64,000 bases of DNA from Actinocorallia sp. API 0066 (GTDB taxonomy: Bacteria; Actinomycetota; Actinomycetes; Streptosporangiales; Streptosporangiaceae): assembly GCF_020991275.1 (NCBI RefSeq), contig NZ_JAJLQY010000010.1, forward strand, positions 62,001 through 126,000. Reading direction: 5' to 3'. This document shows positions 1-64,000 of this stretch, in pieces (the stretch's first letter is position 1; each line of letters opens with the position of its first letter). The notes under the pieces are model-generated. The model did not search any database. It was not told the origin of the DNA and worked only from the letters and a program-made list of their open reading frames with translations. Both the position numbers and the translations under genes were made by a program.

Positions 1-125
1 CGCGCGGCGGCGGCATGACCTACGCCGACGACCCGGACACCCTCGAACTGTTCCGTCACATCCTTCACACCGTCATCGACCGGCTGCTGGCGCCGCCGCC
101 CTCCCCCGACTCCATAGCCTCCTGA
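1..125 (+). CDS. 3' end of an unidentified protein (partial)
   Basis: The frame that starts at base 3 is open from the window edge and stops at 123-125. It gives about 40 residues, including MTYADDPDTLELFRHILHTV and ending in a Pro/Ser-rich tail. The piece is too short to assign to a family; the amphipathic, Leu-rich stretch would suit the last helix of a small regulator, but that is a guess. Its last 61 bases overlap the 3' end of the convergent acyltransferase gene, so one of the two stop positions may sit in non-essential tail sequence. Confidence 0.4.
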   Translation, partial: RGGGMTYADDPDTLELFRHILHTVIDRLLAPPPSPDSIAS

Positions 126-919
126 GGAGACGGAACAGAGGCGGGCGCGGGCTGGGCGACCCCCTCCAGGACGGCGGTGGCACGGGCGGCGAGGGTGCGG
201 CGGGTGTCGGCGGCGGAGGGGTGCAGCGGCGGATGGACGCGTAGGTGGACGGTCAGGGATGACGCGGTGAGGACACGGCCGAGGGAGACGCCGAAGGAGT
301 CGACGCCCACGTACGCGGCGACGGTGCTGGGCCTGCCGTCTTGCCGGTAGGCGAGCGTCACGGGACGGACGGGCGCGCCAGCGTCCAGGGCCGCCTGGAA
401 GACGGCACGGCGCAGCGGGCCCGGCGTGCTGCACCGCGTCGTGCCCTCGGGGAAGGCCATGACGGACTGGCCGGCCCGGAGCAGCGCCGTCAGCTCGGCG
501 ACGGTGCCGGGCAGCGAGCGCAGGCCGTCCCGGTCGATGAAGGCGGTGCCCGCCTCGTGCGCGATCCGGCCGATGACCGGCCAGTCGCCCACCTCGCGTT
601 TGGCGAGCATGGTGACGGGTTCGACGGACAGCACCGCGAGCACGTCGAGCCAGGACACGTGGTTCGCCACGATCAGCGTCCCCACCTCGCCCGGCACCGA
701 GAAGCCGGGTCCCTCCAGCTCCGCGCGGACGCCCAGGGCGGCGAGGAGGGACCGCGTCATCGGCGTCAGCCTGGCCGGGGAGACGGGCAGCACGGCGGCC
801 CACGCGGCCGCTCCGGCCAGCGCGGCGGCACGCCGGGCGGCGACCAGCCGGGACGCCGGGGACAGCGCGTGCGCCACGCAGGCGGCCGTGCAGGGTGACC
901 GGGGCGCCCAGACGTTCAC
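65..919 (-). CDS. 1-acylglycerol-3-phosphate acyltransferase-like protein (OlsA/PlsC family)
   Basis: Membrane-associated acyltransferase of 284 residues. The PlsC-family HX4D block is visible as NHVSWLD near residue 85, followed by the substrate-binding block FPEGTT about 75 residues later. A hydrophobic Ala-rich stretch near the N-terminus could anchor it. The GTG start at 919 overlaps the TGA stop of the upstream gene by four bases (GTGA), so the two are translationally coupled. Next to an OlsB-like enzyme, the likely role is the second acylation of an ornithine-type aminolipid (lyso-lipid plus acyl-ACP or acyl-CoA). A general lysophosphatidic acid acyltransferase is the alternative. The family call is firm; the ornithine-lipid role is inference from the neighbour. 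Confidence 0.85.
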   Translation of the reverse strand: MNVWAPRSPCTAACVAHALSPASRLVAARRAAALAGAAAWAAVLPVSPARLTPMTRSLLAALGVRAELEGPGFSVPGEVGTLIVANHVSWLDVLAVLSVEPVTMLAKREVGDWPVIGRIAHEAGTAFIDRDGLRSLPGTVAELTALLRAGQSVMAFPEGTTRCSTPGPLRRAVFQAALDAGAPVRPVTLAYRQDGRPSTVAAYVGVDSFGVSLGRVLTASSLTVHLRVHPPLHPSAADTRRTLAARATAVLEGVAQPAPASVPSPQEAMESGEGGGASSRSMTV

Positions 920-1683
920 CGCTCGCCCAGGAAGAAGCGCCGGTACCTGGGGTTCAGCCGCTCGGTGTCGAGCAGCACAAAGAAGTCGGCGGTGCCGAAC
1001 GCCGGGTCGTAGTGCGGCTCGCCGCACACCCAGGCGCCCAGCCGCAGGTAGGCCCGGAGCAGCGCGGGCAGCGCCGTCTGGTCCTCGTCGCCCGTGCCCG
1101 GCCGCGGCCTGGCGGGCCGCCACGGGGTGCGGGGGTGGACGGTGAGCTCCGGCGGCGCGGCGTGCCGGGCGGCGGTGAGGGCGCGGACGGCGCCTGCGGC
1201 CTCTCCCCCGTCGTCGAGCGACACCGAGGCGCACCCGCCGAGGTACCGGTACCCCGAAAGCAGGACGTATCGGGCTATCCCCGACCACAGCAGGGTGATC
1301 ACCGCGCCGGACCTGTGGTCCGGGTGCACGCAGACCCGGCCCGTCTCGACGAGGGACCCGCGGACGTCGCCGGGCAGGCCGTCCATGTCGAACTCCGTGG
1401 CGGAGTAGGACGGGCCGCCCCGGCCGGGCGGGAAGAGCCGGTAGGTGCCGACGACCTCGCCCGTCGCCCGCTCGGTGACGAGGAGGTGGTCGGCGTGGGC
1501 GTCGAAGGAGTCGATGTCGTGGCCCGGCACCGGGGTGTCGAGCAGGGCGCCCTGCTCGTGCGCGAACACCTGGTGGCGCAGCCGCTGGGCGGCCCGCACC
1601 TGCTCGGGGGTGTCGGCGAGGGAGATCGTGTAGGCGCCGGCGGCCGCCTCCACCGGCGGGCGGCTGCGCAGGGGCGTGGTCAT
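916..1683 (-). CDS. OlsB-like GNAT-fold N-acyltransferase
   Basis: A 255-residue protein of the OlsB / hemolysin-like acetyltransferase family. Visible family features are the N-terminal block RLRHQVFAHEQGA, the central VGTYRLF strand and ETGRVCVHPDHRSG, typical of ornithine-acyl-ACP N-acyltransferases. A GGGAG ribosome site lies seven bases before the ATG at 1683. It is followed with a GTGA overlap by the PlsC-type gene, the usual OlsB-OlsA arrangement in which OlsB puts a 3-hydroxyacyl chain on the ornithine amino group and OlsA esterifies the hydroxyl. The amine substrate cannot be proved from sequence; other lyso-aminolipids are possible. It is transcribed divergently from the type III PKS across 193 bases. 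Confidence 0.8.
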   Translation of the reverse strand: MTTPLRSRPPVEAAAGAYTISLADTPEQVRAAQRLRHQVFAHEQGALLDTPVPGHDIDSFDAHADHLLVTERATGEVVGTYRLFPPGRGGPSYSATEFDMDGLPGDVRGSLVETGRVCVHPDHRSGAVITLLWSGIARYVLLSGYRYLGGCASVSLDDGGEAAGAVRALTAARHAAPPELTVHPRTPWRPARPRPGTGDEDQTALPALLRAYLRLGAWVCGEPHYDPAFGTADFFVLLDTERLNPRYRRFFLGER

Positions 1684-1876
1684 CGGCGTTCTCCCGCGTT
1701 CGGCGGGCCGCGGGCGCGGCCCTTGAGCCGCCGCTTACCTTCGGTGGTGTGAGCGCCCACCGGGCGACGGGAGCCGAGCGCCCGCCGGAACACCGGATGA
1801 ATGCCGCGAACAACCGTCGCCGTCGCTTGCCCACGAGAAGCCCCGTTCTTGGGCAAGCAGGGCTTATCCAAGAAGA

Positions 1877-2932
1877 ATGACGCGTATCGCGGCGGTTCGT
1901 GCCCTGGTGCCCGAGCACCGGTATCCGCAGGAGCGGATCACCGGCGCCCTCATCGACGGCTGGGGCCTCACCGGGACAAAGCAGGCGCTCCTGCGGCGCC
2001 TGCACACCGCCGTGGGGGTGCGCAGGCGGGGCCTCGCCCTCCCGATCGAGCGCTACGCGGGCCTGGACGGCTTCGGAGGCGCCAACGACGCCTACGTGGC
2101 CGAGAGCGTCACCCTGGGGGCACGGGCCGTCGAGGGGGCCCTGGACGACGCCGGGCTCGACGCGAAGGACGTCGACCTCATCCTGACCGTCTCCACCACC
2201 GGCGTCGCGGCGCCCTCGATCGACACGCGGATCGCCGCCGAGCTGGGCCTGCGCGCCGACGTGCGGCGCGTCCCCGTCTTCGGCCTCGGCTGCGTGGGCG
2301 GCGCGGCGGGCCTGGCCCGTGTGCACGACCACCTGACGGGCTGGCCGGGGCACGTCGCCGTCCTCCTGTCGGTGGAGCTCTGCTCGCTGACGCTCCAGCG
2401 CCACGACCGCACGCTCGCCAACCTCGTGGCGAGCGCGCTGTTCGGGGACGGGGCCGCCGCCGTCGTCGTCTGCGGCGCCGCGCACGACCTGCCCGCCGCG
2501 CCCACCGTGCTGGCCAGCCGCAGCCGCCTCTACCCCGACTCCGAGCACCTCATGGGGTGGCGGGTCTCCGGCGACGGGTTCGGCGTGATGCTCGACCCGG
2601 GCATCCCCGAGATGGTCCGCGCCCACCTCGCCGACGACGTCCGGGGGTTCCTCGCCGCGCACGGGCTGACCCCGCGCGACATCACACCGTGGATCTGCCA
2701 CCCGGGCGGCCCGAAGATCATCGACGCGGTGGTGGAGACCCTGGGCCTGTCCCCTTCGGCGCTCGCCCTTACCCGGACTTCCCTACGCGAGAAAGGGAAC
2801 CTCTCCTCGGCGTCGGTCCTGCACGTCCTGTCCGACACGCTCGCCGCGAGCCCCCCGCCCGCCGGAGGCCACGCCCTCCTCATGGCGCTCGGCCCCGGCT
2901 TCTGCGCCGAACTCGTCCTCCTCGCCTGGTAG
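1877..2932 (+). CDS. type III polyketide synthase (chalcone/stilbene synthase family)
   Basis: Homodimeric ketosynthase of 351 residues, the normal family length. The catalytic triad is complete: Cys139 in GLGCVGGAAG, His275 in CHPGG and Asn308 in GNLSSASV. The C-terminal GPGF loop motif is present as LGPGFCAELVLLAW. Such enzymes extend an acyl-CoA starter with malonyl-CoA and cyclise the product to an alkylresorcinol, alkylpyrone or tetrahydroxynaphthalene; the product here cannot be predicted. The gene stands alone, with no oxidase or methyltransferase after it. The divergent neighbours acylate lipids, so a long-chain acyl starter would be plausible, but this is inference. Confidence 0.92.
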   Translation: MTRIAAVRALVPEHRYPQERITGALIDGWGLTGTKQALLRRLHTAVGVRRRGLALPIERYAGLDGFGGANDAYVAESVTLGARAVEGALDDAGLDAKDVDLILTVSTTGVAAPSIDTRIAAELGLRADVRRVPVFGLGCVGGAAGLARVHDHLTGWPGHVAVLLSVELCSLTLQRHDRTLANLVASALFGDGAAAVVVCGAAHDLPAAPTVLASRSRLYPDSEHLMGWRVSGDGFGVMLDPGIPEMVRAHLADDVRGFLAAHGLTPRDITPWICHPGGPKIIDAVVETLGLSPSALALTRTSLREKGNLSSASVLHVLSDTLAASPPPAGGHALLMALGPGFCAELVLLAW

Positions 2933-2961
2933 CGACCCCTTTGACGACCCGTGCCACCCCC

Positions 2962-3960
2962 TCACGGCAGCAGCACCCCGCCCAAGGGTTCCGGCGCGTA
3001 GGCGTCCCCTATGACCAGCCCCCTCTCGGCCAGAGAGTCGAAGGTCCGGCTACGAAGAGTCCGCCCCGCCATGCCCTCCCGCACCGCCCCCAACACCCGC
3101 CCGTATCCGGCGATAGGCTCCCGCCCGGTATGCCGCGCGTACCACCACTGCCCGTTCAGGTACTTGGCCAGTTCCGCCGCCAGCGAGCCCGTGTCATCAA
3201 GCCCCGTCCACCGGCACACGTCCTCCCGCAGCCCCAACACCGTGATCACGTGGTCAAGCCCCTCAGTGGCGTTCAACGAAGGCACCCGCCTGCCCAACGC
3301 GGGCACCGTGTCGAACCCCAGCGGGCTCTCGTGCACCGGTGAGACCCACACGTGCGCGTCCGCCGCGTAAGCGACAGCGCTGATCTCCACCCCGGCGGCT
3401 TCCACCCGCACTCCGGGCACCCGCACCAGCCGGTAGTGCCCCTCCCGTATCCCTTCGCTGTCGTTCAGGACCCGCAGTTGGTCCGCGTCCGCAAGGCAGA
3501 CCCGAGCCTCCAGCACCACCCCGTCCGCGTGCGGAGAGTCCAGCAGAAGCTCCCCGTACAGGTAGCCCTGCCCGTGCAGCCCGCACGCGACGACCTCCGC
3601 GTCGGCAAGGGTGGCCCGCAGCACCGGCAGACACACATCCCGCCCGAACGGAGCCCGATACCGGTAATCGCCCATCTTCACGTGCAACGTCGCCGGATTC
3701 CGATTGGCCCCGTACGCGAGCACCGGCACCCGCTCCGCGACCCCCGGCAGCCCAAGCCCCTTCAAATGGGCATCAAGCCCCCCGAGCCCCTCCCCCTCAG
3801 GCAACGGACGCACGGAGTCGTTCCACAACAGGTAGTCGTAAGCCGGACACTCACCCGGATACGTCTCCGGGAACCTCCGAGCCGCCCGCCACCCCTCCAC
3901 CACGCCAAGCACCCCCGACACCGAGCGAGCCACCCGATGCGGCCCACAACCACCGGACAT
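2962..3960 (-). CDS. gamma-glutamylcyclotransferase-like protein
   Basis: A 332-residue soluble protein. The segment VPVLAYGANRNPATL, about a third of the way in, resembles the nucleotide-loop-like Y-G-S/A-N motif that opens the GGCT/AIG2 beta-barrel fold, and the later YLYGELLLD and VLNDSEGIREGHYRLV segments also fit that fold. No catalytic Glu can be assigned with certainty, and the long C-terminal half (WARHTGREPIAGY region) is not part of the minimal domain. The ATG at 3960 is chosen because it opens a continuous well-coded frame. It lies downstream of htpX on the same strand, 50 bases after its stop, and converges on the PKS gene. Function unknown. Confidence 0.55.
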   Translation of the reverse strand: MSGGCGPHRVARSVSGVLGVVEGWRAARRFPETYPGECPAYDYLLWNDSVRPLPEGEGLGGLDAHLKGLGLPGVAERVPVLAYGANRNPATLHVKMGDYRYRAPFGRDVCLPVLRATLADAEVVACGLHGQGYLYGELLLDSPHADGVVLEARVCLADADQLRVLNDSEGIREGHYRLVRVPGVRVEAAGVEISAVAYAADAHVWVSPVHESPLGFDTVPALGRRVPSLNATEGLDHVITVLGLREDVCRWTGLDDTGSLAAELAKYLNGQWWYARHTGREPIAGYGRVLGAVREGMAGRTLRSRTFDSLAERGLVIGDAYAPEPLGGVLLP

Positions 3961-4010
3961 CCTCCCAACCCGTTCCCACCCCGTGGAACCCGCCCACGCG
4001 CCCAGGGTCG

Positions 4011-4871
4011 TCAGTGCAGGTGGTACTGGCTGGGCCCGGCCATCCGCTGGAGGCGGGCGATGCGCTCCTCCATCGGCGGGTGCGTCGAGAACAGGCGGGC
4101 GAGGCCGCCGCCGGTGAAGGGGTTGGCGATCATGAGGGCGCTGGTGGACTCCAGTTGCGGGTCGGCGGGCAGCGGCCGGGCCCGCACCCCGCCGGAGATC
4201 TTGCGGAGCGCGTCGGCGAGCGCCAGGGGGTCGCCGGTGAGTTCGGCGCCCGAGGCGTCGGCCTGGTACTCGCGGGTGCGGCTGATCGCCATCTGGATGA
4301 CCCCAGCGGCGAGCGGGCCGAGGAACACCATGAGCAGCGCGCCGAAGATCCCGGGCCCGCCACCGCGGTCGCTGCGGCCCGGCATGAACATGCCGAGGTA
4401 CGTCAGGTAGGTGATGACGGTGGCGAGCGCCGCCGCGAACGACGAGATGAGAATGTCCCGGTTGTACACGTGCGAGAGTTCGTGCCCGATGACCGCGCGC
4501 AGCTCGCGCTGGTCCAGCATCTGGAGGATGCCGCGCGTCACGCAGACCGCCGCGTTGCGGGGGTTGCGGCCGGTGGCGAACGCGTTGGGCTGGGGCGTCT
4601 CGGAGACGTACAGGCGCGGCATGGGCTGCCTGGCCTGGGTGGACAGCTCCCTGACCATCGCGTACAGCCCCGGCGCCTCCACCTCGCTGATCGGGTGCGC
4701 CCGCATCGACCGCAACGCGATCTTGTCGCTGAAGAAGTAGGCGACCCCGTTGCTCACGAGCGCGATGATGAGGGCGATCGTCAGCCCGCCGCGCCCGCCG
4801 AGCCCCCACCCGACGAGCAGCATCAGCGCCGAGAGGGCGCCGATGAGCAACGCCGTCTTGATGCCGTTCAT
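4011..4871 (-). CDS. htpX: HtpX-type membrane zinc metalloprotease (M48)
   Basis: A 286-residue M48 protease of the cytoplasmic membrane that degrades misfolded membrane proteins with FtsH. Two N-terminal membrane helices (about residues 7-47) precede the catalytic domain. The zinc site is intact: HELSH at 130-134 and the third ligand Glu201 in REYQAD. Further hydrophobic segments lie at about 143-162 and 175-195. It lies 83 bases downstream of nuoN2 on the same strand. As I recall, htpX follows the second nuo cluster in Streptomyces too, so the linkage looks ancestral. Confidence 0.95.
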
Positions 4872-4954
4872 GTCCGAGAACCTCCCCTTGGCCCTACGTC
4901 CGAAACAACGGAGGGACCTGGGGAAACGTTCCGGGCGAACCGCCCAGGCGCGCG

Positions 4955-6436
4955 CTACCCGACCGAGAGGGTGGCGTGCAGGAGCAGGTTCGGCAGTACG
5001 GACAGCACCACGGCGCCCAAGGCCGTCGCGCCCAGGGCGATCCGGTACGGCAGCACGGAAGGCAGCGCCGCCGTCTCCCCCGACGTCTCCGGCGCGAAGA
5101 GCCGCACCGCCCAGACGAGGTAGTAGTACAGCCCGATGACGGTGTTGACGGCCATCACGACGGCGAGCCACACGACGGGTCCCGTCATGACCGCCTCAAA
5201 GACGACGACCTTCGCGATGAGCCCCATGATGCCCGGAGGCAGCCCGGCAAGGCAGACGAGGAAGAACGCGAGCGCCAGGCCCGCCGCAGGGCTGCGCCGC
5301 ACGAGCCCCCGGTAGGAGGCGAGGAGGTTGCCTTCCGACCCGTCGCCCTTCCGGCTGGCGAAGGCGGTGACGACGACGAAGGCGCCGAGGTTCATCACCG
5401 CGTAGAAGCCGAGGTATCCGGCCATCGCCGCGACGGCGGCGGTGATGGTCTCCTCCCCGACGGCGAGCGGCGCCAGCATGTACCCGGACTGCGCGACCGA
5501 CGACCACGCGAGCAGCCGCAGGGCCTGGGTCTGCCGGAGCGCGAGCACGTTCCCGACGGTCATGGTCAGCGCCGCCAGGACGGCCAGGAGCGGCCCCCAG
5601 GAGTCCCCGTGGCCGGGGAAGGCGAGCGCCACGACGAGCCCGAGCCCGGCGAACCCGCCGGCCTTGGAGACGACCGACAGGTAGGCCGCGACGGGCAGGG
5701 GCGCGCCCTGGTAGACGTCGGGCGTCCAGGCGTGGAAGGGCACGGCAGCCACCTTGAACCCGAGCCCTGCGATCACCATGACGATCCCGGCCGTCAGCAC
5801 GGGTTCCAGCGCCGAGGGCACCGAAGCGGTGGCGATCCTGTCGAAGTGCAGCGCCCCGGTCGCCCCGTACACGAGGCTCACGCCGAACAGGAGGACGGCA
5901 GCCGAGGCGACCGACACCAGCAGCAGCTTCACAGCCGCTTCGGTGGAACGCCCGTCCCCCCGCCGCAGCGCCACCAGGGCGAACACCGGCAGGGCGAGCG
6001 TCTCCAGGCCGACGACCAGGAGGACGAGGTCCCGCGCGGCCACCAGGGTGAGCACACCCGTCACGGACGAAAGCAGCAGGAAGCAGTACTCCCCCGCAGG
6101 CGCCTTCGCCAGCGAGACGTCCGTCAGCGACAGCAGCACCACGAGCAGGGCGGACGCCAGGATGATGCCCTGGAAGACGAGCGTGAAGTTGTCCGCCGAG
6201 TACGAGCAGGAGGCGAGCCCGTCGCCGCGCAGCGTGGGCGGCACGCAGAAGGTGCGCCGCACGTCGCCGCCCGCGAGGGTGAACACCGAGACGAGCCCGG
6301 CGAGGAGCGCCCCCGCCGTCGCCCAGCCCAGCACCCGCGCGCCGACGTCGAACGCCCCGGCGAGCAGCACCGCGACGGCCGCCACCGCGGTGACGAGCAC
6401 GGGCGCGACGGCCGCGTAGTCGATCTGCTGAATCAT
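4955..6436 (-). CDS. nuoN2: NADH-quinone oxidoreductase-type subunit N, second cluster
   Basis: Multi-pass antiporter-like proton-pumping subunit of 493 residues and the last gene of the second complex I cluster. The conserved Glu of TM5 ([11 protein letters not shown]) and Lys of TM7 ([14 protein letters not shown]) are present, as is the family motif TPDVYQGAP. The ATG at 6436 overlaps the stop of nuoM2 (ATGA). It is shorter than the copy at 35484-37067 and differs in its loop sequences, so it is an old paralogue and not a recent duplicate. Confidence 0.95.
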
Positions 6437-7920
6437 GATCCGGCTCCGATCAGCGCCCGCACCGGGCCGTCCGTGAGGGCCAGCAGGACCTTGGGCCACA
6501 GCCCGACGAGCAGCACGCAGACGATCAGCGGCGTCCAGGCCGCCCACTCGGCGGTCTGGACGTCGGCGACGACCTCGCCCGTCCCGGACCGGCCGTGGGT
6601 GATCTTCCGCAGCAGCCGCAGGAAGTAGGCGGCCGTAAGCACGGCTCCGATGGCGGCGACCACCATGAGGACGAGGAAGGTGTCGCGCGGGAGCCCTTCG
6701 GCAGGCGAGTAGGCGCCCACGAGCGCGAGCATCTCGCCCCAGAACCCGGCGAGGCCGGGCAGTCCGAGGGAGGCGACGCAGGCGAACGTCAGGACGGACG
6801 CCAGGCGGGGCGCGCGGGCGAGCATGCCGCCTCCGAGCGCCGCGAGGTCGCCGGTGCCGTACCTGTCCTTCACCGAGCCCGCGACGAAGAACAGCAGGCC
6901 GGTGATGAGCCCGTGCGCGATGTTGCCGAACAGCGCGGCGTTGAGCCCGGCCGGGGTGAGGGTGGCGATGCCGAGCAGCACAAAACCCATGTGCCCGACC
7001 GACGAGTACGCGATCATCCGTTTCAGCTCGGTCTGCGCCAGGCAGGCGAGCGCCCCGTACACGATCCCGACGACGGCGAGCACCCCGAGCCAGGGCGCCC
7101 AGTACGCGGCGCCCTCCGGCAGGGCCGGGACGGCGATCCGCACGAACCCGTACGTGCCCATCTTCAGCAGGACGCCCGCCAGCAGCACCGAGCCGACCGT
7201 GGGGGCCTCGGTGTGCGCGTCGGGCAGCCAGGTGTGCAGCGGCCACATCGGGGCCTTCACGGCCAGTCCGAGGCCGATCAGCGCGAACGCCGTCACCTGG
7301 ATGCCGTGGGTCAGGCCGTCGCCGTGCGCCTCGGCGAGCGCGACCATGTCGAACGTGCGCGCGTTCCAGCCGAGCAGGACGAGCCCGGCGAGCAGGACGG
7401 CCGATCCGAGCAGCGTGTAGAGGATGAACTTGTAGGCGGCGTGTCGCCTACGCGGCCCGCCCCACAGCGCGATGATCGCGTACATCGGCAGCAGGACGAT
7501 CTCGAAGAAGACAAAGAACAGGATGAGGTCGAGGGACAGGAACGTCCCGATCATCCCGACTTCGAGGACGAGCAGCAGGCTGGTGAGCAGCCGCGCGTCC
7601 TTCACCTCACGCCGTCCGAGGTAGACGAAGCAGAGGAACGTCAGCAGCGCGGTCAGAACGACGAGCGGCAGGGAGACCCCGTCGATGCCCAGGTGGAACC
7701 GCACGCTCAGGGCGGGGATCCAGGGCTCGTTCATCCGCTGCTGCATGCGGGCGGGGTCGGCGTAGTCGAACGCGGCGGCCTGGACGAGCGCCATCGCCAG
7801 CACGAACCCCGAGACGTAGCGCCCGAAGGTGAAGGGGTCGCGGGTGAGGAAACCTATCCGCGCGTAGGGCAGGACCGCCCCCAGGAGGGGGATCCAGAGC
7901 AGATGGACGAGGGTGCTCAT
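6433..7920 (-). CDS. nuoM2: NADH-quinone oxidoreductase-type subunit M, second cluster
   Basis: Antiporter-like membrane subunit of 495 residues. The proton-channel Glu (FVFFEIVLLPMY) and Lys ([19 protein letters not shown]) are conserved. It lacks the Ala/Lys-rich loop of about 25 residues seen in NuoM of the complete cluster. Start and stop both overlap neighbours by four bases, so it is coupled to nuoL2 and nuoN2. Confidence 0.95.
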   Translation of the reverse strand: MSTLVHLLWIPLLGAVLPYARIGFLTRDPFTFGRYVSGFVLAMALVQAAAFDYADPARMQQRMNEPWIPALSVRFHLGIDGVSLPLVVLTALLTFLCFVYLGRREVKDARLLTSLLLVLEVGMIGTFLSLDLILFFVFFEIVLLPMYAIIALWGGPRRRHAAYKFILYTLLGSAVLLAGLVLLGWNARTFDMVALAEAHGDGLTHGIQVTAFALIGLGLAVKAPMWPLHTWLPDAHTEAPTVGSVLLAGVLLKMGTYGFVRIAVPALPEGAAYWAPWLGVLAVVGIVYGALACLAQTELKRMIAYSSVGHMGFVLLGIATLTPAGLNAALFGNIAHGLITGLLFFVAGSVKDRYGTGDLAALGGGMLARAPRLASVLTFACVASLGLPGLAGFWGEMLALVGAYSPAEGLPRDTFLVLMVVAAIGAVLTAAYFLRLLRKITHGRSGTGEVVADVQTAEWAAWTPLIVCVLLVGLWPKVLLALTDGPVRALIGAGS

Positions 7921-9908
7921 GTCAGGGCCACCACCGCGAGGACGAGGAACACGGCTCCGGCGAGGAGGCCGGTGAGGTAGGTCTGCGGGTTGCCGTTCTG
8001 CGGCAGCCGCGCGAGCCGCCCGGCGAACCTGGTGACGGGCACGGACGCCTCCACGGCCCCGTCCACGGCGTGCGTGTCGATCCCCTTGACGGCCCTGGCC
8101 AGCAGCCGCACCGGGCCGACGATCGTGCGGTCGTAGAGTTCGTCCACGTAGAACGCCCGCTCGAAGGGACGGCGTAGGACGCCCAGCCTGAGCGCGGGGT
8201 CCTTGGCCGGGTCGTCACGCCACGCGTAGTAGACGGCGGCCGCGCCCGCGACGGTGAACAGCAGGCTCATCGCGGCGGGCGCCACATGCGGACGCAGCTC
8301 GGCCGACCCGAGGCCCGCGAACCCGAGGACGAGCGTCACCCCGGCAAGCAGCAGGACGGGCCAACGCATCAGTCCGGGTGCCTCGTGGGCCTCCCGCGCG
8401 GGTCCGAGGAAGGTGAGCAACCACGCGCGGGTCGAGTACGCGGCCGTCAGGGCGATCGTGACGAGCAGCGAGACGTACACCGCCCAGGACGCCCATCCAG
8501 GCAGGTCCCCGCCCCTGAGCGCGGTGTCCTGGACGTGCTCCAGCACCGCGTCCTTGGAGAAGAACCCCGATGTCGGAGGCACCCCTGCGAGGGCGAGGTA
8601 TCCGATCGTCATCGCGCCGAAGGTGTAGGGCATGGCCTTGGCGAGGCCGCCCATGTCGGCGAGGAGGTTGGACCCGACGGCGTGGATGACGCACCCTGCG
8701 GCGAGGAACAGCAGCGCCTTGAAAGCGCCGTGCGTCACCAGGTGGAACATCGCCGCCGACTTCGCGCCGACGGCCAGGCCCGCCGCCATGACGGCGAGCT
8801 GGCTGATCGTCGAGTAGGCCAGCACCCGCTTCAGGTCGACCTGGGCGAGCGCCGCGCAGGCCGACCCCAGCATCGAGACGGCCGCCATCAGGCCGAGGAC
8901 GGCCAGCGCCGCCGGGGCCGCGAGGAACACGTCGTAGAGCCGCGCGACGAGGTAGACGCCCGCGGCGACCATCGTGGCCGCGTGGATGAGCGCGCTGATG
9001 GGCGTGGGGCCCGCCATCGCGTCCGGAAGCCACGTGTGCAGGGGAAAGAGCGCGCTCTTGCCCGCGACCCCGCACAGCACGAGGAGGGCGGCGGCCAGGA
9101 CGGTGCCGGAAGGCAGGTCGGGCGCCTTGGCCAGCACCGTGGCGATGTCGAAGCTGCCCGCACCGAGGCCGAGCACGATGATGCCGAGCAGGAGTCCCGC
9201 GTCGCCGACCCGCGTCACGAGGAACGCCTTGACGGCGGCCCGCGAGCCCGTCCGCTCCTCCCAGTGGTGGCCGACCAGGAAGTACGAGCAGATGCCCATG
9301 ACCTCCCAGCCGACGTACAGGACAAGGAGGTCGCTCGCGTAGACGACGAGCAGCATCGCCGCCGTGAACAGCGACACGAACGCCGCGTAGGAGGAGTACC
9401 GGGGTTCGTCCCGCATGTACGCCACCGAGTACACCTGCACGGCGAGCGCGACAAGGCCGACGAGCACCCCGAGCAGCGCGGCGAGCCCGTCGACGCTCAG
9501 CCCTACGGTGATGTCGGGGCCGCCGGTGGGGATCGTCGTCAGGGCCGCCGTGCGGACGCCGGGGTCGAGCCAGGCGCCCAGGCCGATGACGATGGTGAGC
9601 CCGGCTGTGAGCACCGTAGGCAGCACCGCGTACAGAACGGGCCCGAGCGCGCCCCGAGCGCCGCCACCGGGGGCGAAGCCGGGCGCGGCCCGCCCCTCGG
9701 GGGGCACCGCCTCGCCCGTCACGTCGGGCTCGGCCTCCACGTGCGCCTCGGAGCCCGGCGCCTCGGTGGGCGGCACGGACGCGACGGGCGGCACCGAGGC
9801 GCGCAGCCCCACCTCCGCGAGCCTGCGCGTGGTCCAGGGGCCGAGCAGCAGCCCGAACAGGGCGCCGAGGAACGGCAGGGCGATCGCCTGCGCCGCGAGG
9901 ACGGTCAC
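7917..9908 (-). CDS. nuoL2: NADH-quinone oxidoreductase-type subunit L, second cluster
   Basis: Distal antiporter-like pump subunit of 663 residues. The TM5 Glu ([17 protein letters not shown]) and TM7 Lys ([19 protein letters not shown]) are present, and the C-terminal part contains the segment that becomes the lateral helix. Oddity: residues 38-86, between the first and second membrane helices, form a Pro/Glu/Ala-rich low-complexity insertion that I do not see in the NuoL of the complete cluster. The GTG start at 9908 overlaps the nuoK2 stop (GTGA), which places the start before the conserved first helix. Confidence 0.95.
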
Positions 9909-10228
9909 CGTGCCTCCAGGTCGGACTCGCGCAGGACGTCCTGCCGGTCCACGTCGATGTTCCCCCGGTCGCGGAACAGCAGGAGCACGATCGCCAGGCC
10001 GAGGCCGATCTCGGCGGCGGCGATGACGATCGTGAACAGCGCGAGCACCTGTCCGCCGTGCAGGACGTCGCGCAACCACATGTCGAAGGCGACGAGGTTG
10101 ATGTTGACGGCGTTGAGCATCAGCTCCGCCGACATCAGCACGAGGATCGCGTTGCGCCGCGCGAGCACCCCGTAGACGCCGACGGAGAACAGCAGCGCGG
10201 CGAACACCGCCGGGTAGGCGACCGACAT
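9905..10228 (-). CDS. nuoK2: NADH-quinone oxidoreductase-type subunit K, second cluster
   Basis: Three-helix membrane subunit of 107 residues (MrpC-like) that lies between the Q-module and the pump subunits. The two buried glutamates of the E-channel are visible, in [10 protein letters not shown] and in [11 protein letters not shown]. The ATG at 10228 shares one base with the nuoJ2 stop (TGATG), typical of tight coupling. The C-terminal tail ([20 protein letters not shown]) is longer than in the NuoK of the complete cluster. Confidence 0.95.
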
Positions 10229-10755
10229 CACCCCTCCTTCGGCGTCCGCGAGCCGCGGTCGGCCCTGGACTTCGACAGCACGATCGCGCCGACCAGCGCG
10301 GCGAGCAGCAGCACCGACAGCACCTCGAACGGCAGCACCCACTGCCGGAAGATCGCCGCGCCGAGCGCGTCGCCCGACCCGCCGCCCGGCTCCAGCTCGA
10401 TCCGCGCGTCCCGGAACCCGCGCCACAGCAGCGTCACGAGCACGACGGCGGTCGATCCGGCGACGAGCAGCGCCGCGAACCGGTTCCGCGAGTTCAGGCC
10501 CTCAGAGGGCCCCACAGGCGCGCGCGTGAGCATGATGCCGAACAGCAGCAGCACCACGATCGCGCCGACGTAGATGAGCACCTGGACCCACGCGACGAAC
10601 TCGGCCGTCAGCACCAGGTACATCCCGGCGACCGCGCCGAACGACACGACGAGCCACAGCGCCGCGTGCACGAGCTGCTTCGTCGTCACCGTGCAGACGC
10701 CGGCGCCCAGCGCGACGACGCCCAGGGCGGTGAACACGATCTCGGCGGCCGTCAC
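10228..10755 (-). CDS. nuoJ2: NADH-quinone oxidoreductase-type subunit J, second cluster
   Basis: Five-helix membrane subunit of 175 residues with the family signature [20 protein letters not shown], the pi-bulge TM3 region that links the quinone site to the proton path. The GTG start at 10755 overlaps the nuoI2 stop (GTGA). It is clearly shorter than the 255-residue NuoJ of the complete cluster, which carries a long polar C-terminal tail. Confidence 0.95.
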
Positions 10756-11225
10756 CGCAGCTCCTTCGGGGGGTCGGCGTTCGGCTCGTGCGCGGGCGGC
10801 GGCGGCACCGTCCACATCCACTCGCGCAGCCGGTCGCGCTCGTGGGTGAGCTCGGCGATGTCGTAGGCGGCGTACTCGAACTCCGGCGACCAGAACAGCG
10901 CGTCGAAGGGGCACACCTCGATGCAGATCCCGCAGTACATGCACAGCGAGTAGTCGATGGCGAACCTGTCGAGGACGTTGCGTGACCTGGCGCGCGCCGA
11001 GCCCTCGGCGGGCAGCGTCTCCTTGTGCGAGTCGATGTAGATGCACCAGTCCGGGCATTCCCGGGCGCACAGCATGCAGACGGTGCAGTTCTCCTCGAAC
11101 AGGGCGATGACGCCGCGCGAGCGGGGCGCGAGGTCGGGCGACACGTCCGGGTACTGCCGGGTGACGGAACGTTTCATCATGGTCCGCAGCGTCACCGCGA
11201 GACCCTTGGCGAGGCCGAGCTTCAC
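10752..11225 (-). CDS. nuoI2: NADH-quinone oxidoreductase-type subunit I, second cluster
   Basis: Peripheral ferredoxin-like subunit of 157 residues that carries clusters N6a and N6b. Both CxxCxxCxxxCP motifs are intact: Cys47/50/53/57 and Cys95/98/101/105. The GTG start at 11225 overlaps the nuoH2 stop by four bases. It has both clusters but no NuoE/F/G partners in the same operon, so electrons must enter it from another donor. Reduced ferredoxin from KorAB is the obvious candidate (inference). Confidence 0.95.
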
Positions 11226-12166
11226 AGGTCGGTCACCACCTTCACCACGCCGGTGAGCGCGAGTTGGGCCAGGGAGATCGGGACGAGCCAGACCCAGGCG
11301 AGGCGCTGTAGCTGGTCCTCGCGCATCCGGGGGAACGACACACGCACCCAGATGACGATGAACGCAAGGGCGAACACCTTGATGAGGGTCCAGGCGGCGT
11401 CCGGAAGCAGGGGGCCCTTCCATCCGCCGAGGTAGAGCACCGTCGTCAGGGCGCAGAGCACCAGGATCCCGGCGTACTCCGCGAGCAGGAAGAACGCGAA
11501 CCGCAGGCCGCCGTACTCGGTGTACGGGCCGAAGATGATCTCGGAGTCGGCGATCGGCATGTCGAACGGCGGCCGGCGCAGCTCGGCGAGGCCCGCGACG
11601 AAGAACACCGCCGCCGCGCCCGCCTGCCAGAACAGCCAGTACCAGCGCCACTCCTCGACGATCCCGGTGAGGCTGAGCGTCCCGGCCGCCATCGCGAACG
11701 ACGCGGCCGCCAGCACCATCGGCAGCTCGTAGGAGACGAGCTGGGCGGCCGACCGGATACCGCCGAGGAGAGAGAACTTGTTGGCTGACGCCCAGCCCGC
11801 CATGATCGAGCCGATGACGCCGATCCCCATGACGGCCAAGGCGAAGAACAGGCCGAGCGACAGATCTATCGCGACCTGCCCCGGACCCACCGGGATGACC
11901 GCGAGCACGACCAGGTAAGGCACCAGCGCGACACCCGGCGCGAGAAGGAAGATCCTGCGGTCCGCGCGCTCCGGGACCACGTCCTCCTTCTGCGCGAACT
12001 TCACGCCGTCCGCGATGAGCTGCGCCCAGCCGTGGAAGCCGCCCGCGTACATCGGGCCCAGCCGGTTCTGCATGTGCGCCATCACCTTGTGCTCGGTCTG
12101 CCCGATGAGCAGAGGCAGCACGAGGAAGGCGACGGTGACGAGGGCGAGCGCGACGACGTCACGCAT
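11222..12166 (-). CDS. nuoH2: NADH-quinone oxidoreductase-type subunit H, second cluster
   Basis: Eight-helix membrane subunit of 314 residues that shapes the quinone tunnel. Visible family features are [14 protein letters not shown] near the N-terminus, the acidic loop ([18 protein letters not shown]) and [16 protein letters not shown]. It lacks the C-terminal extension of about 100 residues found in the NuoH of the complete cluster. Its first eight bases overlap the end of nuoC2. Confidence 0.95.
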
Positions 12167-12710
12167 TGGGCCCCCAACCCTGCGGCACGCCCGGCGGAAG
12201 GTTCTTGCGCCGCGACGGGGCGCCGCCGCCTCCCTCGCCCGGCTCCTTGGCGCCCGGCCACGCCTTGGCCACGCGCGCCGCGAGCACGAAGTCCTTCCTG
12301 AGCGGATGGCCTTCGAACCCGTCGGGCAGCAGCAGCGGCTTCAGGTCGGGGTGGCCGTCGAAGACGACGCCGAACATCTCGAACGTCTCCCGCTCGTGCC
12401 AGTTCGCGCCCCGGTACACCGTCACGGCGGACGCGAGCACGGGCTCCTCCTTGGGGACGAGCGTGCGCAGCAGGACGTGGTGGTGTCCGTCGAGGGAGTA
12501 CACGTGGACGACCACACGGAAGCCGTCTTCCAGCTCGTCCACGCCGGTGAGCCAGTCGAAGTAGCCGCAGTCCAGATCGTCGCGCGCGAAGGTGAGCGCG
12601 GTAAGCCACTCCGTCGGAGCGACATCGACCGTCAGCTCGCCCAGGTTCGTCGCCGCCTCCGCGTCGGGGAAGCGTGTGACGAACGCGTCGCTCAACTCCT
12701 CGGGTGTCAT
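12159..12710 (-). CDS. nuoC2: NADH-quinone oxidoreductase-type subunit C, second cluster
   Basis: Peripheral subunit of 183 residues (30-kDa family). The signature [20 protein letters not shown] and the following GHPLRKDF are clear. In canonical clusters nuoD comes next. Here nuoC2 runs straight into nuoH2 with an eight-base overlap, so no nuoD2 exists, and the protein is too short to be a NuoCD fusion. The C-terminal Gly/Pro-rich tail (about 30 residues) is not part of the family domain. The ATG at 12710 overlaps the nuoB2 stop (ATGA). Confidence 0.93.
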
Positions 12711-13387
12711 TCGTCACCCATCCCCGGGATGATCGAGTAGTCGACGGCCCCGAGCGGTCGTGTCCGCACCGACGCCAGGCCCTGCGTAGGCGCGTCGTTC
12801 TCCGCGAGCAGCTCGGGCACCGGCTGGAGCGGACGGCGCAGCACGCTGGCGGGCGCGTCCCACACCGGCGGGGGCGGCTGCGTCCCGGCGAACCGGGCGG
12901 CCGGGTCCTCACCCGCGATCTTCTCCTGGAGCTTGACGATCCCGTGCAGCAGCGCCTCGGGACGCGGCGGACACCCCGGGACATAGACGTCAACGGGGAT
13001 GATCTGGTCGACGCCCTTGGTCACGCAGTAAGAATCCCAGTAGGGGCCGCCGCAGTTGGCGCACGACCCGAACGAGATCACGTACTTCGGCTCCGGCATC
13101 TGCTCGTACAGGCGCTTGACGGCGGGGGCCATCTTGTCGCTCACCGTGCCCGACACCACCATGAGGTCGGCCTGGCGCGGCCCGTGGGCGAACGGGATGA
13201 CGCCGAGCCGCATGAAGTCGTGCCGCGCCATCGACGCCGCGATGAACTCGATCGCGCAGCAGGCGAGCCCGAAGTTGAACACCCACAGCGAGTAGCGGCG
13301 CCCCCAGTTGAGCACGAACTTGACCGGCTGGGGCGCGAGCCGCGACAGCGGTCCCACGGTCGGCTCGGGGAGGTCCACTACACCCAT
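12707..13387 (-). CDS. nuoB2: NADH-quinone oxidoreductase-type subunit B, second cluster
   Basis: Subunit of 226 residues that carries the terminal cluster N2. All N2 ligands are present: adjacent Cys43/Cys44 (LACCAIEF), Cys109 (FGSCANCGG) and Cys139 (GCPPRPE). Extra cysteines at 112 and 121 are not seen in NuoB of the complete cluster. A Pro-rich C-terminal tail of about 60 residues follows the domain. The ATG at 13387 overlaps the end of nuoA2 by ten bases. N2 normally sits at the NuoB-NuoD interface, so retention of N2 without nuoD2 is the key oddity of this cluster. Confidence 0.95.
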
Positions 13388-13797
13388 GTGAGCACTCCCT
13401 TCTTGTAGGCGTACAGGAGTCCCGTGGCGAGGAACCCCAGGAAGACGAACATCTCCCCGAGCGTCAGCGCGCCGTACCCGGCGGCGCTGAAGATGGTCGC
13501 CCACGGGAACAGGAAGATGGCGTCCACGGCGAACACCACGTACAGGTACGTGAAGACGTAGTAGCGGACATGGGACTGAGCCCACCCCTCCCCGACGGGG
13601 TCGATGCCGCACTCATAGGTGGTGAGCTTCTCGGGGGTGGGCCGGTTCGGACGCAGCAGCCGGTTCGCGGCCAGGCCGCCCGCGACGATCCCTCCTCCGA
13701 TCAGGAAGAGGACCGCGACGAGGACATAGGAGCCGTAGTAGTCGCGCACCAGGGCACTGTAGACCGTCGTGGGGAACCAGTGCCGCGCGCGGTGCAT
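13378..13797 (-). CDS. nuoA2: NADH-quinone oxidoreductase-type subunit A, second cluster
   Basis: Three-helix membrane subunit of 139 residues and the first gene of the ten-gene minus-strand cluster. The NuoA signature [20 protein letters not shown] and the acidic helix [14 protein letters not shown] are clear. It is longer than its paralogue because of an N-terminal stretch ([21 protein letters not shown]), so a later start is conceivable. The 71 bases to the divergent gene at 13869 must hold both promoters. Confidence 0.93.
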
Positions 13798-13868
13798 CCA
13801 TCTTTACGGATCAATGGGACAAACATAGAGTCTCGCCAGGAACACGGGTTATACGGGGTGGTGCGGTC

Positions 13869-15317
13869 ATGGCACAGGGTCCGGAGCAGCAGGGTCCGGA
13901 ACAAGCGGGTTGGCAGCCGCCTGCCCAGGGATGGGGCGCGCCGCAGCCGCCTCCCCAGGGCCCGCACGGGCAGCCGGGACAACCGGGACAACCAGGTCAG
14001 CCAGGCCATCCGGGGCACCCGGGTGTCCCCGGCCAGCCTGGACAGCCGGGCACACCGCCCCCGTGGAGGCCCCCGCCGTTCCAGCAGCAGCCGCCCGGCG
14101 GCCCGTACGGGCAGCCCCCCGGCGGCCAGTTCGGGCAGCCGCCCGGAGGGGGATTCGGACAGCCGCCGTTCCCCGGCCACACGCCGCCGGGCATGTTCCC
14201 GCCCGGCGCCCAGGGCCCGCAGGGGCCGCGCCGGAGCCGCAAGCCACTGCTCGCCCTCCTCTCGGCGGTCGGGGCCCTCGTCGTCGTTCTGGCGGTCGTC
14301 GCGCTGGTCGTGGCGACGGGCGGCGACGACCGGCCGAAGGTCGCGACACCGCAGGAGAAGCTCGCGCAGGCCGCCGACGCCATCGGCAAGGCCAAGGGCC
14401 TGCGCTACACCGGCGACTTCACCTCCGACACGCTGCCCGTGCAGGCCGACCTCTCGGTGACGCACGCCGGCACCGCGTCGGGCACGCTCACCATCCGCGG
14501 CCAGGTCATGGACATGATGCTGCTCGACGGCGACATGTACGTGAAGGCGAACAAGGCGTTCTGGCTGACGCAGCCGGGCATCACCGAGGGCGTCGCCCCG
14601 GATTACGCCGACAAGTGGGCCAAGGCGCCGCTCGCGCTGCGCGGCTTCGACATCCGCGCGCTGCTCACCCCGGCCGCTCTCGGCCAGGCCGTCGGGCAGG
14701 CGACGCCCGCCGTCGTGCCGACGGGGCAGCCGGCCACCCAGGACGTAGGCGGCAGGCCCGCCCTGACGTTCGAGGGCGCCAACAACCAGTACCTCGTGAC
14801 GAACATCGCGCCCTACGAGGTCCTCCAGATCCGCGCAGGCGGCGAGGACTCCTTCGCGTTCACCGTCGCGGCGCTGGACGCGGGCCAGATGGACACGCTG
14901 TACTCCGGCCTCACCCAGAAGGTGAAGAACGAGCTTGTGGGGGCGCTCGACCCGGCCTCGACCGTGAGCTACGTGAACAAGGCGACGAGCACGAACTGCT
15001 CGGTGTCCGGCTGCACGATCCGCCGTACGCTCAGCAACACCGGCGCCGCCGCCTGGGTGAAGTACCACGCGGCCATCTGGAAGCAGCGGGAGGGCGGCAC
15101 CGAGCTGGGCACGTGCACCCGGACGGTCAAGCTGGGCAAGGGCACGCGGACGCTGGAGTGCCGGATCAGCAGCTCGGGCTGGAGCTCGTGGGTGCGCGCG
15201 ATCCCGCCGGGCACCAAGAGCACCTACTACTTCCAGGGCTGGGTGAAGGTCGAGTCGGTCTCCGGCGCGCGCGCCGCGACGTTCGCCTCGCAGATCGAGA
15301 AGGAGCGCACCTCCTGA
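13869..15317 (+). CDS. membrane-anchored protein with Pro/Gly/Gln-rich cytoplasmic tail and large external domain
   Basis: A 482-residue type II membrane protein of unknown function. Residues 1-123 are a low-complexity tail of Pro, Gly and Gln; residues 34-62 read as collagen-like G-Q-P/G-H-P triplets and residues 75-100 as a PPGG(x)GQ repeat. RRSRK then precedes one membrane helix at about 127-150, so the tail is cytoplasmic and the remaining 330 residues are outside. The outer part begins like an LppX/LprG-type lipid-binding or sensor domain (DAIGKAKGLRYTGDF, then alternating beta strands) and contains four cysteines in its second half that could form two disulfides. It is divergent from nuoA2 and 606 bases ahead of korA. 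Role unknown. Confidence 0.7.
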   Translation: MAQGPEQQGPEQAGWQPPAQGWGAPQPPPQGPHGQPGQPGQPGQPGHPGHPGVPGQPGQPGTPPPWRPPPFQQQPPGGPYGQPPGGQFGQPPGGGFGQPPFPGHTPPGMFPPGAQGPQGPRRSRKPLLALLSAVGALVVVLAVVALVVATGGDDRPKVATPQEKLAQAADAIGKAKGLRYTGDFTSDTLPVQADLSVTHAGTASGTLTIRGQVMDMMLLDGDMYVKANKAFWLTQPGITEGVAPDYADKWAKAPLALRGFDIRALLTPAALGQAVGQATPAVVPTGQPATQDVGGRPALTFEGANNQYLVTNIAPYEVLQIRAGGEDSFAFTVAALDAGQMDTLYSGLTQKVKNELVGALDPASTVSYVNKATSTNCSVSGCTIRRTLSNTGAAAWVKYHAAIWKQREGGTELGTCTRTVKLGKGTRTLECRISSSGWSSWVRAIPPGTKSTYYFQGWVKVESVSGARAATFASQIEKERTS

Positions 15318-15923
15318 CCTGGAGGTGAGTCCTCGCTTTCCCGGAGGTGATTCCGGGCCGAGCGGCAGCGGCCGTCTCCCCGTTGAGCCGGCCGCTCCGC
15401 GGTCCCTGACGCCCCCGTTCCCCACCCCGAGGTGAGGGCGATCATGGGGCCGACCCTAGACACCGCGGGGCGGACTCGTTCCGACATTCCATGAAAAACC
15501 GGCGTTAAATCCACCTAGCCTCACTCAGCGTCACCACGGGGCACACAGGGAGACGCGAATCACACGGGACGCCCCGACGGGCAGGGCGGGCAGGAATCCC
15601 ACGCAAGCGGTTCGGTACATTGGTACCGCACTGTTCGGCTCACGGCGCGGGGTCCTCAGTGCCCGGACGAGCACGGCCTCGGCGTGGCCGGTCCCAGCTC
15701 ATCCGGGTCGTCCTAACATGAACACAAAGCCCTAGCAGCCCTCCCGCCCCGGGCCACCCTCAGCCCGCGGCGTCAGAGTTGCGCGCGAGAAAGGCCGTCC
15801 TCCGTTGACCGAGCGGAGCGAGTTCCCCGCACACCCAGCACTGAGCGTCACGGTGCCCTGCGCCGCGTCCCTGACGCACGTCCCCGTGGCCCACGTCCCC
15901 ACGGCTCACGCCGAGGAGGCGCA
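15318..15923 (+). promoter_or_regulatory. 606-bp intergenic region and leader of korAB
   Basis: No convincing gene is present on either strand. Two hairpins after the membrane-protein stop (arms CCCGGA 15341-15346 / TCCGGG 15353-15358, and AGCGGCCG 15367-15374 / CGGCCGCT 15389-15396) could end its transcript. A small palindrome lies at 15613-15628 (listed separately). The last part holds an unusually strong ribosome site, GAGGAGG at 15913-15919, before the GTG of korA. The length of the region suggests a regulated promoter or a long leader for korAB. Confidence 0.5.
15613..15628. promoter_or_regulatory. inverted repeat upstream of korA
   Basis: Perfect six-base arms CGGTAC and GTACCG flank the four-base centre ATTG. 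It lies about 300 bases before korA in a gene-free stretch. It could be an operator, but short palindromes of this size also occur by chance; the assignment is tentative. Confidence 0.3.
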
Positions 15924-17765
15924 GTGACCAAACAGGTCCAGCAGCTCGACCGCGTCATCATCCGCTTCGCCGGCGACTCCGGCGACGGCATGCAGCTGAC
16001 CGGCGACAGGTTCACCGCAGAGACCGCGGAGTTCGGGAACGACATCTCGACCCTGCCCAACTACCCGGCGGAGATCCGCGCCCCTGCCGGCACCATCCCC
16101 GGCGTGTCCAGCTTCCAGCTGCACTTCGCCGACCACGACATCCTCACCCCGGGTGACGCGCCCAACGTCCTCGTGGCGATGAACCCGGCGGCGCTCAGGG
16201 CCAACATCGGCGACCTCCCCAAGGGCGCCGACGTGATCGTCAACACCGACGAGTTCAGCAAGCGCAACCTGGCGAAGGTCGGCTACGCGGCGAGCCCCGT
16301 GGAGGACGGCTCGCTGGACGACTACCGGGTGCACGCCATCCCGCTCACGTCCATGACGGTCAAGGCCCTGGAGGACTTCGACCTGTCCAAGAAGGACGCC
16401 GAGCGGGCCAAGAACATGTTCGCCCTCGGGCTGCTTTCGTGGCTGTACCACCGGCCGGTCGAAGGCACGATCGGCTTCCTGGAGCGCAAGTTCGCCAAGA
16501 AGCCCGAGATCATGAAGGCCAACGTCGCGGCCTTCCAGGCGGGCTGGAGCTTCGGCGAGACGACCGAGGACTTCGTGACGTCCTACGAGGTCAAGCCCGC
16601 GACGCTGGAGCCGGGCCTGTACCGGCAGATCACCGGCAACACCGCGCTCGCGTGGGGCCTGGTCGCGGCGGGTGAGCGGTCGGGGCTCGACGTGTTCCTG
16701 GGCTCCTACCCGATCACCCCCGCCTCGGACATCCTGCACGAGCTGTCGAAGTTCAAGAACTTCGGCGTCCGCACGTTCCAGGCCGAGGACGAGATCGCGG
16801 CGGTCGGCGCGGCGCTGGGCGCCTCGTTCGGCGGCGCGCTCGGCCTGACCACCACGTCGGGCCCCGGCGTGGCGCTGAAGGCCGAGACGATCGGTCTGGC
16901 CGTCTCGGTCGAGCTGCCGCTGCTCATCGTCAACGTGCAGCGCTCAGGGCCGTCCACGGGCATGCCGACCAAGACCGAGCAGGCCGACCTGCTCCAGGCG
17001 ATGTTCGGCCGCAACGGCGAGTCGCCGGTGCCGATCATCGCCCCGCTGTCGCCCGCCGACTGCTTCTACGCGGCGATCGAGGCGGCGCGGATAGCCGTCA
17101 AGTACCGGACGCCGGTCTTCATCCTCTCGGACGGGTACCTCGCCAACGGCTCCGAGCCCTGGAAGCTGCCCGAGGTGGCCGACCTCCCGGTGATCGAGGC
17201 GGATTTCGCCGCGCCGGACCAGGAGGACTTCCAGCCGTTCAGGCGCGACCCCGAGACGCTCGCCCGGCCCTGGGCCGTGCCGGGCACCGCGGGCCTGGAG
17301 CACCGCATCGGCGGCCTGGAGAAGGCCGACGGCTCGGGCAACATCTCCTACGACCCGGCCAACCACGACCTCATGACGCGGCTGCGCCAGGCCAAGGTCG
17401 ACGGCATCGCCAACGACGTCGAGCCGCTGCGGGTCGACGACCCGGACGGCGACGCGCGCGTCCTCGTGCTGGGCTGGGGCGGCACCTACGGGGCCATCTC
17501 GGCGGCGGTCCGGCGGGTGCGCAAGGCGGGCGGAAAGGTCGCGCAGGCGCACGTGCGGCACCTCAACCCGTTCCCCGCCAACATGGCCCAGGTCCTGAAG
17601 TCCTACGACAAGGTGGTCGTGCCCGAGATCAACCTCGGGCAGCTCGCCACCCTGCTGCGCGCCAAGTACCTGGTCGACGTGGTCAGCTACAACCGCGTCC
17701 GCGGCCTCCCGTTCAAGGCCGAGGAACTCGCCGACGTGATCCGGGATGTGATGCACAGTGACTGA
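15924..17765 (+). CDS. korA: 2-oxoacid:ferredoxin oxidoreductase subunit alpha (fused gamma-alpha)
   Basis: A 613-residue subunit of 2-oxoglutarate (or related 2-oxoacid):ferredoxin oxidoreductase, which oxidatively decarboxylates the acid to acyl-CoA and reduces ferredoxin. The gamma domain comes first (GDSGDGMQLTGDRF near residue 20, to about 190). The alpha domain follows, with the family block GSYPITPASDILHEL near 260 and SGPSTGMPTKTEQADLL near 340. The GTG start at 15924 follows a strong GAGGAGG. It overlaps korB by eight bases. In actinomycetes this enzyme works in an oxygen-tolerant TCA variant; placement next to a complex I cluster without an NADH module suggests that its ferredoxin feeds respiration (inference). 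Confidence 0.95.
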   Translation: MTKQVQQLDRVIIRFAGDSGDGMQLTGDRFTAETAEFGNDISTLPNYPAEIRAPAGTIPGVSSFQLHFADHDILTPGDAPNVLVAMNPAALRANIGDLPKGADVIVNTDEFSKRNLAKVGYAASPVEDGSLDDYRVHAIPLTSMTVKALEDFDLSKKDAERAKNMFALGLLSWLYHRPVEGTIGFLERKFAKKPEIMKANVAAFQAGWSFGETTEDFVTSYEVKPATLEPGLYRQITGNTALAWGLVAAGERSGLDVFLGSYPITPASDILHELSKFKNFGVRTFQAEDEIAAVGAALGASFGGALGLTTTSGPGVALKAETIGLAVSVELPLLIVNVQRSGPSTGMPTKTEQADLLQAMFGRNGESPVPIIAPLSPADCFYAAIEAARIAVKYRTPVFILSDGYLANGSEPWKLPEVADLPVIEADFAAPDQEDFQPFRRDPETLARPWAVPGTAGLEHRIGGLEKADGSGNISYDPANHDLMTRLRQAKVDGIANDVEPLRVDDPDGDARVLVLGWGGTYGAISAAVRRVRKAGGKVAQAHVRHLNPFPANMAQVLKSYDKVVVPEINLGQLATLLRAKYLVDVVSYNRVRGLPFKAEELADVIRDVMHSD

Positions 17766-18786
17766 CGCCCTCGCGCTCGTGCCCAAGAGCGACCTTCCGC
17801 TCAAAATGAAGGATTTCAAATCCGACCAAGAGGTGCGGTGGTGCCCCGGATGCGGGGACTACGCGATCCTGGCGGCGGTTCAGGGCTTTATGCCCGAGCT
17901 GGGGATCAAGCGGGAGAACACGGTCTTCGTCTCGGGGATCGGCTGCTCCTCGCGGTTCCCGTACTACATGAACACCTACGGGTTCCACTCGATCCACGGG
18001 CGTGCCCCGGCTATCGCGACCGGCCTTGCGTCGGCCCGGCAGGACCTGTCGGTGTGGGTCGTCACCGGTGACGGCGACGCGCTGTCCATCGGCGGCAACC
18101 ACCTGATCCACGCGCTGCGCCGCAACGTCAACATCAAGATCCTGCTGTTCAACAACCGGATCTACGGGCTGACCAAGGGCCAGTACTCGCCCACGTCCGA
18201 GACGGGCAAGGTCACCAAGTCCAGCCCGATGGGCTCGGTGGACAGCCCCTTCAACCCGATCTCCCTGGCGATCGGCGCGGAGGGCGCGTTCGTCGCCCGG
18301 ACCCTCGACTCCGACCGCCAGCACCTCCAGTCGGTGCTGCGGGCCGCGGCCGCGCACCAGGGCGCGGCGCTGGTGGAGATCTACCAGAACTGCAACATCT
18401 TCAACGACGGCGCCTACGAGCCGCTCAAGGACGCCGAGCGGCGCGACGACATCACCCTGCGGCTGGAGCACGGCCAGCCGCTGGTGTTCGGTAAGGATCG
18501 TGACAAAGCGCTCATCCGCGACGGCTTCGGATTCAAGGTGGGTTCTCCGGATGATCCGGACGTCGTGGTGCACGACGCGCACACGCCCGACCCGTCGCTG
18601 GCGTTCGCGCTGTCCCGGCTCGACCAGCCCGCGTTCACCCATGTGCCGATCGGCGTGTTCCGCTCGGCGCCCCGCCCGTCCTACGACTCCCTGCTGAACG
18701 CGCAGGTGGCCGAGGCGAAGGCCCAGCAGGGCGAGGGCGACCTCGCGGCCCTGCTGGCCAGCGGGGACACCTGGCGCGTCGACTAG
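17758..18786 (+). CDS. korB: 2-oxoacid:ferredoxin oxidoreductase subunit beta
   Basis: Thiamine-diphosphate-binding subunit of 342 residues. The ThDP/Mg motif is present as GDGDALSIGGNH (104-115) followed by NN at 132-133. Cluster ligands are Cys29 and Cys32 (WCPGCG), Cys63 (GCSSR) and Cys212 (NCNIF), the usual set for the single [4Fe-4S] of the two-subunit enzymes. GTG start at 17758 inside the end of korA. A 12-bp-stem terminator follows, so korAB forms a two-gene unit. 2-oxoglutarate is the likely substrate by homology; pyruvate cannot be excluded. Confidence 0.95.
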   Translation: MTDALALVPKSDLPLKMKDFKSDQEVRWCPGCGDYAILAAVQGFMPELGIKRENTVFVSGIGCSSRFPYYMNTYGFHSIHGRAPAIATGLASARQDLSVWVVTGDGDALSIGGNHLIHALRRNVNIKILLFNNRIYGLTKGQYSPTSETGKVTKSSPMGSVDSPFNPISLAIGAEGAFVARTLDSDRQHLQSVLRAAAAHQGAALVEIYQNCNIFNDGAYEPLKDAERRDDITLRLEHGQPLVFGKDRDKALIRDGFGFKVGSPDDPDVVVHDAHTPDPSLAFALSRLDQPAFTHVPIGVFRSAPRPSYDSLLNAQVAEAKAQQGEGDLAALLASGDTWRVD

Positions 18787-18805
18787 CCGCCCCAGCGCTC
18801 TCTGA

Positions 18806-18832
18806 GGGCCCGGACGCCGCGCGTCCGGGCCC
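18806..18832 (+). terminator. terminator of korAB
   Basis: Perfect 12-bp stem GGGCCCGGACGC / GCGTCCGGGCCC with the three-base loop CGC, 20 bases after the korB stop. It lacks a long T-run (only TT follows), as is common in actinomycetes. Confidence 0.8.
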
Positions 18833-18911
18833 TTCGCGCGTCCCGCGACGCGCGTGATCTCCGCGCCGTCGTGTTTTTCGGCCTCCTCGGTGGTCTGCGA
18901 CAATCGGGCGC

Positions 18912-19412
18912 GTGCGCAGACCGCCGAGAACCCTGATGATCACGTCGGTCGTCGCCATCGCGTTGTGCGCCTGCGCGGTGGCGCTCACGGGTGTGCTGCT
19001 CTCGGTGGCGCGCCAGCCGCGGATCCCGCTGGCCGAGCCGCTGCTCATCTATCCGGTGACCCAGCACGTGCCCGGGGCCTGCGCCCCCGGCACGCCGGGG
19101 ATCACCGGCCCTGAGCCGTCCTGCTACCAGGTGGCCGAGGGGCTCGTGGTGCGGACGGTGAGCGCGGTGGACGTCGAGCCGCTCCCGGACGGCACCTACG
19201 GGATCTCCCTGCACCTCGTCGGGGCCGACCGCTCGGCTTTCGCGAACCTGACGCGGGCGCGTTCCGGCGGCCAGCTCGCCCTTGTCGTCAACGGGCAGGT
19301 GGTCACCGCGCCGCGGGTGGACGCGCCGGTGACGGGCGGCCGCATCCTCGTGACGGGCCAGTTCAGCCAGGCCAATGCCGACAAGCTGGCTTACGACCTC
19401 ACCGGAAAGTGA
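18912..19412 (+). CDS. single-pass membrane protein with SecD P1-head-like domain
   Basis: A 166-residue protein with one N-terminal membrane helix (about residues 9-31) and an external domain. The segment from ISLHLVGADRSAFANLT through LALVVNGQVVTAPRV and RILVTGQFSQANADKL closely resembles the head subdomain of the SecD periplasmic P1 region, but none of the SecD membrane helices follow. Two Cys in the linker (ACAPGTPG and PSCYQV) may form a disulfide. The GTG start has no clear ribosome site; GACAAT ends seven bases before it, which suits a leaderless transcript. Its role is unknown; it is not a SecD. Confidence 0.7.
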   Translation: MRRPPRTLMITSVVAIALCACAVALTGVLLSVARQPRIPLAEPLLIYPVTQHVPGACAPGTPGITGPEPSCYQVAEGLVVRTVSAVDVEPLPDGTYGISLHLVGADRSAFANLTRARSGGQLALVVNGQVVTAPRVDAPVTGGRILVTGQFSQANADKLAYDLTGK

Positions 19413-19459
19413 CCCCTCCTTGGGCTAGCCCCCTCGCGGGTACGGGCATCGCTCCGGGT

Positions 19460-19813
19460 ATGAACCAGAGGTTCGACGAAGAGACCCTGCTGTGGCTCGA
19501 AGAGGAGCCGTCGCACGGCACGTCGCATGGCAAGAAGATCGCTGCGATGGCCGGGGGCGGCATCGTGGGCACGGCGCTGCTGGGCAAGGCGCTGGGGCCG
19601 GTCGCCAAGAGGCTGGCGCGCAAGACGGGGATGCCGCAGGGCCAGATCCAGATGCTGCTGACGGCGGCCGCCCCGATGGTGATCAGCGCGGTGAGCGCGG
19701 CGGTCGCCAAGCGCAAACAGGCGGGGCGTGAGCCTTACCCGCCGGGCTCGCGGCCGTCCACGAGCGGCCGTAGGGACGCCAAGAGCCTCCTGGGCGCGCA
19801 CCGTCGGCGCTGA
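19460..19813 (+). CDS. small basic protein of unknown function
   Basis: A 117-residue protein that starts acidic (MNQRFDEETLLWLEEEPSHG), continues with a weakly hydrophobic Gly/Ala-rich stretch (AGGGIVGTALLGKALGPVAK, then LLTAAAPMVISAVSAAVA) and ends in an Arg-rich tail. No family is recognised. The ATG at 19460 is preferred; a GTG at 19409 overlaps the previous stop (GTGA) and would add 17 residues and couple it to the SecD-like gene. The hydrophobic stretches could dip into the membrane but look too short for two full helices. Confidence 0.6.
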   Translation: MNQRFDEETLLWLEEEPSHGTSHGKKIAAMAGGGIVGTALLGKALGPVAKRLARKTGMPQGQIQMLLTAAAPMVISAVSAAVAKRKQAGREPYPPGSRPSTSGRRDAKSLLGAHRRR

Positions 19814-19877
19814 GCGGGGTCCTGCCTGGCAGCGCGCTTGATCGTGGGCTTACGGGCCGACGCGTAGCATCGCGCGT

Positions 19878-22265
19878 ATGAGGCGGTGGGTCGCGGGCGC
19901 GGCCGTGGTGGGTGTCGTGGCGGCGGCCGGGGGCGGGTTCGCCCTGGCCCGCGACGGCGGCCCCGAGGTGGCGCGCGAGGACGTGCGGATCGACGTCGTG
20001 GACGGTCCGGGCGACGACGAGAAGGTCACCCTTGACGCCTCGTTCTACCGGCCGGAAGGGCTGGGGCCCGTACCGGCGGTGCTGCTCGCGCACGGGTTCG
20101 GCGGCTCCAAGCGCTCCCAGGCGGCGGCCGCGCGGGAGCTCGCGGGGCACGGCTACGCGGTGCTGACGTGGTCGGCGCGCGGGTTCGGCGAGTCAGGCGG
20201 GCAGATCGCCCTGAACTCGCCGGATTACGAGGTCAAGGACACCCGTCAGCTGATCGACTGGCTTGCGCGGCGCCCGGAGGTCCGCAAGGACGCGCCGGGC
20301 GATCCACGCGTCGGCATGGCCGGGCCTTCTTACGGCGGGGCGATCTCCCTTCTGACGGCCGCCTACGACTCCCGGGTGGACGCGCTGGTCCCTTCCATCA
20401 CGTGGCACGACCTTTCGGACGCGCTGCTTCCGGACGGCGTCTTCAAGAAGCTGTGGGCGGGCCTGTTCTTCACCGGCGAGTCCGACGGATCCACAGCCTG
20501 TGGAAGGTTCCTTCCGGAGCTGTGCGAGATGTACCAGCGGATCGCCCAGACGGGCCAGTACAAGGAGTCGGACGTCGAGGTGCTCCGCGCCTCCTCGCCC
20601 GCGACGGCCCCGCCCGTCAAGGCGCCCACCCTGCTCATCCAGGGCCAGAGCGACTCGCTCTTCCCGCTCGACCACGCCGACGCGAACGCGCGCCGCGCCC
20701 AGGGGCCGGTGTCCGTCGTCTGGTACCAGGGCGGCCACGACGGCGGCGAGGACGAGTCGCCGCTTCTGACCGAGTTGACCGCCGACTGGTTCGACCAGCA
20801 CCTGAAGGGCCTGGACACCGGGGCGTCGGAGCCGTTCACCGTCACCCGCGCCACCGGGGTGGACTCCACGAGCGGCCGCACCTGGCTGCGCGCGGCGTCC
20901 GCGAAGACGTATCCGGGGCTGGCGTCGCAGCCGCGCGAGCTGCCGCTGGAAGGCGCTGAGCAGGCCGTGCAGAACCCGGCGGGCGGTTTCCCCGCGGCGG
21001 TGTCGGCGCTGCCGGGGCTGGGCGCGCTGAACGCGTTGGGCTCGCTCGGCTCGCTCGGGGTCGATCTGGACATGCCGGGGCAGAGCGCCGCGTTCACCAC
21101 GGCACCGCTCGGCGCGTCGCTCCGGGTGACGGGCGCGCCGCGCCTCACCGTGAAGACCGACCGGGCGGCCGTGCTCTTCGCGAAGGTCTACGACGTCTCG
21201 CCCGACGGAAAGGCGTCGCTCGCCCGGCGGCTCGCCGCGCCCGTCCGGTTCACCGAGGCTGGGGAGCGCGAGGTCGTGCTACCGGCGTTGGATTACGAGT
21301 TCGCCCGTGGCCACCGGATCAGGGTGGTGCTCGGCACGACCGACCAGGGCTTCGCGGGGCCGTCCGCGCCCGCGACGTACCGGATCTCGGCGGCCTCGGC
21401 GCTGTCCGTCCCGACGGTCCCGGGCCTGGCCACCCCCGCCGGACGTCCTCCGGCCTGGGTGTGGATCCTCCCCCTGGCGGCGCTCGTCGTTTCCGGAGGG
21501 CTCCTCGTCCGGAGGCGGCCGAAGGGGAGCTTCGAACCTTCACTGGAAGGCGTGCCGCTCCAGATCGACGGCCTCACCAAGACGTACTCGAACGGCTTCA
21601 AGGCCGTCGAGGACCTCTCCTTCCGGGTCGAGAAGGGCCAGGTCCTCGGCCTCCTGGGCCCGAACGGCGCAGGGAAGACAACCACCCTGCGCATGCTCAT
21701 GGGCCTCATCCACCCGGACGGCGGAGAGATCCGGATCTTCGGCCACAAGGTCACGCCGGGCGCCGCCGTGCTGGGCCGGCTCGGCTCGTTCGTCGAGGGG
21801 CCCGGGTTCCTCCCTCATCTGTCGGGCCGGGACAACCTCGTCCTGTACTGGCGGGCCACCGGGCGTCCCATGGCCGAGTCCCGCCTTGACGAGGCGCTGG
21901 AGGTGGCGGCCCTGAGCGAGGAGGCTCTGGCCCGTCCCGTCCGGACGTACTCGCAGGGCATGCGGGCCCGGTTGGCGATCGCCCAGGCGATGCTCGGCCT
22001 CCCCGACCTCCTGGTGCTCGACGAGCCCACGAACGGCCTGGACCCGCCGCAGATCCGGCAGATGCGCGAGGTCCTGGTGGACTACGCGGCGGCGGGCCGC
22101 ACCGTGATCGTCTCCAGCCACCTGCTGAGCGAGGTCGAGCAGACCTGCACCCACGTGGTCGTCATGACGCGCGGGAGGAAGGTCGCGGACGGGCCGGTGG
22201 AGGAGATCGTCGGAGGCAGGGGCCTGGAGAACGTGTTCCTGGAGATCATCGGAGGCGGGGTATGA
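19878..22265 (+). CDS. secreted alpha/beta-hydrolase (S15-like) fused to an ABC transporter ATPase
   Basis: A 795-residue fusion. Residues 5-24 form a signal-anchor. Residues 35-310 are an alpha/beta-hydrolase of the S15/CocE type with the full triad Ser151 (GPSYGG), Asp259 and His287. Residues 320-505 resemble the beta-jelly-roll domain that follows in X-Pro dipeptidyl-peptidases. A second membrane helix (about 526-545, ending RRR) returns the chain to the cytoplasm. Residues 558-795 are a complete ABC ATPase: Walker A GPNGAGKTT at 594-602, signature YSQGM at 691-695, Walker B LLVLDE at 711-716. The topology is self-consistent, with the hydrolase outside and the ATPase inside. The next gene is an ABC-2 permease overlapping by four bases. 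TAGCAT ends seven bases before the ATG, so translation may be leaderless. Substrate unknown. Confidence 0.9.
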   Translation: MRRWVAGAAVVGVVAAAGGGFALARDGGPEVAREDVRIDVVDGPGDDEKVTLDASFYRPEGLGPVPAVLLAHGFGGSKRSQAAAARELAGHGYAVLTWSARGFGESGGQIALNSPDYEVKDTRQLIDWLARRPEVRKDAPGDPRVGMAGPSYGGAISLLTAAYDSRVDALVPSITWHDLSDALLPDGVFKKLWAGLFFTGESDGSTACGRFLPELCEMYQRIAQTGQYKESDVEVLRASSPATAPPVKAPTLLIQGQSDSLFPLDHADANARRAQGPVSVVWYQGGHDGGEDESPLLTELTADWFDQHLKGLDTGASEPFTVTRATGVDSTSGRTWLRAASAKTYPGLASQPRELPLEGAEQAVQNPAGGFPAAVSALPGLGALNALGSLGSLGVDLDMPGQSAAFTTAPLGASLRVTGAPRLTVKTDRAAVLFAKVYDVSPDGKASLARRLAAPVRFTEAGEREVVLPALDYEFARGHRIRVVLGTTDQGFAGPSAPATYRISAASALSVPTVPGLATPAGRPPAWVWILPLAALVVSGGLLVRRRPKGSFEPSLEGVPLQIDGLTKTYSNGFKAVEDLSFRVEKGQVLGLLGPNGAGKTTTLRMLMGLIHPDGGEIRIFGHKVTPGAAVLGRLGSFVEGPGFLPHLSGRDNLVLYWRATGRPMAESRLDEALEVAALSEEALARPVRTYSQGMRARLAIAQAMLGLPDLLVLDEPTNGLDPPQIRQMREVLVDYAAAGRTVIVSSHLLSEVEQTCTHVVVMTRGRKVADGPVEEIVGGRGLENVFLEIIGGGV

Positions 22266-23077
22266 GCCGGGCGCTGCCCCTGCGCGTCGAGGCGGTCAGG
22301 CAGTTCCGGCGGCGGCGCACCCTCGTCGCCTTCGGGCTGCTGCTGGCGCTGCCGTGGATCCTCGTCGCAGCGTTCCAGTTGGGCGGCGAGCAGGAGGCCG
22401 ACGGGCGGCCGTCCCTGGTGGACGTGGCCACGACGGGCGGCCTTAACTTCGCGCTCTTCTCCCTGTTCGTCTCCACCGGCTTCCTCCTCGTCGTCGCGGT
22501 CGCGCTGTTCTGCGGCGACACGGTGGCCTCGGAGGCTGGCTGGTCGTCCTTGCGGTACCTGCTTGCGGCGCCCGTCCCCCGGGACAGGCTGCTGCGGCAG
22601 AAGCTGATCGTCGCGCTCGGCTACGCGGCGGCCGCCGTGGTGGCGCTGCCGCTCATGGCCCTGCTGGCCGGGACGCTCGTCTACGGCTGGTCGGACGTGA
22701 CGCTGCCCACGGGCGGCACCTATCCGGCGTCGGCGGCGTTCGGGCGGATGGCGATCGTCACCGGGTACGCGCTGGTCTCCCAGCTCGTCGTCGCGGCGCT
22801 GGCGTTCCTGCTGTCGGTGCGGACGGACTCGCCGCTCGGCGCGGTCGGCGGCGCCGTCGGCATGGTGATCATCTGCAACATCCTGGAGGCGGTGGAGGCG
22901 CTCGGCTCGTGGCGCGACGTGCTGCCGACGCGCTACCTGTACGCCTGGCTGGACGCGCTCCAGCCGCAGATCCAGTGGACGGGCATGGCCAAGGGGGCGG
23001 CCCTGTCGGTCTCCTACGCGCTGGTGCTGCTCGCGCTCGCCTTCCGGCACTTCCGCGCCAAGGACATCACCTCCTGA
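22262..23077 (+). CDS. ABC-2 type transporter permease
   Basis: A 271-residue membrane protein with about six hydrophobic helices, and the permease partner of the fused hydrolase-ATPase (ATGA overlap at 22262-22265). The N-terminal part (RVEAVRQFRRRRTLVAFGLLLALPWI) and the helix with GDTVASEAGWSSLRYLLAAPVPR are typical of the ABC-2 / bacitracin- or lantibiotic-exporter permeases, where the latter marks the cytoplasmic coupling region. With the upstream protein it would form a homodimeric exporter carrying two external hydrolase domains. Export of peptide or lipid-linked material is plausible, but the substrate cannot be named. Confidence 0.9.
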   Translation: MSRALPLRVEAVRQFRRRRTLVAFGLLLALPWILVAAFQLGGEQEADGRPSLVDVATTGGLNFALFSLFVSTGFLLVVAVALFCGDTVASEAGWSSLRYLLAAPVPRDRLLRQKLIVALGYAAAAVVALPLMALLAGTLVYGWSDVTLPTGGTYPASAAFGRMAIVTGYALVSQLVVAALAFLLSVRTDSPLGAVGGAVGMVIICNILEAVEALGSWRDVLPTRYLYAWLDALQPQIQWTGMAKGAALSVSYALVLLALAFRHFRAKDITS

Positions 23078-23394
23078 GCCAAGGCACACGGGCTTCTCGG
23101 GAAGCGCGGGCAATCTCCTGTTTATGGGGAGGTGACTTCGGGGTATCGCACGGTCAAAGCCCGTGCGGGGGATCATCGGGAAAGCCCCTGCGCAACGACT
23201 GGAAGAGACCATACGATCGCAGCGTGTGACACTGAACACCGATAAATAGGATGAAGCAGTGGCAAACGGTGCGTAAGCTCAGCACAACCCGCGGCAACGA
23301 GCCGCACCACACACGCAGGCGGTTCGCGGAACGTTCCGCCGAGGGTGAACGTCCTGGCCGGTTAACGGCCTGTCTCCGAGGGGAGATGATCGAA
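23078..23394 (+). promoter_or_regulatory. 317-bp structured leader region ahead of a 33-residue peptide
   Basis: No supported gene. It holds a hairpin with seven-base arms CGCACGG (23147-23153) / CCGTGCG (23161-23167), a 12-base palindrome CGGAACGTTCCG near 23328-23339, and a small hairpin GGCCG-GTTAA-CGGCC just before the ribosome site GAGGGGAG of the peptide gene. G+C is visibly lower than in the flanks around 23200-23290. A frame from an ATG at 23251 runs into the peptide, but its first half has poor codon use, including a TTA codon, so I read it as leader RNA. No known riboswitch class is recognised. Confidence 0.45.
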
Positions 23395-23496
23395 ATGGCA
23401 AGACAGCAGCAGATCGTCAAGCTTCCACGTGTCCCCCGCAAGCCGGCCACCGACCTCGACCTGCGCACCCCCAGCGGCCGCGCCCTCCCGTACTGA
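23395..23496 (+). CDS. 33-residue basic peptide, unknown function
   Basis: The peptide begins MARQQQIVKLPRVPRKP and ends GRALPY. It is Arg/Lys/Pro-rich, has no Cys and no membrane segment. The ribosome site GAGGGGAG (23378-23385) ends nine bases before this ATG; an in-frame ATG at 23386 is too close to it. Third positions are strongly G/C, as expected of a real actinomycete gene. It follows a structured leader. It could be a conserved small protein, a ribosome-associated peptide or a leader peptide without a downstream gene (the next gene is on the other strand). No modification enzyme is near, so a RiPP precursor is unlikely. Confidence 0.5.
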   Translation: MARQQQIVKLPRVPRKPATDLDLRTPSGRALPY

Positions 23497-23516
23497 CCCC
23501 TGCCCCCGCCACGCCC

Positions 23517-23711
23517 CTACTCCAGCTTCGCCCCGCACCACGGACAGAAGTTGATCCCGATCACCGAGCTTCCGCCGTCATGGATGATCAGGCCCCACAG
23601 GCCGTGCTCGGGCGCGTGCGACACCACCCGGTCCGGGCAGTCGAACGGGTCGGAGTGCGTCTCACACCTGCGGGTCAACTGATGGCGCATGTCCGCGCAG
23701 CACAGGGTCAT
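23517..23711 (-). CDS. small zinc-ribbon-like protein (DUF6980-like)
   Basis: A 64-residue protein with paired cysteines: CC near the N-terminus, then C of RRCETH, C of FDCPDRVV, and a C-terminal FCPWCGAKL knuckle. The central LIIHDGGSSVIGINFCPWCG block matches, as I recall, a widespread small uncharacterised family (DUF6980) with a probable structural metal site. It converges on the peptide gene 20 bases away. Function unknown. Confidence 0.8.
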   Translation of the reverse strand: MTLCCADMRHQLTRRCETHSDPFDCPDRVVSHAPEHGLWGLIIHDGGSSVIGINFCPWCGAKLE

Positions 23712-23789
23712 GACCCGAAGGTACTCGCCGGGGCTTCAGGGCCGGGTCGCCGCCCGTTCACCTGAGCGCCCGCCCCGCCTGCCAGGGTC

Positions 23790-23809
23790 GTTCCGTTTGA
23801 AAACGGAAC
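23790..23809 (+). promoter_or_regulatory. hairpin/operator abutting the ribosome site of the phytase-like gene
   Basis: Perfect nine-base arms GTTCCGTTT and AAACGGAAC are separated by only GA. The right arm ends one base before GGAG (23810-23813), the ribosome site of the gene starting at 23821. It could bind a dimeric repressor as DNA or, less likely with a two-base loop, act in RNA. Confidence 0.55.
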
Positions 23810-23820
23810 GGAGTATCCCC

Positions 23821-26055
23821 ATGCGACTTCGCATGCGCTGGACGGCGGGGGCGCTCGCGAGCGCCGCCGTCATCACCGGCCTTGCCCCCGCCGCCCACGC
23901 GGGCGGCGGCAAGCACCCCCTGTTCGAGCGGATCGCCACCTACCCGGTCTTCCAGAACCTGCCGAAGGGCGTCGACCCGGCGGCCGAGACCGTCGCGGAG
24001 ATCAGCGCGGTCACGCCGGACGGAAAGACGCTCATCTACACCGACGCGCCCGGATCGCGCGTCGGGTTCCTCGACCTGTCCAACCCGGCCCGTCCGCGCG
24101 GCCTGGGCACGCTGGCGACCGCGGGCGGGCAGCCCACGTCCGTCGCCGTCGTCGGGGGCTACGCGCTCGTCGTCATCGACGCGGCGAAGAGCTTCACCGC
24201 CCCGTCCGGGCGGGTGGACGTCGTCAGGATCGCCGACCGCAGGATCGTCCGCAGCATCGATCTGGGCGGCCAGCCGGACTCGATCGCCGTGCGCGGCAAG
24301 TACGCCGCCATCGCGATCGAGAACCAGCGCGACGAGGAGGCGACGCCCCCCGGCGGCAAGGAGGGCGACCTCCCGCAGGCCCCCGCCGGCTTCCTCCAGA
24401 TCCTCGACCTGAAGGGCTCCTCCCCGGCCGCGTGGAAGCTGCGCAAGGTGGCGTTCACCAGGCCCGACGGAAGCGCACTGCCCTCCTTCAAGGCCGCAGG
24501 GCTCGCCGCCCCGGCCGACCCCGAGCCCGAGTACGTGACGATCAACGCCAAGGGCAAGGTCGCCGTCACCCTCCAGGAGAACAACGGCATCGCCGTCGTC
24601 GACCTGCGCTCCGGCCGGATCGAGAAGGTCTTCTCCGCCGGAAGGGTCACCGTCAAGGGCATCGACGTCAAGGAGGACGGCGTCATCTCCCCGACCGGCA
24701 CCATCCGCAACGTGCCGCGCGAGCCCGACGCGATCTCCTGGGTGGACGACACCACGCTCGCCACCGCCAACGAGGGCGACTGGAAGGGCGGCAGCCGTGG
24801 CTGGACCGTCTTCAACGCCAAGACCGGCAAGGTGCTGTGGGACGCGGGCAACTCCTTCGAGCGCCTCGCCCTCAAGTACGGCCACTTCAACGAGGACAGG
24901 TCCGAGAACAAGGGCACCGAGCCCGAGGGCCTGACCGTCGCGACGATCAAGGGCAAGCGGTACGCCTTCGTCGGCTCCGAGCGGTCGAACTTCGTCGCCG
25001 TGTACAACGTGGACCGCCCCGCGCGGCCCAGGTTCATCCAGTTCCTCCCGACCAACGCGGGGCCCGAGGGCCTGCTCGCGGTGCCGTCGCGCGGGCTGTT
25101 CATCGTGTCGTCGGAGAACGACGACGCGAAGGCGGGCGTACGCGCCGGCGTCCAGGTGTTCCGGATCGGCAGGCCCTCGGTGCCCGGCCTCGCGTCCGCG
25201 CCCGGCAAGGGCGGCGCGCCGATCGGATGGGGCGCCCTGTCCGGCCTGTCTTCCAAGCCCGGAAGCCGGGACGGCCTCTACGCCGTCTCCGACAACGCCT
25301 ACAAGCCGACCAAGATCTACACGATCAACACCGGACGGACCCCCGCGCTGATCACCTCGGCGCTGACCGTCACGAAGAAGGGCAAGCCCGCCGCTTACGA
25401 CGCCGAAGGGATCGCCGCGCGTCCGTCCGGCGGGTTCTGGCTGGCGCACGAGGGCGCGAAGGGGCCGGAGAACCTTCTCGTCCGCGTCTCGGCTCGGGGC
25501 GCCGTGCAGAAGGAGATCGCGCTCCCGGCGGCCATCACGTCGCGGCTGGGCGCCCAGGGCCTCGAAGGCGTCACGGTGACCGGCAAGGGCCGCGCGGAGA
25601 CCGTCTGGGTGACGCTCCAGCGGCCGCTGACCGGCGACCCGGCCAACGTCGTCCGGATCGGGCGCTACGTCCCGGCGACCGGGAAGTGGTCCTGGTTCGG
25701 GTACCCGATCGCGCCGTCGGCGTCCGAGACGAACTGGAACGGCCTCTCGGAGATCACCGCCTACCGGGGCCGCCTGGTCCTCGTCGAGCGCGACAAGGCG
25801 TCCGGCACCCTGGCGAAGCACAAGAAGCTCTACACCGTCGCGATCCCGAAGGGCACCCCCAAGGGCCTCCCCGTCCTGAAGAAGACCCTTCTCCGCGACC
25901 TGCTTCCGGACCTCGCCTCCCGCAACGGCTGGATCCAGGAAAAGGTCGAAGGCTTCGCCGTCACCTCCTCCGGCCGCCCCTGGATCGTCACCGACAACGA
26001 CGCCACCCAAGACGCCACCGGCGAAACCCTCTTCCTCCCCCTCCCCCGCCTCTAA
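23821..26055 (+). CDS. secreted beta-propeller / esterase-like phytase-domain protein
   Basis: A 744-residue exported protein. An n-region (MRLRMRW) and hydrophobic stretch end with AAHAGGG, a signal peptidase site near residue 27. Residues 30-480 are repeated beta-strands of the choice-of-anchor/YVTN propeller type (for example VAEISAVTPDGKTLIYTDAPG and GTEPEGLTVATIKGKRYAFVGSE). The last 250 residues match the esterase-like-activity-of-phytase family (AYDAEGIAARPSGGFWLAHE, GLEGVTVTGKGR, KVEGFAVTSSGRPWIVTDND). These proteins are secreted and may hydrolyse phosphate or other esters; catalysis is not established. A GGAG site seven bases before the ATG and the preceding palindrome support this start. 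A strong terminator follows. Confidence 0.85.
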   Translation: MRLRMRWTAGALASAAVITGLAPAAHAGGGKHPLFERIATYPVFQNLPKGVDPAAETVAEISAVTPDGKTLIYTDAPGSRVGFLDLSNPARPRGLGTLATAGGQPTSVAVVGGYALVVIDAAKSFTAPSGRVDVVRIADRRIVRSIDLGGQPDSIAVRGKYAAIAIENQRDEEATPPGGKEGDLPQAPAGFLQILDLKGSSPAAWKLRKVAFTRPDGSALPSFKAAGLAAPADPEPEYVTINAKGKVAVTLQENNGIAVVDLRSGRIEKVFSAGRVTVKGIDVKEDGVISPTGTIRNVPREPDAISWVDDTTLATANEGDWKGGSRGWTVFNAKTGKVLWDAGNSFERLALKYGHFNEDRSENKGTEPEGLTVATIKGKRYAFVGSERSNFVAVYNVDRPARPRFIQFLPTNAGPEGLLAVPSRGLFIVSSENDDAKAGVRAGVQVFRIGRPSVPGLASAPGKGGAPIGWGALSGLSSKPGSRDGLYAVSDNAYKPTKIYTINTGRTPALITSALTVTKKGKPAAYDAEGIAARPSGGFWLAHEGAKGPENLLVRVSARGAVQKEIALPAAITSRLGAQGLEGVTVTGKGRAETVWVTLQRPLTGDPANVVRIGRYVPATGKWSWFGYPIAPSASETNWNGLSEITAYRGRLVLVERDKASGTLAKHKKLYTVAIPKGTPKGLPVLKKTLLRDLLPDLASRNGWIQEKVEGFAVTSSGRPWIVTDNDATQDATGETLFLPLPRL

Positions 26056-26065
26056 CCCCCTCCCC

Positions 26066-26095
26066 GGGGCCCGTCCACCCCTGCGGACGGGCCCC
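26066..26095. terminator. bidirectional terminator
   Basis: Eleven-base perfect arms GGGGCCCGTCC / GGACGGGCCCC with an eight-base loop, between the convergent genes ending at 26055 (plus) and 26102 (minus). Confidence 0.85.
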
Positions 26096-26101
26096 TCCGC
26101 A

Positions 26102-26407
26102 TTAGGGGAGGAAGAGGAAGTAGAGGACGGACTCGGCGGCCAAGCCGAGGACGGCGAGGGGGGCGAGGGTGTTGAGGAGGCCGGGGCCGTGGACGAAGGC
26201 GCGGCGGACGACGGCGGCCTCGAAGATCCAGAGGGCGCCGGCGATGCCGAGGACGCCGCCGATCCAGGCCGGGAGGCCGTCGCCGCGGGCCGCGAGCACC
26301 AGCAGGAAGCCGAGGACGGCGGCGCCCGTCCCCACCGCGTACATCGTGTGTTCCGCCCTGAGTTCCATATCTGGTGAGATGCTCTGAAACGGCCCCGCGA
26401 TTGCCAT
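26102..26407 (-). CDS. small membrane protein, three to four helices
   Basis: About 101 residues. Hydrophobic segments are visible in YAVGTGAAVLGFLLVLAA, LPAWIGGVLGIAGALWIF and LNTLAPLAVLGLAAESVLYF. No family is assigned. The ATG at 26407 is used; an ATG at 26368 (MELRAEHTMYAV) and a TTG at 26428 are alternatives, and none has a clear ribosome site. It lies 46 bases downstream of the oxidoreductase gene and may be co-transcribed with it. Confidence 0.6.
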   Translation of the reverse strand: MAIAGPFQSISPDMELRAEHTMYAVGTGAAVLGFLLVLAARGDGLPAWIGGVLGIAGALWIFEAAVVRRAFVHGPGLLNTLAPLAVLGLAAESVLYFLFLP

Positions 26408-26453
26408 GGGATCGGACACGGACGTCAAAAACCCCTTAACGGCTCGGCCCGGA

Positions 26454-27080
26454 TCAGCGGGCCACGGCCAGCGCGAACGGCACCGGGCCCAGCGCGCGGA
26501 CCAGCGGCCCGACCATCAGGACGAACCCCTCAGGCCCGCGCGCGCTGGCGACCCCGCCCAGATCGACGATCCGCGCCACGGGCCAGCCCAGATCGTCCAG
26601 GAGGGCCGTGACGGACGCCTTGGCCTCCGGGTCGTCGCCGGAGAGGAACACGTCGGCTGCGTCCCCCAGCGCGCCCGGATCGGCCATCACGGCGACGTGG
26701 GCCGTGCTCAGCGCCTTCACCACCCGCGCGGCCGGAAGCGCCCGCTGGAGCTCCTCCGCGAGGCTGCTCTCCGGGTACCGCAGCGCGACGGCGAACCCGT
26801 GCGCGTCCGTGACGACGGCGTTGGCGACGTCCACGAGGGTCTTCCCCGCGATCTCCTTGGACAGGCCGCCCAGGACATCCACGGAGACGTCGCCGGGGAG
26901 CGCGTTCACGAGGATCGCGCCTGCGTCGGCCGCTTCCGCGAGGCTGAGCGCGCGCGCTTGCGGCACGTCCCACTTCGCCACGTCCCTTGTGCCGACCACG
27001 ACGGTCCGCCCTGCGTCCGTCAGCTTCCGGGCCAGCGCGCGGGCGACCCCTCCGGCGCCCAGGATTCCGATCACGGCCAT
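26454..27080 (-). CDS. NADPH-dependent F420 reductase-like oxidoreductase
   Basis: A 208-residue single-domain Rossmann protein. The dinucleotide site GILGAGGVARALARKL lies at the very N-terminus, followed by VVVGTRD at the end of strand two, the typical spot for NADP binding, and later VNALPGD and VKALSTAHVAVM, as in the F420-dependent NADP oxidoreductase (FNO) family. Actinomycetes have F420, so hydride exchange between F420H2 and NADP is possible, but many relatives are uncharacterised. It is divergent from an HxlR regulator across 111 bases that contain a palindrome, so it is probably that regulator's target. Confidence 0.75.
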   Translation of the reverse strand: MAVIGILGAGGVARALARKLTDAGRTVVVGTRDVAKWDVPQARALSLAEAADAGAILVNALPGDVSVDVLGGLSKEIAGKTLVDVANAVVTDAHGFAVALRYPESSLAEELQRALPAARVVKALSTAHVAVMADPGALGDAADVFLSGDDPEAKASVTALLDDLGWPVARIVDLGGVASARGPEGFVLMVGPLVRALGPVPFALAVAR

Positions 27081-27155
27081 CCGCCGTCACCCCCATACTT
27101 GCCGAACGATCCTTACCGCGCCGACCCTAGGGACCGACCCGGACGTCCCGGCAGT

Positions 27156-27173
27156 ACGCACCTCACAGTGCGT
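27156..27173. promoter_or_regulatory. candidate HxlR operator
   Basis: Perfect arms ACGCAC and GTGCGT flank CTCACA in the 111-base divergent region between the oxidoreductase (start 27080) and the HxlR gene (start 27192). HxlR dimers bind short palindromes in such regions; the assignment is by position and symmetry. Confidence 0.55.
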
Positions 27174-27191
27174 TGCGCACCCGGAGGGAAG

Positions 27192-27575
27192 ATGACCACC
27201 ACCACCGCCGCAGCCCGTCGCGCCGCCTCGGCCGCCGCCCACCGCGCCCGCGCCGCCTCCTGCCCCACCAACCGCCTCCTGGACGTCCTGGGGGACAAGT
27301 GGGTGCCCTTGATCCTCAAGGAGCTCTCCGTAGGGCCGCTGCGCTACAACGCGCTCTCCCGGGCCGTCGCGGGCGCCAGCCAGAAGATGCTCACCCAGAC
27401 CCTCCGCTCCCTGGAACACGACGGCCTCGTAGCCCGCACCACCGCCCCCGACATCCCCCCAAGCGTCACCTACTCCCTGACACCCTTGGGCAAAAGCCTC
27501 CTGCCCGTCCTAGCCACCCTCACCGCCTGGGCCGAATCCCACATGCCCGACATCGACCAAGCCCGCACCGCGTAA
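27192..27575 (+). CDS. HxlR-family winged-helix regulator
   Basis: A 127-residue DNA-binding protein. The family core runs from CPTNRLLDVLGDKWVPLILKEL through LRYNALSRAVAGASQKMLTQTL to HDGLVARTTAPDIPPSVTYSLT. Cys24, just before the first core helix, is the position that senses oxidants or electrophiles in several HxlR proteins. GGAGG lies about seven bases before the ATG. It probably controls itself and the divergent F420-type oxidoreductase through the palindrome between them. Confidence 0.93.
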   Translation: MTTTTAAARRAASAAAHRARAASCPTNRLLDVLGDKWVPLILKELSVGPLRYNALSRAVAGASQKMLTQTLRSLEHDGLVARTTAPDIPPSVTYSLTPLGKSLLPVLATLTAWAESHMPDIDQARTA

Positions 27576-27591
27576 ATCCTCCCCACAAAAA

Positions 27592-27629
27592 GGGGCCGGG
27601 CCGCGAGGTTCCCCCCACGGCCCGACCCC
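27592..27629. terminator. bidirectional terminator
   Basis: GC-rich hairpin with arms GGGGCCGGGCCG / CGGCCCGACCCC (one mismatch), between the convergent HxlR and CsbD-like genes. Confidence 0.75.
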
Positions 27630-27643
27630 AGCTGGTTGTCAGG

Positions 27644-27835
27644 TCACTTCGAGCCACGACGCAGATCCTTGGCCGCGTCCTTCAGATGCTCACCGGCCTG
27701 CTTCACACTCCCCTTGAGCCGATCCACACGCCCTTCGGCCTGCATCCTGTTGTCACGCCCGTCCTTCCCGACAGCCTCCTTGGCCTGCCCCTTAAACTGC
27801 TCCGCCCGATTCTTGACCTTGTCCAGAAATCCCAT
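27644..27835 (-). CDS. CsbD-family stress protein
   Basis: A 63-residue hydrophilic, mostly helical protein with the CsbD pattern of repeated Lys/Gln/Ala/Gly segments (KNRAEQFKGQAKEAVGK, then GRVDRLKGSVKQAGEHLKDA). Members are abundant general-stress proteins without known catalysis. Start ATG at 27835. Confidence 0.85.
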   Translation of the reverse strand: MGFLDKVKNRAEQFKGQAKEAVGKDGRDNRMQAEGRVDRLKGSVKQAGEHLKDAAKDLRRGSK

Positions 27836-27987
27836 GATCCCACCTTCCGCGACGACTCCTACGCCCACCCTCCTTCCCCCAAACCCCCACTCCATACACA
27901 TATCTCCACAATATAACGATATAAATCCATAATCACTCTCTCCCCACCCCCTCCGCCACCACCCTCACACACCACCACAAGGACCCC

Positions 27988-28470
27988 ATGACCATCTTCT
28001 TCTGCCGCAAGTGCGGCACCGCCCTCACCCCCGACCTCACCCAGCTCCCCACCGTCCCGGAACCCGACGCCGCCGAAGCCCGAGACAGGACGACCAGGCT
28101 GGCACCCTCCACCGTCCCCCTCGGCCACTACGCGATCGAGACGAAGCCCTGGGGCGCCCCCTACGTCCCACACCCGTCGAACGCCCCGGCCCCGTCCCAG
28201 CCACGCGGCCTCCCCATGGCCATCAACAACACCTGGCTAGTCTCCGCCGGCCCCTCCGGCTCCTTCGTCCTCCACCCGGACGACGCCCCAACCCTCCTCC
28301 CCACCCACACCAACAACCAGGGCTGCTGCGGCCCCTCCGGCACCCAAGGCCCCAACCAAGCCTGCCCCTGCGGCTCCCCACTAGCCACCCTCACCGCCGA
28401 CTGCCAAGGCCCCCACGAACTCCACCTAGACCCCACCCGCGTCCACCCCTATACGAACCCCACCCCCTAA
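27988..28470 (+). CDS. hypothetical Cys-rich protein with N-terminal zinc-ribbon-like motif
   Basis: A 160-residue protein that begins MTIFFCRKCGTALTP, a CxxC knuckle, and has a second Cys group (CCGPSG, ACPCGSPL, DCQGPHEL) near the C-terminus, where an HxN/Q-containing GxxGCCGPSG segment suggests a structural metal site. The middle is Pro-rich. The family is seen in actinomycetes but has no known function. The preceding 150 bases are A/T-rich for this genome and probably hold its promoter. Confidence 0.7.
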   Translation: MTIFFCRKCGTALTPDLTQLPTVPEPDAAEARDRTTRLAPSTVPLGHYAIETKPWGAPYVPHPSNAPAPSQPRGLPMAINNTWLVSAGPSGSFVLHPDDAPTLLPTHTNNQGCCGPSGTQGPNQACPCGSPLATLTADCQGPHELHLDPTRVHPYTNPTP

Positions 28471-28539
28471 CAACCCCCACCCGCCTCCCATCGACGGCCC
28501 CGCAGGCCCCACCGATCCACCGGCGACCTCGACCGGCAC

Positions 28540-28860
28540 TCAAGGACGACGACGCTTGCCCGGCTTGCGGGAGGCCGGGCGGCCCGTCAGCTTAGCCGGG
28601 AAGACCCGCAGGAACTCCGGCGAACGAAGCTTCCCCAACAACTGACGCAGAACCGGCACGCCCGGACCGGGAACCCACAGCACAGCCGACGCCACCTCCC
28701 CACCCCCGTCCAGGATCGTTACCGTCAGCCCCACCCCAGGCAACCCGTCATACAAACGCTTCACCTCCACCCCATGCACCCAGCCCACCACCACCTCGGG
28801 ATCATCCAGCGACTCCCGAACCAGCCGCTCCATCTCCTCCATCGAGGGCTCCTCACCCAT
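28540..28860 (-). CDS. cryptic operon protein 4 (106 residues)
   Basis: An acidic N-terminal half (MGEEPSMEEMERLVRESLDD) is followed by short beta segments (VVVGWVHGVEVKRLYDGLPG, VTILDGGGEVASAVLW) and a very basic tail (RPASRKPGKRRRP). No family recognised. The ATG at 28860 overlaps the upstream stop (ATGA). It is the last gene of a four-gene operon of small proteins. The charged tail could bind nucleic acid, but this is speculation. Confidence 0.7.
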   Translation of the reverse strand: MGEEPSMEEMERLVRESLDDPEVVVGWVHGVEVKRLYDGLPGVGLTVTILDGGGEVASAVLWVPGPGVPVLRQLLGKLRSPEFLRVFPAKLTGRPASRKPGKRRRP

Positions 28861-29072
28861 CACGCGCTCCTTTCCATCAGATCTCGCCAAACGTTCTCCA
28901 ACTGGCCCAGCTCCCACCGGGCCCGCGTCACCAGATCCCGCGCACGCCGCCGCTCCACCGGCGACAACACCTCCAAATCCACCCACGGCTCGTACAGATT
29001 CACCATCGCCCGCAGATATGCCACCCGCAGGAACACCCGATCCGGCTCGCGCATCCCGCCCAGCCCGCTCAC
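28860..29072 (-). CDS. cryptic operon protein 3 (70 residues)
   Basis: An all-helical small protein: DRVFLRVAYLRAMVNLYEPW, then LSPVERRRARDLVTRARWEL and a final amphipathic helix. It is Arg-rich with no Cys. No family recognised. The GTG at 29072 overlaps the upstream stop (GTGA), giving an unbroken chain of overlapping starts and stops through this operon. Its size and shape would suit an adaptor or the antitoxin-like partner of a larger product. Confidence 0.65.
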   Translation of the reverse strand: MSGLGGMREPDRVFLRVAYLRAMVNLYEPWVDLEVLSPVERRRARDLVTRARWELGQLENVWRDLMERSA

Positions 29073-29362
29073 GAGGCCACCACCGGAACCGAAAGCCCCC
29101 ACTCGACGAACACCGCGGCTAGTTCCCGAGCCGCCAAGGCCAGATCCCCGCACGTGCCGAGATCCCGCAGCCCAGCAGCCCTCAGCCAAGGCCCGCCCTC
29201 CTCGCCAAGCACGGCCACGACGCTCACGCCGACGCCCGGCAAGCACGGGTTCCACACGTTCAGCACGGGCTCAACGTCCACCCCCTCCCGTAGGAGAACC
29301 CCGAACCCGGACGCCTCAAGCACCGCCCCGAACCGAGCCAAACACCCCACCACGTCCATCAC
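29069..29362 (-). CDS. cryptic operon protein 2 (97 residues)
   Basis: The protein contains alternating strands and helices: VVGCLARFGAVLEASGFGVLL, VEPVLNVWNPCLPGVGVSVV and LAARELAAVFVEWGLSVPVV. No catalytic motif can be named. GTG at 29362, with ATG three bases later; both overlap the stop of the upstream gene. The layout (a helix, then WNP and a hydrophobic strand, then a C-terminal helix) is similar to that of protein 1, so the two may be distant relatives. Confidence 0.65.
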   Translation of the reverse strand: MMDVVGCLARFGAVLEASGFGVLLREGVDVEPVLNVWNPCLPGVGVSVVAVLGEEGGPWLRAAGLRDLGTCGDLALAARELAAVFVEWGLSVPVVAS

Positions 29363-29691
29363 GCCCCCACCCCAGGCGACGGCAACGCCACAACCCGACC
29401 AATCCGCTCCGCAGCCAACACAACATCAGCAGCCGGACACAGCGCCTCAAACTCGGGAGGATCACCCCGCTCAAGCCCCGTCCACACCCAGAACCACCAC
29501 AACCCACCCGACCCATGCGGCGCACAAACCACCTCCTGCCGCAACAGATAAGGCAACTCCCGACCCCCGTCCCCGCCCGGGTGAGACGACAGGTTCCGCA
29601 CGACCAACCCGCCCTCCGGACGTGCCGAAACGCTCAGGCCGTGGCTGTTCAGGGCTTTGGTGAGGGTGGCGTACGCCGTTTCGGAGTCCAT
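29359..29691 (-). CDS. cryptic operon protein 1 (110 residues)
   Basis: First gene of the four-gene unit. Helix 1 reads MDSETAYATLTKALNSHGLS, followed by beta segments (GGLVVRNL, ELPYLLRQEVVCA), the Trp-rich strand GLWWFWVWTGL and a C-terminal helix ADVVLAAERIGRVVA. No family recognised. The composite inverted repeat at 29729-29762 lies directly upstream, so this operon is probably under the XRE-TPR regulator encoded just upstream on the same strand. Confidence 0.7.
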   Translation of the reverse strand: MDSETAYATLTKALNSHGLSVSARPEGGLVVRNLSSHPGGDGGRELPYLLRQEVVCAPHGSGGLWWFWVWTGLERGDPPEFEALCPAADVVLAAERIGRVVALPSPGVGA

Positions 29692-29728
29692 GGGCTCGAC
29701 GGTAGGAGCCGTCTACGCACAGTCACAA

Positions 29729-29762
29729 TGGCACTTCGAAAGTGTGGGGCCGGGAAGTGCCA
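29729..29762. promoter_or_regulatory. composite operator between XRE regulator and four-gene operon
   Basis: Perfect nine-base arms TGGCACTTC (29729-29737) and GAAGTGCCA (29754-29762). The left arm overlaps a second palindrome, CACTT-CGA-AAGTG, so three AAGTG-type half-sites are packed into 34 bases. It lies seven bases beyond the stop of the XRE gene and 37 bases before the start of the small-protein operon. Confidence 0.65.
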
Positions 29763-29769
29763 CAGGGTG

Positions 29770-30924
29770 TTATGGGGAGAGGTCGAGGTAATCGGCGAGG
29801 TCGCGCATGTCGGTGGTCAGGGTGCGCCGTTTGGCGATGATCTCGCTCAGGATGTCGCGAGCGTAGCGCTGGTTCGTGATCCATTCCGGGGCGTCACGGC
29901 GGATTCCCATCAGAAGGTCGATAGCCTGCGGGTACTGCCGCAGGAGGACCCGCGCCTTGGCGACGTCGAGAAGGTGCCGGTTGCGATTGTTGGAAGTGGG
30001 ACGCAGATCGCCGAGCGGCACCCGTTCCGCGATGCTCAGCACCCGGTCGGGACGGTTCTCGACCATCGCGTTCTCGGCGGCCTTCATCGCGACGGTCATC
30101 GGCCCGAACGCGCGCAGGAAGTCACCGGGCGGCGCGAACTCGCCGCCCATGGCCACGGCGGCCGTGCGGGCCAGACGGATCGCGTCCTCGGCGTCGCCCG
30201 GCTGGTTGTTGCGGATCGCGGCGGTGCTCAGCCGGACCAGCAGCCATCCCCACGCCGAGAGGTCGGCCGCCGTCGCGCGGGACATGCGCGGCTCGACCTC
30301 GTCGGCCCACCGGGTGGCGAGCGCGGTGGCCCCGCCCAGATCGCCCTGGCGCATCAGCAGCCAGCAGCGGGTGTTGATGATCGCGGCGCGGTCGAGCGGG
30401 TCGTCGGACTCCTCAAGGGCCCTGCTCAGCGCGGTCTCCGCCGCGTCGAACTGGCGTGTCTGGGTGAGTAGCCATCCCGTGTGGTGCAGGAGGCGAGCAC
30501 GTACCCGGTGTCCGTCCTGTCCAAGTTCGTCGGCGCTGCGGAGCAGGGGCGGAAGGAGGTCGGCCAGTTCGGCGTACCTGTCGCCGGAGAAGAGCGGCAT
30601 CAGGGCCCTCAGGGTCGCGCCGACCTCACGGGCGCTCGGCTCGTCGTCGGGACCGCTCGCCGGGGTGCCGTCCAGCGCCGCGCGCAGCGCCCCCCACCGC
30701 GCCGAACGCTCGCCCGCGTCCGCTTTCCTGACGATCAGCGCCGCCGTGGGGACCTGCAACGCCGCCGCGAGCCGCCGCAGCGTCTCCAGCCGCGTGTCCT
30801 CCCGCTCACCCTGTTCGAGCTTCCGGACCAGCGACAACGAGACCCCGGACAGCCGGGCGAGCTCCCGTTGTGTCACGCCCCGCCGCTTGCGCACCGAACG
30901 GAGCCGTTCCCCAAGGCCCGACAT
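29770..30924 (-). CDS. XRE-family regulator with TPR-like sensor domain
   Basis: A 384-residue regulator. Residues 5-62 are the Cro/CI helix-turn-helix (RLRSVRKRRGVTQRELARLS, then VSLSLVRKLEQGERE). Residues 85-384 are helical repeats of the tetratricopeptide type (for example FDAAETALSRALEESDDPLD and PQAIDLLMGIRRDAPEW), as in Rgg/PlcR-like or actinomycete XRE-TPR regulators that respond to peptides or protein partners. TAGGCT followed by GGGGGT precedes the ATG. The 78 bases after it hold a composite palindrome and the start of the cryptic four-gene operon, its likely target. Confidence 0.85.
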   Translation of the reverse strand: MSGLGERLRSVRKRRGVTQRELARLSGVSLSLVRKLEQGEREDTRLETLRRLAAALQVPTAALIVRKADAGERSARWGALRAALDGTPASGPDDEPSAREVGATLRALMPLFSGDRYAELADLLPPLLRSADELGQDGHRVRARLLHHTGWLLTQTRQFDAAETALSRALEESDDPLDRAAIINTRCWLLMRQGDLGGATALATRWADEVEPRMSRATAADLSAWGWLLVRLSTAAIRNNQPGDAEDAIRLARTAAVAMGGEFAPPGDFLRAFGPMTVAMKAAENAMVENRPDRVLSIAERVPLGDLRPTSNNRNRHLLDVAKARVLLRQYPQAIDLLMGIRRDAPEWITNQRYARDILSEIIAKRRTLTTDMRDLADYLDLSP

Positions 30925-31116
30925 ACCCCCAGCCTAAATACCCGTCCCGGGAATGACCCGCCTTTCCCCAAAGCGCACCCGACGGCGGGGATACGGTGAG
31001 CCGGTGACGCCGCGCGTCCGAGAGTTCGACACCGAGAAGCCAGATGCGGCGATTCACCTACGGGTACTCGGAGGCAGGGGCCGGGCCCGGCCGTCGTGGG
31101 GCCGCTCGTCAGGGGT

Positions 31117-31662
31117 TCAGGGGGACAGCATGCCGTCCAGTTCCGCCAGGATCTTTTTCCAGGGTGGCATACGGGAGTGTGCGGGGGCGTCGGGTTCGTA
31201 CAGTACGTGGACGCCCATCGAGCGGAGGTCGGCCAGGCTTCGGGAGAACGCGACGTGCCGTGCCAACTCGGCCTTGAGACAAGGCACCGCGAGGATGGGG
31301 ACGCCCGCGCCGGTAAGTTCGCACAGGAGGCCGACGGCGAAAGTGTCGGTGATGCCGGACGCCCATTTGTTGATCGTGTTGAACGTGGCGGGGGCGACGA
31401 TCACGGCGGACGCGTACGGCAGTGTCTTCGGCTCCCCCGGCATCCGCCACTCACTCCGCGCCGGACCGTCCAACACGACGGCCAACCGCTCATGATCGAG
31501 GAAGCGCATGCCGAGAGGCGTCCCCACGACCTGAATCCGCTCCCAACCCGCCGCACGAGCCAGAGAGACCAGCTCCGCCACGTCAGAGGCGGGCGGAGCC
31601 GCGCAGGCAACGATGTAGAGGACGCCACGAGTTCCGCTCGGAGATGATGCCGGTACCGCCAT
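31117..31662 (-). CDS. flavoprotein of the HFCD (PPC decarboxylase-like) family
   Basis: A 181-residue single-domain protein. It follows the pattern of flavin-binding Cys decarboxylases: LYIVACAAPPASDVAELVSLA at the N-terminus, then ASAVIVAPATFNTINKWASGITDTFAVGLL, which contains the flavin-contacting PATFNTxNKxxxGI motif, and VPILAVPCL. It is not fused to a CoaB domain, so it is not the usual CoaBC. It probably acts as a stand-alone FMN protein; the substrate is unknown. Confidence 0.8.
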   Translation of the reverse strand: MAVPASSPSGTRGVLYIVACAAPPASDVAELVSLARAAGWERIQVVGTPLGMRFLDHERLAVVLDGPARSEWRMPGEPKTLPYASAVIVAPATFNTINKWASGITDTFAVGLLCELTGAGVPILAVPCLKAELARHVAFSRSLADLRSMGVHVLYEPDAPAHSRMPPWKKILAELDGMLSP

Positions 31663-31721
31663 GCACTCAATCTGTCAGGCGAGACAAGCCGAAGCAGTCC
31701 CGCGCCGGAAGCTGTGAACGC

Positions 31722-32035
31722 TCATTCCCGGACGACCCTGTAATGCTCGTTCAGGGTCAGGCTGGACATTCTGATCAGGCGGACAGCGTAGGAACGGCCC
31801 TCGCCCTTCGGAATCCTCCGCAGAGACCGCCGAAGAAAAGTGATCCCTTCCTGCAGCGCCCGGACGCGCCAGGTGTCCAACGGACTTCCGCGAAGGGCGA
31901 TCATCACCGCCCCGGCGATGCACGGGTCCAGCAGAAGGCACTCTTCCAGGCCATCGGCGAACTTGAGATCGTCGGGATAGGTGAGACAGCGGTGTTCCGC
32001 CCAGAGGATCGCGAGTTCGTCGCGATCCGTCCCGG

Positions 32036-32039
<4 letters not shown>
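31722..32039 (-). CDS. hypothetical protein coupled to msrA
   Basis: A 105-residue, mostly helical protein. Recognisable segments are [20 protein letters not shown], a GAVMIALRG helix with an [20 protein letters not shown] helix, and an Arg-rich end. No family assigned. The ATG at 32039 overlaps the msrA stop (ATGA), so it is translated from the same mRNA. G+C is lower than in msrA, which hints at a more recent arrival. Confidence 0.65.
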
Positions 32040-32692
<653 letters not shown>

Positions 32693-32767
32693 GCCCTCAG
32701 GATACGCCCCCGGTCAAGACAGGACTCACCAGAGTTTGGCTAATTACGGCTTGGTACGCTGCCGCCC

Positions 32768-33667
32768 ATGGAATCACGGCGGGGGCTCGCGGCGGGACTC
32801 ACCGCCTACGTGCTCTGGGGCGTCTTCCCCCTCTATTTCCCCCTTCTGAAGCCCGCCGGAGCAGGGGAGATCCTCGCGCACCGGATCATCTGGACGCTCC
32901 TCACCGTCGGCGTCGCCCTCGCCGTCGCACGGAACTGGCGCTGGCTCCGGCGGACCACAAAGGGCCAGTGGGCGGCCCTCTCCGGCGCGGCCGTACTGAT
33001 CGCCATCAACTGGGGCACCTACATCGTCGCGGTCAACGACGGCAGGACGATCGAGGCGAGCCTCGGCTACTTCATCAATCCCCTCTTCACCGTCCTCCTC
33101 GGCGTCGTCCTCCTACGCGAGAAGCTCCGCCCCCAGCAGTGGACGGCCGTAGGGATCGGCACGGTAGCGGTCGTCATCCTCACCGTTGATTACGGCCGCC
33201 CGCCCTGGGTCGCCCTGATCCTCGCGTGCACGTTCGGAACCTACGGGCTGCTCAAGAAGCGCGCGGCGATGCCGTCGGCGGAGGGGATGGCCGTGGAGGC
33301 CGCCGTCCTGTTCGTCCCGGCGCTGGCGTTCGCCGTCTGGACGCAGACGCAGGGCACCGCCGCGTTCGGCCACGAGGGCGCGGGCAACGTCGTGCTGATG
33401 CTCACCCTCGGCCTGGTCACGGCGGGCCCGCTGATGCTGTTCAACGTCGCCGCCAGGACGCTGCCGCTCAGCACCGTCGGCCTGCTCCAGTACGTCGCCC
33501 CGGTGCTCCAGTTCGTCGTCGGGCTGACGATCCAGCACGAGGCGATGCCGACGAGCCGTTGGGCGGGGTTCGGGCTTGTCTGGCTCGCCCTCGCGATCCT
33601 GACCTTTGACGCGTTCCGTACGGCTCATAAGGCAAGGGTCGCCACACCGGTCACCGTGGGCGCTTGA
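32768..33667 (+). CDS. rarD: RarD-type EamA/DMT-superfamily permease
   Basis: A 299-residue inner-membrane transporter with ten predicted helices in two EamA repeats. The RarD signature is clear in GLAAGLTAYVLWGVFPLYFP, AHRIIWTLL and ASLGYFINPLFTVLLG, with the second repeat ending in LLQYVAPVLQFVVGL. The transported compound of RarD proteins is not known for sure. TACGCT lies seven bases before the ATG and no ribosome site is visible, so it is a leaderless candidate. Confidence 0.9.
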   Translation: MESRRGLAAGLTAYVLWGVFPLYFPLLKPAGAGEILAHRIIWTLLTVGVALAVARNWRWLRRTTKGQWAALSGAAVLIAINWGTYIVAVNDGRTIEASLGYFINPLFTVLLGVVLLREKLRPQQWTAVGIGTVAVVILTVDYGRPPWVALILACTFGTYGLLKKRAAMPSAEGMAVEAAVLFVPALAFAVWTQTQGTAAFGHEGAGNVVLMLTLGLVTAGPLMLFNVAARTLPLSTVGLLQYVAPVLQFVVGLTIQHEAMPTSRWAGFGLVWLALAILTFDAFRTAHKARVATPVTVGA

Positions 33668-33738
33668 GACACTTGCACCGGTCGGCATCGCTTGGCACTC
33701 TTACTCGAAACCACCCCGAACGCCCGGAGTCCCACCAG

Positions 33739-34410
33739 GTGAACAAGGTACTCGCGAGCTTGGTGCCCGGCACCGTCCTCACCGCAGCACTCCTCGTAGC
33801 TCCGTGCGCACCCGCCGTAGCGGCGGTCCCCGAGCAGCGCGAGACGACGGCGTCCGCGCGCGTCGTCGCGGTCTCTCCGACGCGCATCACGCTCGACATC
33901 AAGAAGGTCTTCCAGTCGCGCCCGCTGTGGTGCAATCCGGCGGGTTCGTCGATCTCGCTGGCGACGCTCGGCATCAGCGTGTCGCAGAACGTGCTGGCCA
34001 AGAAGATGGGCACAAAGGCCCCGGCGGGCACCTATGACACGGCCGCCGTCAAGGTCCTCAACGCCTACGCGGCCCGCAAGGGCTACAAGTACACGCTCGT
34101 GTACGACGTGGACGACCCGGAGAAGCTGACCCAGCGGATCGTCCACAACGTGGGCGTCCTGCGCAAAGCGGTGCCGATCCAGGTCTACATGCGCAAACTC
34201 CCCTGGTACAAGGGCGAGATCAACGAGGGCAACCCGGGGCATATCGTCGTCGCCTACGGCTACGACAAACGGAACAAGACCGTCAAGGTCTGGGACCCGT
34301 ACAACTACTACTTCACCGGCGGCACCCACACCATGAAGATCCGCCGCCTCGCCAAGGCCACCCAGGCCGTCGACAACCGCGCGGGGATGTTCTACCTCTC
34401 CCGCACCTGA
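33739..34410 (+). CDS. secreted C39-like cysteine peptidase
   Basis: A 223-residue exported protein. The signal peptide (about residues 1-29) ends at AVAAVPEQ. The mature part has the papain-like C39_2 pattern: Cys65 in LWCNPAGSS, His168 in NPGHIVVAYG and Asp186 in VWDPYNYY. The Gln that normally forms the oxyanion hole is at residue 59 (FQSRPLWC). It may degrade a cell-wall or secreted peptide. The GTG at 33739 lacks a good ribosome site, but it is the only start that gives a proper signal peptide. A 13-bp-stem terminator follows. Confidence 0.8.
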   Translation: MNKVLASLVPGTVLTAALLVAPCAPAVAAVPEQRETTASARVVAVSPTRITLDIKKVFQSRPLWCNPAGSSISLATLGISVSQNVLAKKMGTKAPAGTYDTAAVKVLNAYAARKGYKYTLVYDVDDPEKLTQRIVHNVGVLRKAVPIQVYMRKLPWYKGEINEGNPGHIVVAYGYDKRNKTVKVWDPYNYYFTGGTHTMKIRRLAKATQAVDNRAGMFYLSRT

Positions 34411-34426
34411 GGCGGGCCGCAGCGGA

Positions 34427-34456
34427 AAGGGGACGGATCAGCGGATCCGTCCCCTT
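34427..34456. terminator. bidirectional terminator
   Basis: Thirteen-base perfect arms AAGGGGACGGATC / GATCCGTCCCCTT with loop AGCG, between the convergent peptidase and polyprenyl synthase genes. It ends the long menaquinone/nuo operon on the minus strand. Confidence 0.9.
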
Positions 34457-34469
34457 CGCACGTTCAGGG

Positions 34470-35465
34470 TCAGCCCGTGCGGGACACCACGTAGTCGCAG
34501 AGGCCGGTGAGGGCCTGACGGGCCGGGATGTCCGGCAGCGTCAGCAGCTCCGCGCGGGCGTCCTCGGCCCACTGACGGGTGTCGGCGCGCGCCCGAGCCA
34601 TGGCCGGGTGCGCCCGCAGCAGGGCCAGGGCCTCGGCGTGCTCCGCGTCGTCCGTGATGGGGCCGGAGAGCAGCGCGCGCAGCCGGGATTCGTCGGAGGC
34701 GGCGGAGCCCAGGACGTGGAGCATGGGGAGGGTGCGGACGCCCTCGCGGAGGTCGGTGCCCGGGGTCTTGCCGGACTGGAAGGACTCCGAGGCGACGTCG
34801 AGGATGTCGTCGGAGAGCTGGAACGCGACGCCGATCTTCTCGCACGCCGACGTCAGGGTGTCCACCACCGAGGGGGACGCGCCCGCCAGCATGGCCCCGA
34901 ACTGCCCTGAGGTGGCGATGAGGGACGCCGTCTTGTCCGCGACCACCTGGAGGTAGTGCTTGAGCTCGTCGCCCCCCTCGGGGACGCCCACGGTCTCCTG
35001 GATCTGGCCGCGCACGAGCCGGGCGAACGTCCGGGCCTGGATGCGCACGGCGTCCGTCCCGAGGTCGGCCAAGAGGTCCGACGCGCGCGCGAACAGGTAG
35101 TCGCCGGTGAGGATCGCGACGGTGTTGGTCCACCGCGAGTTCGCCGACGCGGCCCCCCGGCGGAGCGGCGCCTCGTCCATGACGTCGTCGTGGTAGAGCG
35201 TCGCCAGGTGGGTCAGCTCAAGGACGACGGCGGCGGGGACGATCCCGGGCGCCTTCGGGTCGCCGAACTGGGCGGCGAGCAGCACCAGCATGGGCCGGAA
35301 CCGCTTGCCGCCCGCGTTCAGCAGGTGCTCGGACGCTTCCGTGAGCAGTGAATAGTCGCTGTGCACCGTCTCCAGCAGCAGGGACTCGACATCACCGAGC
35401 CCCTGCCGCACGTGCGCGGCGAGCGTGTCGTCCACCCGCAGATCGAACGGAACGGCAGCACTCAC
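34470..35465 (-). CDS. long-chain polyprenyl diphosphate synthase (menaquinone side chain)
   Basis: A 331-residue trans-prenyltransferase that condenses IPP onto an allylic diphosphate to give the C40-C50 menaquinone tail. The first Asp-rich motif is DDVMD (93-97), the second DDILD (218-222). The residues just before the first motif are small (LATLYH), which allows a long product. GGKRFRP near 52-58 binds IPP. It starts 18 bases after the nuoN stop, so it is the last gene of the nuo operon. Chain length cannot be fixed from sequence. Confidence 0.93.
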   Translation of the reverse strand: MSAAVPFDLRVDDTLAAHVRQGLGDVESLLLETVHSDYSLLTEASEHLLNAGGKRFRPMLVLLAAQFGDPKAPGIVPAAVVLELTHLATLYHDDVMDEAPLRRGAASANSRWTNTVAILTGDYLFARASDLLADLGTDAVRIQARTFARLVRGQIQETVGVPEGGDELKHYLQVVADKTASLIATSGQFGAMLAGASPSVVDTLTSACEKIGVAFQLSDDILDVASESFQSGKTPGTDLREGVRTLPMLHVLGSAASDESRLRALLSGPITDDAEHAEALALLRAHPAMARARADTRQWAEDARAELLTLPDIPARQALTGLCDYVVSRTG

Positions 35466-35483
35466 GAAAGCGCCCCCTTCTGG

Positions 35484-37067
35484 CTAACGTACGAACAGCT
35501 GACCGGCCGCCGACCCCGCCAGGTCGAGCAGCGGCTGGGGCAGCACACCGAGTACCACAGTAGCCGCAAGCCCGAGGGCGACCGCCGCCGCGGTCGCCGG
35601 GGCGATGACGACGGACGGCCCGTCCGGCTCGGGTTCGCTGAAGAACATGACGACGATCACCCGGACGTAGAAGAACGCCGCGATGGCCGACGACAGCACA
35701 CCGACGATGACGAGCGGTGTCGCACCGGCTTCGACGGCGGCGGTGAACACCGCGAACTTCCCGGTGAACCCGCTGGTGAGCGGGATGCCGGCGAACGCCA
35801 GCAGGAAGAACGCGAAGATCCCCGCGACGACGGGCGAGCGCCGTCCGAGCCCGGCCCAGCGTGACAGGTGCCCTGCCTCGCCGCCGGTGTCCCGCACCAT
35901 GGAGACGACGGCGAACGCGCCGATCGTCGTCGCCCCGTAGGCGGCCAGGTAGAACAGCACGGCCGAGAGCCCGGCGGTGGAGGTGGTCACGATGCCCGTC
36001 AGCAGGAACCCGGCGTGCGCGACGGACGAGTAGGCCAGGAGCCGCTTGATGTCGGTCTGGGTGATGGCGACGACGGCGCCGACGACCATGGTGAGGATCG
36101 CCACGGCCCACATCATCGGCCGCCAGTCCCACCGCATGTTCTCGAACGCGACGTAGAACACCCGCAGCGTCGCCCCGACAGCCGACACGAGCGTGCCGGA
36201 GGCCATGAGCGCGGTGACGGGTGTGGGCGCCCCCTGGTAGACGTCGGGCTTCCACGAGTGGAAGGGCACCGCGCCCATCTTGAACAGGAGGCCGACCGCC
36301 AGCATCGCGACGCCCACGATCAGCACGATGGACGGCACCTCGACCGGCACCCCGGTGGCCGCACCCGGCCCCGAGCTGACGGCCAGCGCGATGTCGCCGA
36401 GCTTGACGCTGCCCGCGTACCCGTAGACGAGCGCGACGCCGAACAGGAAGAACGCCGACGAGAAGGCGCCGAGCAGGAAGTACTTCACCGCCGCCTCCTG
36501 GGAGAGGAGGCGACGCCGCCGCGCGAGCCCGCACAGCAGGTACAGCGGCAACGAGAGGACCTCAAGCGCCACGAACATCGTCAGCAGGTCGTTCGCGGCC
36601 GGGAACATCAGCATGCCCGCGACGGCGAACAGGGTGAGCGGGAAGATCTCGGTCTGCACCGAGCCCCGCGCCAGGGACTGCGCCTCCGCGTCGCTGCCGG
36701 GCAGCGCCGCGCCTTCGGCGACGAACGTCTCCTGCTGCCGGTCGGCGACGAGCAGGAGGCTGAGGATCGCCATGACGAGGATCGCGCCCTGGATGAACAG
36801 GGTGGGCCCGTCGATGCCGAGCGCGCCTTCGGCGTCCACGCTGTGCGGTTTCTGGTTGGCCGCGAGAATGGCCAGCCAGACAAGGGCGGAGCCGAGGGTG
36901 GCGAACGCGAGCGGGATCTGTACCCGGCCGCGCCAGGTCCGGCCGAAGACCGCCTCGACGAGGACGCCGAGGACGGCGCCGCCGAAGACGATGAGCATCG
37001 GCGCGAGCTGGCCGTATTCGAGGTGGGGCGCGCGGAAGTTCTCCGCCGCCAGGATGACGGTGCTCAC
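35484..37067 (-). CDS. nuoN: NADH-quinone oxidoreductase subunit N
   Basis: Antiporter-like pump subunit of 527 residues, last nuo gene of the complete 14-gene operon. The proton-path Glu (FVALEVLSLPLYLLCG) and Lys (GLLFKMGAVPFHSWKPDVYQG) are conserved. ATGA overlap with nuoM. A His-containing loop (QQETFVAEGAALPG) after TM3 is longer than in NuoN2. Confidence 0.97.
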   Translation of the reverse strand: MSTVILAAENFRAPHLEYGQLAPMLIVFGGAVLGVLVEAVFGRTWRGRVQIPLAFATLGSALVWLAILAANQKPHSVDAEGALGIDGPTLFIQGAILVMAILSLLLVADRQQETFVAEGAALPGSDAEAQSLARGSVQTEIFPLTLFAVAGMLMFPAANDLLTMFVALEVLSLPLYLLCGLARRRRLLSQEAAVKYFLLGAFSSAFFLFGVALVYGYAGSVKLGDIALAVSSGPGAATGVPVEVPSIVLIVGVAMLAVGLLFKMGAVPFHSWKPDVYQGAPTPVTALMASGTLVSAVGATLRVFYVAFENMRWDWRPMMWAVAILTMVVGAVVAITQTDIKRLLAYSSVAHAGFLLTGIVTTSTAGLSAVLFYLAAYGATTIGAFAVVSMVRDTGGEAGHLSRWAGLGRRSPVVAGIFAFFLLAFAGIPLTSGFTGKFAVFTAAVEAGATPLVIVGVLSSAIAAFFYVRVIVVMFFSEPEPDGPSVVIAPATAAAVALGLAATVVLGVLPQPLLDLAGSAAGQLFVR

Positions 37068-38668
37068 GGGTTGCCTCCCGGGGCTTCCGCGACGGTGGGT
37101 TCAGGGTCGTGTTTCTGCACGACCGAGAGTGTGTGGTCCACCGTGGGGTTGATCACGTTCACGATCGGCCCGGGGAAGAAGCCGAGCAGGACGATGACGG
37201 CGAGGATCGGGCCGATCGCGGCGAGTTCCCGCCTGCTGAGGTCGGGGAACGCGCCCTTGCGGCTGATCGCGTCGGCGGTGGGCCCGCCGGCGATCCGCTG
37301 GTAGGCCCACAGGACGTACAGGGCGGCCAGCACGATCCCGGACGTGGCGACGATGGCCGCGACCTGGTACCGGGTGAACGTCCCGACGAGCACCATGAAC
37401 TCCGAGACGAACGTCGAGAGCCCCGGCAGGGACAGCGCCGAGAGGCCCGCGATGAGGAACGTCCCGGCGAGCAGCGGCGCGACCTTCTGGACGCCGCCGT
37501 ACGCGTCGATCCGGGCCGAGCCGCGCCGGACGATCAGGTAGCCCGCGGCGAGGAACAGCGCGCCCGTGGAGAACCCGTGGTTCACCATGTAGAGGATCGC
37601 GCCGGACTGCGCCATGGACGTCATCGCGAAGATGCCGAGCACGATGAACCCGAAGTGGCTGATCGACGTGTAGGCGATGAGCCGCTTCAGGTCGACCTGC
37701 CCGATCGCGAGGACTGCCCCGTAGACGATGCTGATCACGGCGAACACGATGACGACGGGTGTCGCCCAGGTCGCGGCGCCGGGGAACAGCTCCAGGCAGA
37801 ACCGGATCATGCCGTAGGTGCCGATCTTGTCGAGCACGCCGACGATGAGCACGAGCGCGCCCGCCGGGGCCTGCGCGGCGGTGTCCGGCAGCCAGGTGTG
37901 CACGGGGAACATCGGCGCCTTGATCGCGAACGCGACGAAGAAGCCGAGGAACAGCCACTTGGCCGTCGCCGGGTCGAGGTCGAGCCCGGTGAGGTCGGTG
38001 AGCAGGAACGAGCCGCGGTCGGCGAAGACGTACAGCCCGATGACGGCGACGAGCATGAGGAGCCCGCCGAACAGGGAGTACAGCAGGAACTTCACGGCGG
38101 CGTAGGAGCGCTGCGGCCCGCCGAAGATCCCGATGAGGAAGTACACCGGGATGAGGATGGCCTCGAAGAAGACGTAGAAGAGGAAGACGTCGGTCGCCGC
38201 GAAGACGCCGATCATCATCGCCTCCATGAGGAGGATCAGCGCGAAGTACGTCTTGGCCGAGCGCTGGCCGACCGCCCCGAGGGGCGCCTTTCCGCCCTTG
38301 GCCGCGGCTTCGGCGGCCTTGGCTGCGGCGACCTCCTCGAACGCGCCGCCGTACCTGTCGGCGGCGGTCCAGCTCGCCAGCATGACGAGCGGGACGAGCA
38401 CGAGCGACATGAGCACGAGGACGAGAGCCATGCCGTCCAGGCCGACCGCCCAGTGGACGCCGAAGTCACGGATCCACCAGTAGGTCTCGGCGAACTGGTA
38501 GCGGGCGGTGGACGAGGTGTCCCAGCCCGTCGCCAGGGCGACGCCGAAGATCAGCACGAGCAGCGCGAAGCCGAGGCCGATCTGCTTGGCCAGCTCCTCG
38601 CGCCCCTTGGGCAGCAGCGCGACGACGAGCGCGCCGAGCGCGGGAAGGGCGATGAGTGCGGAGAGCAT
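37064..38668 (-). CDS. nuoM: NADH-quinone oxidoreductase subunit M
   Basis: Membrane pump subunit of 534 residues. Key residues are in FVFFEAILIPVYFLIG (Glu) and AFAIKAPMFPVHTWLPD (Lys). A cytoplasmic loop of about 25 Ala/Lys/Gly residues (EEVAAAKAAEAAAKGGKAPL) is inserted near residue 115, absent from NuoM2. Its ATG shares one base with the nuoL stop (TGATG). Confidence 0.97.
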   Translation of the reverse strand: MLSALIALPALGALVVALLPKGREELAKQIGLGFALLVLIFGVALATGWDTSSTARYQFAETYWWIRDFGVHWAVGLDGMALVLVLMSLVLVPLVMLASWTAADRYGGAFEEVAAAKAAEAAAKGGKAPLGAVGQRSAKTYFALILLMEAMMIGVFAATDVFLFYVFFEAILIPVYFLIGIFGGPQRSYAAVKFLLYSLFGGLLMLVAVIGLYVFADRGSFLLTDLTGLDLDPATAKWLFLGFFVAFAIKAPMFPVHTWLPDTAAQAPAGALVLIVGVLDKIGTYGMIRFCLELFPGAATWATPVVIVFAVISIVYGAVLAIGQVDLKRLIAYTSISHFGFIVLGIFAMTSMAQSGAILYMVNHGFSTGALFLAAGYLIVRRGSARIDAYGGVQKVAPLLAGTFLIAGLSALSLPGLSTFVSEFMVLVGTFTRYQVAAIVATSGIVLAALYVLWAYQRIAGGPTADAISRKGAFPDLSRRELAAIGPILAVIVLLGFFPGPIVNVINPTVDHTLSVVQKHDPEPTVAEAPGGNP

Positions 38669-40560
38669 CAGATCCTCACCACCAGGAGTGCGGCGACGAG
38701 GATGCCCGCGCCGAGGAACATGGAAAGGGCGTAGGACCGGACGAATCCGGTCTGGAGCCGCCGGACCCGGCCGGAGGTGCCGCCGACGCCGGCGGCGAGG
38801 CCGTTGACGACGCCGTCGACGCCCCGGTTGTCGAACCAGACCGACAGGCGGGTGAGCCACTGGCCGGGCCGCATGAGGAGCGACTCGTTGATGGCGTCCC
38901 CGTACAGGTCGCGCCGCGCGAACGTGGTGAGCCACGAGCCTCGGGGTGCCTCGCGCGGCACCGGGTTGGCGCCGTACTTGATCCAGGCGATGACGACGCC
39001 GATGACGACGAGCGCCAGCGTGACGATGCCGACGGCGCTGAAGTAGTCGTGCTCGGTGTGCGGTGTGCGGGTGACGGGTTCGAGGAAGGCCCCGAACCTG
39101 TCGCCGAGCATGAGGAACCCGCCCATGCCGATGGAGCCGAGCGCGAGCACCACGAGCGGCACCCACATGACGGGCGGCGACTCGTGCGGGTGCGCGTCGT
39201 CGTCCCAGCGCGCCTTGCCGAAGAACGTCATGAAGATCAGGCGCGACATGTAGAACGCGGTGATGGCCGCGCCGACGATGGTGCAGATCCCGAGGACGGT
39301 GTTCTCGTGCCAGGCGGCCTCGATGATGCCGTCCTTGGTGAAGAAGCCCGAGAACGGCGGGACGCCGATGATGGCGAGGTAGCCGAAGAAGAACGTGATG
39401 AAGGTGATCGGCAGGATCTTGCGGAGCGCGCCGTACTTGCGCATGTCCACGTCGTCCTTCATCGCGTGCATGACCGAGCCGGCGCCGAGGAACATCCCGG
39501 CCTTGAAGAAGCCGTGCGCGATGAGGTGGGCGATGGCGACGACGTATCCGACGGGGCCGAGACCGGCGGCGAGCACCATGTAGCCGATCTGCGACATCGT
39601 GGAGCCCGCGAGGGCCTTCTTGATGTCGTCCTTGGCGCATCCGATGATCGCTCCGGCGAGCAGGGTGGCCGCGCCGACGATCGCGACGACGGTCTGGGCC
39701 GCGACGGACGCCTCGAAGATCACCCCGGACCTGACGATGAGGTAGACGCCGGCGGTGACCATCGTCGCCGCGTGGATGAGCGCCGACACCGGGGTCGGGC
39801 CCTCCATGGCGTCCAGGAGCCAGGACTGGAGCGGGAGCTGGGCGGACTTGCCGCACGCGCCGAGCAGCAGCATCAGCCCGAGCGCGGTCATGACGCCCTG
39901 GGAGGCCCCCGACACCTTGCCGAAGACCTCTTCGAAGGCGAGCGACCCGAACGTCGCGACCATGATGCCGAGCGCGATGACGAGGCCGATGTCGCCGACC
40001 CGGTTCACCACGAACGCCTTCTTGGCGGCGGCAGCGGCGGTCGGCTTGTGCTGCCAGAAGCCGATCAGCAGGTAGGACGCCAGGCCGACGCCCTCCCAGC
40101 CGATGAACAGGCCGAGGTAGTTGTCCGACAGGACCAGCAGCAGCATGGCCGCGACGAACAGGTTGAGGTAGGCGAAGAAGCGACGGCGGTGGGCGTCGTG
40201 CGCCATGTAGCCGATCGAGTAGACGTGGATGAGCGTGCCGACGAAGGTGATCAGCAGGACGAAGCTGATGGACAGCTGGTCGAGCAGGATCCCGAGGTCG
40301 AAGCTCAGGTCACCGGTCTTGAGGAACTGGTACAGGTGCAGGCTGCGGGCGCGTTCTTCGCCGCCGTAGCCGAGCATCTGCCAGAACATCGCGAAGCCGA
40401 GCACGAAGGCGCCGCCGGACAGCAGCGTCGCCAGGTAGTGGCCCCACCTGTCGGTGGCGCGCCCGCCCAGCAGCAGGATCGCGGCGCCCGCCAACGGCAG
40501 GACGACGAGCAGCCAGGCGTACGCCTGGAGCCCGGTCGCGGCGAGGGTATGGCTCTCCAA
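38668..40560 (-). CDS. nuoL: NADH-quinone oxidoreductase subunit L
   Basis: Distal pump subunit of 630 residues with the long C-terminal region that forms the lateral helix along the membrane arm. Conserved Glu in [16 protein letters not shown], Lys in [19 protein letters not shown], and the family block [20 protein letters not shown]. The ATG at 40560 lies 10 bases after the nuoK stop. Confidence 0.97.
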
Positions 40561-40570
40561 TGCCCCGCTC

Positions 40571-40864
40571 CTAGTACTTCAGCAGGTTCGCGTCGTCGAC
40601 CGACGAGGACCTGCGGGTTCGGAAGATGGTCATGATGATCGCCAGCCCGACCACGACTTCGGCGGCGGCGACGACCATCACGAAGAACGCGATGATCTGG
40701 CCGTCCAGGTTGCCGTGCAGCTTGGCGAAGCTGACGAAGGCGAGGTTGGTGGCGTTGAGCATCAGCTCGACGCACATGAACACCACGATGGCGTTGCGGC
40801 GGGTGAGCACGCCGACGGCGCCGATGGTGAACAGGAGCGAGGAGAGGACGAGGTAGTGGCTCAC
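40571..40864 (-). CDS. nuoK: NADH-quinone oxidoreductase subunit K
   Basis: Three-helix membrane subunit of 97 residues, standard length. Both E-channel glutamates are present ([10 protein letters not shown] and [11 protein letters not shown]). GTG start at 40864 overlapping the nuoJ stop (GTGA). Confidence 0.97.
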
Positions 40865-41628
40865 TGCTGGGTCTCCTGCACGGCCTTGAGGTCCTCCTCG
40901 ATCGCCTCGGCCTCGCTGACGCCGCCGAGGTCGGTGTGCCGTTCCGCGGGGTCGTCGCCGCGGCCGGTGAGGACGGGGTTGAGCGACAGCTCCGAGACGG
41001 AGCCGTCGGGCAGCAGCGCGGGCATGTCCACCGCGTTGTGCCGGGCGTAGGTGCCGGACGCGGGCAGGTTGCCCGGGTGCGTCCCGGACTTGAACCGCTC
41101 TTCCGACAGCTCCCGCTGCGTCGCCTTGGGCCGGGCCCGTTCCTTGTGCGCCAGCACCATCGCGCCGAGCGCCGCGGTGATGAGCAGCGCGCTCGTCACC
41201 TCGAAGGCGAACACGTACCTGCCGAAGATCAGCCGGGCGAGCCCGACGACGTTGCCTTCGGCGTTGGCGGCGGCGAGGCCGACGTCCTCGGAGAAGACGG
41301 CCGAGCCGAACCCGAAGACGAGCAGGCCGCCGAAGCCGAGCCCGGCGATCCCCGCCCAGAGCCGCTGCCCGGAGATCGTCTCCACCAGTGAGTCGGTGGT
41401 GGAGACGCCGACGAGCATCAGCACGAACAGGAACAGCATCAGCACCGCGCCGGTGTAGACGATCACCTGCACGAGCGCGAGGAACGGCGCGTCCTGGACG
41501 GCGTAGAGCGCGGCGAGGCAGAGCATGACGATCGCCAGCAGCAGCGCCGAGTACACCGCCTTCTTCTGGAAGATCATGCCGAGCGCGGCGGCCACGGACA
41601 CCACCGCGAGGATCCAGAAGGTGACCAT
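40861..41628 (-). CDS. nuoJ: NADH-quinone oxidoreductase subunit J
   Basis: A 255-residue membrane subunit. Five helices occupy the first 170 residues, with the signature [21 protein letters not shown] polar tail of about 85 residues ([15 protein letters not shown] onward) extends into the cytoplasm; this tail is absent from NuoJ2. TGATG overlap with nuoI. Confidence 0.96.
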
Positions 41629-42155
41629 CAGAAGTCACCGTCCTTGGCGCCCAGCCCCAGCCGGTAGTAGTCCTCCTCGGTGTCGCCGAGCTCCATCGGG
41701 TGCGGCGGCTCGGTCATGCCCTCGCGCAGCGGCGCGAGCAGCATCTCCTTGGTGTAGATGAGGGCTTCCCGGCTGTCGTCGGCCAGCTCGTACTCGTTGG
41801 TCATGGTGAGCGCCCGGGTCGGGCACGCCTCGATGCACAGCCCGCACAGGATGCAGCGCAGGTAGTTGATCTGGTAGACGCGGCCGTACCGCTCGCCCGG
41901 CGAGAACCTGTCCTCGTCGGTGTTGTCGCCCGCCTCGACGTAGATCGCGTCGGCGGGGCAGGCCCAGGCGCACAGCTCGCACCCGATGCACTTCTCCAGG
42001 CCGTCGGGCCAGCGGTTGAGCTGGTGCCTGCCGTGGAAGCGGGGCGCGGTCGGGAGTTTGACCTCCGGGTACTGGACCGTCTCTACCTTGGTGAACAGCT
42101 GGTGGAAAGCGACCCCGAACCCCTTGACCGGGTTCAGGAAGTCAGTGAATCCCAC
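41628..42155 (-). CDS. nuoI: NADH-quinone oxidoreductase subunit I
   Basis: A 175-residue 2x[4Fe-4S] ferredoxin-like subunit. Both motifs are complete: [12 protein letters not shown] and [12 protein letters not shown]. It links NuoG to cluster N2 in NuoB. GTG start at 42155, 14 bases inside the end of nuoH. The C-terminal acidic tail ([14 protein letters not shown]) is typical of actinomycetes. Confidence 0.97.
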
Positions 42156-43458
42156 TTTCGACCTCCTTCTTCTCGGTCGCGGGCCGCGGGACGGCGCCGT
42201 GGTAGTGCGGGGCGTCCAGCGGCGGTACGGGGAACCCGCCGGCGAACGGGTCGGGCTTGACGGCGGTGGGCCGGGCGGGCTCCTGGTCGGCTTCGGCGGC
42301 GCGGGCGCGGTCGCGGCGCAGCCGGTCCACCACCACCGAGATCCCGGCGATGATCGCGAGCAGCGCCGAGGTGCCGACGACGAACACCAGCGGGCTGTAC
42401 CCGGCGTTGCCGAGCGCGCGGAAGGTGGCGATGAGGAGGATCCAGCCGAGCGAGACCGGCATGAGGACCTTCCAGCCGAGCTTCATCAGCTGGTCGTAGC
42501 GGACGCGCGGGAGCGCGGCGCGCAGCCAGATGAAGAAGAAGATGAACATCCACATCTTCACCAGGAACCACAGGATGGGCCACCAGCCCTCGTTCGCGCC
42601 CGCCCAGAACGTCGAGATCGGGGCGGGGGCCCGCCAGCCGCCGAGGAACAGCGTGGTGGCCAGCGCGGACAGCGTCGCGAGGTTGATGTACTCGGCGAGG
42701 AAGAACATCGCGAACTTCAGCGACGAGTACTCGGTGTGGAAGCCGCCGACGATCTCGCCCTCGCCCTCGGGCAGGTCGAACGGGATGCGGCCGGACTCGC
42801 CCATCATGGTGATCACGAAGATCACGAACGAGGGCAGCAGCATCACCACGAACCAGCGGTCGTGCTGGGCGGCGACGATCCCGGACGTCGAGAGCGTCCC
42901 GGCGAACAGGAACACCCCGACGAACGACAGCGCCATCGCGATCTCGTAGGAGATCACCTGGGCGCTGGAGCGCAGCCCGCCGAGCAGCGAGTAGGGCGAC
43001 ATCGACGCCCAGCCCGCCAGCACGAACCCGTAGACGCCGAGCGACGCCATCGCCAGCACCAGCAGCACCGCGACCGGAAGGTCGGTGCCCTGGAGCGGGG
43101 TCTGGTGGCCGAACACCGACACGGTCGGGCCGAACGGGATGACGACGAACGAGATGAACGCCGGGACGGCGGCGATGACCGGGGCCGACCAGAAGACGAC
43201 CTTGTCGACGCCCGCCGGGACGATGTCCTCCTTCAGCGCCAGCTTGACGCCGTCGGCGAGGCCCTGGAGCAGGCCGAACGGGCCACACCGGTTGGGGCCG
43301 ACGCGCAGTTGCATCCGGCCGATGATCCGGCGCTCCACCCACATGGACAGCAGCACGGTGAGGACAAGGAAGACGAAGATAGCCAGGACCTTGCCCAGCA
43401 TCAGCCACCAGGGGTCCTTGCCGAAGTCCGACAGTGTCGGATACGGGTAGTCCTCCAT
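42142..43458 (-). CDS. nuoH: NADH-quinone oxidoreductase subunit H
   Basis: A 438-residue quinone-tunnel subunit. Signature segments are [19 protein letters not shown], the acidic loop [16 protein letters not shown] and [17 protein letters not shown] Pro-rich cytoplasmic C-terminal extension of about 90 residues (from [17 protein letters not shown]) is not present in NuoH2 and is typical of the actinomycete NADH-linked complex. TGATG overlap with nuoG. Confidence 0.96.
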
Positions 43459-45857
43459 CAGAGCACCCCTCCGATCTTCACGACGCTGCCCGCCGTCGCG
43501 CCCAGTTCCTTCAGGACGCGGACGCCGCCGCTGTTGCCGGGCAGCCAGACGACGCCGTCGGGCAGGTCGTCCACCACGAGCGGCAGGGTGACCGCGCCGG
43601 TGTCGGTGGAGACCGTCACGAGGCCGGACAGCCGGTTGGCGTCGGCGGTCGCCCGCGACATCCGGGCGACGGCGGGCCGCGCGGTGCCCTTCAGGTGCGG
43701 TTCGCCGTCCTGGAGGGAGCCGTCGTCCAGGAGCAGCCGCCAGGTGGCGAGCAGCGCCTCCCCGTCGCCGGGCGTGTAGGTGAACTCGGTGAGGGTGGTC
43801 GGCGCCTCGGGCCGCTCGCCCTTGTAGGAGCCGAGTTCGGCCAGCTCGCGCCGCGCGGCGGCGGCGTCGGGCAGGCCCAGGTGGAAGTCGAGCTCGTCGG
43901 CGAGCGCGCCGAGCACGGCGAGGTCGGTGAGCGCGCCGGGCACCTTCAGCGCCCGCTCGAAGGACCTGCCGCGGCCCTCCCAGTTGACGAACGTGCCGGC
44001 CTTCTCGGCGACCGCCGCGACCGGCAGCACCACGTCGGCGCGGTCGGTGACGGCGCTGGCCCGCAGCTCCAGGCTGACGATGAACGGCGTCCGGTCCAGC
44101 GCGGCGAGCGCGAACTCGGGGTCGGCCAGGTCGTAGGGGTCGACGCCGCCGATGACCAGCGCCTCGATGTCGCCGGAGTAGGCGGCGGCGAGGATGTGCT
44201 GGGTGTCGCGGCCGGGCGCGTCCGGCACGGAGCTGACGCCCCACACCCGGGCGACCTCGGCCCGCGCGAGCGGGTCGGTGACGGGCCGTCCGATGGGCAG
44301 CAGGCCCGGCAGCACGCCCGCCTCGACGGCGCCGCGCTCACCCGACCTGCGCGGGATCCACGCGAGCCGCGCGCCGGTGGACTGGGCGAGCCGCACGACG
44401 GCGCTGAGCGCGCCCGGCACCTGCGCGAGCCGCTCGCCGACGAGGATCACCGAGCCGTCGGCGGCGAGTTCCCGCGCCGCCTCGCCGGAGATGCTGAGCG
44501 CCTCCGGCTCGCCGCCCGGCGCCGCCTGGAGGAGCCTGGCGTTCAGCTTGGTGAGGCCCCGGCTGGCGAACGGCGCGATCGACAGCACCTTGAGCCCGTG
44601 CTTGCGGACGGCCTTGCGCAGCCGCAGGAAGACGGCGGCCGCCTCCTCCTCGGGCTCCAGGCCCGCCAGCAGCACGACGGGAGCCTTCTCCAGATCGGAG
44701 AACGACACCTCGATACCGTGCCCTGCCACGCCCCACGCCAGGAAGTCGGCCTCCTCCGCGCTCAGCGGACGGGCCCGGAAGTCCACGTCGTTGGTGCCGA
44801 GCGCGATCCGCGCGAACTTCGCGTACGCGTAGGAGTCCTCCAGGGTGAGCCGTCCGCCCGTGAGCACGCCCGCGCGCTTCCAGCCCAGCCCCTCGGCCGC
44901 GACGCGCAGCGCCTCCGGCCACGACGCGGGCTCAAGGACGCCGTCCTCGTTGCGGACGAGCGGGTAGCGGAGCCGGTCGGGCTGGGTGGCGTAGGTGAAC
45001 GCCCACCTTCCCTTGTCGCAGTTCCACTCCTCGTTCACCTGCGGGTCGTCCCCGGCGAGGCGCCGGGTGACCTTGCCGCGCCGGTGGTCGGTGCGCAGCG
45101 CGCAGCCCGACGAGCAGTGCTCGCACACCGACGGCGACGACACCAGGTCGAACGGCCGCGCCCGGAACCGGTAGGCGGCGCCGGTCAGCGCGCCGACCGG
45201 GCAGATCTGCACGGTGTTGCCGGAGAAGTAGGACGAGAACGGCTCGCCGTCCGCCGTCCCGACCTGCTCCTTGGCGCCGCGCTCGAACAGGTCGATGAAC
45301 GGGTCGCCGGCGATCTGGTCGGAGAACCGGGTGCAGCGCGCGCACTGGATGCAGCGCTCGCGGTCCAGCAGCACCTGCGACGACAGCGACAGCGGCTTGG
45401 CGAACGTGCGCTTGCGCTCGGTGAACCGGGACTCACCGCGCCCGTTGGACATCGCCTGGTTCTGCAACGGGCATTCGCCGCCCTTGTCGCAGACCGGGCA
45501 GTCCAGCGGGTGGTTGATGAGCAGGAACTCCATCACGCCCTTCTGCGCCCTGTCGGCGACCGGGGACGTGAGCTGGGTGTTGACGACCATGCCGGCGGCG
45601 ACCGGGATCGTGCAGGACGCCTGCGGCTTGGGGAAGCCCCGCCCGTTCCCGGCGTCGGGGATGTCGACCAGGCACTGGCGGCAGGCGCCGACCGGGTCGA
45701 GCAGCGGGTGGTCGCAGAACCGGGGGATCTGGATGCCGAGCAGTTCGGCGGCCCGGATCACCAGGGTCCCCTTCGGGACGGAGATCTCGAAGCCGTCGAT
45801 GGTGAGGGAGACGAGGTCCTCCCGGGGAACGACGCCCGTCTCGGAAGTCGCGGTCAT
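43458..45857 (-). CDS. nuoG: NADH-quinone oxidoreductase subunit G
   Basis: A 799-residue iron-sulfur subunit. The N-terminal [2Fe-2S] motif ([18 protein letters not shown]) is followed by [13 protein letters not shown], then [10 protein letters not shown], and the molybdopterin-like domain opens with the N7-type CEHCSSGC...NCDKGRW set. The rest is the degenerate molybdoenzyme fold without cofactor. The ATG directly follows the nuoF stop (TAAATG). The second nuo cluster has no counterpart. Confidence 0.97.
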
Positions 45858-47150
45858 TTATGCGCCCCACTTCGTGGACTTGGCGGGGTCGAACGGGCAC
45901 CCGCCGTGGGTGAAGTGCGCCAGGTACTCCTCGCGGAAGTACTTGATCGACGAGTGGATCGGGCTCGTCGCGCCGTCGCCGAGCGCGCAGAACGACCTGC
46001 CGAGGATGTTGTCGGCGATGTCGTTCATCGTGGACAGGTCCTCTTCGGTGCCCTGCCCGGCGTCCAGGCGCTTCAGCATCTGCTTGAGCCAGTAGGTGCC
46101 CTCGCGGCACGGCGTGCACTTGCCGCAGGACTCGTGCGCGTAGAAGTCCGTCCACCGGGAGACGGCCCGCACCACGCACGTCGTCTCGTCGAAGATCTGC
46201 AACGCGCGGGTGCCGAGCATCGACCCGGCCGCGCCGACCGACTCGAAGTCCAGCGGCACGTCCAGGTGCTCGGCCGTGAAGATCGGGGTGGAGGAGCCGC
46301 CGGGCGTCCAGAACTTCAGCTCGTGGCCCTCGCGGATGCCGCCCGCCATCTCCAGCAGTTCGCGCAGCGTGATGCCGAGCGGCGCCTCGTACTGGCCGGG
46401 CCTGGTGACGTGGCCGGAGAGCGAGAAGATGCCGAAGCCCTTGGACTTCTCGGTGCCCATCGAGGCGAACCAGTCCGCGCCCCTGCCGACGATCGAGGGA
46501 ACCGACGCGATGGACTCGACGTTGTTCACCACGGTGGGTCCGCCGTAAAGGCCCGCCACGGCGGGGAAGGGGGGCTTCAGCCTGGGCTGTCCCCGGAACC
46601 CTTCGAGCGAGTCCAGCAGCGCCGTCTCCTCGCCGCAGATGTAGGCGCCCGCGCCGGCGTGCACCACGAGTTCCAGGTCAAAACCCGACCCGAGGATGTC
46701 GGTGCCGAGGTAACCCGCCTCGTACGCCTCCGCGACCGCCTGCTGGAGCCGCCGGATGACGTGCAGGACCTCGCCGCGCACGTAGATGAACGCCTGGTGC
46801 GCGCCGATCGCGAAGGAGCTGATGACGATTCCCTCGACCAGCACGTGCGGGTTCGCGAGCATCAGCGGGATGTCCTTGCACGTCCCGGGCTCGGACTCGT
46901 CGGCGTTGACCACCAGGTAGGTGGGTTTGCCGGTGCCCTGGGCGAGGAATCCCCACTTCATGCCGGTGGGGAAGCCGGCGCCGCCACGGCCGCGCAGCCC
47001 CGAGTCCTTGACCGCCTCGACGATCGCCGAAGGCTCCATCGTGAGCGCCTGACGCAGGGAGGAGTAACCGCCGTCCCGCTCGTAGCCCGCGAGGGTGAAG
47101 GAGTCCGCCTGGTCCCAGTTCCTGGTGAGGACGGGGGTGAGTGTCGTCAC
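45858..47150 (-). CDS. nuoF: NADH-quinone oxidoreductase subunit F
   Basis: NADH-binding flavoprotein of 430 residues. The FMN/NADH site GRGGAGFPTG is at about 54-63, with the acidic loop NADESEPGTCKD following. The N3 cluster motif ESCGKCTPCREG lies near residue 345. The GTG at 47150 overlaps the nuoE stop (GTGA); an in-frame ATG at 47162 is an alternative that would add four residues. Confidence 0.96.
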   Translation of the reverse strand: MTTLTPVLTRNWDQADSFTLAGYERDGGYSSLRQALTMEPSAIVEAVKDSGLRGRGGAGFPTGMKWGFLAQGTGKPTYLVVNADESEPGTCKDIPLMLANPHVLVEGIVISSFAIGAHQAFIYVRGEVLHVIRRLQQAVAEAYEAGYLGTDILGSGFDLELVVHAGAGAYICGEETALLDSLEGFRGQPRLKPPFPAVAGLYGGPTVVNNVESIASVPSIVGRGADWFASMGTEKSKGFGIFSLSGHVTRPGQYEAPLGITLRELLEMAGGIREGHELKFWTPGGSSTPIFTAEHLDVPLDFESVGAAGSMLGTRALQIFDETTCVVRAVSRWTDFYAHESCGKCTPCREGTYWLKQMLKRLDAGQGTEEDLSTMNDIADNILGRSFCALGDGATSPIHSSIKYFREEYLAHFTHGGCPFDPAKSTKWGA

Positions 47151-47827
47151 GGCGCCTCCCATCCCTTCTCCTTGGCCAGCTCAAGGCCGACCACGGATTC
47201 CGGGCCCGCCTGGACGCCCTCGTTCGCGCGTCCGTCGGGGAATCCGGCGAGCACGCGGGACGCCTGCTTGAACGTGCAGAGCGAATCCGGGCCGCGCGTG
47301 GGCGGCACCGGGCGTCCGGCGCGCAGGTCGTCGACGAGTCGCTTGGCGGTCTCGGGGGTCTGGTTGTCGTAGAACTCCCAGTTGACCATCATCACCGGGG
47401 CGAAGTCGCAGGCGGCGTTGCACTCCAGCCGCTCCAACGACACCTTCCCGTCCTCGGTGACCTCGTCGTGCCCGACGCCGACGTGCTCGCTGAGCGCGTC
47501 CCAGATCTCGTCGCCGCCGAGCACCGCGCACAGCGTGTTGATGCACACGCCCACGTGGTAGTCGCCCATCGGCCGCCGCTTGTACTGCGTGTAGAACGTC
47601 GCGACGCCGGTGACCTGCGCGGGCGTCACGTCCAACACCGCCGCGCAGAAGTTCACACCCTCCTGCGTCACACACCCGTCCACCGACTGCACCAGGTGCA
47701 GCATCGGCAGCAACGCGCTGCGCGTCTTCGGATACCTCGCGATGATCTCCTTGGCGTCCTGCTCCAGACGCTGCCGGGTCTCCACGTCGTACGGGGAGCC
47801 CTCAGGGAAGTGGCTGGTGGAACTCAA
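47147..47827 (-). CDS. nuoE: NADH-quinone oxidoreductase subunit E
   Basis: Thioredoxin-like [2Fe-2S] (N1a) subunit of 226 residues. Ligands are Cys95 and Cys100 (GVCINTLC) and Cys136 and Cys140 (LECNAAC). The start is assigned to a rare TTG at 47827 because it overlaps the nuoD stop as TTGA, matching the coupling used elsewhere in the operon, and no ATG/GTG lies near the conserved N-terminus. The C-terminal extension of about 40 residues after the fold is unusual in length. Confidence 0.94.
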
Positions 47828-49182
47828 CGGTCGACACCTCCCATCACGGGGTCGAGGGACGCGACGGCGGCGATGACGTCGGCGACGTAACTGCCCTCGC
47901 ACATCGCGGCCGTTGCCTGAAGGTTGACGAAGGACGGGTCGCGGAAGTGCGCCCGGTGCGGGCGGGTGCCGCCGTCGGACACCACGTGCGCGGCGAGTTC
48001 GCCGCGGGGGGACTCCACCGCCGCGTACGCCTGCCCGGCGGGCACCCGGAACCCCTCGGTCACCAGCTTGAAGTGGTGGATGAGGGCCTCCATGGACTCA
48101 CCCATGATGTGCCCGATGTGGGCCGGCGAGTTGCCCATGCCGTCCGTGCCGATCGCGAGCTGCGCGGGCCAGCCGATCTTCTTGTCCTCGATCATCACCG
48201 GGCCGTCCTTCGCCGAGCCCTTGGTGAGCCGCTCCACACACTGCTCGACGATCTTCAGCGACTCCTCCATCTCGGCCATCCGGACGAGATAGCGGCCGTA
48301 CACGTCGCAGGTGTCCTGCGTGTGCACCTCGAAGTCGTACGTCTCGTAGCCGCAGTACGGCTGCGTCTTGCGCAGGTCCCACGGAAGACCTGCGCTGCGC
48401 AGCACCGGGCCGGTGACGCCGAGCGCCATACAGCCCGTGAGGTCGAGGTAGGCGACGTCCTTGGTGCGGGCCAGGTAGACCGGGTTCGCGTCCAGCAGCT
48501 TGCGCAACTGCCCGAACCGCTCCGGCATGCGCTCAAGGTAGGCGCGCAGCTTCGCGATCGCGGCAGGCCCGATGTCCTGGGCGACACCACCCGGACGGAT
48601 GTAAGCCATGTTCATCCGCAGCCCGGTGATCTCCTCGAACAGGTCGAGGGTGTACTCGCGCTCGACGAACCCGTTGAGCATCACCGTCGTCGCGCCCAGC
48701 TCAAGGCCGAACGTGGCGATCGCGACGAGGTGCGAGGAGATCCGGTTGAGCTCCATCATCATCACCCGGATGACGTTGGCCCGCTCGGGGATCTTGTCGG
48801 TGACGCCGAGCAGCTTCTCCACCGCGAGGCAGTACGCCGTCTCGTTGAAGATCGGCGCGAGGTAGTCCATCCGGGTGCAGAACGTGGTGCCCTGCGTCCA
48901 GGTGCGGTACTCCATGTTCTTCTCGATGCCGGTGTGCAGGTAGCCGATGCCGACCCTCACCTCGTCGACGGACTCGCCGTCGAGGGTGAGGATCAGCCGG
49001 AGCACGCCGTGCGTCGAGGGGTGCTGCGGGCCCATGTTGACGACGAGGCGCTCGTCGTCGGCCGCGTCCTTGGCGCCCGCGACGACCTCGTCCCAGTCGG
49101 ACCCGGCGAGGTTGAACACCTTGCCTTCGGCGGTGCCGTCGTCGGTGGCGCCCGCACTGTAGGCGTCGTAGGTGGTGGTCAT
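47824..49182 (-). CDS. nuoD: NADH-quinone oxidoreductase subunit D
   Basis: The 49-kDa-type subunit of 452 residues that forms the quinone headgroup site with NuoB. The signature [15 protein letters not shown] places the quinone-contacting His at about residues 54 and 58, and the [16 protein letters not shown] block follows. It is the only nuoD in the window, so it may also have to serve the second cluster. ATGA overlap with nuoC. Confidence 0.97.
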
Positions 49183-49826
49183 GAGTACGACCTCCGCTCG
49201 TCCGGCGGCGGGACCTCCGCGCCGCGGTACTCGACGGGGATGCCGCCGAGGGGGTAGTCCTTGCGCTGCGGGTGGCCGACCCAGTCGTCCGGCATCTCGA
49301 TGCGGGTCAGCGCCGGGTGCCCGTCGAAGATGATCCCGAAGAAGTCCCAGGTCTCCCGCTCGTGCCAGTCGGCCGTCGGGTAGACGGAGACGACGGACGG
49401 GACGTGCGGGTCGGCGTCCGGGATCGCGACCTCAAGCCGGACCCGCCGGTTGTGCGTCATCGACAGCAGGTGGTACACCGCGTGCAGCTCGCCGCCCTCC
49501 TCCAGCGGGTAGTGCACCCCGGAGACGCCCGACAGCAGCTCAAAACGCAGCTCGGGGTTGTCGCGCATGACCGCCGCCACGTCGCGGATCCGCTCGCGTT
49601 TGACGAAGAACGTGATCTCGTCCCGGTCCACGACGGTGCGCTCGATGGCGTCGCCCAGACCGGAGCGCTCCATGTGGTCGGCGACGTCGTCGAAGTAGCC
49701 GCCGTACGGGCGGGGGGACGAGGCGGCCACCTGACGTCGCACGACAAGACCGCCGTAACCGGAGGTGTCGCCCGTGCTGCCGGCGCCGAACATGCCGCGG
49801 CGCGCGACGCCGCCTGTCTCGCTCAT
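49179..49826 (-). CDS. nuoC: NADH-quinone oxidoreductase subunit C
   Basis: A 215-residue peripheral subunit (30-kDa type). The signature [19 protein letters not shown] and [12 protein letters not shown] end the domain. The N-terminal 50 residues (Gly/Arg-rich, [18 protein letters not shown]) are actinomycete-specific. The ATG at 49826 overlaps the nuoB stop (ATGA); upstream in-frame sequence reads poorly. Confidence 0.96.
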
Positions 49827-50377
49827 GACCGTGCTCCGGACTGCCCGAGCAGCGGCAACTGCCGCAGCTTCGCCTTCTCCAGCTCCTGGATCTGCCGCTC
49901 CCGCTGCACGCCCAGCTTGGTGTTCTGGATCTTGTCGTGCAGTTTCAGGATGGCGTCGAGGAGCATCTCCGGACGCGGGGGGCACCCGGGCAGGTAGATG
50001 TCCACTGGTACGATGTGGTCAACGCCCTGGACGATCGCGTAGTTGTTGAACATGCCTCCAGAAGAGGCGCAGACGCCCATCGCGATCACCCACTTGGGCT
50101 CCGACATCTGGTCGTAGATCTGCCTGAGGACGGGCGCCATCTTCTGGCTCACCCGCCCGGCCACGATCATCAGGTCCGCCTGCCGCGGCGTCGCCGAAGC
50201 GCGCTCCATGCCCCACCGGGCCATGTCGTGCCTCGGGTCGCCGGTCGCCATCATCTCGATGGCGCAACAGGCGAGGCCGAACGTCGCGGGCCACACGGAG
50301 CTGCGCCGCGCCCAGCCCGCCACCTGTTCGACGGTGCTGAGCAGGAAGCCGCTCGGGAGTTTCTCTTCAAGACCCAT
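49823..50377 (-). CDS. nuoB: NADH-quinone oxidoreductase subunit B
   Basis: A 184-residue N2-cluster subunit. Ligands are Cys37/Cys38 (LACCAIEMM), Cys103 (GVCASSGG) and Cys132 (GCPPRPE). It is standard in length and lacks the Pro-rich tail and extra Cys of NuoB2. It starts six bases after the nuoA stop. Confidence 0.97.
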
Positions 50378-50383
50378 GGTGAA

Positions 50384-50743
50384 TCAATCCCACTCCAGGC
50401 CGCCGCGCCGCCACACGTAGGCGTACGCGACAAGGACGGTGACGATGAACAGCACCATTTCGACGAGTCCGAAGAGGCCGAGGCGGTCGAACGACGCGGC
50501 CCAGGGATACAAGAAGATGATCTCGATGTCGAAGACGATGAAGAGCATCGCCGTGAGGTAGTACTTCACGGGGAACCGGCCGCCGCCTACCGGCTGCGGG
50601 GTCGGCTCGATCCCGCATTCGTAGGCTTCGAGCTTGGCCCGGTTCCAGCGTTTGGGGCCGGTGAAGGCAGCCATGACCACCGAGCCGATGGCGAAGGCCG
50701 CCGCCAACGCCCCGAGCACGACGATCGGCAGGTAGAGGTCCAC
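50384..50743 (-). CDS. nuoA: NADH-quinone oxidoreductase subunit A
   Basis: First gene of the 14-gene operon. With the GTG at 50743 the protein is 119 residues, the usual length, beginning MDLYLPIVVLGALAAAFAIG. This start is chosen because a run AGGGGGG lies about ten bases before it; GTGs at 50755 and 50776 are alternatives. The NuoA motif YECGIEPTPQPVGGGRFPVKYY and the acidic helix VFDIEIIFLYPWA are present. A 13-bp inverted repeat lies 28 bases upstream. Confidence 0.95.
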   Translation of the reverse strand: MDLYLPIVVLGALAAAFAIGSVVMAAFTGPKRWNRAKLEAYECGIEPTPQPVGGGRFPVKYYLTAMLFIVFDIEIIFLYPWAASFDRLGLFGLVEMVLFIVTVLVAYAYVWRRGGLEWD

Positions 50744-50770
50744 GGGATCACACACCCCCCTCAGAGTTCG

Positions 50771-50805
50771 TGACACAGCTCACCGCTGTGAGCTGTGTCA
50801 TCCTA
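50771..50805 (-). promoter_or_regulatory. promoter/operator of the nuoA-N operon
   Basis: A perfect inverted repeat with 13-base arms TGACACAGCTCAC (50771-50783) and GTGAGCTGTGTCA (50788-50800), four-base centre CGCT. On the minus strand TAGGAT (50805-50800) would be a -10 box, which puts the repeat at about -7 to +23, a good repressor position. The 16 bases at 50787-50802 match 8 of 10 fixed positions of the redox-repressor Rex consensus TGTGA-N6-TCACA. No good -35 is seen. Confidence 0.6.
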
Positions 50806-50862
50806 GTGAGAACGCGCATTGGTCCGTACCAGTGGGGTTTGCAGTTGTCGGGGCGGGGCAGG

Positions 50863-52161
50863 TCAGGCCGACGGGGCGATCCGGGTCATCGCGTTGATGA
50901 CCCGGTCCATCGCGTCTCCCCCGCGCGGATCGGTGAGGTTGGCCAGGAGCTTCAGCGTGAACCGCATCAGCGTCGGATGGGGCAGCCCGTGCCGGGTGGC
51001 GAACTTCATCACCCGCGGGTCGCCGATGGCCTTCACGAACACGCGCCCGATCGTGAAGTACCCCCCGTGCTCCTCCTTGAGGATGCGCGGGTACTCGTAG
51101 AGCGCCCGTTCCCGCTGTGCGGCGGTCGGGCGGGCCAGCGCCTGCACGATGATGTCGGCGGCCAGGTGGCCGCTCTCCATCGCGTAGTCGATGCCCTCGC
51201 CGTTGAACGGGTTGATCATGCCGCCGGCGTCGCCGACGAGCAGCAGGCCCCGGGAGTAGTGCGGCTGCCGGTTGAAGCCCATCGGCAGGGCCGCGCCGCG
51301 GACGGGCCCCGTCGCGTGCTCCTCGTCGAACTGCCACTCCGGCGGCATGTTCGCGGTCCAGCGGCGCAGCATCTCGCGGTAGTCGGTGTTCTGGAACGAC
51401 TTGGACGTGTTCAGCAGGCCGAGTCCGACGTTGGACGTGCCGTTGCCGCAGCCGAACACCCAGCCGTAGCCGGGGAGCAGCTTGTCGCCGTCCCACAGTT
51501 CGAGCCACGACTCCAGGTAGTCGTCGTTGTGCCTGGGCGTCTCGTAGTAGCGCCGGACGGCCACGCCCATCGGGCGGTCCTCGCGTTTGCGGATGTCGAG
51601 CGCGAGCGCCAGCCGGGCCGAGTTGCCGTCGGCGGCGACGACGAGGGGCGCGCGGTACTCGCGGCCGTCCTTCGTGCGGACGCCGGCGACGCGGTCGCTG
51701 CGCTCGTCGATGATCGGCTCGGTGACCGTGGTGCCCTGCATGAGGGTCGCGCCCGCCTTCACGGCGTGCTCCGCGAGGAGGGCGTCGAGGTCCATCCGGG
51801 GGCGGACGAGGCCGAAGTCGGGGAACGTCGCGAGCTCCGGCCAGGGCAGTTCGATCTTGACGCCGCCGCCGTAGATCCGCAGGCCCTTGTTCCTGATCCA
51901 GCCCGGCGCGTTGATGTCCACGCCCATGGCGATCAGTTGGCGGACCGCGCGGGGGGTGAGGCCGTCGCCGCAGATCTTGTCACGCGGGAAGGTGGCCTTC
52001 TCCAGTAGGAGGACCTTCAGGCCCGTCTGCGCGAGGTAGTACGCCGTCGTCGATCCGGCGGGTCCGGCCCCGACGACGATGACATCCGCGGCTTCGGGGG
52101 AGTGCTCGCTCAACAGCCGACCTTCTTCGCTCCGCTCAAGTGCGTTTGTGAACAACTTCAC
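50863..52161 (-). CDS. geranylgeranyl reductase family flavoprotein (MenJ-like)
   Basis: A 432-residue FAD enzyme. The dinucleotide motif GAGPAG is at 31-36, and the second FAD contact GDAGGMINPFNGEGIDYAMESG is near residue 300, with the substrate-side CGDGLTPRAV near 64. Members reduce isoprenoid double bonds. The neighbours menG, nuo and polyprenyl synthase point to menaquinone beta-isoprene reduction as done by mycobacterial MenJ (inference). It lies 119 bases upstream of nuoA, with 54 bases to menG. Confidence 0.9.
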   Translation of the reverse strand: MKLFTNALERSEEGRLLSEHSPEAADVIVVGAGPAGSTTAYYLAQTGLKVLLLEKATFPRDKICGDGLTPRAVRQLIAMGVDINAPGWIRNKGLRIYGGGVKIELPWPELATFPDFGLVRPRMDLDALLAEHAVKAGATLMQGTTVTEPIIDERSDRVAGVRTKDGREYRAPLVVAADGNSARLALALDIRKREDRPMGVAVRRYYETPRHNDDYLESWLELWDGDKLLPGYGWVFGCGNGTSNVGLGLLNTSKSFQNTDYREMLRRWTANMPPEWQFDEEHATGPVRGAALPMGFNRQPHYSRGLLLVGDAGGMINPFNGEGIDYAMESGHLAADIIVQALARPTAAQRERALYEYPRILKEEHGGYFTIGRVFVKAIGDPRVMKFATRHGLPHPTLMRFTLKLLANLTDPRGGDAMDRVINAMTRIAPSA

Positions 52162-52215
52162 AAACTCTCTCGGAAGCGAGGCTACACCCGTGGGCGTTCC
52201 CGACGGCAGAGGAGG

Positions 52216-52935
52216 TCAGCCGCCGTCGGAAATGATCTCCGGCTTCCAGGCGCGGTGGATGGCGGCGACACCAAAGGTGAGGTCGCGCCACTGGGCGCGC
52301 TCCCACCCGGCTTCACGCAGCTGGGCGGCGAGCCCGCGCTGGTCGGGCCACCTCAGGGTGGACTCGGCCAGGTAGGTGTAGGAGTCCTTGTTCGAGCTGA
52401 ACCGGGCCAGGAAGGGCAGGCCCACCTTCAGGTGGAGGCGGTGGCCCGTCCGCAACAAAGGGTTGCCTGGGTGGCTGACCTCACAGATGACGAGTTTTCC
52501 GCCCGGTTTGGTGACCCGCAGCAGTTCGCGGAGCGCCGTGTTCACGTCGGCGACGTTGCGGAGGCCGAACGAGATCGTCACCGTGTCGAAGGCGCTGTCG
52601 CGGAACGGGAGCCTGAGCGCGTCACCCGCCACGAACGTGAGCCCGGCGGTTCCCTCCTGGCGCCTGGTGCCGACCTGGAGCATGCCGAGCGAGAAGTCGC
52701 AGGCGACGACGTCCGCGCCGTCCGCGGCCAGTGCCGCCGCCGACGTTCCGGTGCCCGCCGCGAGGTCGAGCACCCGCTCGCCGCGCCGCGCCGCGACGGC
52801 CCGCGCGACGGCCTTCCGCCACACCCGATCCCGCCCACCGGTCATGAGGCTGTTCAGCAGGTCATACCGCTCCGCCGTGTCGTCGAACATCGCGGCGACG
52901 TCAGAGGGCTTCTTGTCCAGATCGGCACGGCTCAT
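52216..52935 (-). CDS. menG: demethylmenaquinone methyltransferase
   Basis: A 239-residue SAM-dependent methyltransferase (UbiE/MenG family) that performs the last step of menaquinone synthesis. The SAM site reads VLDLAAGTGTSAAAL (about 55-69), followed by the acidic ACDFSLGML, and the family block TISFGLRNVADVNTALRELLRV. Aerobic actinomycetes lack ubiquinone, so MenG is the right assignment. TAAGGT ends six bases before the ATG, consistent with a leaderless mRNA. Confidence 0.95.
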   Translation of the reverse strand: MSRADLDKKPSDVAAMFDDTAERYDLLNSLMTGGRDRVWRKAVARAVAARRGERVLDLAAGTGTSAAALAADGADVVACDFSLGMLQVGTRRQEGTAGLTFVAGDALRLPFRDSAFDTVTISFGLRNVADVNTALRELLRVTKPGGKLVICEVSHPGNPLLRTGHRLHLKVGLPFLARFSSNKDSYTYLAESTLRWPDQRGLAAQLREAGWERAQWRDLTFGVAAIHRAWKPEIISDGG

Positions 52936-52944
52936 ACCTGCACC

Positions 52945-53178
52945 TTAGTGCGAGCCCCCCTCTTCTCCCCCGTCACCCCGCCCCCGCTGCGCCCGCTCCG
53001 CCACCACCGTGGACACCGCGTCCCGCTGCTTGGACAACACCACATAACTCACGATCCCGGAGATCAACACCGAGAGCGCAAGGTTCAACAACCCCGTGAC
53101 CCCGATCAAAAACAAGATCGCAGCCGTCGCGGCAAACAACAAAAACCGAGACACCGAATAAGCAAGTACAGAACGCAT
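52945..53178 (-). CDS. DUF4229 membrane protein
   Basis: A 77-residue protein with two membrane helices (SRFLLFAATAAILFLIGV and LLNLALSVLISGIVSYVVLS) and a charged C-terminal tail. It resembles the DUF4229 family that sits next to menG in many actinomycetes. Nine bases separate its stop from the menG start, so both are probably on one mRNA. Role unknown. Confidence 0.8.
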   Translation of the reverse strand: MRSVLAYSVSRFLLFAATAAILFLIGVTGLLNLALSVLISGIVSYVVLSKQRDAVSTVVAERAQRGRGDGGEEGGSH

Positions 53179-53247
53179 GGTCCTACGAGGCTACCCCCCA
53201 CCCCTCCCCCCCTCCCCCCGACCCACCCCCAACACCCGCCGACCCTG

Positions 53248-53277
53248 CCCGTCGGGAGCCGCCACGCCTCCGACGGG
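53248..53277 (-). terminator. probable terminator downstream of the rloB-like gene
   Basis: Eight-base arms CCCGTCGG / CCGACGGG around a 14-base loop, between the rloB-like stop (53322) and the DUF4229 start. A C-rich low-complexity tract (about 53196-53235) lies just beyond it. Confidence 0.5.
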
Positions 53278-53321
53278 GGAAACGTCAGATGGTGTGCACC
53301 AGCGTCAGCGGGGTGGTGCGG

Positions 53322-53948
53322 TCATAGGGGATCAGGGCTTCGCCTGATCACTTCGATGAGCGACCACATGTTCGAACTCGGGTTCGTACCGGGTGCTGAA
53401 CCGTCGGCCGCGTGCTTCCGATCCAAGAGGACGGCTCGCCCCTTCGCTGCCTGAAAGTTGTCCGCCAACCGGCCGAGAGCCGCCGGGGGCAGCGCCTTCC
53501 CGCACTTGAGGAGGTCCCGGACCTCTCTCTGCACGTCGTATCGGTGGATGTATGTGGGCACATCACGAAAATGGAGAGCGAACCAGAGTTCCACGCACGG
53601 GTTGGATATCGCCAGGGAGATTCCGTTCTCCGCAGCCATCTGGATCGCCTGCGGAATCTTGGGATGCTCGTCAATATCGAAGGAGCACCAGTACTCATCG
53701 AACGAGTCACCTCTTCCTTTCCTCGCAGACCTCTCATCCGACTTCTTCTGGGATGCGGCCTCCCGCACCAGCGAGAAGGGGTCTGCATGAAAGTCTGCGA
53801 CCTTGACGATGACCCTTTCCCGGTGGAGACGGGACCAGTGGTTGAGATAAAGGGGTTCGGTCTTCTTCCCCTCAGTGAAGACAAGGATCTGATACTTCTT
53901 TGCGGTACTGGTGACCGATCGGTTGAGCCTGCCACGAGTGCGACTCAT
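53322..53948 (-). CDS. RloB-domain protein, candidate TOPRIM-like nuclease of a defence pair
   Basis: A 208-residue protein with the RloB pattern: ILVFTEGKKTEPLYLNHW (Glu26 and Glu31), CSFDIDEHP (Asp91/Asp93) and SNPCVELWFALHF (115-127). The first Glu and the DxD have the spacing seen in TOPRIM-type metal nucleases such as OLD-family proteins, so it may cut nucleic acid; this is inference. The ATG at 53948 overlaps the stop of the ATPase gene (ATGA), so the two form one unit. Third-position G+C is visibly lower than in the nuo genes, a sign of transfer. Confidence 0.85.
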   Translation of the reverse strand: MSRTRGRLNRSVTSTAKKYQILVFTEGKKTEPLYLNHWSRLHRERVIVKVADFHADPFSLVREAASQKKSDERSARKGRGDSFDEYWCSFDIDEHPKIPQAIQMAAENGISLAISNPCVELWFALHFRDVPTYIHRYDVQREVRDLLKCGKALPPAALGRLADNFQAAKGRAVLLDRKHAADGSAPGTNPSSNMWSLIEVIRRSPDPL

Positions 53949-55348
53949 TCTTCGACCATCCCCACAGCCTTGCTCATCGCCTCCACGAACTCTTCGGTAC
54001 TGACGATAGGAGTGGCCCCATACCTGCCGGTCAGATACCGACGGCCCACGGCCTCCTCTTTTCTCGGATTCAGGTCCGAGAGCGGATAAAGGCGAGACGA
54101 TCCGTCGTTGATTTTCTCCACGAACCAAACCTGGTCCCGGCCGATGACCCGGTTCCCCGAGGAGTCACCCAGCAAGGCCGCCTCATGCGAGTTGAAGACG
54201 ATCTGCGCACCGTGCGGATTCGATTCAGGGTTCTGAAAGGCGCGGACCAACTCGCCCACCAGGACGGGATGGAGACTCGCCTCGATCTCGTCCACCAGCA
54301 GGACGGTGCCTGTCGCCAGCGCGGCCGTCACCGGGCCGATGAGGCCGAACCAGACGAGCGTTCCCAGCGACTCGTCGTGGACTTCGAGTTCGACGTCTCC
54401 CGCAGTGCCCCGATGGCTGAGCATGAGGCCCGTCTCAGCGAAATCGAAGTCCATCTCCGCGACTTCGGGATCGTCTTCCCTGCCCATAAGAATCATGGCG
54501 GCCCGCTGGATACGCTCCATCATCTGCGGGTCTGGTTTGCGGACCCTGGCACCGGTGATTCCGAGGTCGGCCGCGTGCAGGAGAGCCAGTACGTGTTCAC
54601 GGCTGAACTCAGTGCTGAGAAGATGGGTCGTCGCCACCCATCGTCGCGCACGCGTCGACGCCTCAACCAGTATCAGATTCTGTTCGAACCATTCGTAGAG
54701 AGGCAGAAGGTCCGGATGGTCAGTGGCACCAGCCGCGGACAGGAACAGGACGTGTGGCCGCATCAGCGTCTCCACCGTCCGCCCGATCATCCTGTTCCTG
54801 GAGCCAAGATCCAGTTCGTCCTTTGACCGGTGAAAAAGAGTGGCGGCCTTTCCCTTGGGGAAGAACCTCGCCCATTCCTCTATCACATGGACGTCATCGA
54901 CCACAAAACCGTACTCGTACCTGACACCCTCGAGTATCAGGTCGATCTCGTACCGCGACGGCTTTTCCGCCGAAGCGGGATCAAGCTTGAAGTACTCGCG
55001 ATCGACCTTGGCCCTCCGCGTGCTCGATCGGAACGAACTGACCACCAGGTGCCTCATGTCATGCAGCACCCGGAGCAGGTTGCTCTTACCCGCTGCATTG
55101 GCTCCGAAGACTCCGGCGGCGGGCAGCACACGCACCGGATGCCGACCTCCCTGACGCCAAGGAAGTTCCCTCGGCACCCCGGGCTCCGCCAGAGCCGTCG
55201 CCATCATCGAGAGATCGATGGCGTCACGGAACGATCGCACGTTCTCAGCACGGAACGCCAACATCATCGACTGAGAGAAGGATGGATGGTCTTGCATAGC
55301 CCAACTATTGCGGGAAACCTGCATTTTCTCAAGTATGAGGACTCGCAC
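53945..55348 (-). CDS. AAA-type ATPase (RloA/AAA_15-like), partner of the RloB protein
   Basis: A 467-residue ABC/SMC-like ATPase. Walker A is GANAAGKS (82-89), the signature-like region DESLGTLVWFGL and Walker B VLLVDEIEASLHP are near residues 350-375, and a D-loop and FNSHEAALL His switch follow. Such ATPases pair with effector nucleases in anti-phage modules (PARIS, OLD/Gabija-like, RloAB); the ATPase usually senses and the partner kills. The GTG at 55348 lies eight bases after a TATGAT -10 box, consistent with leaderless translation; ATGs at 55324 and 55297 are alternatives. Low G+C compared with its surroundings. Confidence 0.88.
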   Translation of the reverse strand: MRVLILEKMQVSRNSWAMQDHPSFSQSMMLAFRAENVRSFRDAIDLSMMATALAEPGVPRELPWRQGGRHPVRVLPAAGVFGANAAGKSNLLRVLHDMRHLVVSSFRSSTRRAKVDREYFKLDPASAEKPSRYEIDLILEGVRYEYGFVVDDVHVIEEWARFFPKGKAATLFHRSKDELDLGSRNRMIGRTVETLMRPHVLFLSAAGATDHPDLLPLYEWFEQNLILVEASTRARRWVATTHLLSTEFSREHVLALLHAADLGITGARVRKPDPQMMERIQRAAMILMGREDDPEVAEMDFDFAETGLMLSHRGTAGDVELEVHDESLGTLVWFGLIGPVTAALATGTVLLVDEIEASLHPVLVGELVRAFQNPESNPHGAQIVFNSHEAALLGDSSGNRVIGRDQVWFVEKINDGSSRLYPLSDLNPRKEEAVGRRYLTGRYGATPIVSTEEFVEAMSKAVGMVEE

Positions 55349-55356
55349 AGTGTCTA

Positions 55357-55366
55357 ATCATATGAT
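55357..55366 (-). promoter_or_regulatory. -10 box and palindrome upstream of the ATPase/RloB pair
   Basis: A ten-base perfect palindrome ATCATATGAT, of which TATGAT on the minus strand is a good -10 hexamer. It lies in an A/T-rich pocket eight bases before the GTG of the ATPase gene. No clear -35. Confidence 0.5.
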
Positions 55367-55529
55367 TTTCACTACTTCACACCTCTTTGCCGTGGCCTGG
55401 GTCGTCCAGCGCAAGAGAGGGTGGATCAGGCCACCGTGCGAGACCGTGGGGTGTGCGCGGGGAAATCTCCGGTCTGACCGGCCTCCCCACCCGACCCGCC
55501 TCGGGCGCTCAATGCCTGCGGGTAGGGGT

Positions 55530-55905
55530 GGGTGACGATGACCTGCGGCGACTTCCGTAGACGGCCAAGGGACGGGGGTCGGAGAAGGAGAAGGCCCCGA
55601 AGACCGACAGTACGAGATCCCAGGAGACCGCGGGCTGCGGGACGAGTACTGGCAGGTGCGAGTGCACCGGGTGTACCAGACGCCCCCACGCGCGGTGGCT
55701 GTTCCTGCTCGAAGAGGACGTGCTCTGGTACCGGCTCGGGGCGGTCGCGGGCGAGTCGTTCTCGATGAACGACGCGGACCTCGTCTCCGTGGAGCTGATC
55801 AGCGGCTACCTCAACCTCACGACGCCGACAGACGTGTCGACCCCGTCACGGGCGACTGCCTGTTCCAGGGCCGCGTCGTCACCGACCCCGCGGTCCTGGG
55901 GTTGA
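55530..55905 (+). pseudogene. frameshifted remnant of an unidentified gene
   Basis: Protein-like sequence is spread over three plus-strand frames: YEIPGDRGLRDEYWQVRVH at about 55600, then LFLLEEDVLWYRLGAVAGES and LVSVELISGYLNLTTPTDV in a second frame (about 55705-55840), then RVDPVTGDCLFQGRVV in another (about 55830-55900). Each jump looks like a single-base change. No start codon joins them. The parent family is not recognised. It lies between the defence-like pair and the toxin-antitoxin genes, which suits a turnover-prone accessory patch. Confidence 0.55.
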
Positions 55906-55966
55906 CGGGGGGCGGGGTTGGGGAGATGCTTGGTGTATGACAGTTGTACGACAGGGGGGAGGGGCG

Positions 55967-56281
55967 ATGAGCCCGGAAGCGGCGAGGAAGTCGGGGAGGC
56001 GGCACAAGCCGTCCCAGGGGCGGGGTGCGGGCAAGCTGGCACAGGTCAGGCTGCGGCCGGAGGAGATGGAGACGTTGCGCGAGACGATGCGCACGTTGAA
56101 TCTCGGCTCGACCTCGGATGCCCTCCGTGAGGGTCTGCGCCTGCTCACCCTTGAGGCGACGGAGCTCGCGGCGGCCGAGGAGATCCGTGCCTTCTACGCG
56201 GGAGCCCCGGCGCCGCTGCCCGACGGCGTGGTTCCTGTCGACGACAGCGAGTTCGAGGCCGTGGACGAGACGGAATGGTGA
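55967..56281 (+). CDS. antitoxin of a MazEF-type pair
   Basis: A 104-residue protein with a basic N-terminus (RKSGRRHKPSQGRGAGK), a ribbon-helix-helix-like segment (AQVRLRPEEMETLRETMRTL, then STSDALREGLRLL) and an acidic C-terminal arm (VPVDDSEFEAVDETEW) that would wrap the toxin. The ATG at 55967 follows the strong site GGGGGGAGGGG; an ATG at 55937 is less likely. It overlaps the toxin gene by seven bases. Antitoxins of this kind repress their own promoter. Confidence 0.8.
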   Translation: MSPEAARKSGRRHKPSQGRGAGKLAQVRLRPEEMETLRETMRTLNLGSTSDALREGLRLLTLEATELAAAEEIRAFYAGAPAPLPDGVVPVDDSEFEAVDETEW

Positions 56282-56616
56282 GTCCCGGCACGGCGCTGCG
56301 CGGAGAGGTGTGGGCCTGTGCTCTCCCCGCTCCGATAGGTCCTCATCCGGTGGTCGTCCTCACGGCCAACCGCGTCGCCGGGCCCCTTTCGGCGGTCACG
56401 GTCGCGGTGGTCACCGGATCCCCCGGCCCTCCGACCACCCATGTGCCCATCGGAAAGGAAGCGGGGCTCACCAAGTACGACGAGTCCTACGTCAACTGCA
56501 CGGACCTGCACACCGTCGCGAAGCCGAGGCTGCGCCGCAAGCTGGGCACGCTGGCGCTCGGCGAACTCCGGAGCGTGGAGGCGTCGGTCCGCCTGATCCT
56601 CGGACTCCAGACCTGA
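56275..56616 (+). CDS. MazF/PemK-family endoribonuclease toxin
   Basis: A 113-residue toxin with the MazF core: RGEVWACALPAPIGPHPVVVLT, the central VTGSPGPPTTHVPI strand, and SYVNCTDLHTVAKPRLRRKL, which contains the catalytic Arg and the Thr region, then LGTLALGELRSVEASVRLIL. It cleaves single-stranded RNA at short sites; the site cannot be predicted. ATG at 56275 (or GTG at 56278) inside the antitoxin gene. Confidence 0.88.
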   Translation: MVSPGTALRGEVWACALPAPIGPHPVVVLTANRVAGPLSAVTVAVVTGSPGPPTTHVPIGKEAGLTKYDESYVNCTDLHTVAKPRLRRKLGTLALGELRSVEASVRLILGLQT

Positions 56617-56669
56617 GACTCTGGCCGGCCTCGCCGGGACGACGGCGGTGGGGGGTTAGGCGAAGAGGG

Positions 56670-56870
56670 GTCGGGGAGTTCTGGCGGCGGGTTCCGGATG
56701 GGTTGTGGGGGTACTACGACGGGGATTCGGGGGCCGGGTCGTGGGAGCCGTGGCGTGTCGATCCGCGGCGGGACGGGCCGGGGGACGGGGTCGAGTTCAT
56801 CGCCGGGGACTCCGGTGCCGGGTACTGGGTCCGGCGGCGGCCCGGCGACGGGGCGGGGGGGGTTGAGGGG
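56670..56870 (+). other. short protein-like remnant between toxin and dehydratase genes
   Basis: One plus frame reads EFWRRVPDGLWGYYDGDSGA, then WEPWRVDPRRDGPGDGV and AGDSGAGYWVRRRPGDG, with a repeated GDSGAG(S/Y)W unit. There is no start codon and the frame runs on across an eight-G run at about 56856; one extra G would give a stop. It may be the decayed end of a gene or a small gene with an indel. No family recognised. Confidence 0.3.
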
Positions 56871-57806
56871 TTAGGAGAAGAGGAGGGTGGGGTCTATGTT
56901 GCCGCCGGAGAGGATGGCGGCGTAGTGGTGGCCGGCGGGGAGTTCGGCGCGGTGGTGGAGGTAGGCGGCGGTGGCGACGGCGCCGGCGGGTTCGGCGATG
57001 AGGTGGACGGAGGAGGCGAGGGAGCGCATGGAGGAGTAGATCTCCTCCTCCGTCACCGTGATGATGTCGTCCACGTGTTTGGTGATGTGGGCGAAGGGGA
57101 GGTCGCCGACACGTTCGGCGCGGAGGGCGTCGGCCATGGTGCGGGCCGTGTCCACCGGCGACCAGGCGACGGGACGGCCCAGGAGGAACGAGTCGCGGGC
57201 GTCGGCGGCCAGGGAGGGCTCCACCCCGATCACCTTCGTGCGGGGGCTGAGGAGCTTGACGGCCGTCGCCACGCCCGCCAGGAGGCCGCCTCCGCCGACG
57301 GGCACCAGGACGACGTCCAGGTCCGGCGCGTCGGCGAGCAGTTCGAGCCCGATCGTCGCCTGGCCCGCGATGACGCGGAGGTCGTCGAACGGGGCGATCA
57401 GGTCGTATCCGTGGTTCTCGGCCAACCGGGCTGCCGTCTCGGCGCGGGCCTCAAGGGTCGGTTCGACAAGGACGATTTCCGCGCCGAGATCCAGGCACGC
57501 CTGCACTTTGAGATCGGGCGCGGTGTGCGGAATGACGAGAACCGACGGGATGCCCAACTCGCGGGCGGCGTACGCGACGGCCTGGGCGTGATTGCCGCTG
57601 GAATGGGCGACGACCCCGGACGGGCGCGGTCCCGCCGTCATCGCGGCATATGCGCCGCGGATTTTGAACGCGCCGATCGGTTGCAGTGATTCCGGCTTGA
57701 CCGACAATTCGCTCCCGGGGAAGCGGACGAGCGGGGTCCGCACGGCCACCCCGGCGAGCCGCCGCGCCGCACCCTCGATTTCCGGCAAAGTGACCAGATC
57801 CGACAT
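56871..57806 (-). CDS. PLP-dependent threonine/serine dehydratase-like enzyme
   Basis: A 311-residue fold-type II PLP enzyme. The PLP Lys is residue 48 in GAFKIRGAYAAM; the Asn of SSGNHAQAVAYAA and the phosphate-binding loop VGGGGLLAG (about 169-177) are present. There is no C-terminal ACT-like regulatory domain, so it belongs to the catabolic dehydratase / serine racemase side and not to biosynthetic IlvA. It deaminates threonine or serine to the 2-oxoacid; substrate preference cannot be read from sequence. Confidence 0.9.
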   Translation of the reverse strand: MSDLVTLPEIEGAARRLAGVAVRTPLVRFPGSELSVKPESLQPIGAFKIRGAYAAMTAGPRPSGVVAHSSGNHAQAVAYAARELGIPSVLVIPHTAPDLKVQACLDLGAEIVLVEPTLEARAETAARLAENHGYDLIAPFDDLRVIAGQATIGLELLADAPDLDVVLVPVGGGGLLAGVATAVKLLSPRTKVIGVEPSLAADARDSFLLGRPVAWSPVDTARTMADALRAERVGDLPFAHITKHVDDIITVTEEEIYSSMRSLASSVHLIAEPAGAVATAAYLHHRAELPAGHHYAAILSGGNIDPTLLFS

Positions 57807-58071
57807 GCCGGAACCCTATCCGGCGCGGTCAAGCGACCCCGAACCAACCGGCCGAAACCGTCATCAGACGGGGTCTGCGAAGGTCAGGAACGGTGTCAGT
57901 GGCGCGTGGGTTGCTGCTGTGAGGCATGCAGCGGTTACTTTCCGACGTCCTTGCTGGTCAGGGCGTCACAGAAAGTCATCTTTTCCGAAAACAAGGCATG
58001 AAACGGTCTTGACCCGTCAGACTTGGAATCCAACCACCCGTCACCAGAGCGGGACAAAAGGGAGAGAATCC

Positions 58072-58269
58072 GTGGAAAGCACTAGTGAGCGGCTGCTGAC
58101 ACCTGGTGAGGTCGCCAACCTGTTCCGCGTCGACCCGAAGACGGTCACCCGCTGGGCCGCGGCGGGCCGGATCAGCAGCATCCGCACGCCGGGCGGCCAC
58201 CGCCGGTTCCGCGAGTCCGAGGTGCACGCGCTGCTGCGCGGCGAAGAGCCGCTCACCGAGGTCCGCTAG
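58072..58269 (+). CDS. bldC: BldC-family MerR-like DNA-binding protein
   Basis: A 65-residue single-domain winged-helix protein. The sequence LLTPGEVANLFRVDPKTVTR and GGHRRFRESEV match the MerR-type DNA-binding domain of BldC, which lacks an effector domain and binds DNA as head-to-tail oligomers on direct repeats, delaying development in Streptomyces. The GTG follows GGGAG at 58061-58065. The 265-base upstream region is large for such a small gene and A/T-rich near 57975-58010, so it probably contains its promoter. Confidence 0.88.
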   Translation: MESTSERLLTPGEVANLFRVDPKTVTRWAAAGRISSIRTPGGHRRFRESEVHALLRGEEPLTEVR

Positions 58270-58270
58270 C

Positions 58271-58510
58271 TCAGTCGTCGGGGAGCGTGGCCTTCCACTC
58301 CTCAAAACTGGTGCGCAACGCCTCGTCGTCCCTGCGCCAGCGTTCTTTGATCCTGACGAGTTCCTCTTCACTGACCGCCTCCGCGGCCAGTGATGAATAA
58401 TCCTCGTCTTCGGGGCCTATTTCACGATAGGTCTGCACGATCTCGTCGTTCTCGGTGAGTTCGCTGTACGGCACCCGCAATCTCCCATTGGCGAGTCTGA
58501 TCACGTACAT
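58271..58510 (-). CDS. conserved acidic small protein
   Basis: A 79-residue protein that begins MYVIRLANGRLRVPYSELTE and continues with an acidic helical part (EEELVRIKERWRRDDEALRT). No Cys and no membrane segment. It is convergent with bldC (one base between the stops) and follows the metallopeptidase gene by 11 bases, so it may be its partner or regulator. No family is named. Confidence 0.65.
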   Translation of the reverse strand: MYVIRLANGRLRVPYSELTENDEIVQTYREIGPEDEDYSSLAAEAVSEEELVRIKERWRRDDEALRTSFEEWKATLPDD

Positions 58511-58521
58511 CCTCGTACTCC

Positions 58522-59343
58522 TCAGATTCCATACCGGCGGTTGAAGAACAGCATCACGTCGAGCGCAAGGCGGATGTTGCCGCCGAGCATGTCGACGAGG
58601 GCGGGGCGCTGGTGCGAGGCGATCGCGGCGAACGCGTCGGCGAAGAACTCCCGGCGGCCCAGCACCCCCTCCTGGCGGTGGAACCCGCTGCGCAGGAAGG
58701 GCGCGCACGACCGGAAGAGCGCCTGGAACTCGGGGGAGTCCGACACCCAGCCGCCGCCGGGGACGTCGACGTCGTCGAGCGCGTGGCCGACCTCGTGCAT
58801 CATGACGTCGGGGGTGGGCGACGGCCGGTCGCCCACGACGATCTTGCGGTTGCCGTAGGCGCCCGCGCACACGTCCCACGTGGCGGCCCCGGAAGGCAGT
58901 GCCCGGCCCTTGAGCTCGCCCATGTGGTCGAGGTCGGGCACGCCGCCCGGACCCACGTAGATGCCCTCCAGGGCGCGCGCGAGCTTGTCCTTGAGCCGCT
59001 GCGGCAGCGCGGCGAGACTCTCCACGGCACGGACGACGGCTTCGGGCGGCGGCCCCTTGGCGGCGTCCCACTGCCGCACCAGGATGCGCTCCAGCGGGCC
59101 GCAGTGGATGCGGCCGTCACCGCCCCAGGGGTGGTCCGGCGGATGCGGCGGGACGGCGATGATGGTGTCGTCCAGCTCGTAGCCCGCGGCGTCCCACAGG
59201 CCGACCGAGGCGTCGTCGCGGCCCGCCCTGCGGAACCTGCCGCGGGTGTCGCGCGGCTGCACCTCGCGGGCGCGCACCGCGTCGGGGCGCCGCGGGGCCG
59301 CCGGGAAAGCCTCGGCGGTCTTCCGGTGTCTTCCCCACCGCAT
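58522..59343 (-). CDS. anthrax-lethal-factor-like (ATLF/M34-type) zinc metallopeptidase
   Basis: A 273-residue protein with a gluzincin site: HEVGHALDD (His183, Glu184, His187, Asp190) and the downstream EFFADAFAA (232-240), the pattern of ATLF/Pro-Pro endopeptidase proteins. The N-terminal 60 residues are Arg-rich and there is no signal peptide, so it is cytoplasmic or secreted by another route. ATG at 59343, six bases after GGGAG. The lethal-factor family cleaves specific linear peptides; the substrate here is unknown. It forms a short minus-strand pair with the 79-residue protein. Confidence 0.75.
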   Translation of the reverse strand: MRWGRHRKTAEAFPAAPRRPDAVRAREVQPRDTRGRFRRAGRDDASVGLWDAAGYELDDTIIAVPPHPPDHPWGGDGRIHCGPLERILVRQWDAAKGPPPEAVVRAVESLAALPQRLKDKLARALEGIYVGPGGVPDLDHMGELKGRALPSGAATWDVCAGAYGNRKIVVGDRPSPTPDVMMHEVGHALDDVDVPGGGWVSDSPEFQALFRSCAPFLRSGFHRQEGVLGRREFFADAFAAIASHQRPALVDMLGGNIRLALDVMLFFNRRYGI

Positions 59344-59405
59344 GAGCATCTCCCGCGTAGCCGGACATCGCCGACCATTCAAGCGCGGAACGACGCAAGA
59401 TCACA

Positions 59406-60341
59406 TCACATGCCCGAGTAGGAGTGCAGCCCCTCGAAGAAGATGTTCACGCCGACCAGGTTGAACAGCAGCGCCGCGTAGCCGATGACGGACACGACGG
59501 CGGCCTTGCGGCCCTTCCATCCGGCGGTGGCGCGGGCGTGCAGGTATCCGGCGTAGATGGCGAAGACGATGAACGACCACGTCTCCTTGGGGTCCCAGCC
59601 CCAGTAGCGGCCCCACGCCTCGTCGGCCCAGATGGCGCCCGCGATGATGGCGAACGTCCAGACGGGGAAGACGAACATGATGGACTTGTAGGCGAGCCCG
59701 TCAAGGACGTTCGCGGAAGGCAGCCGGTCGAGCAGACTCGGCTTGGGCTCGCCCTCGGCCTTGCGGGCCTCGCGGCGCGCGGCGGGCAGGTACAGCAGCG
59801 TGGCGACGAACCCGACGGTGAAGCCGCCCGACGCGATGATGGCGGCGGTGACGTGGATGGCGATCCAGTACGACTCCAGCGCGGGCACGACGGCCCCGGC
59901 CTCCTGGTAGAGCCAGATCGTCGCGGCCCCCAGCCCGATGACGACGGCGACCATGACGAACGCGCCAAGGAACTTCGCCTTCGCCTTGAACACGAGCACG
60001 AGGTAGGCCGTGACGGCAGCAACGCAGATCGCCACGACGAACTCGTACATGTTCGCCCAGGGCCAGCGCTCCACCGCGATGCCGCGCGTCACCATCGCGC
60101 CCGCGTGCAGCAGCCAGCCGAGGACGGTCATGCCGATGGCGAAGCGGCCCCAGTCGGCGCGCGCCTTCTCCGGCTCCTCCTGCGGGAGCTCGGGGCCGCC
60201 CGCGCCGACGAGCGCGCGGCGTTCGGCCCGCGTCGGCGACGAGACGAGGTCGGCCGCGTAGCCGAACATCGCCACGACGTACAGAAGCACAGCGCCGAGC
60301 ACGAGGTTGTTGCTCAGGCCGGCCAGATCGGCGTCGACCAC
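59406..60341 (-). CDS. ccsB: cytochrome c synthase subunit CcsB/ResC (CcsA-like)
   Basis: A 311-residue multi-helix protein of System II cytochrome c maturation. The haem-handling WWD-type motif is visible as WGWDPKETWSF near residue 240, with conserved His in the flanking loops (LHAGAMVTRG, AIHVTAAI and HARATAG). With ResB it carries haem across the membrane and ligates it to apocytochrome. The GTG at 60341 follows AAGGAG by eight bases, four bases after the resB stop. Confidence 0.93.
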   Translation of the reverse strand: MVDADLAGLSNNLVLGAVLLYVVAMFGYAADLVSSPTRAERRALVGAGGPELPQEEPEKARADWGRFAIGMTVLGWLLHAGAMVTRGIAVERWPWANMYEFVVAICVAAVTAYLVLVFKAKAKFLGAFVMVAVVIGLGAATIWLYQEAGAVVPALESYWIAIHVTAAIIASGGFTVGFVATLLYLPAARREARKAEGEPKPSLLDRLPSANVLDGLAYKSIMFVFPVWTFAIIAGAIWADEAWGRYWGWDPKETWSFIVFAIYAGYLHARATAGWKGRKAAVVSVIGYAALLFNLVGVNIFFEGLHSYSGM

Positions 60342-60345
60342 CGTG

Positions 60346-61908
60346 TCACTCCTTGATCGGGCCGGTGGGGACCGGCTCGCTGTCGTCCGAGCGCTCCGCG
60401 CGCCCTTCGTCGTCGTCCGGCCGGAGTTCGGTGAGGATCTCGTCGAACTCGGCGGTGGCCGCGCCCAGGGTGAGGCCGCCGACCTCGACCACGGTACGCC
60501 CGTCGTCCCCGGCCCGCGCACGGACCCACACCCTGCGGCGGCGGACCATGAAGGACCCGACGAGCCCCAGGACGGCCAGCGCCCCGGCGACCAGCGCGGG
60601 CACCCTTCCGGGGTCGTAGGTGACGGTCAGGGCGCCGTACTCCTTGAAGCCGGTGAACTCCAGGGTGCCCGCCCCGCCCGGAAGCTCCAGTTTGTCCCCC
60701 ACCTTGAGGACCTTCGCCTCCTCGGGGAGCTTCACCATCTCCAGCTTCGTCGAGTCGATCTCGTAGACGGACTGGGCGTTCCCGTTGTCCATGTTGAGGT
60801 CGCCCTTGAACGCCGCCATCACCGCGACCGTCGGGTTGAGCGGGCCGGGGAACGTCGAGACGATCGCCACGCCGTCCCTGGAGGCCCCGGCGGTCGGCCA
60901 GAACATCATCTGGAAGGCGAGCTGCTCCGGGCGCGCGTCGGGGGTCTTGAGGACGCCCTCGGACGTCAGGTTGCCGGTCTCGCGCGGGATGAACTGGACC
61001 GCGTCGTTGAACGCGACGTTCCCCTCCGCGTCGGTGACCTTGAACGTCGGCGCGTACCCGTGGCCGAGGAGGTAGACCTTGGCGCCGTCCACGTCGAGCG
61101 GGTGGTTGACGCGCAGGGTGTACCGCTTCTCGGCGGCGCCGGGCTTCTCCCGGTAGGTGAGGTCGCCCCAGAAGCCGCTGGGCTGGCCCGTCTGGGGGCC
61201 CGAGGTGATGAACTCGGCCTTGAAGTCGTCAAGGGTGACCTGGAAGGGGGCGAGGTCCTCAGGGTCGACGAGGTGGCCGGGCTTGTACTCGTCATAGAAG
61301 GCGACGGAGTTGCTGAAGCCGGTGCCTTCGGTCAGCAGGAGGTTGCCCCGGTAGCCGAACAGGGAGCCGAGCCCGATGGCGCAGAGCAGGGCGAGCATCG
61401 CCAGGTGGAACAGGAGGTTCCCGGCCTCGCCCAGGTAGCCCTTCTCGGACGCGACCGAGTCGCCGTCCACGACGGTCCGGAAGCGCCTCGCGCGCAGCAC
61501 CTTGCGGGCCGCCTCGACGGCCTCGTCCGGCGTCGCGGAGGTGGTGAACTCCCCGTGCTGCGGAAGCCGACCGAGCCGCTGCGGCGCCTTGGGCGGCCGT
61601 GCCCTGACGTGCCCGTACAGCTGCCAGGCGCGCGGCACCACACAGCCCGCGAGCGACGTGAACAGCAGCAGGTACACGGCGGCGAACCAGGGCGCGGCGA
61701 ACACGTCGAACAGCGAGAGCCGGTCGAGCCACTTCGCCAGCTCGGGGCTGTTCTCGAAGTACTCGTTCACCTTCTCCGGCGACATCCCCCGCTGCGGGAA
61801 GATCGAGCCGGGCACGGACGCGAGCGCGACGAGGAACAGCAGCACGAGCGCCGTCCGCATCGACGTCAACTGCCGCCAGCCCCAGCGCAGCCAGCCCGTC
61901 ACACCCAT
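60346..61908 (-). CDS. resB: cytochrome c biogenesis protein ResB
   Basis: A 520-residue partner of CcsB. Three N-terminal helices (about 17-36, 70-92 and 165-190) and one near 440-460 anchor a large external domain that binds apocytochrome c. Family blocks are SMRTALVLLFLVALASVPGS and LFHLAMLALLCAIGLGSLFG. The cytoplasmic C-terminal tail is acidic. It begins one base before the ccdA stop codon, so translation is coupled. Confidence 0.92.
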   Translation of the reverse strand: MGVTGWLRWGWRQLTSMRTALVLLFLVALASVPGSIFPQRGMSPEKVNEYFENSPELAKWLDRLSLFDVFAAPWFAAVYLLLFTSLAGCVVPRAWQLYGHVRARPPKAPQRLGRLPQHGEFTTSATPDEAVEAARKVLRARRFRTVVDGDSVASEKGYLGEAGNLLFHLAMLALLCAIGLGSLFGYRGNLLLTEGTGFSNSVAFYDEYKPGHLVDPEDLAPFQVTLDDFKAEFITSGPQTGQPSGFWGDLTYREKPGAAEKRYTLRVNHPLDVDGAKVYLLGHGYAPTFKVTDAEGNVAFNDAVQFIPRETGNLTSEGVLKTPDARPEQLAFQMMFWPTAGASRDGVAIVSTFPGPLNPTVAVMAAFKGDLNMDNGNAQSVYEIDSTKLEMVKLPEEAKVLKVGDKLELPGGAGTLEFTGFKEYGALTVTYDPGRVPALVAGALAVLGLVGSFMVRRRRVWVRARAGDDGRTVVEVGGLTLGAATAEFDEILTELRPDDDEGRAERSDDSEPVPTGPIKE

Positions 61909-62661
61909 CTAGATCACCGTCCCGAAGCCGCCGATCCACACGCGCAGCTCGTTGTTGAGTTCGGTCCACAGCCCGGACAGCAGGAGGACGCCGATCGCGA
62001 CGAGCATCAGCCCGCCGAGGCGCATCACGAGCGCGTAGTGCCGCTTCACCCAGCCGAAGACGCCGAGCGCGCGCCGGTAAGCCAGGGCCGTCACCAGGAA
62101 CGGCAGCCCGAGACCGAGGCAGTAGACGAACGAGAGCAGGCCGCCGCGCACCGGGGTCGCCTCGGTGAACGCCAGCGCCTGGATCGCAGTGAGGGTCGGG
62201 CCTATGCAGGGCGTCCAGCCGAGCCCGAACAGCACACCGAGCAGCGGCGCGCCCGCGACGCCCGCGGCGGGCAGCCGGTCGGACTTGAACGTGCGCTGGA
62301 ACCGGGTGAACAGGCCCATGAAGAGCAGGCCCATGACGATCGTGACGGCGCCGAGCACCCGTGTCAGGACGTCCTCGTACAGGTTGAGCCAGCGGCCGAG
62401 CCCGCCGAAGAAGAAGCCGTACGCCATGAAGACGAACGTGAAGCCGAGCACGAACAGCGCGACCCCGGCGACGAGCCTGCCCTTGCGCTGCTCGGCCAGG
62501 TCCGCGCCGGTCATGCCCGTCACGTACGACAGGTAGCCGGGGACGAGCGGCAGCACACACGGGCTGAGGAACGACACCGTCCCGGCGAGCGCGGCGAGCG
62601 GCAGGGCCAGCACCAGCGTGCCGCTGGTGATGGTCTGCTCGATGCCGGACGCGAGGATCAC
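61909..62661 (-). CDS. ccdA: thiol:disulfide transporter CcdA
   Basis: A 250-residue, six-helix protein that passes electrons from cytoplasmic thioredoxin to external thiol proteins. The two redox Cys are in SPCVLPLVPGYLSYVTG and GWTPCIGPTL. It feeds the lipoprotein TlpA encoded four bases upstream, which keeps apocytochrome c reduced for haem ligation. Confidence 0.95.
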   Translation of the reverse strand: MILASGIEQTITSGTLVLALPLAALAGTVSFLSPCVLPLVPGYLSYVTGMTGADLAEQRKGRLVAGVALFVLGFTFVFMAYGFFFGGLGRWLNLYEDVLTRVLGAVTIVMGLLFMGLFTRFQRTFKSDRLPAAGVAGAPLLGVLFGLGWTPCIGPTLTAIQALAFTEATPVRGGLLSFVYCLGLGLPFLVTALAYRRALGVFGWVKRHYALVMRLGGLMLVAIGVLLLSGLWTELNNELRVWIGGFGTVI

Positions 62662-62665
62662 GGGG

Positions 62666-63199
62666 TCACTGCTCGGCGACGATCGCGGCGAGCGCGGGGT
62701 TGAGCTTCGTCGTCGTCACCAGGCCGGGGAACTGGACGGCGACGCGGCCCTGGCGGTCCAGGATCAGCGTGGTCGGCAGCGCGCTGGGGTTGACGGTCGA
62801 GAACGACTGGGTGATCTTGCCCTGCGGGTCGAAGAAACTCGGGTAGGTCGTGCCGAACGTCCGGGTGAACGCCTTGGCCCCGTCGCGGGTGTCCTCGATG
62901 TCCACGCCGACGAACTCGACGCCCTTGTCCTTGTTCTCCTTGTAGGTGTGCTCCAACGTCTCGGCCTCACCCCGGCAGGGGCCACACCACGACGCCCAGA
63001 AGTTCACCACGGTGACCTTGCCCTTGAAGGACGCCAGGTCGAGCGGCTTTCCTTCGAGGTCCTCGCCCTTCACCTCGCCGACGGGCGCCTTGCGCTCCTC
63101 GGCCGGGATCGGCTTACCCGGCTCGACCCCCGTCCCGCCCCCGCCGCAGGCCGCGACGGACAACAGCAGCGCGGACGCGGCGACGGCACGGGGGATCAT
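62666..63199 (-). CDS. TlpA/ResA-like thiol-disulfide lipoprotein
   Basis: A 177-residue lipoprotein with lipobox LLLSVAAC (Cys18) and a thioredoxin domain carrying WCGPC (Cys72/Cys75) and the cis-Pro region SALPTTLILD. It reduces the disulfide of apocytochrome c. The ATG at 63199 follows GGAG at seven bases. A seven-base-arm palindrome lies 31 bases upstream. Confidence 0.93.
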   Translation of the reverse strand: MIPRAVAASALLLSVAACGGGGTGVEPGKPIPAEERKAPVGEVKGEDLEGKPLDLASFKGKVTVVNFWASWCGPCRGEAETLEHTYKENKDKGVEFVGVDIEDTRDGAKAFTRTFGTTYPSFFDPQGKITQSFSTVNPSALPTTLILDRQGRVAVQFPGLVTTTKLNPALAAIVAEQ

Positions 63200-63229
63200 C
63201 AAAACTCTCCAAGAAGTACTCCGCCTGAT

Positions 63230-63248
63230 GTACTACGGCGGGTAGTAC
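63230..63248. promoter_or_regulatory. palindrome upstream of the cytochrome c maturation operon
   Basis: Perfect arms GTACTAC and GTAGTAC with a five-base centre GGCGG, 31 bases before the tlpA-like start. A further AGTACT lies at 63215-63220, so GTAC half-sites recur through the leader. It resembles the TACTA-type half-sites described for BlaI/MecI-family repressors (from memory); the binding protein is unknown. Confidence 0.5.
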
Positions 63249-63265
63249 CCGACTGTACCGGCGCC

Positions 63266-63898
63266 TCAGGCGCCCGGGATGGTGGGGCCCTTGATCAGGT
63301 GCGCGGCGGGCTCGTGGTACTCCACCCGGGCCAGCTCGCCGTCCTCGTAGACGAGGCTGGTGACGCTAGCCAGGCCGCACTCACGGCGGCGCGGGTCGTG
63401 CCACAGCCGGACGCCCTCGGCCCGCCGCCGCGCCGTGTAGATCGGCAACTGATGGCTCACCAGAACGGCCTCGCCGCCCCGCGCGGCGGTGCGCGCCTCG
63501 GCCGTCACCGCGTCCATCCGGCGCGCGACGACCTCGAACGGCTCGCCCCACGACGGGCTGAACGGGTTCCGGAAACGCGGCCAGACACGCGGGTCGACCA
63601 GGCGCGACATCTTGAAGACCTCGCCCTCGAAGACGTTCGCGGCCTCGATGAGGCGCTCGTCGACGACCGGTTTGATCCCGGTGGCCTCGGCGAGCGGCGC
63701 CACCGTCTCCTGGGCGCGTTCCAAGGGCGAGGTGTACAGCGCGAGGACGTCACGGCCGCGGAACCATCCGGCGGCGGCCTTGGCCATCAGATGCCCGTCC
63801 TCGCTCAGGTGGAAGTCGGGCAGCCTGCCGTACAGCACACCGCGCGGGTTGTGAACCTCGCCGTGGCGCAGCAGGTGGACGATCGTGGTCTCAGTCAT
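63266..63898 (-). CDS. histidine phosphatase (phosphoglycerate mutase-like)
   Basis: A 210-residue protein with the RHGE signature (His12) and the second His in LVSHQLPIY. The Pro/Trp-rich insert RVWPRFRNPFSPSWGEPFE is a feature of the actinomycete family found between hemL and the ccs genes. It could act on a small phosphate ester; the true substrate is unknown. It is on the same strand as hemL and the ccs operon, 67 bases before the tlpA start. Confidence 0.88.
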   Translation of the reverse strand: MTETTIVHLLRHGEVHNPRGVLYGRLPDFHLSEDGHLMAKAAAGWFRGRDVLALYTSPLERAQETVAPLAEATGIKPVVDERLIEAANVFEGEVFKMSRLVDPRVWPRFRNPFSPSWGEPFEVVARRMDAVTAEARTAARGGEAVLVSHQLPIYTARRRAEGVRLWHDPRRRECGLASVTSLVYEDGELARVEYHEPAAHLIKGPTIPGA

Positions 63899-63930
63899 GG
63901 CGGCCCCAGGGTACCCGTGTCCGGCAGCGG

Positions 63931-64000
63931 TCAGACGGCGCGCGCGGCGGCGCGTGCGGCGTGCGGCAGCGCGTCGGCGATCCGGTCCAGCGCGGCGTCG
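63931..64000 (-). CDS. hemL: 3' end of glutamate-1-semialdehyde 2,1-aminomutase (partial)
   Basis: The last 23 codons read DAALDRIADALPHAARAAAR, then AV and a stop at 63931-63933. The helical Ala-rich ending fits HemL, and the order hemL, histidine phosphatase, tlpA, ccdA, resB, ccsB is, as I recall, that of Streptomyces. The call rests mainly on context; the body of the gene lies outside the window. Confidence 0.55.
   Translation of the reverse strand, partial: DAALDRIADALPHAARAAARAV

Follow-up and report, generated by a model that had tools for sequence, protein, structure and literature searches.

In the usual view, complex I has a Q-module that cannot be separated from NuoH and the membrane, and known NuoBCDI-type modules are bound to membrane subunits. 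The NDH-1 of cyanobacteria and chloroplasts, which lacks NuoEFG, is fed by ferredoxin. The 11-subunit complex I of Desulfitobacterium hafniense also combines a Q-module and a membrane arm without an NADH module; in the available excerpt of its account the direct donor of such a NuoEFG-less enzyme is called an open question (PMC11238625). The closest described system is the nuo2 cluster of Streptomyces (SCO4599-4608), suggested to be one operon and reported, in the available excerpts, to have an unlinked nuoD2 (PMC3765725, PMC8388888).

The window analysed here, a stretch of 64,000 nucleotides (C2:62001-126000), contains a cluster with the same gene set, its nuoD2 likewise apart, and nothing essential distinguishes it from the Streptomyces cluster as the excerpts present it. 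The same excerpts make no mention of a tryptophan at quinone-site position 87, of a linked ancestor or of a membrane-less form (PMC3765725, PMC8388888). Compared with the D. hafniense-type enzyme as excerpted, which it resembles in its modules, Nuo2 has an unlinked NuoD, a replaced quinone-site Tyr and NuoH Glu, KorAB nearby, and a membrane arm that some lineages have lost (PMC11238625). We regard as probable that Nuo2 is an 11-subunit complex I without NADH module, with a relocated NuoD2 and fed by KorAB, and that its soluble module, which persists where the membrane arm was lost, is able to function by itself. An initial annotation, which saw a ferredoxin:menaquinone proton pump devoid of NuoD, is partly supported as an interpretation.

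The nuo2 Operon

The genes nuoA2-B2-C2-H2-I2-J2-K2-L2-M2-N2 form a single overlapping operon on the minus strand (13797-4955):

nuoA2, 13378..13797, minus strand: 139 aa; FAVD in place of the canonical FDxE membrane motif
nuoB2, 12707..13387, minus strand: 226 aa; N2 cluster ligands intact; GGPYWDSY signature
nuoC2, 12159..12710, minus strand: 183 aa
nuoH2, 11222..12166, minus strand: 314 aa; Ile where E. coli has Glu216
nuoI2, 10752..11225, minus strand: 157 aa, GTG start; two [4Fe-4S] motifs and an N-terminal helix segment
nuoJ2, 10228..10755, minus strand: 175 aa, GTG start
nuoK2, 9905..10228, minus strand: 107 aa
nuoL2, 7917..9908, minus strand: 663 aa, GTG start
nuoM2, 6433..7920, minus strand: 495 aa
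nuoN2, 4955..6436, minus strand: 493 aa

Neighbouring genes overlap by 1-10 bases in every pair, with one stop per gene. Reading of the cluster revealed no nuoD, nuoE, nuoF or nuoG between nuoA2 and nuoN2 and no gap to fit one, as initially annotated, and the overlap of the ten genes rules out a nuoD concealed among them. The top NCBIfam match of all ten products is the expected Nuo subunit. Only four of them, B2, K2, L2 and M2, exceed a curated cut-off, which A2, C2, H2, I2, J2 and N2 do not reach, and these are for this reason considered divergent family members. The claim of an intact cluster path also held: all four cysteines for N2 are retained in NuoB2, and NuoI2 has two CxxCxxCxxxCP motifs, the N2 and N6a/N6b ligands being present as in the 11-subunit complex I. 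The antiporter-motif Glu and Lys are visible by eye in L2, M2 and N2. As read from the translations, the window also contains nuo1, a complete operon that includes a NuoD:

nuoD1, 47824..49182, minus strand: part of the complete nuo1 operon; Tyr at position 87; sole nuoD in the window

A Dedicated nuoD2 Outside the Operon

Loss of NuoD from the second complex I, as initially proposed, proved incorrect. A genome search located a second, dedicated nuoD about 111 kb from the nuo2 cluster, which rules out a genome without any nuoD2 and bears out the alternative of an unlinked nuoD2 that had been named from the outset, also as the finding that would overturn the proposal:

nuoD2, G000:C2:186541-187695, plus strand: outside the window

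NuoD2 exceeds an NCBIfam NuoD cut-off and completes, with the ten subunits encoded in the window, the set A-D and H-N of the 11-subunit complex I. A search of the open-licence literature found no paper on SCO3392. Among 120 genomes of the family, nuoH2 and nuoD2 occur together in 63, nuoD2 alone in 10 and neither in 47; nuoH2 was never found without nuoD2 (63/63). At the class level (394 genomes), both are present in 94, nuoD2 alone in 35 and nuoH2 alone in 2. The gene is still inside the cluster in 13 Acidimicrobiia-type loci, in the order A2B2C2D2, and these constitute one clade in a quick NuoD2 tree (support 100). It would have left the operon for a fol/pan locus early in Actinomycetia.

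The presence of nuo1 and nuo2 in one window would also suit a hybrid Nuo2 sharing NuoD1, with L2 and M2 as alternative parts for complex I; differential incorporation of NuoL2/NuoM2 was proposed for Streptomyces in the available excerpt of one account (PMC3765725). Such sharing seems quite improbable: the cluster is accompanied by a nuoD2 of its own, NuoD2 has only 36-45% in common with the NuoD1-type matches listed and differs from NuoD1 at position 87, and the reduced lineages described below drop L2, M2 and the membrane arm yet keep B2, C2, I2 and D2.

An Altered Quinone Site

NuoD Tyr87 (Nqo4 numbering) is replaced by Trp in 48/48 NuoD2, His38 (same numbering) is retained in 47/48, and NuoH Glu216 (E. 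coli numbering) is Ile or Val in NuoH2; Nuo2 thus departs from the canonical quinone-site residue set of the 11-subunit complex I. The Trp argues against an ordinary quinone site. All 13 linked NuoD2 also have it, which rules out its arising only after the unlinking of nuoD2. Tyr occupies this position in all 19 assignable NuoD from other phyla (L227 was read in two frames; L258, L260 and L265, which show no motif, and L250, whose match falls outside the NuoD motif, were left out). The best solved relative of NuoD2 is an NdhH (6hum_H); the NDH-1 NdhH keeps the quinone-site Tyr, in contrast to NuoD2. Group 4 [NiFe] hydrogenases carry NiFe-site Cys in their large subunit, whereas Cys is absent among the NuoD2 positions conserved in at least 47 of 48 sequences. 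The initial alternative of a different acceptor site was also partly right, in that residues of the pocket have changed clade-wide. These changes in NuoD and NuoH provide a testable quinone-site variant.

Association with korAB

On the other side of nuoA2 lie the following genes:

ORF, 13869-15317, between nuo2 and korA: 482 aa; no Pfam match
korA, 15924..17765, plus strand: 613 aa; 2-oxoacid:acceptor oxidoreductase alpha-type subunit; passes TIGR03710
korB, 17758..18786, plus strand: 342 aa; 2-oxoacid:ferredoxin oxidoreductase beta-type subunit; best models below cut-off

korAB and nuo2 are divergent neighbours in separate operons. The literature name of SCO4594 suggests 2-oxoglutarate as the probable substrate of KorAB, which the family models do not settle. 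The postulated link between korAB and nuo2 finds support in the family, where korA is no more than 6 kb from nuoC2 in 66/66 genomes having both on one contig, for full and membrane-less types alike, but it is not general. korA is absent from the ~10 kb upstream of nuoB2 in 10/29 named Actinomycetia-type loci, including those of Kribbella, Micromonospora, Actinoplanes and two membrane-less MAG loci, and was found there in 0/10 Acidimicrobiia-type linked loci with that much upstream DNA; the neighbourhood is consequently not ancestral. korA occurs in 117/120 family genomes, many without nuo2, and this near-universality implies that KorAB itself does not need nuo2. In four nuoD2 genomes (G176, 78% complete, G238, G296 and G402) nothing matched korA at E<=1e-60. 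The named Streptomyces loci fetched mostly have korAB before nuo2 and htpX after it. In the available part of a proteomic comparison, SCO4594 and SCO4599-4608 were each reported at higher abundance in S. coelicolor relative to S. lividans; this rise was not specific, as nuo1 proteins were also up.

Feeding by NADH through the NuoEFG of nuo1, or by a different donor, for instance F420H2, F420 being present in Actinobacteria, would fit the missing NuoE/F/G, the loci without adjacent korAB, and the FpoC and FpoD models that match NuoC2 and NuoD2 below cut-off. Because korAB is a constant neighbour within the family to which the window belongs, whether or not the membrane arm is present, we consider such feeding unlikely, though not negligibly so. 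Among complex I enzymes without NADH module, at least one thus has a 2-oxoacid oxidoreductase as candidate donor.

Under feeding by KorAB, the enzyme would oxidize a 2-oxoacid, probably 2-oxoglutarate, and electrons would enter NuoI2 via ferredoxin or directly, cross both of its [4Fe-4S] clusters, move on to the N2 cluster of NuoB2 and end at an acceptor in the remodelled NuoB2/D2/H2 pocket. For the membrane-bound forms we infer menaquinone as the likeliest acceptor and L2/M2/N2 as the route of proton pumping. Forms without membrane arm would have to pass electrons from the NuoB2-C2-D2-I2 module to a soluble partner.

Membrane-less NuoB2-C2-D2-I2 Modules

According to quick trees, the membrane arm was lost and NuoB2-C2-I2-D2 retained in at least 4-5 lineages, where the module mostly sits beside KorAB. 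Assembly gaps are an unlikely cause of the missing genes, because the genomes include single contigs (G269 and G148; G057 has 3 contigs) and many loci have I2 immediately after C2. Conservation of the four NuoB2 cysteines is 31, 31, 31 and 30 of 31 membrane-less loci, the single miss being a locus cut by a contig end, and both NuoI2 cluster motifs are kept in 28/28. The module has the same four subunits as the complex I Q-module and the hydrophilic part of group 4 [NiFe] hydrogenases; unlike known Q-modules, it has no membrane partner encoded beside it. The open-licence literature searched yielded no account of a NuoBCDI-KorAB system devoid of a membrane arm. Lineages that keep only these subunits, with ligands intact and mostly beside KorAB, offer a natural experiment on the Q-module alone.

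In these lineages the module might dock on the nuo1 membrane arm (NuoAHJKLMN) as a swappable front end. One full-length NuoH is present in 37/38 genomes searched, six of which show further weaker NuoH-like matches (97-140 bits). The NuoB2 loop presumed to face NuoH and quinone is nevertheless lost in 28/31 membrane-less loci; at least half identity to the window's loop remains in 3/31, versus 50/50 assessable full and 13/13 linked loci. The N-terminal helix of NuoI2 reaches half identity in 1/24 assessable membrane-less versus 43/43 full loci, a weaker test that only 4/11 linked full loci pass. Docking thus appears distinctly unlikely. At somewhat less than even confidence, we propose instead that Actinobacteria repeatedly made a complex I without NADH module into a soluble NuoB2-C2-D2-I2 carrier that would serve KorAB without membrane arm, handing low-potential electrons to a soluble acceptor through a Trp-lined pocket. 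If so, the Q-module has a function of its own and the proton pump is an optional add-on. Clustering of neighbouring ORFs, with which shadow ORFs at high G+C interfered, recognized no conserved extra gene as acceptor.

The membrane-less sets evolve faster than the full types (median root-to-tip 1.83 versus 0.93), and remnants of A2/H2 or J2 persist in two genomes, as would be expected of decaying, functionless leftovers. Decay is very doubtful all the same, given that the cluster cysteines are kept in ~30 loci across many families, that open reading frames are preserved across several genomes of one genus, and that dN/dS is below 1 in 30/30 comparisons made (0.03-0.72).

The second complex I cluster and its unlinked nuoD

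The second complex I cluster (nuo2), which is without the NADH module, and the features discussed with it are as follows:

13797 down to 4955, minus strand: nuoA2-B2-C2-H2-I2-J2-K2-L2-M2-N2, ten genes
4011-4910, minus strand: htpX, zinc metalloprotease, above the NCBIfam cut-off
15924-18786, strand opposite to nuo2: korA and korB (2-oxoacid oxidoreductase)
47824-49182: NuoD1 of the complete nuo1 operon, read from translations
C2:186541-187695 of the same genome, about 111 kb from nuo2: nuoD2, open frame

The unbroken, overlapping chain from nuoA2 to nuoN2 described in the initial annotation is borne out by the gene coordinates: each adjacent pair overlaps by 1-10 bases, with one stop per frame, and the cluster has no room for nuoD, E, F or G. 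The top NCBIfam model is the expected subunit for all ten genes, the curated cut-off being passed by B, K, L and M, with the remaining six below it. A Pro/Ala-rich insertion is visible by eye near the N-terminus of NuoL2 (about 9650-9812, minus strand). A single 482-aa ORF separates nuo2 from korAB; KorA exceeds the 2-oxoacid:acceptor oxidoreductase model cut-off, and the family matches leave the substrate of KorAB unsettled.

The initial annotation further held that NuoD had been lost from the second complex I, and named the finding of a second nuoD in the genome as its refutation. A PF00346 search of the genome (7.0 Mb, 44 contigs) returned NuoD1 and a second, open gene, the dedicated nuoD2, flanked by pan/nad genes on one side and folK/folB/folP/ftsH on the other (names by reading), and the loss of NuoD must be abandoned. 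The anomaly is already known and explained, since nuoD2 is present in the genome and its separation from the otherwise contiguous nuo2 genes has been published for Streptomyces, as the portions seen of two papers report (PMC3765725, PMC8388888); one of them suggests that the contiguous genes form one operon.

Across 120 genomes of the window's family, NuoD2 (orthologues at ≥63% identity, against 36-45% for the NuoD1 matches listed) occurs in 73 and NuoH2 (≥73%) in 63, all 63 of which also carry NuoD2; ten have NuoD2 only and 47 neither (Fisher p = 7e-24, uncorrected for relatedness). Among 394 genomes of the class (E≤1e-90 for NuoD2, E≤1e-65 for NuoH2), the counts are 129 and 96, with both in 94, NuoD2 only in 35 and NuoH2 only in two, which are assemblies 72% and 80% complete. 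In the genomes in which its surroundings were read, NuoD2 sits at the fol/pan locus. In Fodinicola feengrottensis (L227, 18323-19458), nuoD2 comes directly after nuoN2 in the reverse orientation, and its reading is spread over two frames, possibly through a frameshift or sequencing error.

Association with korAB

Within the family, nuoC2 and korA share a contig in 66 of the 69 nuoC2 genomes, always less than 6 kb apart (66/66), and are split over contigs in the remaining three. Matches to korA occur in 118 of the 120 genomes; one of them, in G082 (E=2e-11), does not represent a korA. Because 117 genomes thus carry korA, it is nuo2 that accompanies korAB in the family and not korAB that accompanies nuo2. 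The link is weaker outside the family. Where the DNA extended about 10 kb beyond nuoB2 on its upstream side, korA was seen in 19 of 29 named Actinomycetia-type loci, was not seen in ten (Kribbella, Flexivirga, one Streptomyces, Fodinicola, two Micromonospora, Actinoplanes, Dactylosporangium and two MAGs), and was seen in none of ten linked loci, i.e., Acidimicrobiia-type loci with nuoD2 inside nuo2. The proposed co-occurrence across actinomycetes therefore stands for the family and is not general. These absences also speak for a donor to Nuo2 other than KorAB/ferredoxin, which we consider unlikely.

In the parts seen of two papers (PMC9739823, PMC8981147), SCO4599-4608, the oxidoreductase SCO4594 and also the nuo1 proteins are each reported to be more abundant in Streptomyces coelicolor than in S. 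lividans.

Among individual genomes, G117 has two full korA copies (C6:494974, C8:60484; 79% and 81% identical to that of the window). Three genomes (G238, G296, G402; loci L170, L172, L171) have nuoD2 at the fol/pan locus and no korA match at E≤1e-60; G176 has nuoD2 and no korA match; G132 (L166) and G232 (L164) have nuoD2 and korAB, with nuoB2C2I2 not beside korA.

Genomes without the membrane arm

Two of the ten NuoD2-only family genomes are fragmentary (G020, with M2; G089, without a korA or C2 match), and neither H2 nor M2 was found in the other eight. In G101, G094, G057, G047 and G017, nuoB2, nuoC2 and nuoI2 adjoin korA and no A, H or K-N was found there, a 40-residue J2 remnant remaining in G101; the contig stops after C2 or inside B2 in G065 and G029, and the korA contig of G041 is too short to tell. 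For the 35 class-level NuoD2-only genomes, the DNA around korA was examined, so that a B2-C2 set elsewhere would escape. The flank was long enough in 25, of which 22 have B2-C2 beside korA; 21 of these look membrane-less, 19 with I2 (the contigs of G065 and G461 stop before it), and G186, also with A2, is probably full. B2-C2 was not beside korA in G148, G132 and G232. In the remaining ten, the contig stops at korA (G154, G171, G222, G437, G458), the locus was not fetched (G134) or there was no korA match (G176, G238, G296, G402).

A PF00146 search found one full-length NuoH in 37 of 38 genomes with NuoD2 and without NuoH2, and none in G176 (78% complete); further matches of 97-140 bits occur in G057, G309, G148, G130, G047 and G138, and the one in G057 belongs to a cluster that also has NuoB-like and NuoM-like matches of its own. 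In G148 (one contig, 100% complete), B2, C2 and I2 are intact about 36 kb from korA, with an A2 remnant at 40%, H2 in three pieces and no J-N. In Actinosynnema pretiosum (L223), korB-korA is followed after a gap of about 4.6 kb by nuoB2-C2-I2-htpX, with nuoD2 at the fol/pan locus. The htpX gene is a conserved neighbour of the module; it comes after nuoN2 in the window and after nuoI2 in many membrane-less loci. Two MAG loci (L233, L247) have B2-C2-I2 downstream of nuo1, with no korA or korAB in the stretch examined.

A remodelled acceptor site and retained cluster ligands

The quinone site of Nuo2 is remodelled, as judged from substitutions in NuoD, NuoH and NuoA. Position 87 (Nqo4 numbering) is Trp in 48/48 aligned NuoD2, of which 11 are full and 37 membrane-less or unresolved, and in 13/13 linked forms; it is Tyr in NuoD1 and in the 19 NuoD from other phyla that could be assigned. 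His38 is present in 47 of the 48 NuoD2. The site of Glu216, numbered after 7nyh NuoH, presumably that of E. coli, is Ile or Val in 72 of 76 NuoH2-best matches (two being copies of the window's gene), Glu in three from other phyla and missing in the G148 remnant; 13 NuoH1 keep Glu. The FDVE motif of NuoA2 is of FAVD type in 50 Actinomycetia sequences and kept in all 13 linked forms.

In 31 membrane-less loci (29 with korA), NuoB2 retains the CC pair and third cysteine in 31/31 and the fourth in 30/31 (the exception at a contig edge), and NuoI2 both motifs in 28/28; full loci have the CC pair in 50/56 (six cut short), the third and fourth cysteines in 56/56 and, by pattern, both NuoI2 motifs in 42/44. 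The NuoB loop, which we take to line the quinone chamber and contact NuoH, reaches half identity to that of the window in 3/31 membrane-less loci, the recent ones of G269, G065 and G101, against 50/50 assessable full and 13/13 linked loci. For the NuoI N-terminal helix, presumably the part lying on the membrane, the counts are 1/24 assessable membrane-less, 43/43 full and 4/11 linked, and since just 4/11 linked loci reach half identity this test is weaker than that of the loop.

Membrane-less NuoD2 evolves faster (median root-to-tip 1.83 vs 0.93 in full loci), as decay of these sets would predict, yet the cluster ligands are conserved and dN/dS is below 1 in 30/30 gene comparisons from 8 membrane-less pairs (0.03-0.72), so that decay is the less fitting reading. 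Docking of membrane-less B2C2D2I2 on the nuo1 membrane arm gains from the weakness of the helix test; the loss of the NuoB loop with retention of the cluster ligands is better accommodated by a soluble electron-transfer module, and we regard docking as quite improbable. Our preferred explanation, which we hold to be fairly probable, is a Nuo2 fed by KorAB, through ferredoxin or directly, whose soluble module can work alone, donor and acceptor both being inferred. That NuoB2-C2-D2-I2 is a repeatedly derived soluble carrier, serving KorAB without a membrane arm and passing electrons to a soluble acceptor, is conceivable, and we stop just short of calling it probable. The absence of korA beside nuo2 (10/29 named loci, every assessable linked locus), together with the weaker helix test, counts slightly against these last two readings and slightly in favour of docking and of another donor.

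History of the cluster

In a scan of genome contigs, 13 loci among the best 80 of at least 593 candidates carry nuoD2 at the standard position behind C2; they come from Acidimicrobiia, Actinomarina, Egibacteraceae and records of that kind, and contig ends truncate some of them. Their NuoD2 form one clade (SH-aLRT 100*), which served as outgroup of the NuoD2 tree. The simplest history is a standard 11-subunit cluster first, with nuoD2 relocated later in Actinomycetia. Two record names look wrong (L238, L242): the actinobacterial korAB-nuoB2C2I2-htpX block occurs in a MAG labelled Melainabacteria, and an Acidimicrobiia-like linked nuo2 in one labelled Bifidobacterium breve.

Rooted on the linked clade, the NuoD2 tree places membrane-less types inside the full ones and requires at least four membrane-arm changes, five counting G148; the unrooted KorA tree requires at least five. 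Both are quick trees with long branches flagged and unresolved genomes left out. The losses in G101 and in G065/G269 are recent, since same-genus relatives have NuoH2.
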